A stretch of DNA of 64,000 bases from Methanohalophilus sp. RSK (GCF_003722075.1 NZ_RDSK01000009.1:1-64000), one strand, 5' to 3'. Numbered from the stretch's first letter, positions 1-64,000 are shown. A program made the numbers and translations. Notes: a model not told the origin generated them from the letters alone.

Positions 1-59
1 TATCTTAATATGTACTGTTTGCTTAAATGGTTTGTGATAAAATTAAAAATACTACGAGG

Positions 60-108
60 AGGGGTACGATTCATCCTATGACTAAAGTCATAGGCTTTCT
101 CTACCCCT
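60..108. repeat. Nested stem-loop, two-tier inverted repeat
   Basis: An outer perfect 7-bp stem (AGGGGTA at 60-66 with TACCCCT at 102-108) encloses an inner perfect 9-bp stem (CCTATGACT at 75-83 with AGTCATAGG at 86-94), with internal loops of 8 and 7 bases. It is not a terminator because no T-run follows on either strand. Nested hairpins like this occur at the ends of IS200/IS605-type elements, and a related but different one lies near the tnpB gene at 45.3 kb. No transposase gene is present beside it here. Its function is unknown. Confidence 0.5.
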
Positions 109-164
109 ACACCCCATTAGTCGTAAAAGGAAAACTGAAAGGTCTTTCTTTTTGCATATTGCTA

Positions 165-202
165 TGAAAAATAGAGGGATATCCTGTGATTAAGGATATC
201 CT
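165..202 (-). terminator. Hairpin terminator of cobN
   Basis: GGATATCCT at 177-185 and AGGATATCC at 193-201 form a perfect 9-bp stem. Read on the minus strand, the stem is followed by a short T-run (about 167-172). It lies just past the stop codon of the minus-strand cobN gene, so it probably ends that transcript. Confidence 0.55.
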
Positions 203-228
203 TATCTGCTCTTTTTGTCGTCTTTTCC

Positions 229-3200
229 TTACAGCTGTCTTCTCCTGAAACCAACATACATGGCACCCACACCTGCAAGCACCAGTACGGTTCCAACAAT
301 GTCAGCACCGGAGAAGGATGAGCCCCCGGATTCCTTATTTCTGGGGTTTTCCTTGGTCATCTCATAGCCTTCCACGTAATCGCTGCTGGATTCTGCTGAC
401 TCGGATGTTGGTTGTTGTGCAGATTCACCATAACCTCCATCTGAAGTAGTGGTGGTCTGATTGGATGCAGTACCTGTGGTTGTAGTGTTCACGATCTGTG
501 CACTGCCGACACCACCGCTGCTGGAAGAACTTTCGGAATCAGACGGGTTTTCGGATGATCCGATTGCAGCTTCTAATTGCTCCTTGTATTTGTCCATCGT
601 TTCCTGATCAACAACATCAGCACCTGGAACAGACATAATTCCATCTACATAATCGTCCAGCAAAGGGTTTCCACAGGTATGATGACAGCATGCAGGACCA
701 TTTTCAGCAACTGATTCTACATACTCTCTAACAAGAGTTTCCTTTACTTCATTGGATGGTTCCCAATAACCCTTTCTTACGGCTTCAAGCATTCTTGCGG
801 AAATCGATTGATAAGCTTCTGCATTGTTAGCATCGAACCACTCATTCATATCTTCATTAACATACAATTCATAGGTCTCCTGCCAGACACTATCATCCAC
901 AAGTTCGGGATTGGAAACTTCCCATCCCCAGAGATTATCCACAAACTCGGCCATCATGCGTCCTCCAGCATAGCCGGATTCCTGCATGCCGTCCATCCAT
1001 TTCGGATTCCAGTAGCGTGAACGTAGATTTTTCATCAGATATTCCTGCATACCCGCCATTGTGGCTGCATCCGGATCGCGGGTGTCTGATACATACATCT
1101 CGGGAGTGGTCCCTGAAACATACCTTGTTGCAAGATTCAATGCACCGAAATACTGGAAGAAATCATCATTGTCCAACGTATCATAAAGGTTGGAAGAATC
1201 CGAGTGAATGGAAGCATCCACATTGCGCAGGTTTGATGTGAGCAACTCAGAACATTTGAAACCCCAGAGATCCTTTCCGTACACGTAGCCCATCTTCTCA
1301 AGGTATATTTCAGCGATCTCGCCTTCACTATCCCAAGAGCCACTTGCAGCAATCGCGTTACCTGTTCCGATCTCATAGGTGCCATCCATTACGGCAAAGC
1401 AGCGCATGTTAGCAAGTTGACGTGCAAGCTCATCTGCTTCTTCCTCAGTCATTTCCTTTGAAAACTGTGCATATAGTTCATCATAGATGGCCGATGTACT
1501 CTCGTTCACATAGTTGGAATAGTTCCCTACAGGTGCTTTATCTGCCATTGCAACAGCATGGTCAAGCATCTTGATCTTCCCGGGGAAAGCGTCACGCATA
1601 CCCGCAGTAGCATAGACAATATCAATTCTGGGTCTGCCCGGATAATCACCATAAGAAGGCTGTAATTCTTCTTCAGGTAGTACTTCGAACTTGCTCAGGT
1701 CAATCCTGCCGTTGGCATCCCATCCCGGCTTTATACCAAGTAGGTAGAGTGCTTCTGCTTCCAGAGTACCATGGTCCCTTATGAATTCCACACCAAAACG
1801 TGAAAAAGATACTTTCCGTGGATACTCACCATGCTTGTCATAATAATCCGTGAGCATCTGTTCTGCAAGGTATTTACCCAATCTCCATGTTGCTTCGGAA
1901 GGATATAACTGCGGATCCACTCCATAAAAATTTCTGCCTGTAGGTACTGCTGAAGGATTCATTACCGGATCTGTACCAGGCCCTGGTTCAATATAACCAG
2001 CCGAGAGTGCAGACATCATCTTGTCCATCTCGGCTGCCGATCCAATTAGCCTGTCCCTGTAGACAATGCCCCTTTCCAGATCACTGGAAACTGAAGCGTT
2101 AGTCGCATTGTACACAAGCATTTGGGAATCGTTCACACTGGTATCATTAGTCACCACTTCCCAGACAAGCAGATTAACTCTGGTGTCATTCGAAGGAATT
2201 CCAAGAGGATATTCACTTTCTGGATAGAAGGCTGCACTTACGTTCTCTTCAAATTTGTTACCCATCATGGCCCGAACCATACAGGAAAGCTCATCCTTTT
2301 CAGGATATGTCATATTGGTAGAAGGAACTTCTCCCAGAACATGCATACCATAAGGAATGTTTTCTCCCTCGATTTCTTCCACATATTCATGGAGTACGTT
2401 CTTGATGAAATCTCCAAATTCACTTGTATTATAATCGTAGAGTTCAGTGACATTCAGTCCCAAATCCACACTCAGGTTCAGGTCAACAATTTCATCAATT
2501 ATCTCAACCTGATAGGCCTGTTTTGTCTGTTCACTCATTTCCGGCCCATAGTATGTTTGCATGAGTTGGGAAAGGTTGGCAATCTCACCATAACTGCCAG
2601 ACCTTTCAAGAGTAGGCGTCAAATGATCGATGATCAGGGCATTGCCCCTGTACTCTGCTGTCAGACCTTCTCCGACATTAGCAACAATGTAGGGGTAAAT
2701 GTTAGGTAGATCCTGTAATAATACAGGAGCCCATTCTTCGGTCCTGTTGAGACCGTATGTCTGTCCTGGCAGCCATTCATGAGTACCGTGTGTTCCGAAA
2801 TGGATTATTGCATCAGGATTCCACTCCTTATTGAGCCAGAGATAAAAACCAATGTACTGATGGGGCGGTGGTACAAGTGCACTGTGATAGAGAGTGTCAT
2901 CATTTTGCATCATTCCTCGGGCAGGTTGTGGCATGAGCCAGACATCACCACATTGTACCGCCGGTATCACCAGATATTTACCGGTCTCATTCTCCCAGAT
3001 CATGAGGGATTTATTCTCAGGTAAATCTTCTTCCCATGGGGCACCCCACTCCTCTATCACCTGATTCTGAAGATTTTCGGGAACTTCCTGTTCAAACCAT
3101 TCATGGTAGGTTTCCATAGGAATTAATTGCAGTCCCCATTCTGTCCTGTTTTCAACCATCTCATTCATTACTCCAGGTGCCCAGGAACCTGCATTTATTC

Positions 3201-5496
3201 CTTGGGATTGTAATTGCTCAAGAAGGACTGAGTTATTTTCAGGGATATTGGAAATCGTATAATTTTTGGAATCCATTCTTTCAAGCAAAAGTCTCATGCT
3301 TGTTATGGTATCAAGGTAACTGGCCCCGATATTATCCTTACCAGAAGGATAATTATAGTAAATCACAGCAACTTTCTTGTCTTTATTTTCCTTGAGTTTG
3401 AGATTAGCCCATTTAATGGAACGATTGCTAATCCAGTCAATCTGGGAATCAAGCGGTATGTACTGGGTGCTTTCAGTATCCGGATCATATACAGCATTAC
3501 CTATCAATATGTATTCAAAGATACCGTCCACGCTGGGTGCGATTGTTTTGTACACCATCTGGGAATTAGGAATACCCCTGTTAGCATCCGCAGGATCAGG
3601 ATCTGAAGGGACATCGGCAACTATACCCCGCAGCACCGGTACATTAAGGGCTTTAAGTTCCTCAATTCCTTTCTCATTGTTCCAATAATTTAACCTGAAA
3701 CTCTTTAGAGATATTACAGATTGAACCAGAGGAGTGCCGTTCTCATTACAGTAATATTCGGTAATATTATTGAAAGTATCAAAGCCCACCAGCACATTGC
3801 AGTCCTTGTTTTCAATGTCCTCTATCAGGGCATTTACAACATCCAGTTGTTCCTTTGTGATGTCCGATCTATGGAACCACATTCCTATAGTGGGCTTTTC
3901 AGGATCATAACTATGATTGCCTGCAGAAACATTGGAATACCATTGAATATATTCCTCGGTTGTCTCAAAGAAACGTTTCTCTGAAGCAGGATGATAGAGA
4001 CCCGCCTCAGGAATTACATCACCTTCACCTGAAATTTGCCAGCCCTCGGTCAAGAAATTCATCTTACCATATTCTCTTGAAGAATATATCAACAAGTTTT
4101 CAGCATTAATCCTGCCAGAGGAACTTTCACCCATATTAGCATAATACAGAGCAATCGTATCATTTTCCGACCCATTGGATACATAATCAAAGAAAGCAGG
4201 GGCATTTGCAGAGTTAATATCAAGCAGAGAAGAGCCGTTGTCATGCGCCTTCAGAAAAGTGCTGTTAAATTCACTGTCATAACCTATCATGTCACAGAAG
4301 ATGGCATCCTGTGTGGATAGGAAACCCGAATCAGAAACATTGCCGAGTTCATCACTCATACCACTCCAATCAGATTTATAGGAAGGTATATATGTGAAGT
4401 TTATAAATTTCGCATAGGGATTAGTAAGGCTTGCCTGCTCGATGGGTTCATTATGAGTGTAATAGACATAGGTGAAGTTCAACTGTGGCCACTCATCTGT
4501 AATTTCCGCATGATTACCATAGTTCCTTGAGAGATGAAGCAAAAAGTTCTCAGCGCTCTTCAATCCGTTTCCTGAAGATTCCATATTGTTGTAGTAGTTG
4601 CATATATGGTCATTGACAGAACCATTTGAGACATAATCAAAAAAGTCAGGTGTCCCATAGGAATTAACATCTAGCAGAGATGTGCCATTTTCATGTGGAC
4701 CGTAGAAAGTACTGTTATAAAAATCGTCATACATTATCATGTCACAGAAGATGACATCCTGTGTAGAGAGGAATCCGGAATCAGAAGCATTCATGAGCTC
4801 ATCACTGGGACTCCAATCAGATGTGTTAAAGCTTGGTATATATGTATAATCTATGAACTCAGCATAAGGATTGGTTCTGCTTGCTTTGGAAAGAGGGTTG
4901 CTGGAATCATAGGCTATATAAGTAATATTGATCACAGGCCAGCTATCAGTGATCTCAGGATGGTTCCCATAATCCCTTGAAAGATGTATCAACAGGTTTT
5001 CGGCACTTTTCCTGCCTGAATATGAGGAACTGTCCATATTATTAAAATACGTACAGATTTTATCTTCCGCCCATATTTCTTTAGTCCCGTCAGGTTTGTA
5101 ATCAAAGTAAGAAGGAATACTGGATGACCTAATAGCTAACAAAGACGTCCCATTCAGATGAGCTGCATATAATGTATCATTTAAAGGTTCCCAGCTAGGT
5201 TCCCACAACATATCGCAGAAAATTACATCCTGAGTCAGCAGGAACTCATTTAAACCGTTGGTTGAAGCATTTTGAATCTCATCACTTACCGACCATCCGT
5301 CATATGCAGGCACGAAAGTATAATTTATCTGGTCAGAATAAGGATTGCCCGAAGAAGCATTGTTCAAAATCCCTTTTTGGTCTTCTAGACCTATATAAGT
5401 AACGTTAACCTGTTCTGCCGCCGATACCGCCGGCATTGCCACTGCCAACATAATCAATACACTTAAAACTAATAAACACACTTTTCCAAATCGCAT
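229..5496 (-). CDS. cobN: Surface-anchored CobN-like chelatase subunit with three N-terminal repeats
   Basis: The protein has about 1755 residues. I chose the ATG at 5496 because the signal peptide (basic start, hydrophobic core, AVSA-AEQ cleavage-like site) begins there and a GAGGCGAT ribosome binding site precedes it; a longer reading from 5568 adds implausible sequence. Three diverged repeats of about 155 residues follow (around 30-495), each with a TQDVIFCDM or TQDAIFCDM motif. The CobN/magnesium-chelatase large-subunit region comes next, with HFGTHGTHEWLPGQ near residue 900 and CCHHTCGNP near 1600. The C-terminus is a Ser/Thr-rich linker, one membrane helix and an Arg cluster. CobN normally inserts cobalt into a corrin ring in the cytoplasm with CobS and CobT. 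This version has an exported topology and no CobS or CobT nearby, so I infer binding or handling of tetrapyrroles or metals at the cell surface. It has its own promoter and a structured leader. Confidence 0.85.
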   Translation of the reverse strand: MRFGKVCLLVLSVLIMLAVAMPAVSAAEQVNVTYIGLEDQKGILNNASSGNPYSDQINYTFVPAYDGWSVSDEIQNASTNGLNEFLLTQDVIFCDMLWEPSWEPLNDTLYAAHLNGTSLLAIRSSSIPSYFDYKPDGTKEIWAEDKICTYFNNMDSSSYSGRKSAENLLIHLSRDYGNHPEITDSWPVINITYIAYDSSNPLSKASRTNPYAEFIDYTYIPSFNTSDWSPSDELMNASDSGFLSTQDVIFCDMIMYDDFYNSTFYGPHENGTSLLDVNSYGTPDFFDYVSNGSVNDHICNYYNNMESSGNGLKSAENFLLHLSRNYGNHAEITDEWPQLNFTYVYYTHNEPIEQASLTNPYAKFINFTYIPSYKSDWSGMSDELGNVSDSGFLSTQDAIFCDMIGYDSEFNSTFLKAHDNGSSLLDINSANAPAFFDYVSNGSENDTIALYYANMGESSSGRINAENLLIYSSREYGKMNFLTEGWQISGEGDVIPEAGLYHPASEKRFFETTEEYIQWYSNVSAGNHSYDPEKPTIGMWFHRSDITKEQLDVVNALIEDIENKDCNVLVGFDTFNNITEYYCNENGTPLVQSVISLKSFRLNYWNNEKGIEELKALNVPVLRGIVADVPSDPDPADANRGIPNSQMVYKTIAPSVDGIFEYILIGNAVYDPDTESTQYIPLDSQIDWISNRSIKWANLKLKENKDKKVAVIYYNYPSGKDNIGASYLDTITSMRLLLERMDSKNYTISNIPENNSVLLEQLQSQGINAGSWAPGVMNEMVENRTEWGLQLIPMETYHEWFEQEVPENLQNQVIEEWGAPWEEDLPENKSLMIWENETGKYLVIPAVQCGDVWLMPQPARGMMQNDDTLYHSALVPPPHQYIGFYLWLNKEWNPDAIIHFGTHGTHEWLPGQTYGLNRTEEWAPVLLQDLPNIYPYIVANVGEGLTAEYRGNALIIDHLTPTLERSGSYGEIANLSQLMQTYYGPEMSEQTKQAYQVEIIDEIVDLNLSVDLGLNVTELYDYNTSEFGDFIKNVLHEYVEEIEGENIPYGMHVLGEVPSTNMTYPEKDELSCMVRAMMGNKFEENVSAAFYPESEYPLGIPSNDTRVNLLVWEVVTNDTSVNDSQMLVYNATNASVSSDLERGIVYRDRLIGSAAEMDKMMSALSAGYIEPGPGTDPVMNPSAVPTGRNFYGVDPQLYPSEATWRLGKYLAEQMLTDYYDKHGEYPRKVSFSRFGVEFIRDHGTLEAEALYLLGIKPGWDANGRIDLSKFEVLPEEELQPSYGDYPGRPRIDIVYATAGMRDAFPGKIKMLDHAVAMADKAPVGNYSNYVNESTSAIYDELYAQFSKEMTEEEADELARQLANMRCFAVMDGTYEIGTGNAIAASGSWDSEGEIAEIYLEKMGYVYGKDLWGFKCSELLTSNLRNVDASIHSDSSNLYDTLDNDDFFQYFGALNLATRYVSGTTPEMYVSDTRDPDAATMAGMQEYLMKNLRSRYWNPKWMDGMQESGYAGGRMMAEFVDNLWGWEVSNPELVDDSVWQETYELYVNEDMNEWFDANNAEAYQSISARMLEAVRKGYWEPSNEVKETLVREYVESVAENGPACCHHTCGNPLLDDYVDGIMSVPGADVVDQETMDKYKEQLEAAIGSSENPSDSESSSSSGGVGSAQIVNTTTTGTASNQTTTTSDGGYGESAQQPTSESAESSSDYVEGYEMTKENPRNKESGGSSFSGADIVGTVLVLAGVGAMYVGFRRRQL

Positions 5497-5520
5497 ATTA
5501 TCGCCTCGATAGTATGCAGC

Positions 5521-5562
5521 ACATCCCGACCCAAAAGCCCGCCAGCCGACAGGTCGGGATGT
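5521..5562 (-). promoter_or_regulatory. Structured 5' leader hairpin of cobN, with promoter upstream
   Basis: ACATCCCGACC (5521-5531) and GGTCGGGATGT (5552-5562) are perfect 11-bp arms around a 20-base GC-rich loop. The element sits about 25 bases upstream of the cobN ATG. A TATA-like TTATATAAAA on the minus strand (5627-5636) puts the expected transcription start near 5605, so the hairpin would lie in a leader of about 100 bases. CCGAC and GTCGG, separated by two bases within the element, could form an alternative hairpin that excludes the long stem. This suggests leader-based control; no known riboswitch class was recognised. Confidence 0.5.
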
Positions 5563-5636
5563 CACCACAATATTTTCAACTTAAATTTATCTACAATTTC
5601 TCCTTACATATAATCAATAAACTTGTTTTTATATAA

Positions 5637-5651
5637 CAAAAAAATAAAACG
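5637..5651 (-). terminator. Oligo-T tract ending the DUF2162-exbB-DUF2149 transcript
   Basis: Read on the minus strand, a TTTTATTTTTTT tract follows directly after the DUF2149 stop codon. Archaeal transcripts commonly end at such T-runs. It lies just before the separate TATA box of cobN, so the three small genes and cobN probably form two transcription units. Confidence 0.35.
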
Positions 5652-5653
5652 GG

Positions 5654-6013
5654 TTATCCTCCCGATTCGTTTTTACCCTCGGGCACATAAACCACCCGGC
5701 CATCTGCCAGCTGGTAGGCCGTACCCAGTGCTTCACCTGACCCGCCTCCAATTTGTTCGGTCATGTTGAGCACTTCGATGTCCTGACCTTCCTTTACGAT
5801 GATCTTCATGTTTTCCTCTCCCGGATTCTTTACAATGGTCACATCATCCGTGGGAGACAGCAGCTCAGGAAGTTGGAAGGACATCACCAGGGCCACAAGC
5901 AGGGCTACGGAGAAGACCATGGCTATGTCGAAAAGGTTGGCCACGCCTGTTAAGGGGTTCTGTTCATCTCCTTCATAAAGCAGGCCACTTCGCCTGTATT
6001 TTCGTTTTTTCAT
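5654..6013 (-). CDS. DUF2149 protein, ExbD-like partner of the proton channel
   Basis: The protein has 119 residues. The ATG at 6013 forms an ATGA overlap with the exbB stop codon and has a GGAGGGAGAGGA ribosome binding site. A basic N-terminus leads to one membrane helix (around residues 27-45, DIAMVFSVALLVALVMSF), followed by a small soluble domain ending in a VYVPEG strand. This single-helix layout, and its place after an ExbB gene, match ExbD/TolR/MotB-type partners. DUF2149 is known mainly from methanogens beside CobN-like genes (family knowledge from memory). I infer that it forms the stator complex with the ExbB-type protein and transmits proton-motive force to the surface CobN. Confidence 0.75.
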   Translation of the reverse strand: MKKRKYRRSGLLYEGDEQNPLTGVANLFDIAMVFSVALLVALVMSFQLPELLSPTDDVTIVKNPGEENMKIIVKEGQDIEVLNMTEQIGGGSGEALGTAYQLADGRVVYVPEGKNESGG

Positions 6014-6633
6014 TCCTCTCCCTCCATGCATTCAAGCAGATAATTGATATCAGCCATATCCTGCCAGTACCATCTTTTACGTACCACGGTCAGGACATAT
6101 CCTACGATACCGGCAAACAGACCGAGTACCGTTGTCGCAAAAGCAACCATCAGGTTATGAGCCAGCTGGAGGATGTTACCTTCTGCAAGACCTATAAGCG
6201 CCGGACCGAGGGGAATAAGCGTTCCCATCAGGCCTAGCATCGGGGCAACCGTGGAAAGGATCTTGGTATACTCGAGGTTCTTGGTCATTCGCACCTCATA
6301 CTCCTCGGAAAGCCAATCAATAGATGTGGCAGCACTGCTGCCAAGATGGGCAGCAGCATCCCGGGCAAATGCCATTACAAGGGAATTTTGCTTCAGTTCA
6401 CCCAGGTGTGTAGCGGCAGAATCAAAATCAGAAGATTTCACGGAATCCTGCACCTTTTTACCAATAGCTTCAAGCTGGGTGACATTGCGGTGCCTCTTGG
6501 AATATTCGGAAATGAACTCACCGATCAGAGCCAGAGATGATACAACTGCTAACAAAAGCAGTATAATAACAGGATACAATAGTGAAGAAGAAACTGTATA
6601 CATTATCTGGAATAACGAAGAATCTATTGCCAT
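6010..6633 (-). CDS. exbB: MotA/TolQ/ExbB proton channel family protein
   Basis: The protein has 207 residues. Three membrane segments are visible (about 12-36, 125-150 and 160-185), with a cytoplasmic loop between the first and second, as in ExbB and TolQ. The family signature region includes ILSTVAPMLGLMGTLIPLG. The start has GGAGTG 12 bases upstream. ExbB-type channels pair with ExbD to couple ion flow to work across an envelope. The neighbours are DUF2149 (overlapping stop and start) downstream and DUF2162 21 bases upstream. Archaea of this group lack an outer membrane, so a TonB-like role must differ from the bacterial one. Confidence 0.88.
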   Translation of the reverse strand: MAIDSSLFQIMYTVSSSLLYPVIILLLLAVVSSLALIGEFISEYSKRHRNVTQLEAIGKKVQDSVKSSDFDSAATHLGELKQNSLVMAFARDAAAHLGSSAATSIDWLSEEYEVRMTKNLEYTKILSTVAPMLGLMGTLIPLGPALIGLAEGNILQLAHNLMVAFATTVLGLFAGIVGYVLTVVRKRWYWQDMADINYLLECMEGEE

Positions 6634-6654
6634 TTTTTATTATCACTCCTTAAA

Positions 6655-7332
6655 TTAATGCTGGATTTTGATACGATTAAGTGCAAAGCCAGCCGAGATA
6701 AGAATTGCAAAGCCGATGAATGGAATAATATCGAATTCTGGGCCGCTGAAAGTCGGAAGACCCATTTGTTTTGCATGCATGTAGGCAGGGGCAATTACTG
6801 CACCCATTAAATAGAACAGGCCCACGAAAGTCATGGCATTGCCCAGGGTTGTTGGATCCTTTTTAAGCCTCCTGACAACCAGGGAAGAAGAAACGATGGA
6901 AGCAAAAAAGATGACACCGACCCCAAGTCCCAGAAGCGCACTGCTGATCTCAACGGTATTAGAAAGCAGCATAATCGACATGAAAAGGGCTGCAAGGCAT
7001 ACCGGACAGGGCAGGGAGATAACAAGGAAAGTCTTATGGGATACATCCACCCCGCAATTCCATTTTTTGGATGTGTATATTCCCACGCCCAAAAGCAAGA
7101 GAGCCATTACCACATGCAGACCCATACCAAGTTGGTAAGCATTCAGCAGGTAGGATATATCGACATAATTAAGAATTACACCTATTATTACTGATAATAC
7201 AAAATACATCCCTGCAATGGCTAATGACTGTCTGCGATCGATAGTCGAACATCCGCATCCCACTCCGGCCTTAACTGCAAACACAGCTATCGCCAGTAAA
7301 ATTCCTATGACCGTTAAATATACTGCACTCAT
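6655..7332 (-). CDS. DUF2162 family membrane protein, putative transporter
   Basis: The protein has 225 residues and about six or seven membrane helices. Notable cysteines lie in a GVGCGCS stretch near residue 25 and in LPCPVC near residue 110. The latter resembles the helix-embedded Cys pairs of CcdA/DsbD-like and metal-transport membrane proteins, although I would not assign a substrate. It is the first gene of the unit with exbB and DUF2149. GGTGG lies 14-18 bases before the ATG. The promoter carries a 19-bp dyad (7364-7382), so the unit is probably controlled by a dimeric repressor. Confidence 0.7.
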   Translation of the reverse strand: MSAVYLTVIGILLAIAVFAVKAGVGCGCSTIDRRQSLAIAGMYFVLSVIIGVILNYVDISYLLNAYQLGMGLHVVMALLLLGVGIYTSKKWNCGVDVSHKTFLVISLPCPVCLAALFMSIMLLSNTVEISSALLGLGVGVIFFASIVSSSLVVRRLKKDPTTLGNAMTFVGLFYLMGAVIAPAYMHAKQMGLPTFSGPEFDIIPFIGFAILISAGFALNRIKIQH

Positions 7333-7363
7333 TGATATACAACCACCATTATGTCGGACAAAT

Positions 7364-7391
7364 GAAACTTACTCTAAGTTTCTATTATACC
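7364..7391 (-). promoter_or_regulatory. Promoter with 19-bp perfect dyad operator of the CobN-associated operon
   Basis: GAAACTTA and TAAGTTTC form a perfect dyad with a 3-base centre at 7364-7382. It is directly downstream of a TATA-like GGTATAATAG (minus strand, 7382-7391), so it covers the region between the TATA box and the expected transcription start. A protein bound here would block polymerase recruitment or escape. The 19-bp length and narrow centre resemble DtxR/MntR-type operators (family knowledge), but no regulator gene is adjacent. Confidence 0.5.
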
Positions 7392-7527
7392 TTGTACTGC
7401 CCAATAATTAATTCACTTGACCGATTAACAAATCAATTACACTTGCTATCTCGAGTATATCCATAGTATATAAAAAAAAGTTTTAGGATAACATGTGTAA
7501 CCCATTTGGGTAACATAAATTGGCCAT

Positions 7528-7572
7528 TTATAAGGAAAAAGAAACTATCCTTATAACACTTATTATAAAAAG
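7528..7572 (+). promoter_or_regulatory. Inverted repeat and TATA box upstream of nmd3
   Basis: TTATAAGGA (7528-7536) and TCCTTATAA (7548-7556) are perfect 9-bp arms with an 11-base spacer, followed by a TTATAAAAAG box (about 7562-7571). They lie in the 315-base gap between the divergent DUF2162 and nmd3 genes. Another short dyad, ACCCATTTGGGT, is at about 7500-7511. Nothing coding was seen in the gap. Confidence 0.35.
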
Positions 7573-7647
7573 AAAGTAATAGAAAACTACATTAAAGCAG
7601 AAACCCCGACAATATGTCCAAAAGACTAATATACAACACAACATCAA

Positions 7648-8715
7648 ATGCAGCGTCTAATGAAAGAACTCATATGCCCTAAATGTGGCAATACTACTCA
7701 CAATCTTTATGAAAATGTCTGCAAGACCTGTTTTTTCAAGCAGTTCAAACTTGCCGAATTAGATCCTGTGCTAAGCATCCAGATCTGTGCCAGATGTGGC
7801 TCCAAGTACGAAAGAGGACATTGGACAGATACAAAACACGATACAGATACAGTACTCGAAAAAGTTGAAAGCCAATTGTTGCTTCATGAAAATGCAGACA
7901 TAATTGAACTTGGATTTGAACCTCAAAAACTGACTCCCTACCAGTATATTGTTAATGTTTACATTCAGGCAGAAATCTACGGCATGCCTCTGGAAGAAAA
8001 ACTCACAACTGAGGTCCGTGTCCAGCGCGGTGTCTGTGATGCATGCAGCAGGATAGCTGCCGGTTACTATGAAGGAATTATCCAGCTTAGGGCAAGTAAC
8101 AGGAATCCTACAGATGAGGAAAAGAAAAAATGTGACCACCTGGTCCGTGACACCCTGATCCGGATGGAAAAAAAGGGGGACAGACTGGCTTTTATTTCAA
8201 ACATGTCTTCATCAAAGGAAGGAACAGATTACTATATCGGCTCATCCGGAGCCTGCAGGCAGATCTGTAAAATTATAACATCCAAACTTGGAGGAGAGCA
8301 TCAGGAATCCCCGTCCCTGTTCAGCCAGCGAGATGGTAAGGAGCTCTATCGAGTATCATATGCGGTACGTCTGCCAAAATATGTTCCCGGAGATATTCTC
8401 TATTTTAATAATCAGGTATTGCAAATAAAAAAATGTGATAAAAAGGCCAAATGTATAGACCTGCAAACCGGCAAGAAAGTTATTGCATCCATAGAAGATA
8501 TCGAAAAGGCCGAATTCCTGGGAGTATACAATGATGCAATACGGGCTGTGCTGGTGGCAATTGAAGACAATGCCATAATGGTCCTTGATCCCACAAACTA
8601 CCAGACAGTGACCCTCAAAAAACCCTTTTTCCTGACTGCCAGAGAGGGAGAGGAAATTCCGGTACTTAAAACCGAATATGGAATAATACCCATCCCCGAA
8701 GAGATAAAAGCATGA
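7648..8715 (+). CDS. nmd3: NMD3 family 50S subunit maturation protein
   Basis: The protein has 355 residues. The N-terminus carries two zinc-binding Cys pairs (CPKCG near residue 10, CKTC near 25), then CARCG near 45 and CDAC near 130, as in archaeal NMD3 homologues. The C-terminal half is beta-rich, like the eL22/OB-type domains of the family. Eukaryotic NMD3 escorts the large ribosomal subunit; the archaeal protein is presumed to act in 50S assembly. The start could be 7648 or the ATG at 7660; no ribosome binding site is seen, so the mRNA leader may be weak or short. It overlaps the next gene by ATGA. Confidence 0.88.
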   Translation: MQRLMKELICPKCGNTTHNLYENVCKTCFFKQFKLAELDPVLSIQICARCGSKYERGHWTDTKHDTDTVLEKVESQLLLHENADIIELGFEPQKLTPYQYIVNVYIQAEIYGMPLEEKLTTEVRVQRGVCDACSRIAAGYYEGIIQLRASNRNPTDEEKKKCDHLVRDTLIRMEKKGDRLAFISNMSSSKEGTDYYIGSSGACRQICKIITSKLGGEHQESPSLFSQRDGKELYRVSYAVRLPKYVPGDILYFNNQVLQIKKCDKKAKCIDLQTGKKVIASIEDIEKAEFLGVYNDAIRAVLVAIEDNAIMVLDPTNYQTVTLKKPFFLTAREGEEIPVLKTEYGIIPIPEEIKA

Positions 8716-9851
8716 AAAATATCCTGATAATCGGGTACAGCAGCAGGAATATTGCCTGTTCTGCCAGGGGTGCAGGATATAATGTATATGCAATTGATGC
8801 TTTTTGTGACCGGGATCTGGAATATAATACCTGCAAATGCCATGCTTTGATGGAAGAAGACATCCATGAAGTGGATAGGGAAGAAATTGTCCGGATAATG
8901 GATAATTTCGAAACGGATTTTGACGGAGTTGTCCTGGGCTCGGGGTTTGAAAATCTTGAGAGAGAAATCTTTGACTGCCCAGTCCTGAATAATTCTGTAA
9001 GACAGATGAGAACTGTATCGGATAAAAAACGTTTTGCAGAAGAATTACAAAAACTTGGTATCCCTCATCCTGAAACCCATGTAGCTACGAATCCTCCGCA
9101 AATAAACACCCCAAAGATACTCAAGCCAGCAATGGGAGGCGGAGGGATTTTCAATAAAATAGTAACCAGTGCAGATGAACTGGAATACCAGGTTGACAGT
9201 CTATGCAAAACCGGAAATTTCAAACCGGATGAACTTATTCTGCAGGAAGTCATACAAGGCACTGCAGCAAGTGTTTCCATGATAAGTAATGGAAAACAGG
9301 CTACTGCAATTGCTGTTAATGAACAACTCATAGGAATTCCCTGGCTTACCAACATGCCGTTTGCTTATTGTGGAAATATTACTCCCATGCAGACACCCTA
9401 TGAAAAGGAAATGATTGGAATCTGCGAAAAATTATGTAAACACTTTAAACTGAAAGGTTCCAATGGAATGGATTTCATAATTACGGAGAAGGGACCTGTG
9501 ATACTGGAAATAAATGCTAGGTTTCAGGGAAGCCTGGATAGTGTGGAAATTGCAACAGGAATCAATTTATTCCAGGCACATGTGGATGCATTTAACGGAA
9601 AACTGCCCGAAAAACCGAAATACCAGCGATGTGGCGGGAGAACTATAATTTACGCTTCTGGAAAACCGATTACAATAAGCAAACAAATATCTGAAGTCTT
9701 TGGAAAGGGACGTTTTGCAGACATCCCGAAACCCGGCTATGAGGCATACCCGGATGAGCCGGTTGTTTCGATTCTAGCAGAGGGCAATTCCAGGAACGAT
9801 GTAATTGGACATATGAAAGAACAGGCGAAAATGCTCCATAAAATACTGTAA
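8712..9851 (+). CDS. ATP-grasp domain ligase, possibly MfnD-like
   Basis: The protein has 379 residues. An N-terminal Rossmann-like region (ILIIGYSSRNIACSARGAG) precedes an ATP-grasp fold, with KPAMGGGGIFNKIV in the nucleotide-binding loop near 135-150 and EINARFQGSLDSVE with metal-binding Glu/Asn near 270. It is related to the COG2232-type carboligases of methanogens. Tyramine-glutamate ligase MfnD of methanofuran synthesis is one characterised ATP-grasp enzyme in methanogens and a possible identity, but I cannot confirm it. The start overlaps the nmd3 stop (ATGA), so the two are co-transcribed. The stop codon shares its last base with the target duplication of the downstream insertion. Confidence 0.75.
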   Translation: MKNILIIGYSSRNIACSARGAGYNVYAIDAFCDRDLEYNTCKCHALMEEDIHEVDREEIVRIMDNFETDFDGVVLGSGFENLEREIFDCPVLNNSVRQMRTVSDKKRFAEELQKLGIPHPETHVATNPPQINTPKILKPAMGGGGIFNKIVTSADELEYQVDSLCKTGNFKPDELILQEVIQGTAASVSMISNGKQATAIAVNEQLIGIPWLTNMPFAYCGNITPMQTPYEKEMIGICEKLCKHFKLKGSNGMDFIITEKGPVILEINARFQGSLDSVEIATGINLFQAHVDAFNGKLPEKPKYQRCGGRTIIYASGKPITISKQISEVFGKGRFADIPKPGYEAYPDEPVVSILAEGNSRNDVIGHMKEQAKMLHKIL

Positions 9852-9859
9852 TGCAACCC
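9851..9859. repeat. Left copy of 9-bp target-site duplication
   Basis: ATGCAACCC at 9851-9859 is repeated in direct orientation at 11998-12006, exactly outside the two ends of the inverted-repeat-bounded insertion. Confidence 0.7.
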
Positions 9860-9880
9860 AGGCTTGCCCATAAAGTCCTC

Positions 9881-9933
9881 TTGACTACAAACTCCGTCAT
9901 TTGACCACAAAGTAGTACGTTTGACCATAAAGT
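9881..9933 (+). repeat. Left subterminal iterons, three copies at 20-bp spacing
   Basis: TTGACTACAAACT (9881-9893), TTGACCACAAAGT (9901-9913) and TTGACCATAAAGT (9921-9933) repeat at exactly 20 bp, about two helical turns. The terminal repeat itself contains a related TTGCCCATAAAGT (9864-9876). They are likely transposase-binding sites. Confidence 0.7.
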
Positions 9934-9985
9934 CAAGAAATCAGTACCTTCTAATGCTCTCGATTTTCTGAAAATAGTAGCAATT

Positions 9986-10515
9986 TCAAATATTTTTCGA
10001 CAAGGAACACAGCATCCGTATTACCCCAGTTTGACAGTTTCTACATTCAATAAACTCCCCATTCTGGAAATCATCATCTGAGTATTGATCATCCAGATCA
10101 TCAAGTTCATCTTCAAGATCTGAATCATCCAGAAATACTGGTTTTACAATATGCCCACAATTTGGGCACGGTCTTTCCCCTAATTTTGCGTACAATACTC
10201 TCATATAAGTGAGTATCTCTGTTGATGTCCCTACTGTTGATCTGGGACTTCTGTTTGTTAACCTCTGGCTAATGGCAATAGAAGGAGATAATCCAATGAT
10301 GTCATCAACTTTCGGTTTACTCATGCCGTCGGTGACCAATCCCATTGATTCCATATACTGCCGTTGACACTCTCTTTGCAATATACCATGGCAAAAGTCG
10401 ACTTTCCCGAACCAGAAGGTCCAGCTAAAACAACTAACTTGTTTTTAGGTATCTTAGCTGACACATTCTTTAGGTTGTGCTCTTTTGCTCCTTTTATTTC
10501 AATGAATTGGTCCAT
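9986..10515 (-). pseudogene. Broken UvrA-like ATPase gene (N-terminal fragment, frameshifted)
   Basis: Reading on the minus strand from ATG 10515, the protein begins as UvrA does, with an EHNLKNV stretch and a [12 protein letters not shown] Walker A motif. The frame then breaks near 10370-10385. The second frame continues with UvrA-typical sequence (SKPKVDDIIGLSPSIAISQ, then NRSPRSTVGTSTEI and a CPNCG zinc-binding motif) and stops at 9986. Only about 175 of the more than 800 residues of a UvrA-family protein remain. The divergent motifs suggest a UvrA2-like, drug-resistance-associated paralogue rather than the housekeeping repair gene. It lies within the insertion cassette, next to the reductase gene. 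Confidence 0.82.
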
Positions 10516-10526
10516 AGGAATACCAC

Positions 10527-11060
10527 TTACCTTTTTGCATAATGGAGCATTGCCATTCCATTCGCAGTTTCAGTCTTTAACAATTTTAGCTTGATTTCAG
10601 GGTTGTTGTCTTTAAAAAGAGGAATCCCTTCTCCAAGGATACAAGACATAACAGCAATGAGGTATTCATCGATCAGGTCTTTCTTCATGAAATCATCGAT
10701 GATCCCTGCTCCGCCTATTAACCAGATATCCTTGCCGTTCTCGTCCTTCAATTTCCCTATAAGATCCTCGACATTTTCATCAGTGAATTCAACTTCCTCG
10801 TTATTGTCCATCTTTTCTGATGTGTAAACGTACCCTTTGGTTCCTTTGTATGGATATTCTCCGAAAGTAAGTATCTGGTCGTAGGTCTTTCGACCCATGA
10901 TCACTGTATCAATGGATCCATAAAACTTGTCGTAACCAGAATCAACAAAATCAGCATTTGGTTCAGAGCCATCACCTTCCAGCCAGTCAACATCTCCGTT
11001 CTTTCGTGCGATATATCCATCCAAACTCATTGCAATATACAAAATAACCTTTCTACTCAT
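10527..11060 (-). CDS. Dihydrofolate reductase family protein (RibD C-terminal type)
   Basis: The protein has 177 residues. The ATG at 11060 is chosen because a GGAG ribosome binding site precedes it and the family N-terminus ([14 protein letters not shown]) follows at once. Further family motifs are [14 protein letters not shown] near residue 68 and [13 protein letters not shown] near 123, the nucleotide-binding part of the DHFR/RibD reductase fold. Substrate is unknown; members range from pteridine to flavin precursors. It is the best preserved gene of the insertion cassette. Its stop lies 11 bases from the UvrA-like remnant, and the MarR gene is 65 bases upstream in the same direction, so the three may once have formed an operon under MarR control. 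Confidence 0.85.
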
Positions 11061-11125
11061 TTTTTTCTCCACCTTTTGATTTTTTATCATATAGCATACA
11101 CTTTCAACTGTCAATTATTTGTTAT

Positions 11126-11554
11126 TCAGGACTTTGTTTCCTCTTCAAGTCCTCTGGACATCCTATCCCACAGGTCTGCGAATAGCTTGAAGTCCTCATC
11201 ACCAAGTATTTCCCCTATTTTTCTGAAGAACTGTTGATCTGCAGAATCAAGAACTTCAAGGACTTTTTTTCCAGTGCTGGAAATACATAGGTGAGAGACA
11301 CGCTTGTCCTTATCAGATTCCCGAACACCTATAAGCCCCATTTCCTGAAGCTTTTTGACAGCATTGCTTACAGCGGGTTTTGATACTCTCGCACTGGCTG
11401 CCAGTTCTGACATTGTCGGGTCACCTAATTTCTTGATCAGAGTCAAGTAAAGGTACAATCTTGCACTCAGGTCGCTGTTATTGTCAAGTTTCCCGTCGTT
11501 GACGATCTTGTTGTAATAGATGCTGACATTTTCAAAGGATAATTGATCAGGCAT
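11126..11554 (-). CDS. MarR family transcriptional regulator
   Basis: The protein has 142 residues with a winged helix-turn-helix: TMSELAASARVSKPAVSNAVKKL around residues 48-70 is the recognition region and ESDKDKRVSHL near 80 is the wing with its typical Asp-Lys-Arg. MarR proteins are dimers that repress small-molecule-responsive genes. Two identical 19-bp AT-rich repeats lie immediately upstream (11559-11577 and 11592-11610), which suggests autoregulation of this gene and the reductase downstream. It is carried by the insertion cassette. Confidence 0.88.
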   Translation of the reverse strand: MPDQLSFENVSIYYNKIVNDGKLDNNSDLSARLYLYLTLIKKLGDPTMSELAASARVSKPAVSNAVKKLQEMGLIGVRESDKDKRVSHLCISSTGKKVLEVLDSADQQFFRKIGEILGDEDFKLFADLWDRMSRGLEEETKS

Positions 11555-11558
11555 TATA

Positions 11559-11610
11559 GTTAATTAAGTTAATTAATATTTATAATCATTGGTTAATTAA
11601 GTTAATTAAT
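11559..11610 (-). promoter_or_regulatory. Tandem 19-bp operators for the MarR regulator
   Basis: GTTAATTAAGTTAATTAAT occurs twice, at 11559-11577 and 11592-11610, 33 bp apart (about three helical turns). Each copy is near-palindromic. The first copy starts five bases before the marR ATG. Confidence 0.65.
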
Positions 11611-11922
11611 TATGCCCCCGTTGAGTACAAACGATTGACTGAAAATTCATGTTTGTGACCGCTAATACTCTATTTTTGGAACAAAGTGAGAATCCCGTGG
11701 AAATCATTAGTGTTGCATTAGAATTCAGATGAAAGTTTAAAGTAAACCAATGATAATCTCATCTTTATTCTCTTGGTTTTGACTGTAGTTATTTCTCAAA
11801 AGTTCATTGATTCATCTTTTTTAGTTGCGGCAACATAAATGAGGACCTAACCTCGAATTTTCAATCAAAATGCTGCTTTTTTTATTCGCTCAATAGTAGG
11901 AAATAGCTTGCCGATATGCGAT
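11611..11922. other. Non-coding interior of the insertion cassette
   Basis: About 310 bases between the MarR operators and the right-hand iterons. No open frame with a start and ribosome binding site was seen. AT-rich with no clear structure. Confidence 0.4.
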
Positions 11923-11975
11923 TTGACCACAAAGTGGGTTATTTGACTATAAAGTAGGGTAGTTGACCACAAAGT
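11923..11975 (+). repeat. Right subterminal iterons, three copies at 20-bp spacing
   Basis: TTGACCACAAAGT (11923-11935), TTGACTATAAAGT (11943-11955) and TTGACCACAAAGT (11963-11975). The orientation is the same as at the left end, so the cassette ends are not mirror images apart from the terminal 18 bp. Confidence 0.7.
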
Positions 11976-11997
11976 AGGGGACTTTATGGGCAAGCCC

Positions 11998-12006
11998 ATG
12001 CAACCC
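11998..12006. repeat. Right copy of 9-bp target-site duplication
   Basis: ATGCAACCC, identical to 9851-9859, directly outside the right terminal repeat after one base. Confidence 0.7.
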
Positions 12007-12080
12007 CATAACTATAAATAATAAGAAGAGAGAAAGCGTAAACTCTACTTATTACTAATTCCTTTCCATGAGGCGATCAA

Positions 12081-12575
12081 TTGATAGATTTAAATGACCC
12101 TGTAGTACGAGGATACCTGATACAGCTGCTTGGAGAAGAAGGAATCACAATTATTGAAAACATGCCCGAAGGTGAAGTCACCGACGAGGAAATAGCAGAA
12201 GCTACGGGCGTGTTATTGAATATTGTCCGAAGAAACCTGTTCATAATGAACGAGAATAAACTCGCCATATGTCGCCGGGAAAGGGATTCAAGCAGCGGCT
12301 GGTTGACATACCTGTGGCAACTTGACCTGGATGACATTGACACCCAGCTGACAAAAGAGAAGAAAAAACTTGTTAAGAACCTTCAGGCTCGTCTGGATTT
12401 TGAAGAGGATAACGTTTTTTACGTCTGCCCGGAAGGATGCATAAGGATCCTGTTCAATAATGCAGCTGATTGCCACTTCCTTTGTCCGGTATGTGGTGAA
12501 GACCTGACTTTCCAGGAAAATACAGAAATGGTTGATACACTAAAAGAAAGACTTACTGCCTTGCAGGAAAGTTGA
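12081..12575 (+). CDS. tfe: Transcription factor E (TFE alpha)
   Basis: The protein has 164 residues and starts at TTG 12081 behind a GAGGCGAT ribosome binding site; the nearby ATG at 12068 is out of frame. It has the N-terminal winged-helix domain (TDEEIAEATGVLLNIVRRNLF near 34-54), a linker and a C-terminal zinc ribbon (CPEGC near 116, CPVCG near 135). TFE helps open promoter DNA with TBP, TFB and RNA polymerase. The HD-domain gene follows after three bases. The insertion cassette ends only 74 bases upstream, so the tfe promoter must fit in that gap or come from within the element. Confidence 0.93.
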   Translation: MIDLNDPVVRGYLIQLLGEEGITIIENMPEGEVTDEEIAEATGVLLNIVRRNLFIMNENKLAICRRERDSSSGWLTYLWQLDLDDIDTQLTKEKKKLVKNLQARLDFEEDNVFYVCPEGCIRILFNNAADCHFLCPVCGEDLTFQENTEMVDTLKERLTALQES

Positions 12576-12578
12576 GCA

Positions 12579-13091
12579 ATGATCTCTTACAGGGATGCAA
12601 TACTATTACTCGAAAACGAAGGGTGCTCCAAAAAAGTAATCCAACACTGCATTGAAGTATCAAGGGCATCAGAAGAGATTGCAAAAAGGCTTCAAAAAAG
12701 GGGCTATGATGTCGATATCGAACTCGCCAGAATTGGCGGGCTTTTACATGATATCGGAAGAGGTACCACACACGGCATTATGCATGCAGATGCCGGTAGC
12801 CGGCGTGCTACTGAACTGGGCCTTGATGAAAAACTAATAGATATTATAAGGAACCATATTGGTGCAGGTATCCCCAAGGATGAAGCAAAAGAAATGGGAC
12901 TTCCGCCACAGGATTATATGCCCCTCTCCATGGAAGAGAAAATTGTTGCTCATGCGGATAACCTTGTGAAGGGAACAAAACGTATATCCACAGAGGAGCG
13001 CATCAACCGGATGAAGAAAAAGGGTGTCGCCAAAGAGGCTATGGAAAGAGTTCATGCCCTTGCCGAAGAACTTGGAATAAAGCAACTTTAA
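12579..13091 (+). CDS. HD domain protein, TIGR00295 family
   Basis: The protein has 170 residues. The metal-binding HD motif pattern is visible: H23 (QHCIEVS), GLLHDIGR near 53-60 with the HD pair, then H65 and H70 (TTHGIMHADAG), H92 (RNHIGAG) and D126 (AHADNLV). HD proteins hydrolyse phosphoesters, but this archaeal family has no settled substrate. Its place directly behind tfe suggests co-transcription rather than shared function. Confidence 0.82.
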   Translation: MISYRDAILLLENEGCSKKVIQHCIEVSRASEEIAKRLQKRGYDVDIELARIGGLLHDIGRGTTHGIMHADAGSRRATELGLDEKLIDIIRNHIGAGIPKDEAKEMGLPPQDYMPLSMEEKIVAHADNLVKGTKRISTEERINRMKKKGVAKEAMERVHALAEELGIKQL

Positions 13092-13458
13092 ATTTTATGG
13101 GATACAGGAAAGCAGTGGCCTTACCTGGACACTCTGCAACACTTCCTCCTGATCATATAACCAAACCCATAAGAGTAATACTGGCCAAGTGGACATCTGC
13201 CCTTATGACCCGGACCATGATAATCCGAACCACCTGTTTTTAAAAGACCATACCGATCAGCTAGTCAACTACCCCTTTCTTTCTCAACAGATAAATGGAA
13301 ATAATAATCTCCATCCCTGTGTTTTACGCTTTGGATGTCTTATATAAAATCTTCGCTTTCTCTGTGGTTTATACATGGAATATAGATTTTCTGCAAAGCC
13401 AATTTCATAGAAACTCATAAATAGTGTTTAAACTGAATTATACTGCCGTATAAGGAAA
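13092..13458. other. Intergenic stretch with possible coding traces
   Basis: This 367-base gap follows the HD gene. Short open runs exist on the plus strand (for example a 48-codon frame from 13098, and an overlapping frame around 13190-13345 rich in Asp, Asn and His), but none has both a ribosome binding site and a recognisable family. The region may be a decayed gene or simply spacer. Confidence 0.3.
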
Positions 13459-13479
13459 ATGCAACGAAGGTATTTGATT

Positions 13480-13617
13480 ATGGCAATGTCGAAAAAAGAT
13501 ATAAACAGAAAAAAAGGTGCAAAGAGAGAAAAACTGGCAAAACTGGAAGAATTAGCAGCCAGCGGCGACAAAGATGCCAAAAAGAAACTTGCCAAGGAAA
13601 AAAGGAAAGGAAAATAA
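13480..13617 (+). CDS. Small lysine-rich basic protein (45 aa)
   Basis: An ORF starts at ATG 13480 (GAAGGT nine bases upstream); an in-frame ATG at 13459 and another at 13486 are alternatives. The product begins MAMSKKDINRKKGAKREKL and ends in KEKRKGK, with about a third Lys and Arg and an Ala/Glu-containing helical middle. Such short basic proteins in archaea are often nucleic-acid-associated, but I recognise no family. It stands alone between the HD gene and the FetAB-like operon. Confidence 0.5.
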   Translation: MAMSKKDINRKKGAKREKLAKLEELAASGDKDAKKKLAKEKRKGK

Positions 13618-13838
13618 CTTCCTTTCACTTGAAAGATGAATTTGATGAAGATACCTATCATTATAAACATTGTAAAATGGCTTTCTATATTTTAAAAAGG
13701 AGATATGAGGAAGAACTGAAGGCAACAAAATACAGAAATCAGTGAAAGTGGTCAAGTTCAAATTATTAAGTTATAATGGAGACTGGCTATCACTGTTTCA
13801 GTAATTATTCAAAAGAAGAATTCTATAGAACCTTTTAA

Positions 13839-14639
13839 TTATACTTTTTTAATATCTTCGACCATCAGGTCATAATCATCAAAGCCTTTCTCCACGACTA
13901 CAATCACACAAACCAGGACACCCAGTACAGTAGTTACAAAAATAGCTACCATTATGGTTATCTGGTATTTGATAGCCAGTATGGGGTTCACTCCCCCCAA
14001 TATCTGACCGGTCATCATACCCGGCAGGAATACTATACCCATAGTTGCCATGTTGGCAAGAGTCGGTTTGAGAGAAGATAGCATACTCCTTTGCATATAG
14101 GGAAATAAGGCTTCTTTCCTGGATGCACCAACACAAAGCCTGTACAGGTAACGTTGCTCATTGTTCTTTACATCTTGATAAAAATCGTTCAATGCAACAA
14201 TATTTGCACGCAAGGAGTTACCCATAAGCATACCTGCAATGGGTATGAGGTAGCGAGCCTCAAAGATATCATCAAGATTTATGATAAAACCGGTAAAATA
14301 AAACAGAACCAGTATGTTTGCAATGGAAAAAAGGATTAGCATTGTGGGAAGAAAAGGTCCTGTCTTGAAATCCGTTCCTTCGAGTATGGTATATGTCGCA
14401 AAGAACAGCATTACAAATACCCATAAAACGTTAATAAGCGGGTTATTAATATCAAAAACTACGGTAAGCAGAAGCCCTATCAGGAATAACTGGAAAGACA
14501 TCCGCGATACGATAATGACACTTTTCTTTATGATGCCCAATTTAAAATAATAACTTACCAGAAAGGGGAGAATGAGCAGCAAGGTACAGAATATGAAACC
14601 GGAAACACCGATATTTTGAATTACGTTAATTTCTGCCAT
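13839..14639 (-). CDS. FetB/UPF0014 family ABC transporter permease
   Basis: The protein has 266 residues and about seven membrane helices. Family signatures are GNSLRANIVALNDF near 143-156 and MATMGIVFLPGMMTGQILGG near 200-219, the most conserved part of the YbbM/FetB permeases. In Escherichia coli FetAB exports iron under oxidative stress; the archaeal substrate is not known. GAGGTG lies five bases before the ATG. The ATP-binding partner is nine bases upstream, so the pair forms one operon. Confidence 0.88.
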   Translation of the reverse strand: MAEINVIQNIGVSGFIFCTLLLILPFLVSYYFKLGIIKKSVIIVSRMSFQLFLIGLLLTVVFDINNPLINVLWVFVMLFFATYTILEGTDFKTGPFLPTMLILFSIANILVLFYFTGFIINLDDIFEARYLIPIAGMLMGNSLRANIVALNDFYQDVKNNEQRYLYRLCVGASRKEALFPYMQRSMLSSLKPTLANMATMGIVFLPGMMTGQILGGVNPILAIKYQITIMVAIFVTTVLGVLVCVIVVVEKGFDDYDLMVEDIKKV

Positions 14640-14648
14640 CTATGCACC

Positions 14649-15281
14649 TCATTTGTTTGGAATATCCACAACACGCAAACCTTCTCTTTCCCACTGGGGA
14701 TCGTGTGAAATGACAACTACTGTTAATGAAGGGTCATTGGCAAAATAGTCAACTACCTTTGATTTCAATGAAGAATCGAGGGAAGAAGTGGGTTCATCAA
14801 GCAAGAATACATTTCTTTCCAGAAGTAGAGACAAAATGAGTACAATACGCTGTTTTTCCCCTCCAGAGAGAGATTTGAATTCTTTTTTGAGAATGGAATC
14901 ATCAAGTTCAAACCATTCAAGCAACCTTTGGATTTTTTCAAAAGAAGGAGTAAAACCAACGGCATTATAGGTGAATATAGTGTCAAAGAACTCGTTTACA
15001 CTATCTCTTCCAACATCAACATCCTGGGGAACATAGGCTACTTTTGTACGCACAACAGAAACAGAATTACCATTAACCGGCAAATTATCAAAATAAACAT
15101 CCCCGCCTGAAGGGCGCATCAATCCCAGCAGACACAGGAAAAGGGTGGATTTACCGGTCCCGGATTTCCCCCGAATTAGAACTTTTTCACCTTCCTTTAT
15201 TGTAAGATTGAAATTCTCCAGAACCTTCTGATGCGAATGAATAATGCTAAGGTCCCTGTATTCAATAATATTTTGATCCAT
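14649..15281 (-). CDS. FetA-like ABC transporter ATP-binding protein
   Basis: The protein has 210 residues. ATG 15281 is preferred over TTG 15290. It shows Walker A (GKSGTGKSTL), the Q-loop (YVPQDV), the signature SLSGGEKQR, Walker B with catalytic Glu (NVFLLDEPTSSLD) and the switch His (VVISHD). It powers the FetB-like permease encoded next. No substrate-binding protein is nearby, in line with an exporter. Confidence 0.9.
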   Translation of the reverse strand: MDQNIIEYRDLSIIHSHQKVLENFNLTIKEGEKVLIRGKSGTGKSTLFLCLLGLMRPSGGDVYFDNLPVNGNSVSVVRTKVAYVPQDVDVGRDSVNEFFDTIFTYNAVGFTPSFEKIQRLLEWFELDDSILKKEFKSLSGGEKQRIVLILSLLLERNVFLLDEPTSSLDSSLKSKVVDYFANDPSLTVVVISHDPQWEREGLRVVDIPNK

Positions 15282-15734
15282 ATACACCAACAGATTTCCC
15301 TATAGCAGAAAGTAGATGATCAAACACCATATTTATGGTTTGTTATACATAAAATATATACTCATGATTGGCATATACATAATCAACCTCAAATAAGTAA
15401 TTGGCTCTGTATATGCTTATTATTGAGTGTATTGAAAAGAACATACAACTTGCACATTACCAATTTTTGTCCAGTATGACATGTAGACAATTCAAATTTC
15501 ATGTGAAGGAAGTATATTATTAAAATAAATATTCCCTTCCCGAAAGGGAAACAGAAGCGGATAAAAATCTACTCCTGCCTCCCTGGCCTTTTGATATGCT
15601 CCGTAGAATCCCGGGTCCATTAGCCGGTTTGGGGAAAATATGAGATATTAAGCAGATTGGTTAATCTGATACATAATTTCCTGCGGCCGCCATACGGACT
15701 AAAGAAGGGACACTCCTGACAGTCGCTGTGATAA
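15282..15734. other. Long intergenic gap with gene remnant and small dyads
   Basis: These 450 bases are AT-rich near fetA. Further on they contain a minus-strand remnant (listed separately), a TTCCC/GGGAA hairpin near 15533-15550 and a perfect dyad CAGATT-GGTT-AATCTG near 15652-15667. No intact gene was seen. Confidence 0.4.
15492..15620 (-). pseudogene. C-terminal remnant of a gene, possibly SfsA-like
   Basis: A 42-codon minus-strand frame reads MDPGFYGAYQKAREAGVDFY and continues with PLLFP and a short strand ending in LP. The pattern (Asp-Pro, then an AY..AREAGV helix and a P.L strand) resembles the C-terminal end of SfsA-family nuclease-like proteins, but most of the gene is missing and no ribosome binding site precedes it. 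It may be the trace of a deleted gene. Confidence 0.3.
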
Positions 15735-16349
15735 TCATTTTAAATTTTTATTTTCCGCATCCCAGAAAAATAATTCATCTGTATTTCTTTCATAGTTTTC
15801 AAATATCGAAGGATACAATTTTGTATATTTTGCTTCTTCAATAGGGATACAAAACATTCTTTCAGGACTTTCTGGAGATCCTCCCAGTCCAATTACTATG
15901 TACAGTGGTATATCATTGTTTTCAGAATATTCCTTGTATTTGTCCATTTGATACTTTTTACACCAACTTATACCACCCTGATAAAGACCTGATCGGAATT
16001 TACACTCTACCGCAAATCTGTCATCATTTGGCGTATATCTAAAACATAAATCAGGATTGGAGTTGGATTCAACCTTACGATTGTATTTTCTAGTAACATC
16101 TGTGGTCCAATCGACTATAGAAAAATACTTTTTGCTGAATTTGTCTGCTACAAATTGCTCGAAAGAATCACCTTTTTTTATGCTCTCTTCAACTTTATTT
16201 TCATCATCACTAACTTGATCTTCTTTTTCTTCGATTATAGGTTCTGGTTGTTCTTCAAAAACAGGTTTTTCGCTTGCTACTTCATTATCATTTACTTCAT
16301 CTTCTTGGAAAGCATCATATGCTTTCTTTAATTTATTTACAAAGCCCAT
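15735..16349 (-). CDS. PD-(D/E)XK nuclease superfamily-like protein
   Basis: The protein has 204 residues. An acidic, low-complexity N-terminal region (about 15-60, many Glu and Asp) leads to a compact domain from about residue 62. There, SNPDLCFRYTPNDDRFAVECKF has the spacing of the nuclease core: Asp on one strand, then E-C-K on the next (near residues 98-118). This is the restriction-endonuclease fold signature. No methyltransferase or helicase lies beside it, so it is not a recognisable restriction system. It could be a solitary nuclease from a former mobile element or a repair protein. Confidence 0.6.
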   Translation of the reverse strand: MGFVNKLKKAYDAFQEDEVNDNEVASEKPVFEEQPEPIIEEKEDQVSDDENKVEESIKKGDSFEQFVADKFSKKYFSIVDWTTDVTRKYNRKVESNSNPDLCFRYTPNDDRFAVECKFRSGLYQGGISWCKKYQMDKYKEYSENNDIPLYIVIGLGGSPESPERMFCIPIEEAKYTKLYPSIFENYERNTDELFFWDAENKNLK

Positions 16350-16591
16350 GGTCTACAGTATAGAATATTTAATTTATAAATGTTATCAGTAAAACCCAAA
16401 TATAAAGTAAAATTCATAAATATTTCAATAACTTCCCAACTCTCGTATCTACTCCCATAAATTACAATTCATAACCATAAACCCAAACAATTGTTGTTTG
16501 TGTCAGATCATAATATGCCTAAAAAGATAATAAATATGCATCACCTGTTTTTCTGATTCAGGCATATCAATACCAAAAATCTGACATCCTT

Positions 16592-16930
16592 TTAATCATG
16601 AGCCAGCAGTCCACCGAGAACTGCACCAATAATACCAATTATACCGGTATGCAACATAATCAGGACGAACACACCTGCACCAATTCCTGTAACAATTGCC
16701 ATCAAACTATTGTGAAAAAGGGAACCCACAAAGCCTGCAAGAATAAAACCGGGAATTACCATCAGTATGAACATGAATAGGCCTACTAAAAAGCCATCCC
16801 ATGCAGAGCGCACCTCTGAATAAGCTCCTGCAAAGCCACCTACAAATGGGGAAAACATGTTTACAACCGGAACTAGATAAAGTACAAATGTAACTATCAA
16901 GCCTATGACGGCACCTTTAATCAAACCCAC
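16592..16930 (-). CDS. DUF5518-like small membrane protein
   Basis: The protein has 112 residues and is very hydrophobic with four likely membrane helices and Gly-rich turns (SPFVGGFAGAYSEVRSAWDG near 27-46). The start is GTG 16930, with a GGAGG ribosome binding site eight bases upstream. It resembles the DUF5518 proteins common in methanogens and halophiles. Function is unknown. It is transcribed alone, divergent from the phosphatase gene. Confidence 0.65.
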   Translation of the reverse strand: MGLIKGAVIGLIVTFVLYLVPVVNMFSPFVGGFAGAYSEVRSAWDGFLVGLFMFILMVIPGFILAGFVGSLFHNSLMAIVTGIGAGVFVLIMLHTGIIGIIGAVLGGLLAHD

Positions 16931-17011
16931 TTTTTGCCTCCTTCAATATGAGCCTATATCAACCAGAATTAATTTAAATATTCCTCTACAGAAGTCTCAA
17001 AGAGAGTGGAT

Positions 17012-17824
17012 ATGAACCAGAACGAACAATTCCAGGCCAATCTAGCAGATGCGAGAAACTTGTTCAGGGAAGAAGATGCAGTAATAAGAATAAACGAACT
17101 TCCCACAATGATAATCGGGGATTTGCATGGAGACCTTGAAGCCCTGAACACGGTAATTTCAATCAAAGAAAAGTTAGAACCTGCAAACCTAGTATTCCTG
17201 GGAGATTATGTAGATCGTGGAAGAAATTCTGCAGAAGTCCTTTCAAGGTTGTTGGAATTAAAAATTGCCTCACCGAAAAATATCTTCCTCCTGAGAGGGA
17301 ATCATGAAACAAAGCAGATGAACGAAAAAAGTGGATTCCTTGATGAGTTGAAAGATAGTGAGCTGTTCAATTTTGCTAATATCGTGTTTGAAGAAATGCC
17401 TGTGGCAGCTGTAATAAACAAAAAAGTATTCTGTGTGCACGGCGGTATCGAGGATATCAGGAAAATAACAACGCTCACAAAACGAAATTCATTTAATTAT
17501 CTCTGGAATGATCCTTCTGATATACCGGGCCTGAATTTCTCCATAAGGGGAAAAGATATACGGACTTTTGGCCCCGACATTGTGGAAGGGTTTCTGCGCC
17601 TTAATGACCTTCAAATGATTATTCGTGCCCATAGCTCACTGGATACAGGATATAGATGGTGGTTTGGAAATAAATTACTTTCAATACATTCCACGCTGAA
17701 TAACCATGGCACCCCTGCAATGGGCGCTGTATGCCTTATTGAAGAGAATCAACTTGATATATACACATATGGGAAAACGGAAGATGATGCAAAGATTATT
17801 GATAAAATCAGGTATGATTTTTGA
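17012..17824 (+). CDS. PPP-family serine/threonine protein phosphatase
   Basis: The protein has 270 residues from ATG 17012 (GTG 17006 is an alternative). All metal-binding motifs of the PPP family are present: GDLHGD near 37-42, GDYVDRG near 64-70, LRGNHE near 93-98, VHGG near 144, and RAHSS near 208. Such enzymes remove phosphate from Ser/Thr with a two-metal centre. It stands alone. A terminator-like hairpin lies before the next gene. Confidence 0.88.
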   Translation: MNQNEQFQANLADARNLFREEDAVIRINELPTMIIGDLHGDLEALNTVISIKEKLEPANLVFLGDYVDRGRNSAEVLSRLLELKIASPKNIFLLRGNHETKQMNEKSGFLDELKDSELFNFANIVFEEMPVAAVINKKVFCVHGGIEDIRKITTLTKRNSFNYLWNDPSDIPGLNFSIRGKDIRTFGPDIVEGFLRLNDLQMIIRAHSSLDTGYRWWFGNKLLSIHSTLNNHGTPAMGAVCLIEENQLDIYTYGKTEDDAKIIDKIRYDF

Positions 17825-18032
17825 TTGTAAAATACCCTGGCATCCGAAAAAGCCCTAATTATATTAAACAGACATCCCAAATATGCAAAAAAGGAAATGG
17901 AATTATACAAAGTATTCGCCGTTAACATTTAAATAATAGAACTACCTCATTTTGTAGAGGGACAGATTAGCAAGTCTGCCCGGCCCCGGCAAATCCCGGG
18001 AGCAAAATATCATACAACCACCTTTGTTGATT

Positions 18033-18070
18033 CCGGCCGGCCCAAACTCGGCCGGATCACAAGCTTTTTT
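18033..18070 (+). terminator. GC-rich hairpin with T-run
   Basis: CCGGCCG (18033-18039) and CGGCCGG (18049-18055) form a stem, followed by six Ts at 18065-18070. It would stop plus-strand transcription from the phosphatase gene ahead of tsr3. Confidence 0.5.
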
Positions 18071-18110
18071 GAACAAACAATATGTATCATTAAAGAATAA
18101 TATTGCCTGA

Positions 18111-18617
18111 ATGAAAGATTTCAAACTCCATATTTATCATGCCCGTCAATGTGATCCCAAAAAATGCACAGGTAAAAGACTCAAAAAATTTGATCTTGTC
18201 CGACTGCATGAAAAAATACCTTCACTCCCGAAGGGATCCATTTTACTTGACCCAATGGCAGAAAAAGCTCTTTCACCTGCAGACGGCGAGATTTCAGATA
18301 TTATTGTCCTTGACTGCTCCTGGAATACCGTGGAAGAAATTTTTCCTAAACTGTTGCACCGCAAGTTACAACATCGTGCGTTGCCCTATCTACTAGCTTC
18401 AAACCCGGTGAATTTTGGCAAACCTTTTAAATTAAATTCTGTCGAAGCTTTTGCCGCAGCTTTGTATATTCTGGGAAACAAGGAACAGGCGGAAAATATT
18501 CTGTCAAAATTTAGATGGGGACATACTTTCCTGGAACTGAACAAGGAACCTCTGGAAGATTATAGTAAAGCAATCAATAGTGAAGAAATCATACAAATCC
18601 AGAATGAATATATCTGA
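18111..18617 (+). CDS. tsr3: Tsr3-like rRNA aminocarboxypropyltransferase (DUF367)
   Basis: The protein has 168 residues. The N-terminal RLI-like segment [18 protein letters not shown] and the SPADG and VLDCSWNT motifs near 56-74 are typical. [20 protein letters not shown] near 90-109 is the SAM-binding core. Tsr3 transfers the aminocarboxypropyl group of SAM to a hypermodified uridine in small-subunit rRNA. The next gene follows after 14 bases with a GGAGGC ribosome binding site. Confidence 0.92.
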
Positions 18618-18631
18618 GACGGAGGCAAAAC

Positions 18632-19084
18632 ATGGAGATACAGATTGGAGTTATAGGGGCCGGGTCCTGCGGCAGTGAAATAGACAGCCTCGCAGAAGAG
18701 GTGGGGAGGGAGATTGCAAAAAGGGGAGCCTGCCTTCTTTGTGGTGGCATGGAAGGTGTTATGGAAGCTGCCTGCAGAGGATGTAAGAAAGAAGGCGGCA
18801 AAACTGTTGGAATACTGCCCGGGTCTTCTGCAAATGAAGCAAACCCTTATGTTGACATCGCCATAGTAACGGACATGGGACATGCAAGAAATGCAATCAT
18901 TGCGGCTTCATGCGATGCGGCTATAGCAGTTGGCGGGGAATATGGTACATTATCAGAAATTGCATTATCCCTTAAAAACGGCAAACCCGTCATCAGACTG
19001 TGTTCAAAGTGGGAAATTGAAGGAACAATCCCTGCCCATTCGGCAAAAAAAGCGGTAGATATGGCATTTAAACAGATAAATTGA
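18632..19084 (+). CDS. TIGR00725 family SLOG-fold protein (LOG/lysine decarboxylase-like)
   Basis: The protein has 150 residues. IGVIGAGSCG opens a Rossmann-like fold, LLCGGMEGVMEAA near 35-47 and GGEYGTLSEIA near 107-117 are the nucleotide-binding and catalytic-like motifs of the LOG/SLOG superfamily. Relatives bind nucleotides or release them from ribosides. The substrate in archaea is unknown. It is likely co-transcribed with tsr3. Confidence 0.8.
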   Translation: MEIQIGVIGAGSCGSEIDSLAEEVGREIAKRGACLLCGGMEGVMEAACRGCKKEGGKTVGILPGSSANEANPYVDIAIVTDMGHARNAIIAASCDAAIAVGGEYGTLSEIALSLKNGKPVIRLCSKWEIEGTIPAHSAKKAVDMAFKQIN

Positions 19085-19188
19085 GACTACATTATTGATA
19101 TTTGCTGAAAGATACATTTATATGCAATGACTCTTTTGACAGAAATATTTATAGATAATAGAAAAAACAACTTATAACCTGATTCTCA

Positions 19189-21402
19189 ATGCACCTGATA
19201 ATAGCCGAAAAACAAATTGCAGCAAGAAGAATTGCATCCATTCTCAGTCCAAAAAAGCCGCAGAAAAAAAGGATTAGCGGTATTGACTCCTATGAGTTTG
19301 GGAACGATGAAAAAACCATAGTTATCGGGCTTAGCGGACATATCGTCCAGCTCGATTTCCCTCCCGCATATAATAACTGGCAGAAGGTTGAAGCAAAAGA
19401 ACTCGTAGACGCCGAACTTATTGTTACACCTACCCACGCAAAAATTGTGAGCGCCCTGAAAAAACTCGGTAAAAAAGCAACAAAAGTTACGATTGCCACT
19501 GACTACGATAGGGAAGGTGAGCTTATTGGTGTTGAAGCTCTCAATATCGTAAAAGGAGTAAACGAAAACATCGAATATGAAAGGGCAGTATACAGTGCAA
19601 TCACACCTGCAGCTATCAAGGAAGCATTCGAAAACACTACAAAAATCGATTTCAATCTCGCAGATGCAGGACATTCCAGACAGGTGATTGATCTGGTATG
19701 GGGTGCCAGTCTCACACGTTTTATTTCCCTGGCCTCCAGAAGACTTGGAAAGCAATTCCTATCGGTCGGACGTGTACAGTCGCCAACCCTTGCCCTTATT
19801 GTGGACAGAGAAAAAGAGAGAGAGGCTTTTGTACCTACACCTTACTGGGAAATATATGTAGACCTGGCTAGAAACGGAGAAAATTTCAAGATCAGGCATA
19901 AGAAAACCCGCTTCTGGGAAAAGGAAGAAGCAGACCGGGTATTTGGAGTTATTGGTGAGGAAGCACTGGTCTCCTCCCTGGAAACTTCCACTAAAGAAGA
20001 CAAGCCACCCACGCCGTTCAATACAACCGAATTCATAAGGGCTGCCAACTCGATTGGATTTAACCCGGCTAATGCCATGAGAATCGCAGAATCCCTCTAT
20101 ACCAACGGTTATATTTCATACCCCAGGACCGACAATACTGTTTATCCTTCAACAATTGATCTGCGGGAACAGATAGAAATGTTCTCTAAAGGCCATTTCA
20201 GTGAATATGCAAAAAAGCTGTTGGCAAAAAAAGAGCTCAAACCCACAAAGGGAAAGAAAGAAACTACAGACCATCCGCCAATCTTTCCTGCATCAGTTGC
20301 GAAGAAATCCCAGCTTAAGGAAGATGAATGGAAACTGTATGAACTTGTAGTCAGGCGTTTCTTTGCCACTTTTGCCGAAAATGCAGAATGGGAAACCATG
20401 AAAGTGAGGTTTGACATCAATGAAGAAGAATTCAGGGCAAATGGTTCCCGGCTTGTAAAGTCAGGATGGCGATGGTATTACCCCTACAATGCTCCGGAAG
20501 ATCGATTATTCCCTGTTTTGGAAGAAGGGGAGATACTTCCTGTTAATGATAAAGAAATGCTTGATAAGGAAACGAACCCTCCGGGCAGATACGGTCAGGG
20601 AAGACTTATCAAAATGATGGAAGACATGGCCTTGGGAACAAAAGCCACACGTCATGAGATTATAAGCAAGCTTTACTCAAGAGCATACGTGCATGACAAT
20701 CCCCTCCAGCCGACCCAAACTGCATATGCGGTGGTAGAAGGTCTGGAAAATTATGCCCCCACAATTACCAGACCAGATATGACCAGTACCCTTGAAGAAG
20801 ACATGGACCGCATTGCAGAGGGCAATACATCTGAAGAAAATGTACTGCAGCAATCCAGGGACATGCTGACAGATGTCTTTAAGGAACTGGAAGATAACCG
20901 TGAAAAAATATCCGAATCCCTCAGGGAAGGCCTGAGAAAAGATAAGATCATTGGCAAATGTCCGGATTGTGGCTGTGACCTGATAGTACGCCGCTCACGC
21001 CGGGGTTCAAGATTTATCGGATGCGAAGGATACCCAGACTGCACATTCTCCCTGCCCCTTCCAAAAAGCGGACATATCCTTGTTACCGACAAGACATGTG
21101 ACAAACACAGCCTGTACCACATAAAAGTAAAGGGGCAGAAGAAAAGAGCATGGGATCTGGGGTGTCCCTATTGTAACTATCTTGAATGGAAAGAAGAACA
21201 AAAGAAAGAAAAAGCTGCAACACCTCGACCGGAAAAGATCAGTGATATTCCGGGTATCGGGAAAGTTACCGAAGAAAAACTAAATTCTGCAGGCATTTCA
21301 ACTGTTGATGAACTTGAAAATGCAGATGCAAATGAAATTTCAAAAACTACAAATATACCTCTGGGTAAAATAATCCGATGGCAGGAAGCAGTTGCATATT
21401 AA
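19189..21402 (+). CDS. topA: DNA topoisomerase I (type IA)
   Basis: The protein has 737 residues. A Toprim domain comes first (LIIAEKQIAARRIASIL; ATDYDREGELIG near 104-115 holds the acidic metal triad). The catalytic Tyr lies in GYISYPRTDNTVYP near 305-318. The C-terminus carries two zinc-binding segments (CPDCGC near 589, CPYCNY near 658) and a final helix-hairpin-helix (ISDIPGIGKVTEEKL). It relaxes negatively supercoiled DNA by single-strand passage. The beta-CASP gene starts 13 bases after the stop. Confidence 0.95.
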   Translation: MHLIIAEKQIAARRIASILSPKKPQKKRISGIDSYEFGNDEKTIVIGLSGHIVQLDFPPAYNNWQKVEAKELVDAELIVTPTHAKIVSALKKLGKKATKVTIATDYDREGELIGVEALNIVKGVNENIEYERAVYSAITPAAIKEAFENTTKIDFNLADAGHSRQVIDLVWGASLTRFISLASRRLGKQFLSVGRVQSPTLALIVDREKEREAFVPTPYWEIYVDLARNGENFKIRHKKTRFWEKEEADRVFGVIGEEALVSSLETSTKEDKPPTPFNTTEFIRAANSIGFNPANAMRIAESLYTNGYISYPRTDNTVYPSTIDLREQIEMFSKGHFSEYAKKLLAKKELKPTKGKKETTDHPPIFPASVAKKSQLKEDEWKLYELVVRRFFATFAENAEWETMKVRFDINEEEFRANGSRLVKSGWRWYYPYNAPEDRLFPVLEEGEILPVNDKEMLDKETNPPGRYGQGRLIKMMEDMALGTKATRHEIISKLYSRAYVHDNPLQPTQTAYAVVEGLENYAPTITRPDMTSTLEEDMDRIAEGNTSEENVLQQSRDMLTDVFKELEDNREKISESLREGLRKDKIIGKCPDCGCDLIVRRSRRGSRFIGCEGYPDCTFSLPLPKSGHILVTDKTCDKHSLYHIKVKGQKKRAWDLGCPYCNYLEWKEEQKKEKAATPRPEKISDIPGIGKVTEEKLNSAGISTVDELENADANEISKTTNIPLGKIIRWQEAVAY

Positions 21403-21415
21403 GGGAGAGAAAACT

Positions 21416-22657
21416 ATGCGTATTGATTTTAAAGGGGGTTGCAGGGAGGTAGGACGATCTGCGATCCTGGTGAATGAAGAGATCCTGATAGATTACGGCA
21501 TCAAACCGGGAGACCGACCCGATTATCCTGTAGATGGCATTTTTCCGAAAAGCATTTTTGTCTCCCACGGCCATCTTGACCATTGCGGAGCGGTTCCCAA
21601 CCTCATGGACCTGAGTCCAGAGGTGTACATGACACATATGACCTCCAGGTTTACTGAAATCCTGGGCAGGGACACACTCAAAATATCAGAAAGAAGAGGA
21701 TTACCCGAACCGTATGATGAAGGAGATTTGCAGAAACTTTCCCGGATTACAAGAAGAAAGCATTTTGGAGAAGAGGTCAGGACAAACGACTATCTTGCCA
21801 GGATTTACAGTGCAGGGCACATACCGGGTGCATCATCCATATATCTTGAGGATAAAAAAGGGGAAAGTCTGCTTTATACCGGTGATATAAGTACCAGTGA
21901 TTCAAGACTTGTATCAAAGGCTGACGCAATGCCTGATGCAGACATATTGATTACAGAAAGCACATACTTCGGAGAAGACCACCCACCCCGACAGGAAATC
22001 GAGAAAGCATTTATTGAGTCTATTATTGATACAATTGATATCGGTGGTACGGTCATTATCCCTGCTTTTGCCATTGGACGAACACAGGAAATTATGATGT
22101 TACTCCATTCGGAAAAGATTCCCTGTTTTGTGGATGGTATGGGAGTGGCAATGACAGGTGAGATGCTGAATCATCCAGAATATCTAAAAGATCCAAAAAA
22201 ACTGGAAAAGGCATTTGGTTTTGCTACTACTGTAAAAGGAAACAAGAGAAATAAAATTCCTCTGGAAGGTTCGGTCATAGTAACAACTGCGGGAATGCTT
22301 AATGGGGGTCCTGTACTCCATTATCTGGATAAGAAAGCTGACGATCCGAAAACAAAAGTAATGCTTACAGGCTACCAAGTCGAAGGAACAAATGGCAGAC
22401 TTGCCCTTGATAGTGGTTTTCTCGAAATAAAGGACCGGATACAACATCTGAGGTGCAAACTGGAGCAATACGATTTTTCAGCTCATTGCGGAGATAAAGA
22501 GTTGAAAGAACTTGTAAGGAACTTTTGCGACAGAACAACTGAAACCGTGTACACAATGCACGGGGATGATGCGGAAGAGTTCGCACAATGGATACGGGAC
22601 GAGATTGGTGTTGAGGCCTATGCCCCTGCAACCGGTGAAACCCTCATGACCCGCTGA
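21416..22657 (+). CDS. MBL-fold beta-CASP ribonuclease (archaeal CPSF-like, no KH domain)
   Basis: The protein has 413 residues. ATG 21416 is chosen for its GGGAGAG ribosome binding site and family N-terminus. Metallo-beta-lactamase motifs are SHGHLDHCG near 46-54, AGHIPGASS near 131-139 and TGDIS near 153. The beta-CASP part has ESTYFGE, IIPAFAIGRTQE and a late SAHCGDKEL motif. Members cut or trim RNA. The absence of N-terminal KH domains separates it from the FttA/aCPSF1 termination factor. Its last 14 bases overlap the convergent mobA gene. Confidence 0.88.
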   Translation: MRIDFKGGCREVGRSAILVNEEILIDYGIKPGDRPDYPVDGIFPKSIFVSHGHLDHCGAVPNLMDLSPEVYMTHMTSRFTEILGRDTLKISERRGLPEPYDEGDLQKLSRITRRKHFGEEVRTNDYLARIYSAGHIPGASSIYLEDKKGESLLYTGDISTSDSRLVSKADAMPDADILITESTYFGEDHPPRQEIEKAFIESIIDTIDIGGTVIIPAFAIGRTQEIMMLLHSEKIPCFVDGMGVAMTGEMLNHPEYLKDPKKLEKAFGFATTVKGNKRNKIPLEGSVIVTTAGMLNGGPVLHYLDKKADDPKTKVMLTGYQVEGTNGRLALDSGFLEIKDRIQHLRCKLEQYDFSAHCGDKELKELVRNFCDRTTETVYTMHGDDAEEFAQWIRDEIGVEAYAPATGETLMTR

Positions 22658-23261
22658 AATCATTCCTGACTGACCTGAGGTCATCCAGGGTATTAATATT
22701 TTGGAGACAGGCAAACAATGGATCTATTTTTTCTATTTCCGCTATACCCACTTCAACCATGTCATTCATTTCAAATACGGGTGACAGAATGAAATAGCTG
22801 TTATCCCGTATCGACTTTTCAATGAGGGGAATAAGCAGGCAAGCCCTGTAAACTGCACAGAGAGGCTCATAACTGCCGTTTTTTCTTTTTATGAGAGCGC
22901 AATCGTGACCTTTGGACTTTGAGAAGAGCAACTCAACTATTTTCGGGTCAGGAAAAGGCATATCACAGGCTGTGACAAAGATATATTCATAGGAGGCAGC
23001 TTTTAATCCTGCCAGTATGCCTGCAAGGGGGCCGACACCTTCCTGCTCGTCAAAAGCCGTCGGTAATTCTCCCATAACTGGAGCAAGTGAATCATATTGG
23101 TGCTTATCCCGCAGGGATATTATTATTTCATCCACAAGAGGCTCAAGTGTGCTGATTATCCGGCTGATTACAGGCGTTCCCTCAATCTCTATCAGGGCCT
23201 TTTCTTTATAACCAAACCGCTTTCCTTTTCCACCTGCAAGTATCAGGGCCGAACGTGGCAT
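22644..23261 (-). CDS. mobA: Molybdenum cofactor guanylyltransferase MobA
   Basis: The protein has 205 residues from ATG 23261. The nucleotidyltransferase signature ALILAGGKGKRFGYKEKAL opens the protein, and VTACDMPFPDP near 93-103 holds the metal-binding Asp. MobA attaches GMP to molybdopterin; methanogens need this for formylmethanofuran and formate dehydrogenases. The C-terminal INTLDDL is also family-typical. It converges on the beta-CASP gene with a 14-bp overlap and is divergent from the DUF2148 gene. Confidence 0.88.
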   Translation of the reverse strand: MPRSALILAGGKGKRFGYKEKALIEIEGTPVISRIISTLEPLVDEIIISLRDKHQYDSLAPVMGELPTAFDEQEGVGPLAGILAGLKAASYEYIFVTACDMPFPDPKIVELLFSKSKGHDCALIKRKNGSYEPLCAVYRACLLIPLIEKSIRDNSYFILSPVFEMNDMVEVGIAEIEKIDPLFACLQNINTLDDLRSVRNDFSGS

Positions 23262-23345
23262 AGTGCCAACAATCCCGGCATTGAATATTACACTTTCGTG
23301 CAATATCCGAAACAATTAAAGACCATTATAATCAATCCGTTATGC

Positions 23346-23897
23346 ATGGAACAAAATCCGGAAAAAAAAGAAGTAGCAGAAATGGCGAGGATTGTATTAG
23401 CAGCAGCCAGAACTGCTCCTAAGGGCAAGGGAATTGATGATATAGTAACTGCCCTGGCCGACAGAAAAGATATGGAAGATATCGCAACCGAGATGGAAAA
23501 GATCTCTGATGAAAAGGGTAATGGATTCCAGTTCCTGAAAAGGGATGCAGCAAATGTAAGACAGGCGGATGCCTTTATAGCTATAGGAGTCAAGCATGCC
23601 GAGCCGCTTAAATTAAACTGTGCTGCCTGCGGCTTTGCAACATGTGCAGAAATGAAAGCTCAAAAAAGGATAGAAGGAGATTATGCGGGTCCTAACTGTG
23701 CTTTCAAGAATATAGACCTCGGAATTGCTATTGGATCTGCTGTGGCTAAAGCAAAAGACCTGTGCATAGATAACCGCATAATGTACTCGGCAGGAAACGC
23801 CGCACGTTCACTGGGTTTGGTTGAAGCGGATGTCGTTCTGGGCATTCCATTAAGCGTTTCAGGAAAAAGCCCTTTCTTTGACAGGAAATGGCCCTGA
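23346..23897 (+). CDS. DUF2148 ferredoxin-like domain protein
   Basis: The protein has 183 residues from ATG 23346 (ATG 23382 is an alternative). LNCAACGFATC near 93-103 and a later GPNCAFKNIDLG hold the conserved cysteines expected to bind a metal or Fe-S centre. ARTAPKGKG near the N-terminus resembles the nitroreductase-like entry of this family. Function is unknown; the family is common in anaerobes. No clear ribosome binding site is seen, and an AT-rich box about 20 bases upstream suggests a short leader. Confidence 0.78.
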   Translation: MEQNPEKKEVAEMARIVLAAARTAPKGKGIDDIVTALADRKDMEDIATEMEKISDEKGNGFQFLKRDAANVRQADAFIAIGVKHAEPLKLNCAACGFATCAEMKAQKRIEGDYAGPNCAFKNIDLGIAIGSAVAKAKDLCIDNRIMYSAGNAARSLGLVEADVVLGIPLSVSGKSPFFDRKWP

Positions 23898-23900
23898 ATA

Positions 23901-25883
23901 TCAGGTTATACCACGACGGCGCTCACTTCTATATTCATCCACAAGGGATTTTAATTTCTCTTCCTCTTTTTCTTTTTTCCAGTGATCAGCTTTGCCAAAC
24001 CAGTTTTCAATTGCACTTTTCAAAGTTTTAGGAGATACAACTGCAAAATCACCCTCCTTTTGTATTTCCAGATCTTCAATTACAGGAATACTTTTCTCGA
24101 AAAATACCTCTTTTGCCGCATAAGATATTCCTGCAGGCACGATAAGCGCTATTGGAGAATAATCGGCAAGCAGGCCAGCCGTTGAAGCACTTCCCCCACT
24201 GGGGTCCTGGAAATAAACGACATCTCCTTTTTTTAAGCCATATACATCTGCTACATTCAAGATGGATTCGCGGCTAAAAGAGGAAATGACCTTTACAGGA
24301 ATGCCTTCACCCCTACTTTCCATTTTTTTAATACTTTTAAGACGTTTTACCTGAGTCTTAGAATCATGAAGCCTCTTATTCAGGCGTTTGATATCCTTTT
24401 TAAGGTTCGCAATTTTCTTATTACGAATTGAAATCTCTTTTTCCTTCTGTAGCTTAATCCGTTCAGTTTCACGCATGTGCCGAATTTTTGATTCCAGGTT
24501 GGAGATTGTACTATCCCTTGACCTGCGTTGATCAATGAGCTCTTTCACATATTCCTGTAATTCAGCAATCTCCGAATCCCTGCGTTTGAGCTTTTCTGTC
24601 ATTTTACGATAGGTTTCATCATCAATATCATCAGAAAAAGAGCCAGAAGTTTCTGCTACACTTTTTTGGGCCTTAGTTGCTTGCTTGTTTTCTTTCAGAG
24701 AACTAATGGCATCTTCTATGGATGAACCTTTGATGACTTCGACTTTTATTTTATCGATATCCATGTAAGGAGGAGACTTGCTTTCAATCTTCAGGAAAAG
24801 TTGTCTGTACTTTTTATAAGCTGATATGGCAGCGGAAAGCGAATCCCTTTCATGGTCATTGGAGTAACCATGAGGTTTTGCCAGTTCAATCTTTTCTTCC
24901 GATGGAATTGGGCCACCAGGAGAATAACTGACAGCACTGAAACTGCGCCTGATTTTTTCCACTGCTGCAGGCATGGGGTATACATCGGTTGCCACTATTG
25001 CAGGTTTGCCGTATTCAGAAATAAGTTTCACCACTTCATCATGGGAAATACCCCGATAGCTGGCGCAATGCAGAACATCACCTTCAAGGGAAAGTATGGA
25101 GAGGCCAACAGTCGTGCCCGGGTCAACACCCACAATAGTAGGCCTGCGTTCCTTGCTTTTCAAAGGTATGTACTGTATCTTATCCCTCACAAGACTCCTG
25201 ACATTTACCTGCACATCTAAACCGGATGAAGAATGGATGGGTACGTCGGACTTGCGTGCATTAACGGTAAATTCACACCTGACATAACCTCCAAAACCCT
25301 TGACGACCTTACTTGTGTAATTGAAATTGCGCTCCTTTGCCGCCCTTTTAAGTATCGACTCGATCTCACGGCTTTTTACTTTCACAGCTCCGTGAACCTT
25401 ACGTCGGTAACGATTCTGACTCCACCCTCCTCTACCCAGAGAGCGTGCCCTGCTTACCTTTATTTTTGTTTTATCCTCAAAAAGGGATACTTCCACTCCT
25501 ACCCCCATTTCAGCCAGTCTTGCACATGCTTCTGCTTCATCCCCGGGATCGCGGGGATCTATTGAAATATCATACTTATGGGCAAGAAAGGGCAGGGAAA
25601 CCTGCTTCAATCCACCTGTGACCTGTACGAGTTTCACACCAGAAGGGAGTTTTTCCAGAAAATGAATCAGTTCCTTCTTATCTTTTGCCAGTTCATAGAT
25701 ATTGTCTACAGCTATGATCATTGGATGATCGTCTTTTATCATCCTGAAAATACGATGCATTTTCAGCATCGAATGCCTGTAAACAGAACCGTCTTTCAGG
25801 ATAGCAACTGCATAACGTGGTACCTGACCGGAACGCGGCGACCCCCTGGCAACGTCTATACCATAAATGGCATTTGATGTCAT
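23901..25883 (-). CDS. DUF460 protein with RNase H-like domain and coiled coil
   Basis: The protein has 660 residues. An N-terminal domain starts YGIDVARGSPRSGQVPRYAV. A second RNase H-fold-like region reads RPTIVGVDPGTTVGLSILSL near 242-261, with acidic residues (DVYP, HERDSLSAAI) at catalytic-like positions. A long charged coiled coil covers about 420-520, followed by a C-terminal alpha/beta domain. This matches the archaeal COG2433 proteins, predicted nucleases of unknown role. It is convergent with DUF2148 (three bases apart) and 20 bases from the rio2 stop upstream. Confidence 0.82.
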   Translation of the reverse strand: MTSNAIYGIDVARGSPRSGQVPRYAVAILKDGSVYRHSMLKMHRIFRMIKDDHPMIIAVDNIYELAKDKKELIHFLEKLPSGVKLVQVTGGLKQVSLPFLAHKYDISIDPRDPGDEAEACARLAEMGVGVEVSLFEDKTKIKVSRARSLGRGGWSQNRYRRKVHGAVKVKSREIESILKRAAKERNFNYTSKVVKGFGGYVRCEFTVNARKSDVPIHSSSGLDVQVNVRSLVRDKIQYIPLKSKERRPTIVGVDPGTTVGLSILSLEGDVLHCASYRGISHDEVVKLISEYGKPAIVATDVYPMPAAVEKIRRSFSAVSYSPGGPIPSEEKIELAKPHGYSNDHERDSLSAAISAYKKYRQLFLKIESKSPPYMDIDKIKVEVIKGSSIEDAISSLKENKQATKAQKSVAETSGSFSDDIDDETYRKMTEKLKRRDSEIAELQEYVKELIDQRRSRDSTISNLESKIRHMRETERIKLQKEKEISIRNKKIANLKKDIKRLNKRLHDSKTQVKRLKSIKKMESRGEGIPVKVISSFSRESILNVADVYGLKKGDVVYFQDPSGGSASTAGLLADYSPIALIVPAGISYAAKEVFFEKSIPVIEDLEIQKEGDFAVVSPKTLKSAIENWFGKADHWKKEKEEEKLKSLVDEYRSERRRGIT

Positions 25884-25903
25884 TATCTATATTTTTGTTT
25901 GTA

Positions 25904-26809
25904 TTAATCTTTAATATTATCGGTACTGGATACTATCTGTCCATATAATGCGTCGACATCTCTTTTCAGATTATATTTTTTCTTGAAATGAGCAGCTATG
26001 TTCGAAATATCACGCCTGAGGAGCTCCTCTGCATGAGGATGAGAGGGAGTTACATATTGAGGCCAATCGATGATCTGCACACCTTCGGGATTGACAAAAA
26101 CATTGTACTCACTCAGATCGGCATGAATTATATTATGGCAATAAATTTTTTCAACCTGCTCCATTATCATATCAAAAAAGATTTCGGGATCTTCCAGCCT
26201 GACCTTGAACAAAAGTTCTCCTTTTGCAGGTTCCATTACTATAGCATGCCTGTTACCGTCAATAGGTTTGGGAATGCTGATATCAGGATACAAGCGGGAC
26301 ATTATTTCGTATTCACGCCCTGCTGCAAGCCGGGCGGCATATATCCAGGAAAAATGTTCTTTATTAACCAGGTGTCCACGAACCCTTTTAACATCCCTGA
26401 AACTGGTGCGCCCTTCCCTGTGGAATTTGACTATCACTGTTTCAGGATCGCCTATGGGCAATTCAGGTTCTTTCATACCCTCATGAACAACCGATTCCTT
26501 ACCCACACCAATTTCATCCCCGAGTGCAGAGATACTACCCCGTTTTACCAGTGCATTGATAGCCAGAGCATCATAACCATTGAAATACAGCCTGTAGCCT
26601 TCATAAGGTTGTGTTGTTGCCACAACAAGCTCTTTTTCAATCAATTCACCTAACAGATAGGCCAGATTCTGATGGTCGATACGTGTATATTTCACAAGTT
26701 CATCAAAAGGCACCCATTCATGATCTTGCATGCCTACTTCAATACCTGTTAGAATACGAAAGTCCCTGGAGGTTATACCAGGAAATAACCTGAGTACATC
26801 GGCAATCAT
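25904..26809 (-). CDS. rio2: RIO2 family serine kinase/ATPase
   Basis: The protein has 301 residues. I start it at ATG 26809 because the family N-terminus (MIADVLRLFPGITSRDFRIL) begins there; a longer frame to 26869 would overlap the DUF2111 gene. A winged-helix domain is followed by the RIO kinase core with the flexible-loop Lys (VIVKFHREG), the catalytic HADLSEYNVFV near 230-240 and the metal-binding IIDWPQYV near 248. RIO2 acts in small ribosomal subunit maturation. It probably shares a transcript with DUF2111 upstream. Confidence 0.92.
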   Translation of the reverse strand: MIADVLRLFPGITSRDFRILTGIEVGMQDHEWVPFDELVKYTRIDHQNLAYLLGELIEKELVVATTQPYEGYRLYFNGYDALAINALVKRGSISALGDEIGVGKESVVHEGMKEPELPIGDPETVIVKFHREGRTSFRDVKRVRGHLVNKEHFSWIYAARLAAGREYEIMSRLYPDISIPKPIDGNRHAIVMEPAKGELLFKVRLEDPEIFFDMIMEQVEKIYCHNIIHADLSEYNVFVNPEGVQIIDWPQYVTPSHPHAEELLRRDISNIAAHFKKKYNLKRDVDALYGQIVSSTDNIKD

Positions 26810-26834
26810 TGTATCACAAAATAAAAAAGGATAA

Positions 26835-27227
26835 TTAAGTGTGCCTTTTTTTGGCCTCTTCCACTTCATCTATTATATCGGGATATTCCCGGAAAACAGA
26901 AAGTATATCCAGAGCGGCCACAAGATCCACAACCCCTATTGAACCAACCAATTCTCCGTCAGGTGTCATTATCGGAGTCACAGCAACCGCTTTTCCATTA
27001 TATACACCTTCTTTGGGGACTGTACGGATGGTAGTCTTGTCCTCCAGGACTTTTTCAAGTATAGGACCCGTATAATCCCAGTCTACAACTTCTCCCCTTT
27101 CCATTCGGATACCCTTACAGTTTACACTGCGTATGGTAGTCGGAATACCCAGAAGAGAGTGAACTGCAGATGCAATTGGCTCCAGGTCCTCTGCAGTAGA
27201 GTCTTTACATATTTTCAAGCATATCAT
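26835..27227 (-). CDS. DUF2111 protein
   Basis: The protein has 130 residues. It reads as a small PAS/GAF-like alpha-beta domain: VHSLLGIPTTIRSVNCKGIR, later a Gly-containing AVTPIMTPDGELVGSIGVVD strand pair and an acidic C-terminal helix. DUF2111 proteins are found mainly in methanogens and have no assigned function. It sits 25 bases ahead of rio2. Confidence 0.75.
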   Translation of the reverse strand: MICLKICKDSTAEDLEPIASAVHSLLGIPTTIRSVNCKGIRMERGEVVDWDYTGPILEKVLEDKTTIRTVPKEGVYNGKAVAVTPIMTPDGELVGSIGVVDLVAALDILSVFREYPDIIDEVEEAKKRHT

Positions 27228-27297
27228 AATTCCACCTTACATACTAATAGACTTCAAAAAATATAATACTTATCGAAAAACAAAGAAAAACATCTCT

Positions 27298-28200
27298 TTA
27301 GATGCCTTCGATGTACTTAAAAGCAGAATAAGCCGCAATGGCCCCGTCTGAGGCTGCAGTGATTACCTGGTAAAGGGGAGATTGTCTGCAATCACCGGCG
27401 GCAAATGTGCCTCTGACAGATGTTGCCATCGATTCATCAGTGATTATGAAACCTTTATCGTTCTTTTCAACATTTATAAAATCGGTGTTGGGATTCAGGC
27501 CTATATAGATAAAAACACCGTTTACAGGAAGTGTTTTTGTTTCTTCAGTAATTACATTATGTACCTGCAGGGATCCAACAATATCTTTTCCTTCTATTGC
27601 ATCCACAACATTATCCCATACAAATTCAATATTTGGACGATCAAATGCCCTGTCCTGAAGGATTTGGGATGCTCTCAATTTATCACGACGATGAACTACG
27701 TACACCTTTGAAGCAATATCCGAAAGGAATATAGCATCTGTAACAGCCGATTCCCCGCCACCGATCACTGCTACTTCTTTGCCGGAGAAAAAGGGACCGT
27801 CACAGGTGGCACAGTAAGAAACACCCCTGCCCAGGAAATCCTTTTCACCAGGCACATCCAGTTCCCTGGGAGAAGAACCCGTTGCAACAATGAGAGATTT
27901 ACTTTTTAGTTCTTCCTCACTGGAAGAAACAATAAAGTGATCACCTACTTCAGTCACGGAGTTGAGTTCCATGACTTTAAAGGTGACCCCGGCCTGTTCT
28001 GCATGGTCAAGGAACTCTTCCATCAGTTCCATTCCACCGATCGAGGGAAAACCTGTATAGTTCTCGACCGTTTTTGCAGTGCTTATCAGGCCACTCATAC
28101 TGTCCTTATCAACAAGCAAAGTATCCAATCCATATCTCACTGCATAAATTGCAGCAGTAACTCCTGCGGGTCCAGCACCCAGAATTATTAAATCATACAT
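27298..28200 (-). CDS. trxB: Thioredoxin reductase
   Basis: The protein has 300 residues from ATG 28200 (TTG 28203 is also open). FAD binding is shown by LIILGAGPAGVTAAIYAVRYG, the redox-active pair by VSYCATCDGPFF near 130-141, and nucleotide binding by VAVIGGGESAVTDA near 147. The C-terminal GTFAAGDCRQ completes the FAD site. It reduces thioredoxin with NADPH or, in methanogens, in some cases with F420H2 (family knowledge). The thioredoxin gene lies 21 bases upstream in the same direction. Confidence 0.93.
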   Translation of the reverse strand: MYDLIILGAGPAGVTAAIYAVRYGLDTLLVDKDSMSGLISTAKTVENYTGFPSIGGMELMEEFLDHAEQAGVTFKVMELNSVTEVGDHFIVSSSEEELKSKSLIVATGSSPRELDVPGEKDFLGRGVSYCATCDGPFFSGKEVAVIGGGESAVTDAIFLSDIASKVYVVHRRDKLRASQILQDRAFDRPNIEFVWDNVVDAIEGKDIVGSLQVHNVITEETKTLPVNGVFIYIGLNPNTDFINVEKNDKGFIITDESMATSVRGTFAAGDCRQSPLYQVITAASDGAIAAYSAFKYIEGI

Positions 28201-28221
28201 CAATATCCCGACGTTTAAAGA

Positions 28222-28464
28222 TTACTTAATGCTTTCAAGAGCTTCATCTTTGGAAGGAATGCCTATAAAAGCCACCTCTCCATCGATCACAGTAGTTGGC
28301 ACAGCCATCACAGAATATTCCTGAGCTATTTTTTGCCCCTCTTCAGATTCCACGTCGACCTCTTCATAATCAAAATCATGTTCCTCCTTGAGGCCTCTCC
28401 AGAGCTTTTCAGCCTTGGGACAGTTGTGACACCAGCTTGCATATAAAAGAATTACTTTTGGCAT
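28222..28464 (-). CDS. Small thioredoxin/glutaredoxin-like protein
   Basis: The protein has 80 residues with an active site WCHNC near 12-16 and a cis-Pro loop MAVPTTVIDGE near 53-63. Size and motifs match the small archaeal thioredoxins such as MJ0307-type. The CHNC pair replaces the usual CGPC, which would alter redox potential. It forms an operon with trxB and is likely its substrate. Confidence 0.85.
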   Translation of the reverse strand: MPKVILLYASWCHNCPKAEKLWRGLKEEHDFDYEEVDVESEEGQKIAQEYSVMAVPTTVIDGEVAFIGIPSKDEALESIK

Positions 28465-28643
28465 ATAATCCCCCTTAATGTATTCACTAATTAAGGTTGG
28501 TTTCAGAATATATCAATTTAATTGAGGTTATTGAATCTTCAGATATCAAGGAAGAGTTATAAGAGCTGATTATCTCCATAATAGCAAGGAATTCTATTTC
28601 AAAACAAAAAAGACACTGGCAATGATAGATCGTATGCCCTGAC

Positions 28644-28696
28644 AATAAATTTAAATGCTATGACACTAATGTACATACAAATACATTGAAGTACAT
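28644..28696 (+). promoter_or_regulatory. trp operon promoter with TRP-box-like repeats
   Basis: An AT-rich AATAAATTTAAATG (about 28645-28658) fits a TATA box. TGTACA (28670-28675) lies at the expected start site, and a second AGTACAT (28690-28696) follows 20 bases later, just before the trpC ribosome binding site. TGTACA is the TRP box bound by TrpY in Methanothermobacter (established knowledge). Whether a TrpY-like regulator acts here is inference. Confidence 0.45.
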
Positions 28697-28706
28697 AGGT
28701 GTCCAG

Positions 28707-29507
28707 ATGCATTCGAAGATCGAACAAATAATCCAAAAATCAAAAGAAAGGGCAAATGCACTTTCTGAAATTGACACACAGACCAGATGTAATGACAGAA
28801 GGGATATTTTCGAATCTATCGAGTTTGCCTGTAACAGAGGACACATACCAATAATTGCCGAAGTGAAACCTGCCTCACCAACAGGCAAATTTGCTGATGT
28901 AAACCCGGAAATAGCCTCACAGATTGCCTGTGATATGGAAAATGCAGGAGCTGTAGCCTTATCTGTCCTTACGGAACCCTGTTACTTTGAGGGAAGTATA
29001 GAAAACCTTGAAAGTGCACGAGAACCTACTTCAATACCGGTTTTGCGCAAAGATTTTATTGTGGACAAAAATCAGATGCATGAAGCCAACAGTGATGTCA
29101 TATTGCTGATTGCAGGGGTACTGGGTAAAAGACTACCGGAATTTATAGAAATAGCCCGGAGAAAGAACATCGAGCCTCTTGTAGAAGTACACAATGAAAA
29201 AGAGCTTGAATATGTACTTGAATGTGACACAAACCTTATAGGGATAAATAACCGCAGTTTTGAAACCCTTGAAATCAGTCTGGAAACCGCTGAAGAACTC
29301 ATTCCTCTTGTGAAAGAACATGACCGTAAATACAACCAGAAACACCTGATAATAGGGGAAAGCGGAGTCAAGGGCACAGATGATGCGAAAAGGATGATAA
29401 AGGCAGGTGCTGACGCGTTGCTTGTTGGAACCTACCTGATGGAAGGCAACCTGAAAGAAAAAATGAAACACCTTATTGAAGCAAATAAGAAGCAGGAGAT
29501 AGTATGA
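28707..29507 (+). CDS. trpC: Indole-3-glycerol phosphate synthase
   Basis: The protein has 266 residues from ATG 28707, with AGGTGT upstream; TTG 28686 is an alternative. It is a TIM-barrel enzyme. [16 protein letters not shown] near 48-63 carries the first catalytic Lys, [11 protein letters not shown] near 113 the second, and [10 protein letters not shown] and IIGESGVKG the phosphate loop. It closes the indole ring in tryptophan synthesis. It overlaps trpB by ATGA. Only trpC, trpB and trpA are here; trpD, trpE, trpF and trpG must lie elsewhere. Confidence 0.93.
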
Positions 29508-30676
29508 ACCATTATTACGGAGACTACGGTGGACAATACGTACCGGAAATATTGATGCCGGCACTTCAAGAACTTGAAGAAGCGTATGAACAATACAAGG
29601 CAGACCCTGAGTTTACCTCCCAGCTTGATGACTACCTTGAAAATTATGCCGGAAGAAGTACGCCCCTATACTATGCAAAGAACATGAGTGATAAATACGG
29701 CATAAAAATCTACCTCAAGCGGGAAGACCTCGTACATGGAGGAGCACATAAACTCAACAATACCCTGGGGCAGGCCCTTCTTGCAAAATTCATGGGCAAA
29801 AAAAGATTAATCGCAGAGACAGGAGCCGGCCAGCACGGCACCGCAACTGCCATGGTGGGAGCAAAACTGGGATTTGAAACCATGGTATACATGGGATCAA
29901 AAGATGTAAAGAGACAGCTTCCAAATGTCTACCGTATGAAACTGATGGGTACCGAGGTAGTATCAGTTGATACCGGTTCAAAGACAATGAAAGATGCAAT
30001 AAATGAAGCATTGAGAGATTGGGTCACAAATGTCGGGGATACACACTACCTCATTGGATCGGTAGTCGGCCCATACCCTTTCCCGAAGATTGTGAGGGAT
30101 TTCCAGAGCGTTATCGGCAGGGAAGTAAAGGAACAGGTAATGAAAGTTGAGGGAAGATACCCGGATTCGATCGTGGCCTGTGCAGGCGGTGGAAGTAATG
30201 CAATGGGTATTTTCTACCCTTTCCTGGATGATAAAGTGAATCTCTTTGCAGTAGAAGCAGGCGGTGAAAAACTAAGGGAAGACGATAAAATCGCCTATCA
30301 TTCAGCATCCCTGGCAACAGGAGAGGAAGGTATACTGCATGGTGCCAGAACTAAGGTCCTGCAGAACAAGGACGGGCAGATACTGGAATCCACATCAATA
30401 GCAGCCGGCCTTGATTATGCAGGCGTGGGACCCGAACTTGCCCGGCTCTCAGAAACAGGCCGGGTGAAACCCTGTTACATAACCGATATGGAAGCCCTTG
30501 AGGCATTCCATGAGCTTAGCAGGTTAGAAGGAATAATCCCTGCACTGGAATCTTCACATGCCATTGCATATGTAATGAAAATGGCAGATAGTGGCATACT
30601 TGGTGATACAGTCGTCATCAATCTCTCCGGGAGGGGCGATAAAGATCTCCAGACTATTATGGATATGGAGGAGTGA
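29504..30676 (+). CDS. trpB: Tryptophan synthase beta subunit (TrpB1 type)
   Basis: The protein has 390 residues. The pyridoxal phosphate Lys lies in [13 protein letters not shown] near 80-92, the catalytic Glu in [12 protein letters not shown] near 103-114, and the phosphate-binding loop is [13 protein letters not shown] near 223-235. It condenses indole with serine. It lies between trpC (ATGA overlap) and trpA (two bases apart), so the complex is made from one message. Confidence 0.96.
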
Positions 30677-30678
30677 AT

Positions 30679-31452
30679 ATGCGCATCAGCCAAAAATTTG
30701 AAGAACTTAAGGACAAAAATGAAAAAGCACTGATCGCCTATGTCTGTGCAGGGGACCCCGATCCGGAAACCACACCTTCTATTGTAAATGCGCTTGTTGA
30801 AGCCGGCGCGGATATAATAGAACTGGGTCTGCCTTTCTCCGATCCTGTAGCAGACGGGCCAACCATACAGGCTGCAACCTGCCGCGCAATTGAGGCTGGC
30901 ATGAACACAGAGCGCTATTTTGAGATGATAAAAGACCTGGAAGTAAATGTGCCCCTCATCTGTATGACCTATTACAACCTCATATATCGCCAGGGTAGCA
31001 AGAATTTCGTGAAGAAGTGTGCTGAGGCGGGAATATCGGGGTTGATAATACCCGATCTGCCATTGCATGAAGCAGATGAACTGATTGAGATCTGCAAAGA
31101 GGAAGGAATAGATAATATATTCCTTGTCGCACCAAATACAAGCGATCAGAGACTGGATGCAATTAGCAGCAAAAGTTCGGGTTTTATTTATGTAGTATCC
31201 AAACTCGGGGTTACCGGAGAAGGAAAAAACATCTCTTCCAATGTAGCAGGCCTTCTGGATAAAATCAATTCAAACCTCCCAAAAGCCGTAGGTTTTGGAA
31301 TATCAAACAGAAAACATGTAGAAGAAATGGTCGCTGCAGGAGCTGATGCTGTAATCGTGGGTTCTACCTTTGTAAATATAATAGCCAGCAAAGACAATGT
31401 AATATCCCGCTTAAAAGAAATAACAAAGGATTTGAAAGAAGGTTGCAGATAA
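30679..31452 (+). CDS. trpA: Tryptophan synthase alpha subunit
   Basis: The protein has 257 residues. ATG 30679 follows an ideal GGAGGAGTGA ribosome binding site. The catalytic Glu is in IIELGLPFSDPVADGP near 44-59 and the catalytic Asp in IIPDLPLHEAD near 125. VVSKLGVTGEG and VGFGISNRKHV form the phosphate site. It splits indoleglycerol phosphate into indole and glyceraldehyde phosphate and channels indole to TrpB. It ends four bases from the convergent ftsY gene. Confidence 0.95.
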   Translation: MRISQKFEELKDKNEKALIAYVCAGDPDPETTPSIVNALVEAGADIIELGLPFSDPVADGPTIQAATCRAIEAGMNTERYFEMIKDLEVNVPLICMTYYNLIYRQGSKNFVKKCAEAGISGLIIPDLPLHEADELIEICKEEGIDNIFLVAPNTSDQRLDAISSKSSGFIYVVSKLGVTGEGKNISSNVAGLLDKINSNLPKAVGFGISNRKHVEEMVAAGADAVIVGSTFVNIIASKDNVISRLKEITKDLKEGCR

Positions 31453-31456
31453 GATT

Positions 31457-32509
31457 TTAACTGAAAATCTGGTCAACAAACCAGTGAGGATCGAATTTTT
31501 TCAGATCCTCATATTCCTGCCCCAGACCGAGGAAAACAATTGGTTTATCTGTTATGTATGCAATGGAAATTGCAGCCCCGCCTTTTGAATCGGCATCTGT
31601 TTTAGTAAGAATGGACCCATCAACTGGCACTGCCTCATTGAACTGTTCGGCCCTTTCGACAGCATCATTGCCTGCAACCGCCTCGTCTACAAAAAGCACA
31701 AGATCCGGAGCACTTACACGGCATATCTTCTGGAGCTGTGCCATCAGATTTACATTGGTATGCATCCTGCCGGCAGTATCAGACAAAACCACATCACTAT
31801 CATGGGCTTTTGCATACTGAATCGCATCATAAACAACAGCTGCAGGATCGCCTCCTTCCTGATGTTTAACCAGTTTTACACCGATACGCTCAGCATGTAC
31901 CGCGATCTGGTCAATCGCTCCTGCACGGAATGTATCCCCTGCTGCAATTACGACAGACTTATTCATGGCTTTAAGGCGATGGGCAATCTTGGCAATAGAA
32001 GTCGTCTTCCCTGTTCCGTTAATACCAACAAAAACAATATTTACAGGTTTCTCATGACTATCAATGAATTCATCAAAATCGAATACATTAGCAGACATGA
32101 CCTCATTAATCGATTTTTTCAATGCATCTTCTACGATCTTGCTGGTGTTGCCACCTATCTTCTTACGGCTGCCTACAAGTTCTTGTTTTACATCAGTAAC
32201 AATTTTTTCAGAAACCGAAATTGCAATATCACTTTCCAGAAGAGACATCTCCAATTCCCAGAGGATATCTTCGACGTCCGCTTCATCCAGGATAAACTCC
32301 CTTTCAAAAACCAAAGCTTTGGCTTTATGTGCAAACCCTGTTTTGTTTTCATCCTTAGTTCCAACAGCCTCTTTTTCCTGGAAACTAATCCCTTCTGCGG
32401 CTTCAGGCTCAGTAGAGGATGATTCTTCCACCGGAGTGGCTTTATCTTCAATTTTGGAACTGAAATTTTGCTTAAATCCCGAAAGTTTGTTCTTAAGCTT
32501 ATTAAACAA
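31457..32509 (-). CDS. ftsY: Signal recognition particle receptor FtsY
   Basis: The protein has 350 residues and starts at TTG 32509; an upstream ATG is out of frame. An acidic N-terminal region (about 15-60) precedes the N domain. The G domain has GINGTGKTTS near 163, DTFRAGAIDQ near 195, DTAGRMHTN near 248 and TKTDADSKGG near 305. It docks the ribosome-SRP complex at the membrane. It is the last gene of a nine-gene minus-strand operon that begins with the S19e gene. Confidence 0.95.
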   Translation of the reverse strand: MFNKLKNKLSGFKQNFSSKIEDKATPVEESSSTEPEAAEGISFQEKEAVGTKDENKTGFAHKAKALVFEREFILDEADVEDILWELEMSLLESDIAISVSEKIVTDVKQELVGSRKKIGGNTSKIVEDALKKSINEVMSANVFDFDEFIDSHEKPVNIVFVGINGTGKTTSIAKIAHRLKAMNKSVVIAAGDTFRAGAIDQIAVHAERIGVKLVKHQEGGDPAAVVYDAIQYAKAHDSDVVLSDTAGRMHTNVNLMAQLQKICRVSAPDLVLFVDEAVAGNDAVERAEQFNEAVPVDGSILTKTDADSKGGAAISIAYITDKPIVFLGLGQEYEDLKKFDPHWFVDQIFS

Positions 32510-32527
32510 GGTTATGCCCCATAAAAA

Positions 32528-32947
32528 TTATTGCTGTGGCTGCTGTTGTTTTGCCATAGACTCTATGGACTGGATGCGCTGATTGATCTGTTCAAGGTTC
32601 TGGTCCATCTGTTCCAGTACCTTCTGCAAATCTTCTTTGCGCTTATTAAGAGTGACTATGGCTCCATCAACATCCTTTTCGACACTAATCCCGGCACCGA
32701 CCTCAACAACAACTTTGTTGTCATTGACTATATTTGCATTTACAAAAGAACCTGCACCTATAGGTACAAGAGTATCGGGATTTTTGGAAAATGATTGGAG
32801 ATCCTCAAGAGTTGTTATTGCCCGCCCACAATCCTCAATGGACATCTGCAACATATTTGTCTGCTGCTGTATGGTCTGGGCACGTTTCTGGAGATCCCTG
32901 TGCTGAAGGGCCAGGTTCTGGATATTCTGCTGACCTTCTTCTGCCAT
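32528..32947 (-). CDS. pfdA: Prefoldin alpha subunit
   Basis: The protein has 139 residues from ATG 32947. N- and C-terminal coiled-coil helices frame a short beta hairpin (TLVPIGAGSFVNANI and VVVEVGAGISVEKD near 63-97), the prefoldin alpha layout. The tail is Gln-rich. It forms a hexamer with prefoldin beta and passes unfolded proteins to the thermosome. Its ATG is four bases after the L18Ae stop. Confidence 0.92.
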   Translation of the reverse strand: MAEEGQQNIQNLALQHRDLQKRAQTIQQQTNMLQMSIEDCGRAITTLEDLQSFSKNPDTLVPIGAGSFVNANIVNDNKVVVEVGAGISVEKDVDGAIVTLNKRKEDLQKVLEQMDQNLEQINQRIQSIESMAKQQQPQQ

Positions 32948-32951
32948 ATAA

Positions 32952-33128
32952 TCATGCCTCTTCGACACTGTCTATCTTAATCAAGTAGCGTTTGATACCG
33001 TTCTTGCTTCCAAAAAGGGAATAAACTTTCTCAACAGCGTTCTTTTCATTTTGGCTTTCCACATTTTTTGTGAAATTTTCCCAGATAGGACCCGCTTTGA
33101 ATGTGCCTTTTACAACAAAGTCGCTCAT
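32952..33128 (-). CDS. rpl18a: Large ribosomal subunit protein eL20/L18Ae (LX)
   Basis: The protein has 58 residues from ATG 33128, behind GGGTGAT. It begins [12 protein letters not shown] and has the family segment [15 protein letters not shown]. It is one of the smallest archaeal 50S proteins. The usual gene order aIF6, L18Ae, prefoldin alpha, FtsY is kept. Confidence 0.9.
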
Positions 33129-33153
33129 AAAATCACCCGCATAATATGTTAAA

Positions 33154-33804
33154 TCAATCAAACATCAATGCATCTTCAATTCTTCCAAGTTCATGACCTG
33201 TGGTTTCCGAACCTGCAACATATCCAGAAGAATTAGCAAGCACACCGGAACCTACTACCTGGGATCCATAATTTACAGTACCTATTTCCACATTAAGTCC
33301 AAAAAGGTCCTCAAGAATGGAAACTTCTTCCTGTTTTATCATTGGATGGGCAAGCAATCCATGATTGGTGACCACACCCGCCATCCCCACAGTCTTGATA
33401 CCGGCAATCGTGCCTCTTCTGACATCAACTGAAAGAGTCTTTTCAATTATTTCAATCGCTTTGTCAGAGATATCCGGATGGACAAGAGCTGCTGAATCAT
33501 TTGCAAGCACTATGTTTCCTATTGCCGATAAATTATCTGGAACCTCTGCTACTGGGAGGTCTACTTTTTTAGGAAGCGGACCTGAGCCTCTCGGCACAAG
33601 GAATCCTGAGGAATTCCCTTTTGAAAGGGAACCCACAACTACACTTCCATTTACAAGAGTGGAAACTACTTCCACATCGAGTATCTCTTCCAGCATACCA
33701 GATGTCTTATCGTTTGTACCCGGGGGCACAAGGGCGAAATCCTCTGTACAGGTTGCAAATACCCCTATTACGGGATTTTCATATATGTTTAGGGTTCGGA
33801 TCAT
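33154..33804 (-). CDS. eif6: Translation initiation factor aIF6
   Basis: The protein has 216 residues and five quasi-repeated alpha/beta units, each with an NSSG- or NDSA-type loop ([46 protein letters not shown]). This is the pentein fold of IF6. It binds the 50S subunit and blocks premature joining. It sits between the L31e and L18Ae genes in the ribosomal operon. Confidence 0.94.
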
Positions 33805-33841
33805 AAATTACTTCGAACTTGGAATTGCATCGGCATTCAAA

Positions 33842-34108
33842 TTATGCCAATTCTGCCTGAACCTCACCGTCTTCGAACATTGCTGCCCGTACCCGGATTG
33901 AGGAAGGTGGCTTCTCAGCTCCACGATTCCAGACCAATTCATTGATACTGCTATCAATTTTGACCTGTTCAGGAGACGTCCTCATGTGCCTGACCAGATA
34001 TTTCTTTACCAGGGTCATCGCACGAGTTGTACGTTTCCATTTAGGAGCCAGTTTTGCATCCCTGAGCGGGATGGTATAAACCTGTTCTTTTACTATATCA
34101 TCTGCCAT
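33842..34108 (-). CDS. rpl31e: Large ribosomal subunit protein eL31
   Basis: The protein has 88 residues. ATG 34108 follows GAGGTGA at good spacing; ATG 34114 is possible. Typical segments are [21 protein letters not shown] and [20 protein letters not shown]. Its start is ten bases after the L39e stop. Confidence 0.93.
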
Positions 34109-34118
34109 TGCCATCACC

Positions 34119-34274
34119 TCATTTCACTTTAAGGCTGTTCCTTCTCCAGTGCCTTCTCTTGGGATGACTGACAACCTTTCTGTTTGACTTGATAATTGCC
34201 CATGTAGGAACCCTCTGGTTCTGGACGTGGGCTTTTGCCAATCTCATTTTCTGTCCTTTCGTGTTATGGCTCAA
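34119..34274 (-). CDS. rpl39e: Large ribosomal subunit protein eL39
   Basis: The protein has 51 residues and starts at TTG 34274 with AGGTGAG upstream. The length and sequence ([19 protein letters not shown], then [10 protein letters not shown] and WRRNSLK) match L39e; the longer frame from 34322 would add an unrelated extension. It lines the exit tunnel of the ribosome. Confidence 0.93.
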
Positions 34275-34338
34275 TTGTCTCACCTGATCCACATTGCTCT
34301 CAAATTTACATTTATAAATCAATTAATGATATAAAATT

Positions 34339-34950
34339 TTAATTGGTAGTCTTTTCCTTAATTTTCCTCAGCACTCTCGATTGAACATGTTCGGGAAATA
34401 TGGAAAGGATCTTTTCATCGTCGTATTCCTGTCGAATCAGATACCTTAATTCGGTTTCATAATCCGCCTTGGAAATTCTGTCACTCAATCCTTCTTCAAC
34501 TTCAAGATGCCCACAAACCATTAAATCAACCGCAGCACGACCAAACCCTTGCAGAGGGGACACACAATGCACCCCATACCGATCCTCGATGCTGCGTAGT
34601 CTGGATATATCCATCCTGGGCACCCGGTCATCACGTCTTATCCCATCAACGATCATATCAACACTACCACATGCCGCTATTTTTTCAAGGGCATGTGAGT
34701 GAATGTGATTAATCGCATTTTTTGGGAAATTGTCTTCAACTGCCATCTCAAGAGCTTCATCCAAAACTGAACGCTCAAGTTCTACAACCGAATGATCAAA
34801 ACCTAATTCATCAGCCACTTTACGTGCAATATTTCCTACATCGACGAGGGAAAAAGTGCACGTTACAAGTTCAACATCAAAATATGGTTCCAGTAAAATG
34901 GCGGACAGGGCACTATCCTTCCCGCCACTAAACATCACCCTTGCTTTCAT
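34339..34950 (-). CDS. PP-loop ATP pyrophosphatase (asparagine synthase-like)
   Basis: The protein has 203 residues. VMFSGGKDSALSAIL at the start is the PP-loop that binds ATP. FDHSVVELERSVLDEA and VDMIVDGIRRDDRVPRMD are the downstream conserved segments. Such proteins adenylate a substrate, often RNA, before thiolation or amidation. The specific reaction is unknown. It is always found in this ribosomal operon in related archaea (family knowledge), which suggests a role in RNA modification or translation. Confidence 0.8.
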   Translation of the reverse strand: MKARVMFSGGKDSALSAILLEPYFDVELVTCTFSLVDVGNIARKVADELGFDHSVVELERSVLDEALEMAVEDNFPKNAINHIHSHALEKIAACGSVDMIVDGIRRDDRVPRMDISRLRSIEDRYGVHCVSPLQGFGRAAVDLMVCGHLEVEEGLSDRISKADYETELRYLIRQEYDDEKILSIFPEHVQSRVLRKIKEKTTN

Positions 34951-34956
34951 ATCAGA

Positions 34957-35307
34957 TTACAATCTTGTGATCTTGGGATCATGTTTTTTAGGTTGCATCC
35001 GGGTAAGCAAGGCTTTCATTTTCTCATCGTCGATGGTGGATTGCAACCGGCCACTCTGAGCTAGTCCCACAATCTGGGATTCGACCTGTTCTGCCAGTTC
35101 TTTGCGAGACATTTTCAACCTTGTAAGGCGTTCCCTTGCTTCGGGTGTCGTGACCTGGCGAAGGACAGCATGGATCTTTGCTTCCCTTTCTGCCTGTGCT
35201 TGTTCCTGCTGGTATGCAGCCTGTGGATTGTTTTCTTGCTGGGAGGCTTGCTGCCTCTGCATTTCTTCAAGCCTTTTCCTGCGGATTGCTTCGAGATCAT
35301 CTGCCAT
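34957..35307 (-). CDS. PDCD5/TFAR19 family DNA-binding protein
   Basis: The protein has 116 residues. A Gln-rich N-terminal helix with the MADDLEAIRRKRLEEMQRQQ start precedes a three-helix bundle with TPEARERLTRLKMSRKELAE near 53-72. These are the hallmarks of archaeal PDCD5 homologues. It is small and probably binds nucleic acid or chaperonin. It lies between S19e and the PP-loop gene. Confidence 0.92.
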   Translation of the reverse strand: MADDLEAIRRKRLEEMQRQQASQQENNPQAAYQQEQAQAEREAKIHAVLRQVTTPEARERLTRLKMSRKELAEQVESQIVGLAQSGRLQSTIDDEKMKALLTRMQPKKHDPKITRL

Positions 35308-35366
35308 GGTATAAAACCCCTTTTAAAGAAGAACTGGCGTTATTAGCCAACCCGGATTATATTAAT

Positions 35367-35816
35367 TCAGTACTTCTGCATCTCGGGAATTTCAGAAACC
35401 AGTTCTTTCTTGATTTCATTAGCTGTATTGTCAAGCAAAGACTTTCCTGCTGGAGATGCAACCCTACCTGCCTTCTGTTTCTTTACAAAACCGGCATCTT
35501 CAAGCTGCTGGGCTATTGTACGGGCAACTGCACCGCTACCCTTTGCTTTCTTGGCAGGGGTTACACGCTTTGCTTTCTTTCCTCCGTATATGGAACGAAG
35601 TCTCTGTACACCTACCGGACCGTCAGTATATATCCTTCTGAGGACCGCAGCACAGCGAGTATACCACCAGTCATCTTCCACTGGAGGAAGTTCTCTGTGT
35701 GCACCGGTCTTCACATAGGCTGCCCATTCCGGAGGTTGGATCTTCTCATTTTCTTTAAGTTTCTCTGCTGTCTTTTTGATAATATCATTAGCAGGGACAT
35801 CATATGCTGTAGTCAT
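35367..35816 (-). CDS. rps19e: Small ribosomal subunit protein eS19
   Basis: The protein has 149 residues from ATG 35816, behind a GGAGGAT ribosome binding site. Conserved parts are [15 protein letters not shown] near 36-50, [16 protein letters not shown] and [16 protein letters not shown]. It is the first gene of the minus-strand operon that runs to ftsY. Its promoter lies in the 150-base gap to purA. Confidence 0.94.
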
Positions 35817-35963
35817 TCTATCCTCCTTCAAATAAAGATAGCATCAGGCATAACGTTTACGACTGACATTCACTTTGAAACGCGTCTGTATATGCACTGG
35901 AATAAGACTCTTAAACCTATCGGTTCATATATATGGTTTTTGGATCGAAAACGTTGCAAACCT

Positions 35964-37235
35964 TCATTTCATGAACGTTTGTTCCCTTCCCGGCCCCACA
36001 GAGATATATTTGACCGGAATTCCCATCAATTTTTCAAGCCGTTCAACATATTCCCGGGCTTTGGGGGGCAGGTCCTCGTAACCAGATACAGAAGTCAAAT
36101 CTGTATCCCAGCCTTCCATATCTTCATAAACAGGCACACATCTTGCAAGTTGCGAAGTATCTTCCGGCGGATAATTAATCACTTTTCCATCCAATTCATA
36201 GCCAACACATATTTTTACAGGATCAAGACCTGTCAGTACATCCAATTTTGTAAGAGCTATGGAAGTATAACCATTAAGGTAGACTGACTTTTTAGCAAGA
36301 GGCATATCAAACCAGCCACACCGCCTTGATCTGCCTGTAGTGGTACCAAATTCATGGCCTACGTCATGCAGGTGCTGGCCTGCGTCACCTTCCTGTTCAG
36401 TAGGAAGCGGACCTGCTCCCACCCGTGTAATATAAGATTTAATGATGGCAAGTACTTCATTCACCCGAGTCGGGCCGACACCAAGATTGGTACATGCTGA
36501 ACCCGCAATGGTACTTGAAGAAGTTACAAATTTCTGAGTGCCATGAATTACATCCAGATGACTACCCTGTGCCCCTTCAGCAAGTACACTTTTGCCTTCA
36601 TCCAGCGCATTATTTATCTCATAGGAAACATCGGCAATATAAGGAGCAAGTTCCCTACCCAGGGATAAATACCTGTCCACAAGAGAACTTTCAGTTACAA
36701 TGGAAGGGTCTCCACCCATTGCCTTAATTTCCTCTTCCTTCTGGGAAGCCAGATCTGAAAGACGTTGCATAAGGCGTTTTTCATCTATCAGGTCGGAAAA
36801 ATGAACTTCATCCCTTGCAATCTTATCAATATAGGCAAATCCAATACCCCTTTTCGTAGTACCGATCTTTTCCGAGCGAGAAGCTTCCCTGAGACCATCG
36901 AGTTCTATATGATAGGGCATAATTATGCTTGTCTTACCATCAATACCCAGTTTTTCAGCAGATACTCTTACACCAGCCTCTTCAAGCATCCGAATCTCTT
37001 CTACCATAACTTCCGGATTCAGGACCGTACCCGGCCCAATGAGCACCCGGCTGTCAAGAAGAAAACCAGAGGGGATCAGATGTAATTTATATACCTCATC
37101 CTTAACCTTTACAGTGTGGCCTGCATTATCGCCACCTTGAAACCTGGCAACAATGTCATAGTCACCGGCCATCAGGTCTACTACCTTGCCTTTGCCCTCA
37201 TCACCGAATTGGGCACCGGTAATAATCGTGAACAT
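35964..37235 (-). CDS. purA: Adenylosuccinate synthetase
   Basis: The protein has 423 residues from ATG 37235, where the family start (FTIITGAQFGDEGKGKVVD) begins. QGGDNAGHTV near 33, GTTKRGIGFAY near 125, LAEGAQGSHLD near 220 and TTTGRSRRCGWFD near 295 build the IMP and GTP sites. It converts IMP to adenylosuccinate in AMP synthesis. It is transcribed alone and is divergent from a small membrane protein gene. Confidence 0.95.
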   Translation of the reverse strand: MFTIITGAQFGDEGKGKVVDLMAGDYDIVARFQGGDNAGHTVKVKDEVYKLHLIPSGFLLDSRVLIGPGTVLNPEVMVEEIRMLEEAGVRVSAEKLGIDGKTSIIMPYHIELDGLREASRSEKIGTTKRGIGFAYIDKIARDEVHFSDLIDEKRLMQRLSDLASQKEEEIKAMGGDPSIVTESSLVDRYLSLGRELAPYIADVSYEINNALDEGKSVLAEGAQGSHLDVIHGTQKFVTSSSTIAGSACTNLGVGPTRVNEVLAIIKSYITRVGAGPLPTEQEGDAGQHLHDVGHEFGTTTGRSRRCGWFDMPLAKKSVYLNGYTSIALTKLDVLTGLDPVKICVGYELDGKVINYPPEDTSQLARCVPVYEDMEGWDTDLTSVSGYEDLPPKAREYVERLEKLMGIPVKYISVGPGREQTFMK

Positions 37236-37372
37236 GGTTGACAGGATTGTATTATGTCCATAATAATGTTTTGTCTGGGAAGCCATGCCGTAGAAAGTCT
37301 ATAAGTGCCGAACAAAAGCAAACCAATCCAGTTGAGAAGATTTATAATCAAAAAATTCAATCTAGGTACCAC

Positions 37373-37666
37373 ATGTATGTATATATTGCAATTGCAGCAT
37401 ATTTCGTAGTATTATTCCTGACATTGCGAGACATAAGAATCTATCGCCGCACTAGTTTCGAATCATATCGAAAAGGAGCAATGAAAGGAATTGCCGCATC
37501 CACAATCGTACTGATAGGAGCTGTTATCACACCTCTAAATCCCAACATAGGGCTATTATTAGTGCTTATTGGCATGTTCCTCAATAAAAAGGGTACGAGG
37601 GAAAAAGTGTTCAATGATGCAAATGCAACCGAAAGAATGCTGGGTAAAACCGACCTGCAGCAGTGA
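37373..37666 (+). CDS. Small two-helix membrane protein, uncharacterised
   Basis: The protein has 97 residues from ATG 37373 (AGGT seven bases upstream). An N-terminal helix (YIAIAAYFVVLFLTL) is followed by a basic stretch, a second hydrophobic hairpin (IAASTIVLIGAVIT, then LLLVLIGMFL) and a charged tail. No family was recognised. It precedes the S17e gene, but a separate promoter for S17e is likely in the 100-base gap. Confidence 0.6.
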   Translation: MYVYIAIAAYFVVLFLTLRDIRIYRRTSFESYRKGAMKGIAASTIVLIGAVITPLNPNIGLLLVLIGMFLNKKGTREKVFNDANATERMLGKTDLQQ

Positions 37667-37767
37667 ACTTATAACACAACACTGTGTCCAAAAGTTATAA
37701 ATACCTAAAGCCGGTTCAAAAAAGAAGAATTAACAATACCCTATCCAACTATATGGAGTTATTAATT

Positions 37768-37962
37768 ATGGGAAATATTAGACAAAACAATATTAAGAAC
37801 ATAACCTCACGTCTGCTTGCCAACCACGAAAATGTATTCACATCTAATTTTGATGCTAACAAGCGCCTTGTTGCGAAATACACAACAATCGAAAGTAAAG
37901 TAATCAGAAACCGTGTTGCAGGCTACGTGACAAGAAGGATCAATCACAAGAGACACGAGTGA
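37768..37962 (+). CDS. rps17e: Small ribosomal subunit protein eS17
   Basis: The protein has 64 residues from ATG 37768 with GGAG nine bases before. It starts [16 protein letters not shown] and has [20 protein letters not shown], typical of S17e. In archaea it is often followed by dapA, as here (19 bases). Confidence 0.93.
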
Positions 37963-37981
37963 AACCGGAGCTGGTTTTTTT

Positions 37982-38857
37982 ATGTTTGAAGGAGTTCTAC
38001 CGGCTCTTATAACCCCGTTCACAAAAAACAATACCATTGACATCCGTGGTCTTAAACAAAACATAAGATACGCTGAAGAGGGAGGTGCCAGCGGAGTTGT
38101 GGCCTGTGGAACAACAGGTGAATCCGCCACCCTTTCTACGGTTGAACACAAAAAAGTGATCAATACCGCGGTGGAATGTGCCAATGTGCCGGTGATTGCG
38201 GGAACCGGGTCTAACAATACAGTTGAAGCCGTAGAACTTACAAAACACGCTGCTGATGCCGGGGCAGGGGGAGCACTTATTATATCCCCATATTACAATA
38301 AGCCCAATAATGCAGGACTGATCCGTCACTTCACTGCAGTAGCAGAAGCAGCAGACATCCCCATCATATTATACAATGTGCCTTCCAGAACCGGACAGGA
38401 TATTCCACTGGAAGTAATTGTCGAACTTGCCAAGATTGACAATATAGTTGCGATCAAAGAAGCAAGTGGAAGTATTCCCAAAATCTCAGAGATAATCGAA
38501 AACACAGTGGATGAAGATTTCAGCGTTATTTCCGGAGAGGATGGACTAACCTATCCTATTGTCGCGCTGGGCGGAGTTGGAGTGATTTCAGTTGTCGCAA
38601 ATGTAGTTCCAAAGACAATGGCCGAAATGGTAGAAGCTGCCCTTAAAGGCGACATGGTAACTGCCAGGAAAAAACATTATGAACTTGCCCCCCTCACACG
38701 TGCCCTGTTTACTGAAACAAATCCAATACCTGTCAAACGTGCAATGGAAATGATAGGTATGCCCGCAGGTCCGCTGAGAGCACCACTGGCGCCTATCCTG
38801 CCGGAGAATGAAAGGATACTGGAAGAAGCATTAAAGGGAATCGGGTGTCTCAAATGA
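37982..38857 (+). CDS. dapA: 4-hydroxy-tetrahydrodipicolinate synthase
   Basis: The protein has 291 residues. ACGTTGESATLS near 41-52, YYNKPNNAGLIRHF near 104, the catalytic Tyr in ILYNVPSRTGQDI near 131 and the Schiff-base Lys in AIKEASGSI near 157 are all present. It condenses pyruvate with aspartate semialdehyde in lysine synthesis. It shares an ATGA overlap with dapB. Confidence 0.95.
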   Translation: MFEGVLPALITPFTKNNTIDIRGLKQNIRYAEEGGASGVVACGTTGESATLSTVEHKKVINTAVECANVPVIAGTGSNNTVEAVELTKHAADAGAGGALIISPYYNKPNNAGLIRHFTAVAEAADIPIILYNVPSRTGQDIPLEVIVELAKIDNIVAIKEASGSIPKISEIIENTVDEDFSVISGEDGLTYPIVALGGVGVISVVANVVPKTMAEMVEAALKGDMVTARKKHYELAPLTRALFTETNPIPVKRAMEMIGMPAGPLRAPLAPILPENERILEEALKGIGCLK

Positions 38858-39645
38858 TACGGGCAGGAGTAATCGGAGCCTCCGGGAAAATGGGTGGTCT
38901 GATAATACAGAACATCGCCAGAAGCGAAGGTATTGAGCTGTCCTCTGCATTTGATCTGAATAAAATCGGTGAAGATGCAGGAGATGTGGCCGGTGCAGGA
39001 AACCTCGGTGTTTCAATTACCAGCGTAGAAGACCTCGGAGAAGTCCTCAAGGAAAGCAAAACCGATGTCCTAATTGATTTTACCATTGCAGCAGCAACTG
39101 CTTCCAACGCACCAATCGTCGCCGCAAGTGGTGTAAACCTTATTATCGGGACCACCGGTTTTAGCGAAGAACAGAAGGAAACTATAGAAGAGAGTATCCT
39201 TAAAAATGGTGTATCAGCCGTTATTGCTCCAAATTATGCGGTTGGTGTAAATGTATTTTTCAAGATTATTGAGGAAGCGGCCAAATACCTTCCAGATTAT
39301 GACATAGAGGTCATTGAAGCACACCATAACCGGAAACAGGATGCACCCAGTGGAACTGCGATGAGGGCTGCAGAGGTTATCGGTAAAGCTGTTGGGCGTG
39401 AAGAGTACATCTTTGGACGTCAGGGCAATGCACCTCGTAAAAATGAGATAGGTATTCATGCAATCCGTGGAGGAGATATTGCCGGTGACCACACGGTCCT
39501 TTTTGCCGGAGAAGGTGAAAGGATTGAAATTAAACACCAGGCGCATTCTCGCGATGCATTCGCCGCAGGTGCTGTAAAAGCCGCAATGTGGTTAAAAGAT
39601 AAAAAATCCGGCATTTATTCCATGGAAGATATTCTGGGACTATAA
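38854..39645 (+). CDS. dapB: 4-hydroxy-tetrahydrodipicolinate reductase
   Basis: The protein has 263 residues; ATG 38854 overlaps the dapA stop, and GTG 38845 is an alternative. AGVIGASGKMGGLI is the dinucleotide fold, and EAHHNRKQDAPSGTAM near 149-164 the catalytic and substrate-binding segment. GEGERIEIKHQAHSRD is also conserved. It carries out the second step of the dap pathway. It ends two bases from the convergent pyrI gene. Confidence 0.95.
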   Translation: MIRAGVIGASGKMGGLIIQNIARSEGIELSSAFDLNKIGEDAGDVAGAGNLGVSITSVEDLGEVLKESKTDVLIDFTIAAATASNAPIVAASGVNLIIGTTGFSEEQKETIEESILKNGVSAVIAPNYAVGVNVFFKIIEEAAKYLPDYDIEVIEAHHNRKQDAPSGTAMRAAEVIGKAVGREEYIFGRQGNAPRKNEIGIHAIRGGDIAGDHTVLFAGEGERIEIKHQAHSRDAFAAGAVKAAMWLKDKKSGIYSMEDILGL

Positions 39646-39646
39646 A

Positions 39647-40120
39647 TTAAAGGAGATGATCTGCAATATTTTCACAGATCACCCTTTCACAATAGCCACA
39701 ACGTAATTCGATTTTACCTTCCCCCGCATCCACATCAAATTTAGATTCTATGGGTTCATTACTGTTGGAAATGCAGTTTGGATTGATACATTTTACAACA
39801 CCTTCTACATGCGAGGGTATACCTACCTGATTCTTTTCCCGGACATCATAATCCCGGATTATATTGATGGTAGCACCAGGAGAAATGAGAGATATCTTAT
39901 CCACCTCACTACTCACAAGTTCACGCCCTTCTATCTTGACCACATCTTTTTTTCCATATGAACTGGGGGCATTAATCAAGATACTTACAATTCCCCAGGA
40001 AGTGCCGGTTATACCCAGAATCTTGAGAACGTTGAGAGCCTGACCGGCTGTAATATGGTCAATTACTGTGCCTGAACATATGGGTTGTACACGAATTTCT
40101 TTTTTTGCTACCTCACTCAT
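39647..40120 (-). CDS. pyrI: Aspartate carbamoyltransferase regulatory subunit
   Basis: The protein has 157 residues. The nucleotide-binding N-domain has IDHITAGQALNVLKILG near 20-36. The C-terminal zinc domain shows CINPNC near 109-114 and CGYC near 138-141, the four zinc ligands that contact PyrB. It overlaps the pyrB stop codon by four bases. Confidence 0.95.
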   Translation of the reverse strand: MSEVAKKEIRVQPICSGTVIDHITAGQALNVLKILGITGTSWGIVSILINAPSSYGKKDVVKIEGRELVSSEVDKISLISPGATINIIRDYDVREKNQVGIPSHVEGVVKCINPNCISNSNEPIESKFDVDAGEGKIELRCGYCERVICENIADHLL

Positions 40121-41043
40121 TCAAACACCCCCATAACAAGACAAAGTAAAGCCATTCTTATTGGAACACCATAAAAAGATTGGTCAAAGTAGGAAGCATA
40201 GGGCGTCTCGTCCACCTGAGGGGTGATTTCGTTTGTTCGGGGGAGAGGATGCATTATCCGTAGATTTTTCTTCGCATTTTTCAATACTTCAGGTGTAATC
40301 TGGAGGTGGTTAGCGACTTTTTGATATTCTGCCGGATCAGGAAAACGTTCTTTCTGTATCCGCGTCATATAAAGCACTTCCACATCCTGTATGGCATCTT
40401 CAATAGAACTTTCCTCTGTTACCTTGATATTTTTCTTTTTCAGATCCTCGATAATCTCTGAAGGCATTGAAAGTTCCGGCGGTGATACTAGGGTTATCTC
40501 GGCACCATAAAGAGAAAGGGCATAACAAAGCGAATGTACAGTCCTGCCATATTTGAGATCCCCAGCAAGAGCTACTTTTAAGCCTTCAAGATGACTTTCG
40601 CGCTTGATGGTGTAAAGATCGAGAAACGTCTGTGTGGGATGATGGCCTGCACCATCGCCTGCATTGAGTATAGGCACTGCAGAAAACTCAGAAGCCAGTC
40701 GTGCAGCACCTTCCATAGGATGGCGAAGGACAATGGCATTACTGTAACCGGCTACAACCCTTATGGTATCAGCAAGGGTTTCACCCTTTGCAACAGAACT
40801 TGCATCAACCGAACCAAGACTCAGCACTTCCCCGCCAAGTCGCATCATGGCGGCCTCAAAAGACATCCTTGTACGGGTACTGGGTTCAAAAAACAGAACA
40901 CCAAGCACCTTGCCTTTTAAGAGGTCGGAACTTGACTTTGACCTGGCAATTGGTTCCATTTCTTCGGCGACCTCCAGAACATGGTCAATCATATCACGTG
41001 TGAATTCTTTCATAGAAATGATATGCATATGCTCAAATGACAT
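40117..41043 (-). CDS. pyrB: Aspartate carbamoyltransferase catalytic subunit
   Basis: The protein has 308 residues from ATG 41043, with AAGGAG upstream. FEPSTRTRMSFE near 51-62 is the carbamoyl phosphate loop, GDGAGHHPTQTFLDL near 127 the active-site His segment, and MHPLPRTNE near 264 the aspartate-binding loop. It starts pyrimidine synthesis and is expected to be regulated by nucleotides through PyrI. Confidence 0.95.
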   Translation of the reverse strand: MSFEHMHIISMKEFTRDMIDHVLEVAEEMEPIARSKSSSDLLKGKVLGVLFFEPSTRTRMSFEAAMMRLGGEVLSLGSVDASSVAKGETLADTIRVVAGYSNAIVLRHPMEGAARLASEFSAVPILNAGDGAGHHPTQTFLDLYTIKRESHLEGLKVALAGDLKYGRTVHSLCYALSLYGAEITLVSPPELSMPSEIIEDLKKKNIKVTEESSIEDAIQDVEVLYMTRIQKERFPDPAEYQKVANHLQITPEVLKNAKKNLRIMHPLPRTNEITPQVDETPYASYFDQSFYGVPIRMALLCLVMGVFE

Positions 41044-41322
41044 CAAAATACAGCTCCTTGCAGATTAAAGCTTTAGGAATTATTTTCATAGTAATCAACC
41101 GCAGGCGTTTTTTATTCCTATGCGATTATTTGCGGATAGCGTATAAACTTATTGCCAATTATCATGTTCTTTTATACTTGACTCTTTCCGCGGACCGAAT
41201 GATATAGGGACCGGGGCAGCATCAAAGACTAATCTGGAAAACTTTATAGTGATTCACTTCTATTCTCCAGCCTGAAGAAATCATTATCAATAATTCCAAA
41301 TAAAAGTTAACAAGGTGATCCT

Positions 41323-42606
41323 ATTAAAACCATAATACAGCTTGCTCTTGATATACTGGAGATAGATAGAGCTGTGCAGATTGCTAAGGAAGCAGTAAAG
41401 GGAGATATCGACTGGATAGAAATCGGAACTCCCCTTATAAAAAGCGAGGGCATGGATGCTATTCGTACTCTCAGGAAAAACTTTCCCGGACACACCATCG
41501 TGGCAGATATGAAAATTGCAGATACCGGAAGCCTTGAAGTGGAAATGGCTGCAAAAGCCGGTGCAGATATTGTTATGGTTATGGCAACAGCCGATGACTC
41601 AACGATTAAAGATGCGCTCCTGGCCGCACGAAAATATGGAGTTCGGCTTATGGCAGATCTCATTAGCACCCCAAAACCTGTTCAGAGGGCCCTGGAATTG
41701 GACAGGATAGGTGTGGACCTCATCAATATCCACATGGGAATAGACCAGCAGATGACCGGGAAAACACCGGTAGATCTTGTTTTTGAGATTGCCTCCAAAA
41801 TCAGGGCTGATATTGCTGTAGCAGGTGGACTGGATGAACAAACTGCAGCCCGGTCTGTTGAAGCAGGTGCTGATATTGTCATTGTGGGCGGTAATATAAT
41901 TCGCTCTGATAATGTAACAGAAGCTTCCAAAACGATTCGCCATAGTGTAGATAATCCACAATTAAATCAGGCAAAAAAACTCGATATGGACGAAGAAATA
42001 CGCAAGTTGTTCATGGAAATTTCCACTCCCAATATTTCAGATGCCATGCACCGACAGGGTGCCATGAAAAACATCAAACCCATGCTAAATGATACCAAAA
42101 TGGTAGGACCGGCTGTAACGGTGCAGACATTCGAGGGCGATTGGGCCAAAACAGTGGAAGCGATAGATGAAGCAAAGGAAGGTAATGTAATAGTAATTTA
42201 CAACGGAAGTTCTCATATCGCACCCTGGGGTGGACTGGCAACACAGAGCAGCCTGAACCGTGGTATCGCAGGCATTGTAGTCGATGGAGCGGTAAGGGAT
42301 ATAGAGGAAATACGCAAACTCGGACTTCCGGTATTTGCCACTTCCAATGTACCAAACGCAGGTGATCCCAAGGGGTTTGGGGAAGTTAATGCACTGATTA
42401 ACTGTGGCGGGCAAAAGGTCAAACCTGGCGATTACATCATCGGGGATGATAATGGGGTTGTTGTAGTGCCTGCAGAAAGAGCCTACGAGATCGCAAGACG
42501 TGCAAAGGAAGTACAAAAAACTGAAGAAAGATTATTTGATGAAATCCGTAGGGGAGGGACACTTTCTGAAATTCTTAAACTCAAAAAGTGGGAGAAGCAA
42601 AAATGA
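41323..42606 (+). CDS. hps: 3-hexulose-6-phosphate synthase fused to RraA-like domain, AUU start
   Basis: The fusion has about 427 residues. Residues 1-215 are a TIM-barrel hexulose-phosphate synthase of the OMPDC superfamily: [12 protein letters not shown] holds the first catalytic Asp, and [10 protein letters not shown] near 66 the D-x-K-x-x-D motif. Residues about 225-427 are RraA/aldolase-like ([15 protein letters not shown], then [14 protein letters not shown]). The synthase condenses formaldehyde with ribulose-5-phosphate or runs in reverse to make ribose phosphates in archaea. No ATG, GTG or TTG lies in frame before GTG 41374, and that start would lose the catalytic Asp. ATT 41323 sits directly behind AAGGTGATC (41312-41320), so AUU initiation is the best reading. 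Confidence 0.88.
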
Positions 42607-43370
42607 TAGTTATTGCCAAGATACTTCTATGCCTGGCATTTCTCGCCTATGCCTCCTATAGGGACATAAAGGAGCGCAGGGTAGGCAATAGGGCATGGAT
42701 AATTATGCTGGCAGCCTTTTCCCCATTTATAATTTATGAGTTTGCAACTTCATCCAGCCCGGTTACATATCTTATACAAATGGCAATCTCCTTTGGACTA
42801 ATTTTTGTTTTTTCCTACGTCCTGTTCTATCTGGGAGCATTCGGAGGTGCAGACGCCAAATTGTTGATGGTAATGTCCATTGTGTTTCCTTTCTACCCGG
42901 CATTTACTATGGGAGGGACCTATTTCCCCACAGAAGGTGTTCCGATCATGAACTTTTTTACTTTTACAGTATTTGGTAATTCAATACTGCTGACAATAAT
43001 CGTGCCTCTGGGGCTTTTTATCTATAACCTGAGCCGACCTGACGTTAAAACCACCCTCAAAAAACCCTATTTTATGTTTATAGGCTACAGGGCACCAATA
43101 GGAAAGCTTGAAAACAGGCATGTAAAACTCATGCAGCAGTACAAAAAAGATGAAAATGGCAACATTCGGACCTATTTCAGGAGAAGTGGCAAAGAAATAG
43201 ACAGGGAAACCCTTGAGGAATTAAAAGCATATTCAAAGAAGGGAATTATCGACAATATGGTGTGGGTTACCCCGGGTTTGCCTTTTATAGTCCCTATAAC
43301 TGCCGGTTTTTTAGCAGCTGTATTTTACGGTGACCTGATCTTTAAACTCACCTTATACTTCATGGCCTGA
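42603..43370 (+). CDS. Prepilin/preflagellin peptidase-like membrane protease (A24 family)
   Basis: The protein has 255 residues from ATG 42603, which overlaps the hps stop and follows GGGAG. The two catalytic Asp of the A24 family are visible in [11 protein letters not shown] near 19 and GGADAKLL near 81-88. About six membrane helices are predicted, with a cytoplasmic insert near 160-215. It would process type IV pilin-like or archaellin signal peptides. No pilin genes are nearby. Its coupling to hps is by position only. Confidence 0.82.
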
Positions 43371-43377
43371 AAAATCC

Positions 43378-45177
43378 TCAACAAAAACTTTTGATCTCTG
43401 ACAAAAATGCGTCACCATATTTTTCCATTTTACATTTCCCGACTCCTGTTATGGTGAGCATCTGGTTTGCAGTTTGGGGTTTGCTGGAGGCCATCTGCTT
43501 CAAACTGGTATCCGCAAAGACAATGTAGGGTGGCACATTATCCCTTTTTGCAAATTGCAACCGGAGTCTGCGCAATTTTTCAAATAACTTCGAATATTCA
43601 CAATCAACATGAGATGACTTCGAAGAAACCTTACTTTGCCCGGATGATTTGTTCTTTGAATTTGTTGCAGCAGATAATTGAGGTATAATTACGTTAGCAC
43701 CATCATTGAGAGCTGCACGGCTTTTCTTATTTAACTTTAAGACCGGATATCTTCCGCCTTTCACTTCCAGAAATCCCAGGGAGGAAAGCCGATGAGAAAG
43801 GTCTTTCCAGTAATCTTGCGGATTGTGGGAACCATTACCATGACAATGGAGTCGGTGGTGACCACATGACACAATTTTTTTAGCCTTTGAACCTGCAATT
43901 ACCGATGCAACATGTGTTGCCCCGAATTTCTGGTTCAACTCCTTTATGCACTTAAAAATAATCAATGCATCCTCTGTAACATCCACCTGTTGTGGCGGGT
44001 TAATACAAACGTCACAATGGCCACAATCTTTTTCAGTGGACTCTCCGAAGTATTCGAGTAAGATTTTCCTTCTACAGGTAACTGTTTCACAGTAATCCAT
44101 CATGAGGCGTAACTTGGAAAGGGCAATTTCGCGTTCTTTTTTAGAAGACATCTGTTCAATGAAGTATTGCTGTTTATACCAATCCCCTCTCTTGAAAAAA
44201 AGGATACAATCACATGGTTGCCCGTCCCTGCCACCCCTGCCGGTTTGCTGATAGTAACTTTCCAGGTCCGCTGGCAGGTCATAATGAATAACAAAACGAA
44301 CATTGGACTTATCGATACCCATCCCAAATGCGACTGTTGCCACAACCACCTTTATAGTACCATTCAGGAACCTTTCCTGGGCACGGTGCCTCAGATCATC
44401 TGACATACCTGCATGATAGAATGCCGCATTGACTCCTAATTTTTTCAGTCTGCCAGCAAGTCCTTCTACGGATTTTCGTGTCTGACAATAAATAATTCCA
44501 CATGAATCGGGATGAGAGCGCAGGTATGATGTGATTTGTTGATCTACATTCTCTCCGGATTTAACCTCATAATAAAGGTTGGTCCGATTAAAACTTGCTA
44601 CATACTTCTCAGAACTGACCATATTGAGTTGTTTTGTTATATCACGGGCAACTGCAGGAGTAGCAGTAGCTGTAAGTGCTATTAGAGGAATATCTGGAAA
44701 ACCGGAGCGCAGGGCACCTAATTTCCTGTATTCAGGTCTGAAATCATGCCCCCACTGGGATATACAATGTGCTTCATCAACGGCAAAAAGGTTGACATTT
44801 GCTTTTGCAAGCAATTTAAGAGTAGACGGCATAGCCAGTCTTTCGGGAGCCACATAGAGAATATCGAGTTTTCCCCTTATCAGAGAATCCTTAACATGGT
44901 TCATTTCGGAATTGTCAAGGGTACTGTTCATATAGGCAGCGGCAATGCCACGTGAAAGCAACCTGTCAACCTGATCTTTCATGAGGGATATCAAGGGGGA
45001 CACAACGACAGTAACGCCCTCCATAAGCAGGGAAGGCAACTGGTAGCACAAAGATTTACCGCCCCCGGTTGGCATCAATACAAATACATCTTTTCTGGCC
45101 AGCACATCCTGGATAATATTTTCCTGCAGAGGACGAAATTTGTCATAACCGAAATAGTCGTAGAGGGTTTGCCGCAT
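43378..45177 (-). CDS. recQ: RecQ DNA helicase
   Basis: The protein has 599 residues. Helicase motifs are PTGGGKSLCYQLP near 36, DEAHCISQWGHDFRPEY near 134-150, LTATATP near 168 and QQTGRGGRDG near 317. A zinc domain follows (CRRKILLEYF, CGHCDVC near 378-385), then a winged helix and an HRDC domain with LTITGVGKCKMEKYG at the C-terminus. It unwinds DNA 3' to 5' in recombination and repair. It converges on the prepilin peptidase gene. Confidence 0.95.
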   Translation of the reverse strand: MRQTLYDYFGYDKFRPLQENIIQDVLARKDVFVLMPTGGGKSLCYQLPSLLMEGVTVVVSPLISLMKDQVDRLLSRGIAAAYMNSTLDNSEMNHVKDSLIRGKLDILYVAPERLAMPSTLKLLAKANVNLFAVDEAHCISQWGHDFRPEYRKLGALRSGFPDIPLIALTATATPAVARDITKQLNMVSSEKYVASFNRTNLYYEVKSGENVDQQITSYLRSHPDSCGIIYCQTRKSVEGLAGRLKKLGVNAAFYHAGMSDDLRHRAQERFLNGTIKVVVATVAFGMGIDKSNVRFVIHYDLPADLESYYQQTGRGGRDGQPCDCILFFKRGDWYKQQYFIEQMSSKKEREIALSKLRLMMDYCETVTCRRKILLEYFGESTEKDCGHCDVCINPPQQVDVTEDALIIFKCIKELNQKFGATHVASVIAGSKAKKIVSCGHHRLHCHGNGSHNPQDYWKDLSHRLSSLGFLEVKGGRYPVLKLNKKSRAALNDGANVIIPQLSAATNSKNKSSGQSKVSSKSSHVDCEYSKLFEKLRRLRLQFAKRDNVPPYIVFADTSLKQMASSKPQTANQMLTITGVGKCKMEKYGDAFLSEIKSFC

Positions 45178-45281
45178 GCTACATAGATTGCACTGAATCC
45201 ATATAAAGCTGTAAATAGCGGATTGAAAGTATTATTTGCAAACGTTGACGACCGGAAAACATATCTATATAAAGTGAACTA

Positions 45282-45336
45282 CCTCTCCCTAATTAATGTA
45301 ACGATGTTACATTAATTTGAGGAAGAGGCTTCCCGC
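45282..45336 (-). ncRNA. Omega-RNA-like 3' structure of the tnpB element
   Basis: Directly after the tnpB stop, the minus strand carries GCGGGAAG, a stem CCTCTTCCT paired with AGGGAGAGG (plus strand 45320-45328 with 45282-45290, one G-U pair), and a capping perfect stem of 11 bp (45292-45302 with 45306-45316). RNA guides of TnpB nucleases form from the 3' end of tnpB and the element's right end in this way (established for IS200/IS605). The guide would be the sequence just beyond, below 45282. Confidence 0.55.
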
Positions 45337-45347
45337 GAGTGTTTATA

Positions 45348-46685
45348 TCATTTCGAAATCATTCCGTTAGGAATAATCCCGATCAATAAACCTGTTTGTC
45401 GCAGATTATCAACTGTTTGTTGATAGCTCGTCCACAGAGCATTACGTTTGAGATACCTCAATAAAATGTTTACTGAACTATTTGAATCTCTATCCAGAAT
45501 ATTTCCACATACATTACATTCATATGTTCGATTCCCGAGTGGCATATTTTTGATAGTTCCGCAAACACAACATTTCTTTGAAGTATATGATTCATCAATT
45601 CTTATTATTCTCTTACCTGACTTTTCAGCCTTATAGGTTAAGAATTGAGCAAATCGTCCCATATGGCCCGAGTTATGGGTACCTCGATTAATACTTCGTT
45701 TACGTTTATTTGAATTTGGCTTCTTTGAAGCCATTTGTTTAATGTCAAGATCACCAATAATTATGGTATTGGTATTATTATTATTTTCAATAATATTACG
45801 TGTAATTTTATGCTGGTTATCTTTGAGTTGATTGGATGACCGTTTTTTCATCTTAACCAGACAATCGTTTAATCGTTTCCATTTCCTGCTATTTTTATGA
45901 CAATGATCCCGTCTTGATTGTACCTGTTGAATTTTAGGTTCCCAGTATTTATCAGGACGACGATTAACCAGTTCTGTAAAATCACCATCCGAAGTTACCA
46001 TTGTTTGTTTTGTAGTACCAATATCAATAGCAAGATATGAATTGTTATTGTTATATTGGATCGATGGAACTTTATAAGTAACGGAAATATAAAACCTGTT
46101 ATTCTTTTGGTAAATGTTTACCTGATCAATATCCGTAGCCTGTTTGAATATTCGTTCATCAAATAAAACAACAGGTAATTCAAATCTCAAAGGTATCCCA
46201 GACGGATGTTTATGTGAAAAATCAATATATAATTTATCATGAATAGAATATCCTGAATCGAGTCGATTGATTCTGGTATCCATTGATTTACGTATAACAA
46301 TATGATTGTTTGAATCAGTGATCTCAAATCCAGACTGATTGTATATCATCGTAGTGAAATACTGTTTACCTTTGAACTTAGGTAATCTTGCTTTCTTATC
46401 ACCATTCTTTCTCAAATTGAAGAAAGACTTGTAATCACTATCAAGACATTTCAAAGTACCCTGTAATACTTTGGAATATACCCAGTTATATTCAGGATAT
46501 TTTTGTTTGAGCCCAGGCAATCCATTCTGTTGTTTAACGTAACTGATTCTGGTTTTGTTTTTATATGCATCACGACGTTCATTCAATCCAAAATTATATA
46601 CAAGCCTACATTTTCCAGAAATATCCCACAGGACTGATTCCTGTTCAGGAGTAGGTTTAATAAGGATTGGTAATGTTAACTGCAT
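45348..46685 (-). CDS. tnpB: TnpB RNA-guided nuclease (IS200/IS605 OrfB), rearranged RuvC-II Glu
   Basis: The protein has 445 residues. The N-terminal helix-turn-helix-like domain begins with LPILIKPTPEQESVL. The RuvC-like core has Asp in YLAIDIGTTKQTMV near 222 and Asp in DRDSNSSVNI near 408; between these lies a zinc ribbon (CCVCG near 378, CNVCGN near 398). The usual Glu of RuvC-II is a Gly here (TIIIGDLDIKQM near 305). A conserved Glu in RIDESYTSKKCC near 368 may replace it, as reported for Fanzor-type relatives with rearranged sites. No TnpA is present. An omega-RNA-like structure follows the gene and a second copy lies upstream. Confidence 0.92.
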   Translation of the reverse strand: MQLTLPILIKPTPEQESVLWDISGKCRLVYNFGLNERRDAYKNKTRISYVKQQNGLPGLKQKYPEYNWVYSKVLQGTLKCLDSDYKSFFNLRKNGDKKARLPKFKGKQYFTTMIYNQSGFEITDSNNHIVIRKSMDTRINRLDSGYSIHDKLYIDFSHKHPSGIPLRFELPVVLFDERIFKQATDIDQVNIYQKNNRFYISVTYKVPSIQYNNNNSYLAIDIGTTKQTMVTSDGDFTELVNRRPDKYWEPKIQQVQSRRDHCHKNSRKWKRLNDCLVKMKKRSSNQLKDNQHKITRNIIENNNNTNTIIIGDLDIKQMASKKPNSNKRKRSINRGTHNSGHMGRFAQFLTYKAEKSGKRIIRIDESYTSKKCCVCGTIKNMPLGNRTYECNVCGNILDRDSNSSVNILLRYLKRNALWTSYQQTVDNLRQTGLLIGIIPNGMISK

Positions 46686-46771
46686 ATAATATTCCCATAC
46701 TTATAAATATATTAAAACTATTTAAATGTTGGTATCCGTTATCGTTTTTATACGGTATGGATCGCTTTCAT

Positions 46772-46817
46772 CCCCCACCTAGCAGCCAGTGGCTGCTTGA
46801 GGAGGGGGACTTCCCGC
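46772..46817 (-). repeat. Second omega-RNA/right-end-like structure upstream of tnpB
   Basis: CCCCCACCT (46772-46780) pairs, with one mismatch, with AGGAGGGGG (46800-46808) around a perfect 8-bp hairpin (AGCAGCCA with TGGCTGCT, 46781-46797). It shares TTGAGGA and CTTCCCGC with the structure behind tnpB (45317-45336), in the same orientation. It looks like the right end of another IS200/IS605-type element whose remaining parts are gone. Confidence 0.5.
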
Positions 46818-46906
46818 TTAAAATGTAAAAATTGCATCGATACGATTAAGTTATACAAAATACCTAGTAAGCACAAATTATCATAAACCATATGGAGTTT
46901 CCTTTC

Positions 46907-47821
46907 ATGGTAAAAACCGAAAAATTCATTCCAAAAGCAATCGAGAAAATTAAAGCCAAAGCACAGGGGAAAACTATCATCGCCCTCTCGGGAGGTGTTG
47001 ACAGTTCCGTATGTGCAGTCCTTGCACACCGTGCAATTGGTGATAATCTGATACCGATCTATATAGACACGGGTCTTATGAGAAAGGGGGAAACCGAACG
47101 AATAAAGGAAATATTCGGTGACATGAATCTCCAAATCATCGATGCAAAGGATCGTTTCCTTGACAGCCTGGTGGGAATCAAGGACCCTGAAGAAAAAAGA
47201 AAAGCTGTCGGTGAGACTTTTATTCGTGTGTTTGAAGAAGAAGCACTAGATATTGAGGCAGAATGCCTGATCCAGGGAACCATATACCCGGATAAAATTG
47301 AATCCGATGGTGGTATCAAGTCTCATCACAATGTAGGCGGCCTGCCCGAACATATCAATTTCAAACATATTATAGAACCCATTGATGACCTCTACAAGGA
47401 TGAGGTAAGGGTAGTAGCCCATGCACTCGACCTGCCAGAAGAGATATGTGAAAGAATGCCTTTCCCTGGACCGGGTCTTTCAGTAAGGATAATAGGGGAA
47501 GTTACAAGAGAAAAAGTCGATGTTGTCAGGGAAGCAAATGCGATTGTGGAAGAAGAACTGCTTGAACAGTTCTGCCCCTGGCAAACATTCGCGGCAGTCC
47601 TGGGCAAAGGGACCGGCGTGAAAGGCGACCTCAGGGTACATGGCTGGATCGTTGCCGTGCGCGCAGTAGGTTCAAGAGATGGTATGACCGCAGAGGCCCT
47701 GGAATTGCCCTGGGAGACCCTCAGGAAAATCAGCTCACGTATAACCGGGGAAATTCCCACTGCAGCAAGAGTTGTCTATGACATAACACCAAAACCACCT
47801 GCTACAATCGAGTTCGAATGA
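46907..47821 (+). CDS. guaAB: GMP synthase, ATP pyrophosphatase subunit (archaeal two-subunit type)
   Basis: The protein has 304 residues from ATG 46907, with GGAG nine bases before; ATG 46892 is also open. [18 protein letters not shown] near 25-42 is the PP-loop, [11 protein letters not shown] near 121 and [15 protein letters not shown] near 183 are family-specific, and the PPATIEFE tail binds XMP. It amidates XMP to GMP with ammonia from the separate glutaminase subunit, which is not in this window. It overlaps the RaSEA gene by ATGA. Confidence 0.93.
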
Positions 47822-48858
47822 ATCTTAATGATAGAATACTGGAAATTAGACAGCAGCAACGCATTAAAAAGGCCCCAAACAATGAGCCTGCTGCTGTCTG
47901 GACAGGCAGAGACCTTCTTCAAGGAGAAGTAACCAATACCCTTACCCTTATTTTCAAGACCAGTGGATGCTGGTGGGGAATAAAAGGAGGGTGCACAATG
48001 TGTGGTTTTGTTTATGACAGAGCCTCCACCCCACCTTCACCTGAAGACCTTTTACAGCAGTACGAAAAAGCACTTGAGCGTTCTTCGGGATTGCAGGAAT
48101 TCATAGTCAAAATATTCACATCCGGCAGTTTCCTGGATGAAAAGGAAATTGATGCAGAGGTTAGAAAACAGCTACTGAGTAAGCTGGAAACAGACGAAAG
48201 GATCAAGAAAGTAATCGTAGAAACCCGGCCTGAATTTGTAACAGAAGATACCCTTACTTCCTGCACAGAAGTACTTAAAAAAACCGGTTTTGAAATCGCT
48301 ATTGGTCTTGAGACAAGCAGTGATGTAATACGCAAACGTTCCATAAACAAGGGTTTTACATATGCAGGATTTTCCCGTGCGGTACACCTTGCTCACGAGA
48401 AAGATGTCACTGTGAAGGCATACCTGCTTCTCAAACCACCCTTTTTATCAGAAACCGAAGGAATGGAGGACATTATAGATACGGTAGATGATATTGCCGA
48501 TCTGGTTGACACAGTATCCATAAACCTGTGTAATGTCCAGAGGGGAACTTTTGTGGAACGCCTATGGGAAAGGAACCAGTACAGACCGCCCTGGCTATGG
48601 AGTATTGTCCGGATACTCATCGAGTCCAAAAAGAAACACCCCGAACTCGTGATCACATCCGATCCCGTCGGAGCCGGTTCAAAGCGTGGACCTCATAACT
48701 GCAGGGGATGCAGCCACATGGTTGCCGATGCGATCAGGGATTATTCCCTTACACAGGATATCTCGATACTGAAAAACCTCAACTGTGATTGCAAGGAAGA
48801 ATGGGAAAAAGTACTGGAACTTGACGGGTTAACCTTTGGCTGCCCCATCAGACCCTGA
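47818..48858 (+). CDS. raSEA: Archaeosine biosynthesis radical SAM protein RaSEA
   Basis: The protein has 346 residues. The Fe-S cysteines lie in [14 protein letters not shown] near 51-64, an unusual spacing known for this family. [12 protein letters not shown] near 98, ETRPEFV and [15 protein letters not shown] near 161 follow the radical SAM barrel. A C-terminal Cys-rich segment ([23 protein letters not shown]) may bind a further metal. It works with ArcS to convert preQ0-lysine in tRNA to archaeosine (established for the family). Confidence 0.9.
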
Positions 48859-48861
48859 AGC

Positions 48862-49749
48862 TTAGAATACCATAGTGCCTATCCCGCCATCTGTAAACAG
48901 TTCCAGAAGGATGGAATGGGGCACACTTCCATTTATTATATGAACCCTTTCTACACCGTTTTCCACACTTGTGGATGCACTGCGCATTTTGGGAATCATA
49001 CCGCCACCAATAATTCCCTCAGCAATCAGATCCTCGACCTGGGGTGCAAGTACCCGTGAAATCCTTGTAGTAGTGTCTGAAGGATCCCTCATAAGTCCTG
49101 CCACATCAGTCATTAGAATGAGTTTCTTAGCCTGCAGGGATTTGGCAATATCTCCGGCAACCGTATCTGCATTGATATTCAGGGCATTGCCCTCATTATC
49201 CACAGCAATCGGGGAGATCACAGGTATGTAGCCCTGTTCTGTAACTATATGGATCAATTCTGGATTGATTATCTCGGTCTCTCCAACCCATCCCAAGTCC
49301 ACACTGTGCTCAATATCCTTTATCATAATCTTCTGGGCAGGTTTTTTGCGTGCCATTATCATTTTCCCATCTTTACCGGAAAGACCCACACCTTTTGCAC
49401 CGTGCTGGCCAATCAGGGACACAATTTTCGTATTGATGCTGCCTACAAGAACCATACGGGCGATTTCCACGGTCTCGTCATCAGTAATACGCAAGCCGCC
49501 TACGAATTCGGGTTTCTTGCCCATCTGCTCCATTTTTTCAGTAATTTCAGGTCCACCGCCATGTACGATGACCGGATGTATACCCACAAATCTGAGAAGC
49601 ACAATGTCCTCAACAATTGCACTCATTATTTCGGGATCTACCATTGCGTGCCCTCCAACCTTTATCACCATAAAAGAATCATAAAATTCACGAATGTAGG
49701 GAAGGGCTTCAATCAATATATTTTCCTTCTTATACTGGCCTTCTGACAT
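48862..49749 (-). CDS. argB: Acetylglutamate kinase
   Basis: The protein has 295 residues from ATG 49749. FMVIKVGGHAMVDPE near 27-41 and VIVHGGGPEITEKM near 62 form the ATP and substrate loops, VGLSGKDGKMI near 122 and LNINADTVAGDIA near 190 are also conserved. It phosphorylates N-acetylglutamate in arginine synthesis. It converges on RaSEA with three bases between stops. Confidence 0.95.
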   Translation of the reverse strand: MSEGQYKKENILIEALPYIREFYDSFMVIKVGGHAMVDPEIMSAIVEDIVLLRFVGIHPVIVHGGGPEITEKMEQMGKKPEFVGGLRITDDETVEIARMVLVGSINTKIVSLIGQHGAKGVGLSGKDGKMIMARKKPAQKIMIKDIEHSVDLGWVGETEIINPELIHIVTEQGYIPVISPIAVDNEGNALNINADTVAGDIAKSLQAKKLILMTDVAGLMRDPSDTTTRISRVLAPQVEDLIAEGIIGGGMIPKMRSASTSVENGVERVHIINGSVPHSILLELFTDGGIGTMVF

Positions 49750-49852
49750 AAAGGCTACATAGGAAAACAATGCTTTAAACTTTTTGTAAAGAAAAATAAG
49801 TAAACAAGGGGATATCCCCCTATATGAGCATTAAAAAAGTAATCAGAAATAA

Positions 49853-50155
49853 TCAGACTTGCTCAAGTTTGATTATGCCTGGTTTTTCTTTCCTTACAAA
49901 AGGCTTGTTGATCCTGTCAGGCATCCAGTCTGGTTTGTTCTTGGGAGCATCAACTTCCTGTTTCCATCCATAGAAAATATGGACTTTCTTGGTTCCCCTT
50001 TCACGGAGCATGATTTTATCAGGGTTCTCCTTGGTGCCTTTACCACGGTTTGCAACTTTAAGAGCTGCCTGCCTTGGTTGCTTTCCTGTAAATACCCCAT
50101 GTTCGTTTCCTTTCTCATCCCTTAATACAAAATTTCTCGGTTCTGACTTAGACAT
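49853..50155 (-). CDS. Non-histone chromosomal protein MC1
   Basis: The protein has 100 residues. RNFVLRDEKGNEHGVFTGKQ near 7-26, then PRQAALKVANRG, LRERGTKKVHIFYGW and a Trp/Pro-containing DWMPDRINKPFV are the MC1 signature. It is a small basic protein that bends DNA and is abundant in Methanosarcinales, which supports the assignment of the organism. A TATA-like TTATATATAT lies about 45-60 bases upstream. Confidence 0.95.
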   Translation of the reverse strand: MSKSEPRNFVLRDEKGNEHGVFTGKQPRQAALKVANRGKGTKENPDKIMLRERGTKKVHIFYGWKQEVDAPKNKPDWMPDRINKPFVRKEKPGIIKLEQV

Positions 50156-50397
50156 TTAATCACCTTGTCCACCGTTGCCGGTTATTGATTAGTTGTAATG
50201 TTGTTATATATATAATTAACTTTTAATGTTGCCTTTTGATAATGATTTGGCCTAAAATAAACCAAAAAGGTTAATGCGCAGTAGTAAACACATACAATAA
50301 ATTCGTCAACAAAACATTTACATGCTATGAATAAGTTTCAAATATAGTTTCAATTGCAATCAATTGATTTTACATAATCCGTTTTGAGGTCATTCAT

Positions 50398-51351
50398 ATG
50401 GAACTCCCAGTATTAGACTTACCAGATGTTCAGGCAAATAAACCAAAAATACCGATAAATCTTACCAGAGTCGGTGTAACCGACGTGAAAAAACTGGTGG
50501 AGATTAAGAGAAAAGATAAAAGACCAATCGTCCTTATATCTACTTTTGATATTTTTGTTGATCTGCCCTCTGACAGAAAGGGGGCGAATCTTTCGCGTAA
50601 TTTTGAAGCTATAGACGAGGTTCTCGAAAAGGCGGTCAATATGCCTGTTTATGAGATAGAAGAACTTTGTGGCGATGTTGCACAGAACCTACTCACAAGA
50701 CATGAATATGCCACCCAGGCAGAAGTGAGAATGAAAAGTGAGTATGTGATCAAACGTGAAGCACCTGTGAACAAAATGCAATGTCAGGAAGTTGTCGATA
50801 TATTCGCAGAATCCATTGCCACCCGTGATGAAAAAAACAACATCGAAGTCAAGAAACTTATTGGTTCAGAAGTTGTAGGAATGACTGCATGCCCCTGTGC
50901 ACAGGAAATTATGTGGGATAAGGCCATGAAAGAACTTACAGAACTTGGAGTGGATGAGAAGACTGTATCCCTTTTCCTCAAAAGGATGCCAATGCCCACC
51001 CACAATCAGCGTGGCAGGGGTACAATTTCTATCCAGACAAATTGTGATGTCGAAGTGTCCCTGGAAGAAATAATAAAGATTATCGAAAACTCCATGAGTA
51101 CAAGTGTCTTCGAATTACTGAAGCGCCAGGACGAAGCTTTTGTGGTAGAAACCGCTCACAGAAATCCAAAATTCGTGGAAGACTGTGTGAGAACAATGGC
51201 ACAGAAAGTTGTAGAAAAGTTCCCCCACCTGCCCGATGATGCTGTCGTAACTATTAAACAGATAAATGAGGAAAGTATACACAGGCATAATGCATTTGCA
51301 GAAAGGGTTGCGGATTTCAGTGATCTCAAAAATGAGATTGCAAATAGTTAA
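50398..51351 (+). CDS. mptA: GTP cyclohydrolase MptA
   Basis: The protein has 317 residues. A conserved Cys-containing [16 protein letters not shown] near 162-177 and a His in [16 protein letters not shown] near 199 are the expected Fe(II) and GTP site residues. It makes 7,8-dihydroneopterin cyclic phosphate, the first step towards methanopterin. DUF2098 follows after 14 bases. Confidence 0.94.
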
Positions 51352-51365
51352 AGAAGGAAATATAG

Positions 51366-51677
51366 ATGGAACATATGGAAATATCTGACATCGATGGACA
51401 TCCCCTTGAAAAAGGCATGGTGGTGAGGTATCTCAATACCGGGACCCTGGGAGAAATCATCGATATAAAGGAAGATGATGAAGGCACATGGGCCCTGATG
51501 AATACCACAGACCTTTACTACAGAGTCGATACGTTGAAAGTATCAGACGAAAAAGTACGAATAAGGAGGGAAAAAGAATACAGCTCCACCGATGTCAAGA
51601 ATTACCTGCTCAACCAAGACGAGGAAGCCTCTTCCGGAAATCTGGAGAATGTATATCAGTCTACTGGAGGCGGCTGA
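51366..51677 (+). CDS. DUF2098 protein
   Basis: The protein has 103 residues with AAGGAAA before the ATG. A small beta-barrel-like N-terminal domain (GHPLEKGMVVRYLNTGTLGE, then DDEGTWALM and LYYRVDTL) is followed by a flexible acidic tail. The family is found in methanogens and has no assigned function. Its closeness to mptA suggests co-transcription. It abuts the convergent nucleotidyltransferase gene with no gap. Confidence 0.75.
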   Translation: MEHMEISDIDGHPLEKGMVVRYLNTGTLGEIIDIKEDDEGTWALMNTTDLYYRVDTLKVSDEKVRIRREKEYSSTDVKNYLLNQDEEASSGNLENVYQSTGGG

Positions 51678-52619
51678 TTACAATAAACCTTCTTTCTCAA
51701 GCAACGTCAGGGAGCGCATCCATTCACCCCGTGGCTCCCTTGAAGTACCTACTACAAGCCTTTTTTTATGCCCCAGATCCTCAACCACTCCCCTTACTTC
51801 TATTCTTTCTCCTGCTAATGCCTGACCCGAATAAGTGTGCGTATATGAAAGGATATGATCGATCTCCTCATGATCAATTTCATACAATGCAGGATTATCA
51901 AAAGCAAATGTCGCATCTGTAACAGTCGCTTTTATTTGTATATGCCCGGTATCTGTCCCCCTTTCCAGAGGCTGATGTATCTGATCCCAATCTCTTGTAA
52001 AGAGGAGATCAAAATAGGTGCCATTTACCATTCCACGATTTCCTTTTCTCAATTCATGCAGAAGAAACTCATCATATGAAATTTCAGGGGAGCGTTTTCT
52101 GTAAATACGTTGCCACATATTCTCATCGATTGCCTCAATTCGGGAACCGGATAGTTTTGCCCTGTTTATGGCTTCACGTGCCTTAAACCAGTCCGGCCCG
52201 TAAACCACAAAATCAATATCCGACATGTCATTTTGTAAACCAGGGAGGATTGAACCGGTAACTCCCTGCTTGTTCATAGGTATACCGGCGTCAGAAAGAA
52301 CCCTGACTATTGTTTTAATTCGTTCATCCAAGTCAACTACTTCAGGTAGCCGATCTACAGGGCTGAGAATTTCTGAAATCCGTTCCTGTGGAATTATATG
52401 TACATCAGTTATCCAATCCGGGTGATGCTTGCGCATGTAACCGAAAGAATCGGCGAAATCGTATTTCCTGTACTTGATTCCATTTGCAAAGCGATTCCCC
52501 TCCTCATCCGGAGCATACCTTAGTATTCCCCTTACACCGTCGGAGTGGAAATAATCGACTACCGAAAAAAAACAGTCTTCATCTGTGCGTACAAAATCCC
52601 TTAATCTGGTCCTGATCAT
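51678..52619 (-). CDS. Predicted nucleotidyltransferase (COG1665-like)
   Basis: The protein has 313 residues. GVTGSILPGLQNDMSDIDFVVYG near 119-141 is the nucleotidyltransferase signature (Gly-Ser, then two metal-binding Asp). An N-terminal region starts IRTRLRDFVRTDEDCFFSVVD, and the C-terminal 70 residues (HTYSGQALAGERIEVRGVVED) look like an OB-type barrel. The substrate is unknown, perhaps RNA or a small molecule. The two-domain layout is that of an archaeal family. Confidence 0.75.
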   Translation of the reverse strand: MIRTRLRDFVRTDEDCFFSVVDYFHSDGVRGILRYAPDEEGNRFANGIKYRKYDFADSFGYMRKHHPDWITDVHIIPQERISEILSPVDRLPEVVDLDERIKTIVRVLSDAGIPMNKQGVTGSILPGLQNDMSDIDFVVYGPDWFKAREAINRAKLSGSRIEAIDENMWQRIYRKRSPEISYDEFLLHELRKGNRGMVNGTYFDLLFTRDWDQIHQPLERGTDTGHIQIKATVTDATFAFDNPALYEIDHEEIDHILSYTHTYSGQALAGERIEVRGVVEDLGHKKRLVVGTSREPRGEWMRSLTLLEKEGLL

Positions 52620-52666
52620 CCATAGCCTTCCTTTATTAAATGCAAGTGGGAATCATGATAAAGAAA

Positions 52667-53137
52667 TTACAAATACCTGAGCAAAGCAATTTCATTGCAA
52701 TCCGGGAATTTGGGACATTTTATGCAACCTACCCATACCTTATGCGGCAATGATGCTTTTTCAACTTTTGAAAAACCCTGTCTTTCGAAAAATTCTGGCA
52801 CGTAAGTAAGGGTAAATGCTCTTTTCACCCCGATGTTTTTGCCCTCTTCGATACTGACATCGAGTAGCATCGACCCAATACCCATTCCAGTGCATTCGGG
52901 TTTAACAGCAAAAGACAGGATTTCGGCCAGGTCTTCCCATACAACTTGAAGAGCACAACAACCAACCACTTCACCATTTTCCTCATAAACATAAAAGTTC
53001 CTTATGTTTTCATACAGTTCCCCCACAGAGCGGGGTAACATAATCTCTTTTTTCGCATAGCTGTTTATGAGGTCTTTCATGGGAGTTACATCCTCAATTA
53101 CAGCCTTACGAATTATACCCGGTAACTGCTTATGGAT
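52667..53137 (-). CDS. GNAT family N-acetyltransferase, start codon uncertain
   Basis: From ATC 53137 the protein has about 156 residues. It shows IIRKAVIEDVTPMKDLINSY at the start, VGCCALQV, then AEILSFAVKPECTGMGIGSM near 73-92 with the acetyl-CoA loop, and a C-terminal Cys-rich WVGCIKCPKFPDCNE. It is close to archaeal ArgA-like acetyltransferases. The only canonical start upstream is TTG 53182 without a ribosome binding site. A strong GGAGGT (minus strand, 53145-53150) is followed seven bases later by ATC in frame, so a non-canonical start is possible. Confidence 0.8.
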   Translation of the reverse strand: MHKQLPGIIRKAVIEDVTPMKDLINSYAKKEIMLPRSVGELYENIRNFYVYEENGEVVGCCALQVVWEDLAEILSFAVKPECTGMGIGSMLLDVSIEEGKNIGVKRAFTLTYVPEFFERQGFSKVEKASLPHKVWVGCIKCPKFPDCNEIALLRYL

Positions 53138-53290
53138 ATTAGATACCTCCGAAATAGTAGCATGGTTGTTACGAATGAACAAAAAGATAAATAAAAATAT
53201 CGAGTCAAAATTGTAATAACCCTGTCTGGAAGATGCACGTGACAGGGATAAATAATATAAAAATTACAAATAATATTATAAAAACTATAA

Positions 53291-53566
53291 TCACTCTTCT
53301 GAATCTATTTCTTTATACATTGAGATACCACTACTTTTCAGGTCGCCTTCAAGTAACTCAACATCTTCCATTTCAAGGAATTTAATTGCCACATCTGACA
53401 ATGTTTTCCTGTAGGATGAAGGCAATTGCAGAGCCTTTAAGCCCTTACACCTGGTGATAATCTGCATAATATCCGTATTGCTCGGCCTGAAAGAAAGATG
53501 TACAATTTCTTCATCTTCTTTAAGCGTTTCAATCTCATATTTGGAATTCAACATCCTTATTCTCAT
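53291..53566 (-). CDS. DUF1699 protein
   Basis: The protein has 91 residues from ATG 53566, behind an ideal AGAGGTGAG ribosome binding site. It begins MRIRMLNSKYEIETL and has VHLSFRPSNTDIMQIITRC near 23-41, then a leucine-rich-like LKALQLPSSYRKTL. DUF1699 is restricted largely to Methanosarcinales; its function is not known. Confidence 0.82.
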   Translation of the reverse strand: MRIRMLNSKYEIETLKEDEEIVHLSFRPSNTDIMQIITRCKGLKALQLPSSYRKTLSDVAIKFLEMEDVELLEGDLKSSGISMYKEIDSEE

Positions 53567-53733
53567 CAACTCACCTCTATGAATTAATCGATATTGCACA
53601 AATACATATAGTATTCTTAGTATAACAATATATAATTCGTACTTCATAGTATTTAATTATAATAGAGAATAGAAGAATTTACAAACTTGAGTATAAAAAG
53701 AAATACAATATAATTAATTACATAATAAGAAAA

Positions 53734-53811
53734 TGGCGGGCGTGAAGGGAGTTGAACCCCTGACTTACAGCTTAGGAGGCTGCCGCCATATCCTGGCTAG
53801 GCCACACGCCC
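53734..53811 (-). tRNA. tRNA-Arg (CCU anticodon), CCA encoded
   Basis: The minus strand folds into a cloverleaf: acceptor GGGCGTG with CACGCCC, discriminator G and an encoded CCA at 53734-53736. The anticodon loop CTCCTAA lies between stems GCAGC and GCTGT, giving anticodon CCU, which reads AGG. The T-loop is TTCAACT between AGGGG and CCCTT. Confidence 0.93.
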
Positions 53812-53883
53812 GCTTACGACACACCCAGAATGTAAAAACAATCATTTATACTTATTGGTAAAATCGAATCCCGGAAAATTATT

Positions 53884-54276
53884 TCAGTCAAATTTGCTGG
53901 TATATGGTTTAATATCAAGTACAGGGGTACCATCTATAGCATCAAGACCTTCTACTTCCAGAGTTAATCCATCAACTGAAAGCAGGTTCACCGTTGTTAT
54001 CCCTATACCATTTGGCCGATGGGGGCTCCGGGTGGCAAATAGTCCCACCAATTTACCATCTGTTCGACGTTTTTGCTTTAATTTATAACCCTGACTTTTG
54101 TCAAACTGAAACAATATCTGGATTTTCTTAAATTCATCAACTCCATCCAGGGCTTCTGCAAAATCAGGATAGATTTCAATAAAGGAAATTGATGAATACA
54201 TTTTTTCATCAAATACAGGTTCCTTAAAGGTACTTTTCACATAACCAACAGATTCCGGATAGCATGTGTTTTTCAT
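53884..54276 (-). CDS. trmO: TrmO-like tRNA m6t6A37 methyltransferase (TsaA family)
   Basis: The protein has 130 residues. GYVKSTFKEPVFDEK near the N-terminus, ILFQFDKSQGYKLKQKRRTD near 54, LFATRSPHRPNGIGITTVNL near 79-98 and LDAIDGTPVLDIKPYT near 110 are the family motifs. TrmO methylates t6A at position 37 of some tRNAs using SAM. It is fitting that it lies beside a tRNA gene, but that may be chance. Confidence 0.9.
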   Translation of the reverse strand: MKNTCYPESVGYVKSTFKEPVFDEKMYSSISFIEIYPDFAEALDGVDEFKKIQILFQFDKSQGYKLKQKRRTDGKLVGLFATRSPHRPNGIGITTVNLLSVDGLTLEVEGLDAIDGTPVLDIKPYTSKFD

Positions 54277-54353
54277 GTATCAATCATTTCCACTATCAAA
54301 TAAAAACATGATGGGAAACACTTATGTAACTTGCCTATAGGATTAACGGCTGC

Positions 54354-54536
54354 TTAATCCATCAACAAAAGAGCATTATTTGGACAATGAGAAACACATT
54401 GCCCACAAGCATTACACTTTTGTATGTCTATTTGAACGCGGCCGCCACTATAGAAAATTGCACTCTCACCACAAATAGATATACATTTTCTACAGCCTTT
54501 GCATCCAAATACGGCCACATGTGACGCATAAATCAT
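54354..54536 (-). CDS. Small 2[4Fe-4S] ferredoxin-like protein
   Basis: The protein has 60 residues with two cluster motifs: CKGCRKCISIC near 12-22 and CNACGQCVSHCP near 41-52. It would carry electrons. It is divergent from the radical SAM gene at 54616, for which it could be the electron donor (inference). Confidence 0.85.
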   Translation of the reverse strand: MIYASHVAVFGCKGCRKCISICGESAIFYSGGRVQIDIQKCNACGQCVSHCPNNALLLMD

Positions 54537-54615
54537 GAAATGTCTTCTGATTTCATATTAGTTAACCCTGATGGGTAAAGAAAAAGTTATATACTGATAT
54601 ATTCATGCAAAAGCA

Positions 54616-55662
54616 ATGGCAAATATTCAGCAAGCAGAAGCAGGCTCTTTTTACAGTTATCTTTCAACCGGCTGCAAAATGTGCCGCGATGGTGCAAAAA
54701 TGGTATTATACATAACCGGTCATTGCGGTAAGAATTGTTTCTATTGTCCGCTATCAGAAGAGAGAAAAGGCGATGCCGTATATGCCAATGAAAGGAAAGT
54801 ACAATGCGACGATGAAGTAATAGAAGAAAGCATGCGTATGCAGGCCCTGGGAACAGGAATTACGGGTGGTGAACCCCTCCTTGAAATGGGAAGGGTCCTG
54901 CATTACATCAATCTACTGAAAAGCACATTCGGACAAAAGTACCATATTCATCTCTATACTGCCTTACCCGTAGATGAAAAAACAATTAATAATCTTGTTG
55001 AAGCAGGACTGGATGAGATACGTTTTCACCCTCCTCTGCAGGAATGGGAAAATATTGGAAAAAGTAAATTTAAAACGGCAATTATCAATTGTAAACAAGC
55101 AGGTCTGGAAACAGGAATCGAAGTGCCTGCCATAGAAGGCATTGGAAAGTTTGCTGGTTTGTGTGATAACGTTGATTGTTACATCAATTTCAATGAACTG
55201 GAATTTACAGATACAAATTACGAGGAATTGCATCGCAGAGGGTACCGGTTAAAGGACGATATTTCAAATGCTGTAGCAGGTTCACGAGATAGTGCATTAA
55301 AAGTTATGAAACTTTTTAGAAGGGGACATTTCTGCTCATCTACGTATAAAGACGCTATACAGCTAAGGAAACGTCTTATCAGGATTGCAGAAAATACCTC
55401 ACGCCCATTTGACGAAATAACCGATGATGGAACAATCATATTTGGAATAATACATACTAAAAATACTGCTAAAATACTTGAGCAATTGCAGGAATTTGAA
55501 GTTCCTGAAGAAATGTATGAACTAAAGGCAAACAATATTGAAATCGCATCCTGGATACTTGAAGATATTGCAGATGAGATCCGGGACATTAGTGATAAAA
55601 TTGAAATTATTGAAAAATACCCTACCTCAGATGGCCTTATTGTGGAAAGCATGCCTGTTTAA
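54616..55662 (+). CDS. Radical SAM protein (COG2108-like)
   Basis: The protein has 348 residues. CGKNCFYC near 37-44 is the CxxxCxxC Fe-S motif, with the SAM-binding GITGGEPLLEMG near 80-91. STGCKMCRDGAKMVLYI ahead of it adds two cysteines. Further cysteines (GLCDNVDCYINF and GHFCSSTYKD) may bind another cluster. The substrate is unknown. Short promoter spacing from the divergent ferredoxin suggests joint control. Confidence 0.82.
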   Translation: MANIQQAEAGSFYSYLSTGCKMCRDGAKMVLYITGHCGKNCFYCPLSEERKGDAVYANERKVQCDDEVIEESMRMQALGTGITGGEPLLEMGRVLHYINLLKSTFGQKYHIHLYTALPVDEKTINNLVEAGLDEIRFHPPLQEWENIGKSKFKTAIINCKQAGLETGIEVPAIEGIGKFAGLCDNVDCYINFNELEFTDTNYEELHRRGYRLKDDISNAVAGSRDSALKVMKLFRRGHFCSSTYKDAIQLRKRLIRIAENTSRPFDEITDDGTIIFGIIHTKNTAKILEQLQEFEVPEEMYELKANNIEIASWILEDIADEIRDISDKIEIIEKYPTSDGLIVESMPV

Positions 55663-55872
55663 AGTGCAAAAATACCCTTGAACTTAAAATAAAACAATAT
55701 GTTTTTATGTTAAAATGAATTATAAGGGGCAGTTCAAGCTTTAAAAGGCAGATAAATAAGCATCCCGCATCAGAAAAATAAAAGGTCTTGCGATTGTTTC
55801 TTTTCAGGGATACATATTACAAGTTAGCATAAATATATATGCAAAAATAACATAGTTTAGATAGAGGTGTTC

Positions 55873-56178
55873 GTGCTGGAAACCATAGAAAACCGGGTAA
55901 GATCAAGGCTGATAAAATATCTTGGCCGGGATGACACAGGGATACGCAAAGTGGTCCTTAAACTGTTCCTTGACGGCGGGAAATATACCACCAATGATAT
56001 CTATAAATACCTTCACGAAAAGGATTTTGATATCAGTTACAGGGGAGTTTCAGCTATGGTTGGGCTCATGAACACACGCTTGGGAATCCTGAGTATTGAT
56101 GTAACCGGCGATCACAATATCTATTTATTAAAAAATGATTACAGGGATATCGTACGCTCAGTACTTGACAATTATTAA
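55873..56178 (+). CDS. DUF2551 winged-helix-like protein
   Basis: The protein has 101 residues from GTG 55873, directly behind GAGGTGTTC; GTG 55867 is inside that ribosome binding site. VRSRLIKYLGRDDTGIRKVV, then DIYKYLHEKDFDISYRGVSA near 38-57, read as a winged helix. DUF2551 is known from methanogens and is presumed to be a transcription regulator. It precedes uppS by 20 bases. Confidence 0.75.
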   Translation: MLETIENRVRSRLIKYLGRDDTGIRKVVLKLFLDGGKYTTNDIYKYLHEKDFDISYRGVSAMVGLMNTRLGILSIDVTGDHNIYLLKNDYRDIVRSVLDNY

Positions 56179-56198
56179 CATCGCCTGTAGCTCTGATT

Positions 56199-57086
56199 AT
56201 GATGTGGCGGATATTACCTAAACTATTGTATAAAGGATATGAATTTGTTCTGGAAAAAAATATTCGTAATTCTAAATTACCGCAGCATATCGCTATTATA
56301 ATGGATGGAAACCGCAGATACGCCAAAAAACTTGGTAAGTTCACCTCATACGGCCATACTAGGGGAGCCGATATTACTGAAAAAGTCATTGAATGGTCCT
56401 ATGAAAGCGGCATCAAGGAATTGACAATATATGCTTTTTCTACTGAGAATTTCAACAGGAAAAAAGATGAGAAGAAAAGCATACTAAAACTTATAGGAAC
56501 CAGACTTGAAGAGATGTGTGTTGATGAAAGGACACATAAAAGACGCCTAAAAGTACGTGTAATTGGGGACAGAACCCTTTTACCCGAAGACCTCCTGCAG
56601 AGTATCGATAAAGTTGAGATGGCAACTAAGGACTATGACAGGCTAAAACTTAACATTGCAATTGCTTATGGCGGAAGACAGGATATCATACAGGCAATAC
56701 GTGAAGTTGCCAGGAAGGTAAAAACAGGGGATATCGAAATGGGTGAAATAACTGAAAAAACCATATCAAGACACCTATATCCAGAAAAAAATTCGGCCGT
56801 ATCAAACGTTGATCTCATAATCCGTACAGGAGGAAATGAAAGGGTTTCAAATTTCCTTCCCTGGCAAGCATGTGGAAATGAATGTGCAGCCTATTTCTGC
56901 GCCCCCTACTGGCCGGATTTCAGGAAAATCGATTTCCTCCGTTCCATCCGTACATACCAGCAGAGACAGGAAGAAAGAAACATTACACTTGCCAACAGGA
57001 CACTGCATTTTATCCATAATATAGAGAAAAAACTGGATGTAAGAGATATTGATTCTCAACCAAAAAAATTACCTGAAAAAAAATAG
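56199..57086 (+). CDS. uppS: cis-Polyprenyl diphosphate synthase (UppS family)
   Basis: The protein has 295 residues. HIAIIMDGNRRYAKKLG near 30-46 is the diphosphate loop, YAFSTENFNRK near 79-89 the catalytic core, and DLIIRTGGNERVSNFLPWQ near 207-225 the binding of the second substrate. It makes the long-chain lipid carriers for glycosylation. The transcript probably ends at the hairpin 57102-57158. Confidence 0.94.
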   Translation: MMWRILPKLLYKGYEFVLEKNIRNSKLPQHIAIIMDGNRRYAKKLGKFTSYGHTRGADITEKVIEWSYESGIKELTIYAFSTENFNRKKDEKKSILKLIGTRLEEMCVDERTHKRRLKVRVIGDRTLLPEDLLQSIDKVEMATKDYDRLKLNIAIAYGGRQDIIQAIREVARKVKTGDIEMGEITEKTISRHLYPEKNSAVSNVDLIIRTGGNERVSNFLPWQACGNECAAYFCAPYWPDFRKIDFLRSIRTYQQRQEERNITLANRTLHFIHNIEKKLDVRDIDSQPKKLPEKK

Positions 57087-57101
57087 CTAAAATTCATAAG
57101 A

Positions 57102-57158
57102 GGCCGGTATCATCAGAAACCATGACGGGAGGGTGATGAATACCGGCCAGCCTTTTTA
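57102..57158 (+). terminator. Terminator hairpin after uppS
   Basis: GGCCGGTAT (57102-57110) pairs with ATACCGGCC (57140-57148), extended by CATCA and TGATG, and is followed by TTTTT at 57153-57157. It can also fold on the minus strand and could then end the short ORF at 57162-57236. Confidence 0.65.
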
Positions 57159-57161
57159 TTG

Positions 57162-57236
57162 TTAATTGTTCCTAAAGTGGTCCAGTTTTTCATAGCGTTT
57201 GGTTCTCTCTATAAGTCCTTTGAAGAATTCATCCAT
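57162..57236 (-). CDS. Candidate 24-residue microprotein with ideal ribosome binding site
   Basis: ATG 57236 lies four bases after GAGGTGATC, a perfect match to the 16S rRNA tail, the same strength as in the ribosomal genes here. The product begins MDEFFKGLIERTKRY and ends in HFRNN; it is an amphipathic, charged helix. A hairpin follows the stop. No family was recognised. The strong ribosome binding site argues that it is translated. Confidence 0.5.
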   Translation of the reverse strand: MDEFFKGLIERTKRYEKLDHFRNN

Positions 57237-57393
57237 ACTGATCACCTCAATAAGAAATAAGAATATAAACTATTTCAAGGACCTCCAAGCAAGATGAAAG
57301 TAATATAGAAGACTCTAAAACAGCCACTCTTCAGACAATATTTATTTATTCTTCCAGATAGGTTATGAAAATACCTGGCGTAAGGAGTTGAAA

Positions 57394-58407
57394 ATGAAGC
57401 CCGTTGACATTTATGGCAATGTATTTTACAATGAGGATTGTATTACAGGAGCTGCAACTCATATCCCCAATGCGTCGGTAGATCTTATTATTACCGATCC
57501 TCCATATGGGATAAAAGGGGACAAATTACACCAGCATTACAACAGGAATGAAAAATTTGTAGTTGATGGATATGTAGAAATCCCGGAAGATAAATATGCA
57601 GATTTCAGCCTGGCCTGGATTAAAGAAGCAGAGAGAATTCTCAAACCTGGTGGCTCCATCTACATTGTTTCGGGATACACAAATCTTTACCATATCCTCC
57701 ATGCCCTGTACCAGACAAATCTGGAAGAGATCAATCACATAATATGGAAATACAATTTTGGTGTTTACACAAAAGCAAAATACGTATCCTCCCATTATCA
57801 TATTTTATACTATGAAAAACCCGGCAAAAGGCGCACCTTCAATCTGGAATCAAGATATGGAACCTGTGAAAAAACAGACGATGGCAGATCGCTGAATTAC
57901 AGGGACAGGGAAGATGTCTGGGTAATTAACAGGGAGTACAAACCCGGCAAAGTTAAAAATAAAAATGAATTGCCCTACAAACTCCTGAAGAAAATTATAC
58001 AATACAGTAGCAATGAAGGCGACCTTGTTTGTGACATGTTCCTGGGCGGATTTTCAACTGCAACTGTTGCAATCGGCCTTAATAGACGCTGCGTTGGTTT
58101 TGAAGTATCAGAAACGATGTTTAGAACAAGAACCCGTGAAATTGGCCAGAGCAATGTTATCAAACCAGGATTTATGATACCGGAATTACGCAAACCTGTA
58201 ATCAAGAACCTGGAAAACCAGGGGAACCCCTGGACTTCACAAGAGGAGGATTACATGTGTACAAGGTACAGGGAATTGCGCCAAAGTGGACAAAACAAAA
58301 AAGATACTATAGAGATAATTGGGGAGGAATTGGGCAGGGGAAGATGGAGTATCGAGAAAGCAATTAAGAAAATTAGCAAAATGGATGAAAACAAGCATCC
58401 ACAATAA
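57394..58407 (+). CDS. Orphan beta-class DNA methyltransferase with C-terminal DNA-binding domain
   Basis: The protein has 337 residues from ATG 57394 (AAGGAG upstream). Motif IV, ITDPPYGIKGD near 33-43, precedes motif I (CDMFLGGFSTATVAIGLNRR near 213-232), the order of beta-class N6-adenine or N4-cytosine methyltransferases such as CcrM. Between them lies the target-recognition region. The last 70 residues (NPWTSQEEDYMCTRYREL, then WSIEKAIKKI) resemble a SANT/Myb-like helix bundle. No restriction enzyme is adjacent, so this is an orphan or a part of an unrecognised module. Confidence 0.85.
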   Translation: MKPVDIYGNVFYNEDCITGAATHIPNASVDLIITDPPYGIKGDKLHQHYNRNEKFVVDGYVEIPEDKYADFSLAWIKEAERILKPGGSIYIVSGYTNLYHILHALYQTNLEEINHIIWKYNFGVYTKAKYVSSHYHILYYEKPGKRRTFNLESRYGTCEKTDDGRSLNYRDREDVWVINREYKPGKVKNKNELPYKLLKKIIQYSSNEGDLVCDMFLGGFSTATVAIGLNRRCVGFEVSETMFRTRTREIGQSNVIKPGFMIPELRKPVIKNLENQGNPWTSQEEDYMCTRYRELRQSGQNKKDTIEIIGEELGRGRWSIEKAIKKISKMDENKHPQ

Positions 58408-58427
58408 AACCAATCATCTTTACTTAA

Positions 58428-59405
58428 TCAGGATAACAATTTAATTCCTGTTGTATAATTAATTGTTTTTGATGTGGGAAATACAAACGAAAACACATTA
58501 TTTTTTAGCAGAAAAGAATCCAGGTTAGTACTATCTTTAAAAATATCGCTTAGAACAATACTCCTGCGAACACCTTTTATTTCGATGAATTTACGCGGGA
58601 AGGTAGGGACATGCCAACCTGTAATATGTTCTATCAGCTCAAGCATCGCAATGATACAATCTCTTTCATTTTCAGTAGATGTCCACTGGCATTGATAACC
58701 GGAAAGACCCAGATGATAAGACCTAACCTGACCCCTTGAGATATTCAAACCGGTTCCCTTAAGGAGAGGAAATAGCCATTCGGATAATAAATATTCAAAC
58801 TTATACGTGTCAATTAATTCGAAAGAATCCAGAAAAGCCTGTGATCTGAAAAAATTCATCACCCATTCATGAACATTCGACCTGAATCTGTGACGCTGTC
58901 CATTTACATAAGAAGAATCTGCAAGCCATACAAGGCTTCTGGTCTTTATATCCAGGCCAGCTTCGGATTCAAACAACCAGAGAAGAAAATGAATGGTACT
59001 CAAGGGATATTTCCTCCTGTAACTTTGGAGATAGATACCCCTTAGAAGGTTCGGATTCAGCGAATTTGAATGACCTTCAAGGCAGTCTTGACAGCTGGAT
59101 CCTATTATGTGATGTCCAATGGAGAAGATGCATGGATGATATATGTCCAGATCCACAGCAATATATTTTCCTTCAAGCAACTTATTGTGGAAATCTCCCA
59201 CAGTATCTGAAAAACTTAATGTCTTGTAGTCATAAACACCAACTATGTCCCATCCAAATTTTGTTTTAAGGAAAGAGGCACTCAGAAGAGAGTCTAGATC
59301 GTTGCCAATAATCATGCCCTCAATGTTCTGCGGATTATAGAATGGATCAAAATTGCTAACAATCCTAGAAGGAACATTGCACCTCCTATCCCTCAAAACA
59401 GACAT
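58428..59405 (-). CDS. Uncharacterised protein with DHH-phosphoesterase-like motifs
   Basis: The protein has 325 residues, with AAAAGGAG seven bases before the ATG. The segment IIGNDLDSLLSASFLKTKFG near 32-51 resembles the metal-binding N-D-x-D motif of DHH phosphoesterases, and YIAVDLDIYHPCIFSIGHHI near 81-100 the later Asp and His-His motif. The rest (ARG and aromatic rich, GLSGYQCQW, HVPTFPRKFIEIKG) matches nothing I know. It could be a RecJ-like nuclease or phosphoesterase. It is convergent with the methyltransferase gene (20 bases). Confidence 0.5.
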   Translation of the reverse strand: MSVLRDRRCNVPSRIVSNFDPFYNPQNIEGMIIGNDLDSLLSASFLKTKFGWDIVGVYDYKTLSFSDTVGDFHNKLLEGKYIAVDLDIYHPCIFSIGHHIIGSSCQDCLEGHSNSLNPNLLRGIYLQSYRRKYPLSTIHFLLWLFESEAGLDIKTRSLVWLADSSYVNGQRHRFRSNVHEWVMNFFRSQAFLDSFELIDTYKFEYLLSEWLFPLLKGTGLNISRGQVRSYHLGLSGYQCQWTSTENERDCIIAMLELIEHITGWHVPTFPRKFIEIKGVRRSIVLSDIFKDSTNLDSFLLKNNVFSFVFPTSKTINYTTGIKLLS

Positions 59406-59564
59406 ATCAATCTCCTTTTAAATCATATAAATCTAAAAATTACACCCATAAATAATCAATTCTCGATTATTGAGTATATGAAGTGAGTTCAAGCATTAAT
59501 ACTTTACCAATTTATTGCCGATTATTGGGCGTTATGCAAAAAAAAGATGAATCCGAGTTAAAAA

Positions 59565-60182
59565 TTACAAACTTTGGCTGGTTCGCAATATTCCATATTT
59601 GTACAAAAAGTCCGGTTTTAAATCCAGACCTAACAGGAAAGTTCCCATAGAATTGTTCGGTTCAATACCCATCCTGGATTTAATATAGGAATCACTTAAC
59701 CTTGAGGGTAATGCAACCATAGCTTCTGAAACACAGGAGATATTCTCAACTTCAGGGAAGGGTTTTGCCTGAATTAACATTTCAAGTTCTAAATCCGGTG
59801 ATTTCAGGCGTTTGAAACGGTCATTATAAAACACTATGTTACCCATCACACAGCAATCCTTGCGTTTTTCAAGTCGTGCAAGCTCCAGCGGATCACGGAT
59901 ATCTTCACCCACAATTTCATCCCTGTATATGAGTTTCAGATTATTTTCTGGCCAGTCATATTCCTGGTTTGTCAGGAAAGAGACGAGAATCTGTGAGCCA
60001 AGTGTTTTTTTTACCCCGGTATTATTTTTTATTCCAAGGCTTCCGGAAGCTTTCTTTTCATCCGAAACCTCAAGCCCAAAAATATAAGACCTGTCCGTTT
60101 GATTCAGTAAAAGAGTTTCTTCGATGCCTTTTATTGACTTTAGTGTATTCTCTATTTTACCCCAGATATTATTTATTGAAAT
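59565..60182 (-). CDS. Uncharacterised protein, apparent AUU start
   Basis: The frame is open for 206 codons with no ATG, GTG or TTG before codon 91 (GTG 59912), yet codon use and sequence are continuous. ATT 60182 lies eight bases after GGGGG (minus strand, 60191-60195). The product begins SINNIWGKIENTLKSIKGIE and ends GLDLKPDFLYKYGI; a conserved-looking DEIVGEDIRDPLELARLEKR lies near 88. No family was recognised. It precedes the DHH-like gene by 159 bases on the same strand. Confidence 0.6.
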   Translation of the reverse strand: MSINNIWGKIENTLKSIKGIEETLLLNQTDRSYIFGLEVSDEKKASGSLGIKNNTGVKKTLGSQILVSFLTNQEYDWPENNLKLIYRDEIVGEDIRDPLELARLEKRKDCCVMGNIVFYNDRFKRLKSPDLELEMLIQAKPFPEVENISCVSEAMVALPSRLSDSYIKSRMGIEPNNSMGTFLLGLDLKPDFLYKYGILRTSQSL

Positions 60183-60440
60183 GAATAAATCCCCCTTTGA
60201 CTATGGAGCGATATTTAATCAACTACTTTTGTAATAACTCAATTATACTTAACTATTGTGCAAAACGCAAACCTACCAAATTCACACCAAAAAGATAAAG
60301 GAGAGTTTAAGTTGACCTGCAGTAAATCCAAAACTTATCTTCAAAATAACACAGTTAAGGAATGCCTATGTGATATAATGAGAACATAAAACCAAGAAAC
60401 ACAATTATAAAAATATCCTCAGTGATTTAAAAAAGAAGTT

Positions 60441-60528
60441 TGGTGCGAGGGAAGGGATTCGAACCCTCGAACTCCTACGAGACTAGGCCCTCAACCTAGC
60501 GCCTTTGGCCTGGCTGGGCAACCCTCGC
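60441..60528 (-). tRNA. tRNA-Leu (GAG anticodon), CCA encoded
   Basis: On the minus strand: acceptor GCGAGGG with CCCTCGC, discriminator A and encoded CCA (60441-60443). Anticodon stem CTAGG with CCTAG encloses TTGAGGG, anticodon GAG. A long variable arm precedes the T-loop TTCGAAT, as in class II tRNAs. Confidence 0.95.
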
Positions 60529-60665
60529 ACGCTGTTGTTTTTCGCCATAAACGGGCTGATACTATATATACCTTGCCCATTTGCACAATCAACAAAATTA
60601 CAATTATAGTTTTTTACTTCTGATATTAAATCCTATAAAGGGATAATAGGAAAGAATATCTCCTA

Positions 60666-61466
60666 TTACAATTCACCCAGGATATTATCAAGGGTTGAAG
60701 CTTTTGTCCTGATTGTATTCACTGCATTTATAATTAACTCTTCTGCACTATATGAACCATCGGATTCAAGAGTGAAAATAAAAGATGTATCATTCTCACT
60801 AACCGAGATTGCATCAATACCGCAGGCTTCTACACACTGCTTGCAGAGAGAGCAATTCAAAAGTCTATCATCCACAACTTCTGCAGATTCCTCACCAAGG
60901 GCCAATATATCGCGAGGACAGGCCTCAACGCACTTTTCGCAGAGATCACAACCCTCGATATTGATCACAGGCACATTCTTATAACCACAGGCAACTCCGG
61001 CCTGCCATTTAGCATGGTCGTGACCGTAACCCATCTTTGCAATCGCTTCAAGGACAAGTTGCTGCCCGCCTTTAAGCTTAACAACCGGGATGTTGGAATC
61101 AGCAGCTTTTACTTTAGGATCTGCGGATACAAGGTCCCCTGAATAAACAGTCTTTTCCTCACCCATTGGTGCTTCCACACTCAATGTGAGGGAAATCGTA
61201 CAGGCCGGACACCCTTCTTCACAGGAGCACTCTTCATGAGGAGTAAACTCATCGAAGCTTGTCAAAAGAGGTACCAGCGCCAGCCTCAAAGCTACCTGTT
61301 CATCATAAAGGACTGAAGTATTGTTGTAAATATTGACTTCATCGATTGCGAGAGTGGGGACATCGGCAAGCATAGTCCGCCTCAATCCGTTCGCAAAAGC
61401 TGCATCCACATCTGACAAAATAAATCTGGCAGATCTATCAGACAGCTCAAGTATATCGATATCCAT
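60666..61466 (-). CDS. rpoD: DNA-directed RNA polymerase subunit D with Fe-S domain
   Basis: The protein has 266 residues. The N-terminal dimerisation domain has FANGLRRTMLADVPTLAIDE near 24-43. An inserted ferredoxin-like domain carries two full cluster motifs: CDLCEKCVEACP near 173-184 and CSLCKQCVEACG near 206-217. It forms the assembly platform with subunit L. Two complete Cys sets point to two [4Fe-4S] clusters. It is the last gene of the S13-S4-S11-RpoD operon in this window. Confidence 0.95.
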   Translation of the reverse strand: MDIDILELSDRSARFILSDVDAAFANGLRRTMLADVPTLAIDEVNIYNNTSVLYDEQVALRLALVPLLTSFDEFTPHEECSCEEGCPACTISLTLSVEAPMGEEKTVYSGDLVSADPKVKAADSNIPVVKLKGGQQLVLEAIAKMGYGHDHAKWQAGVACGYKNVPVINIEGCDLCEKCVEACPRDILALGEESAEVVDDRLLNCSLCKQCVEACGIDAISVSENDTSFIFTLESDGSYSAEELIINAVNTIRTKASTLDNILGEL

Positions 61467-61516
61467 TTTCGGGAACCTCGTGAAATTACAAACCTGTCAT
61501 ATGTGTTACACTGCAA

Positions 61517-61900
<384 letters not shown>

Positions 61901-61911
61901 TCAAACCTCCT

Positions 61912-62466
61912 TCATTCCTCCACAAGGGAAGATGCAATCTGAGCGGGTCTCTCCGGGTGTGACTCGGTAGTCATAGGTGATGTTCCATAGTAATCTATCA
62001 TCATCTCATCCTGTTTTGACACCAGCATACCAGGGACTGTCAACTTCTTACCACCAATTGCAATATGACCATGGGTAATAAACTGTCTTGCCTGTTTGGG
62101 AGTTCTGGCTAAACCAAGTCTGTGGACAAGTGTCTGAAGCCTTCTTTCGAGTATAGCTTCTGTATTTAATCCAAGAATGTCATCGATCTCGGCATCGCCT
62201 TTTATCATGGAATAACGAATCAATTTGGATAGAATCTGGTCTGCTTCAGTCTTTGCGTGACCGGTAAGTTCAGCTTCTGCAGAATCAGCCAGTAATCTAC
62301 GGGCATCTGCCCTGTAACGTCTGAGAATACTGTGTGCCTTCCAGAGTTCTTTTTTATTCCTGAGGCCGTATTTTTTAATCAGGTCAACCTCATTTGCCAT
62401 ACGGGAAGCTTGCCAGGGGTGCTTCGGGGTGTCATAACTTTTTCTTTTCTTTCCGGGATAAACCAT
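61912..62466 (-). CDS. rps4: Small ribosomal subunit protein uS4
   Basis: The protein has 184 residues. [18 protein letters not shown] opens the archaeal S4, and [20 protein letters not shown] followed by [18 protein letters not shown] near 107-145 is the S4 RNA-binding domain. It belongs to the ribosomal operon. Confidence 0.96.
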
Positions 62467-62478
62467 GTCGAATCACCT

Positions 62479-62925
62479 TCATCTTGTTTTACTGACACCT
62501 ATTGTGGACCCACCGCGTCCTGCGGATTTGGTTCTCTGTCCACGTACCTTCAAACCTCTTTCATGGCGTATACCACGATAGGCACGGACCTTTTTAAGAT
62601 CGTTCAAATCTTCCCTTATAGTCAGGTCAATATCCTGTCCAAGAAGGTGTTTATTTTCACCTGTCAACAAATCCTTTTGCCTATTAAGCATCCACACAGG
62701 AAGATGGTTTTCAAATGTCTCTATAGCTTCATTAAGCCTGGCAATACCCTCATCAGAAAGGTAACCAATGGTTTCTGATGGATCTACTTCTGCACTTTCT
62801 GCAATGAGCCTTGCAGCCCTTCTGCCAATCCCCTTGATACCGGTGAGTGCATAAAGGACCTTCTGCTTACCCTGCAAATCAGTGTTCATTATACGTACAA
62901 GATGTCTTATTTCTTCGTCTGCCAT
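62479..62925 (-). CDS. rps13: Small ribosomal subunit protein uS13
   Basis: The protein has 148 residues from ATG 62925, behind [29 protein letters not shown] near 7-26, then [16 protein letters not shown], and a C-terminal [20 protein letters not shown] are the family motifs. It is the first gene of the operon with S4, S11 and RpoD. Confidence 0.96.
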
Positions 62926-63238
62926 TATAAACCTCCTTAAGGACACATTCTTGCGTCCCGTAGCCCTGGAACTAAGGTCCAGCACTGCCTTTTTACAGGC
63001 TGTGTAAAAACCTATGATACAGACTTACTCGGCCCAATATGACTTTCTCTTATATAATGTTAATGTCTGAAAAAAACATCAGGACAAAGGCTCAATCGGT
63101 ACTAGACGATATTTGTGCTAACACCTTCCACATAAAAATAAGTTGTGATCAAAAATAGTAGAGACCTGTTTATTATAAGTGATAATTATAAATAAATACC
63201 AAACAGACAATTTGTATATACAAAAGGAACCAATAGCC
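62926..63238. other. Divergent promoter region between rps13 and the PAS gene
   Basis: About 310 bases without a gene. TATA-like ATTATAAATAAATA (63185-63198) would serve the plus-strand PAS gene. An AT-rich CTTATATAAT near 63050-63060 may serve rps13. No dyads of note were seen. Confidence 0.35.
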
Positions 63239-64000
63239 ATGACCACCAAAAAACATACTGATACAAAATCTGAAAACTTTTGTGGCCTTCAGATATTGGA
63301 ATGTCTCGACAGTTTTTACGATCTCCTGGCATCTTCAGAGAATACAGATAAGCTGATGGAGGATATTACAGAACTTCTGGCAGACAGATGTGGTGGAAAT
63401 CAATATTTTGCACGCATAACTTTTGAAGATAAAATATTTACAAGCACCACCTTCCTTGAGACTGACCTTAAACTTGAGCACAGCATCAACGTCAATGGAA
63501 ATACAAAAGGCAAACTGGAGTATTTCAAGAACAAATTATTAATAAATACAGATTTTTTGGATGAAGAAGTGAAAATGATTGAATTGGTGTCAAAGGGATT
63601 GAACAAGGACATCAGAAACCGAAATGTAAAAGACAAGCGCCGCCGCTATGAAAAAGAGATTGGAAAATTAGAAAACCGATTACAGAATGCAATGGGAGAA
63701 GGCAACCTTAGCTGGTGGGAAATGGACATCCCTAGTGGCAAAGTAAACTTTGATCCGGGCAAAGTTACCAGACTGGGATATTCCATTGATGAATTTAAAG
63801 ATGCGCATTATACTGATTTCATGAAACTGCTGCACCCCCATGATAAGGAAATTGCAATGGAAGCAATGCGTTGCCATATAGAAGGAAAATGTCCTACCTA
63901 TGAAGTGGACTATCGAATAAAGACAAAGGGTGGTAAATGGAAATGGTATCACGACAGGGGTGCAATTACAGAAAAAGACAAACAAGGGAATCCGGTTATT
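63239..64000 (+). CDS. PAS-domain signal transduction protein, partial (runs off the window)
   Basis: An open frame begins at ATG 63239 (AAAGGAA upstream) and continues to the last base, giving 254 residues without a stop. Residues about 20-120 look like a GAF-type input domain, a coiled coil follows near 125-155 (RRRYEKEIGKLENRL), and a PAS domain starts with NLSWWEMDIPSGKVNFDP near 160 and has KWKWYHDRGAITEKD near 233-247 as in PAS_3. Methanogen sensor kinases often combine PAS, GAF and kinase domains; the rest is outside the window. Confidence 0.8.
   Translation, partial: MTTKKHTDTKSENFCGLQILECLDSFYDLLASSENTDKLMEDITELLADRCGGNQYFARITFEDKIFTSTTFLETDLKLEHSINVNGNTKGKLEYFKNKLLINTDFLDEEVKMIELVSKGLNKDIRNRNVKDKRRRYEKEIGKLENRLQNAMGEGNLSWWEMDIPSGKVNFDPGKVTRLGYSIDEFKDAHYTDFMKLLHPHDKEIAMEAMRCHIEGKCPTYEVDYRIKTKGGKWKWYHDRGAITEKDKQGNPVI

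Follow-up and report, generated by a model that had tools for sequence, protein, structure and literature searches.

A Methanohalophilus gene row with an exported CobN-like chelatase, apparently an archaeal relative of the HmuS-HmuU-HmuV system of Bacteroidota

Four genes of Methanohalophilus sp. RSK encode an exported CobN-family chelatase, an ExbB-type channel, a DUF2149 protein and a DUF2162 membrane protein. They are situated at positions 229-7332 of the window, which is the whole stretch of 64,000 nucleotides analyzed here (NZ_RDSK01000009.1:1-64000). Judged by its sequence relationships, the core of this row is an archaeal branch of HmuS-HmuU-HmuV of Bacteroidota. The best explanation of the row is an archaeal exported chelatase module, in which tetrapyrroles would lose their metal at the cell surface, ExbB and DUF2149 acting as proton-driven partners and DUF2162 as accessory, and we consider this explanation about evenly poised between right and wrong. 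It is based on homology, topology, operon-like gene order, linkage across genomes, the clade of the chelatase, a cysteine motif and the absence of ExbD and ChlI/D matches from the genome. What we infer is the direction of the reaction (removal, not insertion), the metal and the substrate, how motor and enzyme would be mechanically coupled, and what DUF2162 does. The function of HmuS, the Hmu operon and the presence of CobN-like proteins in methanogens are already published. New here are the archaeal row of S, U and V homologues with DUF2162 and the tree of the exported clade. Also new are the cysteine motif shared with HmuS, the repeated head domains, and the division of chelatases into those with an ATP motor and those with a proton channel as partner.

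Organization of the gene row

The four genes lie on the minus strand in an operon-like row and are transcribed in the order DUF2162, ExbB, DUF2149, CobN. The DUF2162 (PF09930) membrane protein of 225 aa is encoded at 6655-7332 (Pfam 8e-70) and is followed after 21 bp by an ExbB/MotA/TolQ-family channel protein of 207 aa, a homologue of HmuU (6010-6633; PF01618, 5.5e-12). The channel gene overlaps that of DUF2149 (5654-6031; PF09919, 1.9e-35), an orthologue of HmuV of 125 aa with one transmembrane helix and a small outer domain. The gene of the CobN-family (class I chelatase) protein comes last (229-5568), with an ORF of 1,779 aa which matches PF02514 at 1.4e-290 over residues 484-1607. These four genes were already listed in the original prediction, and all of them were found in place with a Pfam match each. 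The longest chelatase ORF begins at GTG, and its probable start is the ATG at codon 25 (position 5496), the same Met at which a relative (L104) starts. This start gives 1,755 aa, the length predicted earlier, and a spacing of about 157 bp from DUF2149. NMD3 and an ATP-grasp protein are the upstream neighbours of the row. HmuY, HmuR and HmuT were not found at the row by Pfam and by reading of the neighbouring genes. The genome (1.97 Mb, 99.6% complete) is from the same family as a M. acetivorans-like genome (G150), in which there are three copies, and possesses one PF02514 protein, the window chelatase.

In three related genomes, the divergent intergenic region at 7333-7647 shows strong conservation. 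A near-palindrome in it, GTTACCC/GGGTTAC, precedes a TATA-like stretch and is a candidate operator. An ArsR-type regulator gene recurs divergently upstream of DUF2162 in other loci (L110:11141-11686, L121:6937-7452, L123:11074-11619 and L124:7459-7974), and the one in L121 was confirmed by a Pfam HTH_5 match.

Relationship with Hmu and other chelatase systems

The best PDB match of the window chelatase was HmuS (9d26, 6.5e-120), ahead of CobN and ChlH. The B. fragilis hmu locus (L029), located by means of a HmuS fragment, was taken as reference and compared gene by gene. DUF2149 showed 48% identity with HmuV (E = 4e-29), which belongs to PF09919 as well (3.6e-35). ExbB showed 38% identity with HmuU (blastp, E = 2e-43), and the chelatase 32% and 25% identity with HmuS over two stretches. 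A maximum likelihood tree of the chelatase core, with a single BchH included and the branches within the exported clade partly unresolved, grouped HmuS, all archaeal exported proteins and the exported proteins of Pseudoalteromonas and Cupriavidus in one clade with 100% UFBoot. Cytosolic CobN proteins of bacteria, haloarchaea and methanogens fell outside this clade, as did BchH. The archaeal proteins were positioned beside HmuS in the clade, not within it.

HmuS is a demonstrated heme de-chelatase which possesses a signal peptide and is anchored in the membrane. The hmuYRSTUV operon of Bacteroidota combines this exported CobN-like protein with an ExbB-like HmuU and a DUF2149 protein, HmuV (PMC12583661, PMC13227078, PMC10434189), so the earlier claim that no described mechanism covers such a combination did not hold. 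In the model of the EMBO J 2025 HmuS paper, HmuU and HmuV power import through HmuR; the same paper regards the use of HmuS homologues by archaea as unclear and complete hmu operons as missing there. The archaeal row shares with the Hmu system the S, U and V homologues close together on one strand, a doubly hydrophobic exported chelatase of the same clade, the GTHG and NVGEG residues and a C-x4-C-x-N motif. It differs in having DUF2162 in the stead of HmuY, HmuR and HmuT. The chelatase gene is the last of the archaeal row, whereas that of HmuS precedes T-U-V, and the archaeal protein is without His254, the DH dyad and the Met-rich insertion and has up to three head domains. As these HmuS-defining features are missing, the archaeal protein is regarded as a member of the exported clade and not as HmuS.

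Two other groups of known proteins are comparable. The BtuS family (BtuS1/2 of B. fragilis; MSBRM_0518 and MSBRM_1640 of M. barkeri) is also CobN-like, is found outside B12 synthesis operons and is exported in B. fragilis. The CobN-like proteins of Methanosarcina barkeri were noted in a proteome study and already named BtuS there; that paper reported the entire operon to be lacking and assumed reuse of heme iron, but did not describe linked ExbB, DUF2149 or DUF2162 genes (PMC10846266). CobNST cobaltochelatase and ChlHID magnesium chelatase share the PF02514 fold and catalytic residues with the window protein, and CobN also the DD pair. However, they are cytosolic and ATP-driven through AAA+ partners, while the window protein is exported and its genome has no ChlI/D match.

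Topology and residues of the exported chelatase

The original prediction of a signal peptide, three N-terminal repeats and a C-terminal anchor was borne out by hydropathy and by repeat profiles. The signal-peptide-like N-terminus (residues 25-51, MRFGKVCLLVLSVLIMLAVAMPAVSAA; 5416-5496, minus strand) has a hydropathy maximum of 2.83. It is followed by three tandem copies of the HmuS-type head domain (domain I) at residues 54-212, 213-362 and 363-512 (4033-5409, minus strand), each with iE < 1e-76 against a profile built from the three repeats. The C-terminal membrane anchor (244-306, minus strand; hydropathy 1.81) is followed by RRR. In profile comparison, the last head with the neck matched HmuS at 99.4% probability (E = 7e-22), and the repeats alone matched the HmuS head at P = 6e-4. 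The number of head repeats varies from none to three in relatives, with three in the window. Among archaeal exported proteins, a hydrophobic segment is present at the N-terminus in 31/31 and at the C-terminus in 28/31, compared to 0/11 archaeal cytosolic proteins. The export that had been predicted for this CobN is in line with both ends of the protein. An ordinary cytosolic CobN for B12 was rejected on account of these export signals together with the missing AAA+ partner of the ChlI/D type. Each repeat possesses a CDM near HmuS Met79, the axial heme ligand of the head; equivalence with Met79 was dropped, the CDM being one alignment column off.

A full-length domain with catalytic His and Glu assigns the window protein to the class I chelatases (PF02514). 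By alignment, the GTHG motif (2785-2796, minus strand) contains H927, equivalent to HmuS His538, which is essential for heme turnover (PMC12583661), and E967 in the downstream NVGEG is equivalent to Glu577. The first HmuS dyad (His538/Glu577) is therefore kept. The second (Asp1208/His1209) is aligned with D1468-D1469 (1162-1167, minus strand), an Asp-Asp pair as in CobN, where HmuS and BchH carry Asp-His. The HmuS heme ligand His254 is replaced by Ser in the window and is His in no aligned archaeal exported protein. The Met-rich insertion is also absent from the window chelatase, which has 100 residues with 6 Met at this place compared to 194-327 residues with 10-33 Met in HmuS.

A C-x4-C-x-N motif specific to the clade is situated after the chelatase domain, where the window protein has CCHHTC (residues 1627-1632; 673-690, minus strand). 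It reads CCHHTCGN in the window, CSGFVCDN in HmuS and CTANTCGN in the Cupriavidus exported protein. The insertion is present in HmuS and in all aligned full-length archaeal exported proteins, and is absent from every aligned cytosolic protein and from the Pseudoalteromonas exported protein. It appears undiscussed in the main text of the HmuS structure paper, where cysteine terms led only to a mention of growth medium.

Some relatives deviate at these sites. Cytosolic CobN of methanogens mostly carries Cys-Cys (GCCCY) at the DD/DH site, e.g. L144:7752-11660 and L155:921-4664, possibly reflecting another substrate or metal. Second tandem exported chelatases at L126:14470-19026 and L127:1605-6164 no longer possess the His of GTHG or the DD pair but retain CCHHTC, and may be inactive partner subunits. 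At L139:10750-16335, an exported chelatase from an archaeon (1,861 aa) carries the DH pair of HmuS and BchH; its cysteine motif reads CCCALCC where the window protein has CCHHTC, and a long insertion contains domains resembling beta-sandwiches.

DUF2149 and DUF2162

In ExbB-ExbD, TolQ-TolR and MotA-MotB, as in the archaeal pair, a PF01618 channel is found beside a protein which crosses the membrane once and whose helix has an invariant Asp at its beginning. In DUF2149 this residue is Asp35, at the beginning of its sole transmembrane helix, where it would be expected in an ExbD-like stator partner, and it is kept in 137/138 sequences. The archaeal pair differs from these systems in that DUF2149 is not detectably homologous to ExbD, and in belonging to an archaeon without an expected classical outer membrane. 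Homology of DUF2149 with ExbD was rejected, as the helix Asp aligned, yet the profile match gave P = 0.13. DUF2149 may thus be called ExbD-like by position and topology only. Its AlphaFold2 model was poor (pLDDT 59).

The AlphaFold2 model of DUF2162 is all-helical (pLDDT 82) and had no PDB fold match at E <= 0.001. Conservation in 60 and 35 sequences revealed three invariant cysteines, C26 close to where the first helix ends, and C109 and C112 where a PCPxC sequence interrupts a later helix. These cysteines recall membrane thiol or electron carriers, a likeness which we offer as a guess. A relationship with CcdA/DsbD or Rnf was considered on the basis of the cysteine positions and of weak structure matches to RnfA (ranks 1, 28 and 43; TM about 0.33), but was rejected as profile comparisons were without signal. 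DUF2162 was likewise rejected as a homologue of HmuT, with no profile signal and no sequence match, though it takes HmuT's place. No paper naming DUF2162 turned up within the literature collection searched.

Linkage of the genes across genomes

Among 238 genomes of the class, 146 possess both CobN and DUF2149, 22 only CobN, 5 only DUF2149 and 65 neither (Fisher P = 6e-33, relatedness not corrected for); a chance neighbourhood was rejected on this basis. Except one genome with a weak unlisted match, the CobN-only genomes (21/22) list solely CobN of cytosolic size (<= 1,315 aa). In almost every archaeal locus read, DUF2162, ExbB and DUF2149 are neighbours, and most of the loci also contain the chelatase next to them; several archaeal loci contain DUF2162-ExbB-DUF2149 without CobN. 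Beyond the class, DUF2149 is found in further families of the phylum, and the row with a CCHHTC chelatase in 10/16 loci read (L262-L268, L271, L273 and L277); in L269 the row contains a shorter and more distant chelatase. The original prediction had been staked on conserved linkage, which in the genomes and loci read holds across genera, families and classes. Among the control genomes, DUF2149 matched only M. acetivorans. It was found in 1/198 Bacteroidota genomes, a sample of unstated composition, and this figure is not used as evidence.

The genes also occur in other settings. On a Pseudoalteromonas megaplasmid (L156:4725-9525), the genes of ExbB, DUF2149 and an exported CobN follow one another, flanked by apparent outer-membrane receptor genes and without HmuT or DUF2162. 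In the 12 kb or more covered to each side of the Cupriavidus exported homologue, there is no ExbB or DUF2149. ExbB-DUF2149 pairs lie directly beside S-layer (PF07752) proteins at L140:9919-13784 and L141:6166-9963, without DUF2162 or CobN, and beside a BatD-like protein in L149. Further copies, with or without DUF2162 and with no intact CobN nearby, are found beside FeoB and DtxR (L142:8822-13980), DtxR (L117:7988-10028) and a FeoB-like gene (L274:8806-15507).

Proposed function and alternative explanations

In the proposed mechanism, the CobN-like protein would be located on the outer side of the cytoplasmic membrane, held there by its C-terminal anchor and equipped with extra head domains. 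It would take metal from extracellular tetrapyrroles, most likely an iron tetrapyrrole, with a corrinoid or F430-type ring as further possibilities. Cytosolic class I chelatases are driven by a ChlI/D or CobS/T motor at the expense of ATP. As there is no ATP outside the membrane, ExbB and DUF2149 would serve as a proton-driven motor, and the outer domain of DUF2149 may push the chelatase through its cycle. The in-membrane cysteines of DUF2162 and the CCHHTC site of the chelatase may deal with electrons, thiols or the metal ion that is set free.

The distribution of motor proteins is consistent with this exchange. Cytosolic archaeal CobN adjoins a ChlI-like AAA+ protein, recognised by sequence, in four loci (L144, L145, L154 and L155); that of L145 has Pfam ChlI and VWA domains and is the same gene as in L144. 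This ChlI-like motor had no match at 1e-40 in the window genome or in any member of the genus. The absence of CobS and CobT claimed earlier is not knowable from a 64-kb window; what stands is that the genome contains no ChlI/D-type AAA+ partner at E <= 1e-3, CobT (PF06213) being outside this search. ExbD (PF02472) is absent from the window genome and from G150, which agrees with the predicted pairing of an ExbB channel and an ExbD-like partner without a classical outer-membrane energiser. Bacteroidota with hmu possess 2-7 ordinary ExbD proteins besides HmuV, so HmuU and HmuV need not be a general TonB energiser. De-chelation by HmuS requires NADH and not ATP (PMC12583661). Taken together, the ChlI/D split, the ATP-independence of HmuS and the distribution of ExbD suggest, without proving it, that it is the exported chelatase for which ExbB and DUF2149 work. 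Purified soluble HmuS turns heme over in vitro without HmuU and HmuV (PMC12583661), hence under these conditions the enzyme does not strictly depend on the motor. Since the pairing of S, U and V also occurs in cells that have no outer membrane, the motor may well power the enzyme, and not the outer-membrane uptake assumed for the bacterial version. That the proton motor of ExbB and DUF2149 acts directly upon a class I chelatase outside the cell, replacing the AAA+ ATPase of CobN and ChlH, is nevertheless a tentative idea, which we think somewhat more apt to fail than to hold.

The Cupriavidus exported homologue without the pair nearby also speaks against such a coupling, as do the trios without CobN and the pairs beside S-layer (L140, L141) or BatD-like (L149) proteins, according to which the motor may do other work. 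ExbB-DUF2149 could power an S-layer or other envelope protein or a DUF2162 transporter, with CobN as one client or a co-regulated neighbour, and some of the pairs and trios lacking CobN indeed have nothing recognisable beside them. This is improbable in view of the exported-size CobN which goes with the pair in the genomes and loci examined, of the CobN-negative genomes which are nearly always without the pair, and of the S-U-V grouping recurring in Bacteroidota and Pseudoalteromonas. Even less probable is a catalytically silent surface receptor, whose chelatase fold and head domains would capture and pass on metal tetrapyrroles as a stand-in for HmuY and HmuR. The three head domains of the window protein, their variable number in relatives and paralogues without catalytic residues are in its favour, and the tandem copies lacking the catalytic His and Asp (L126, L127) also count against the proposed metal removal; but H927, E967 and the DD pair are all kept in the window protein.

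For the proposed exported chelatase, removal of metal from a tetrapyrrole, whichever the ring, is about as apt to be true as false. Heme iron would be favoured by the kinship with HmuS, by the FeoB and DtxR neighbours and by the BtuS proteins of M. barkeri, which change with iron and sulfur source (PMC10846266) and may or may not be of the exported type. The missing His254, DH dyad and Met-rich insertion speak against heme. The Asp-Asp pair points to a corrinoid, as does the extent to which methylotrophic methanogens depend on corrinoids. A BtuS-like surface protein could bind or remodel corrinoids for such methanogens, the channel driving uptake or handover in place of metal removal, which is unlikely but deserves serious weight. 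The archaeal exported proteins have the CobN-like DD and the porphyrin-acting HmuS and BchH have DH, a reading based on few characterised proteins and countered by the DH of L139. Cytosolic CobN genes in another archaeal family adjoin cobalamin/iron-type ABC transporter genes recognised by eye, and the corrinoid-dependent proteomes of Methanosarcina are unusually large (PMC2667541); the BtuS family itself has been proposed for metalloporphyrin salvage (PMC6460266). However, no btu or cob genes were recognised beside the exported row, where the metal genes seen are FeoB and DtxR.

Implications

The S-U-V core is conserved in archaea that should have no HmuR import step, and with a different fourth membrane protein. 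If the motor acts on the chelatase itself, HmuU and HmuV of gut Bacteroidota would also drive HmuS, not outer-membrane import, and archaea would take metal from tetrapyrroles at their surface by the same ion-powered chemistry. Proton-motive force in place of ATP as the drive of a chelatase is now testable in the genetically tractable Methanosarcina. If true, the proposal would assign a role to DUF2149 and DUF2162, both of them families without a known function so far, and would provide methanogens with a route for anaerobic recycling of metal from dead cells.
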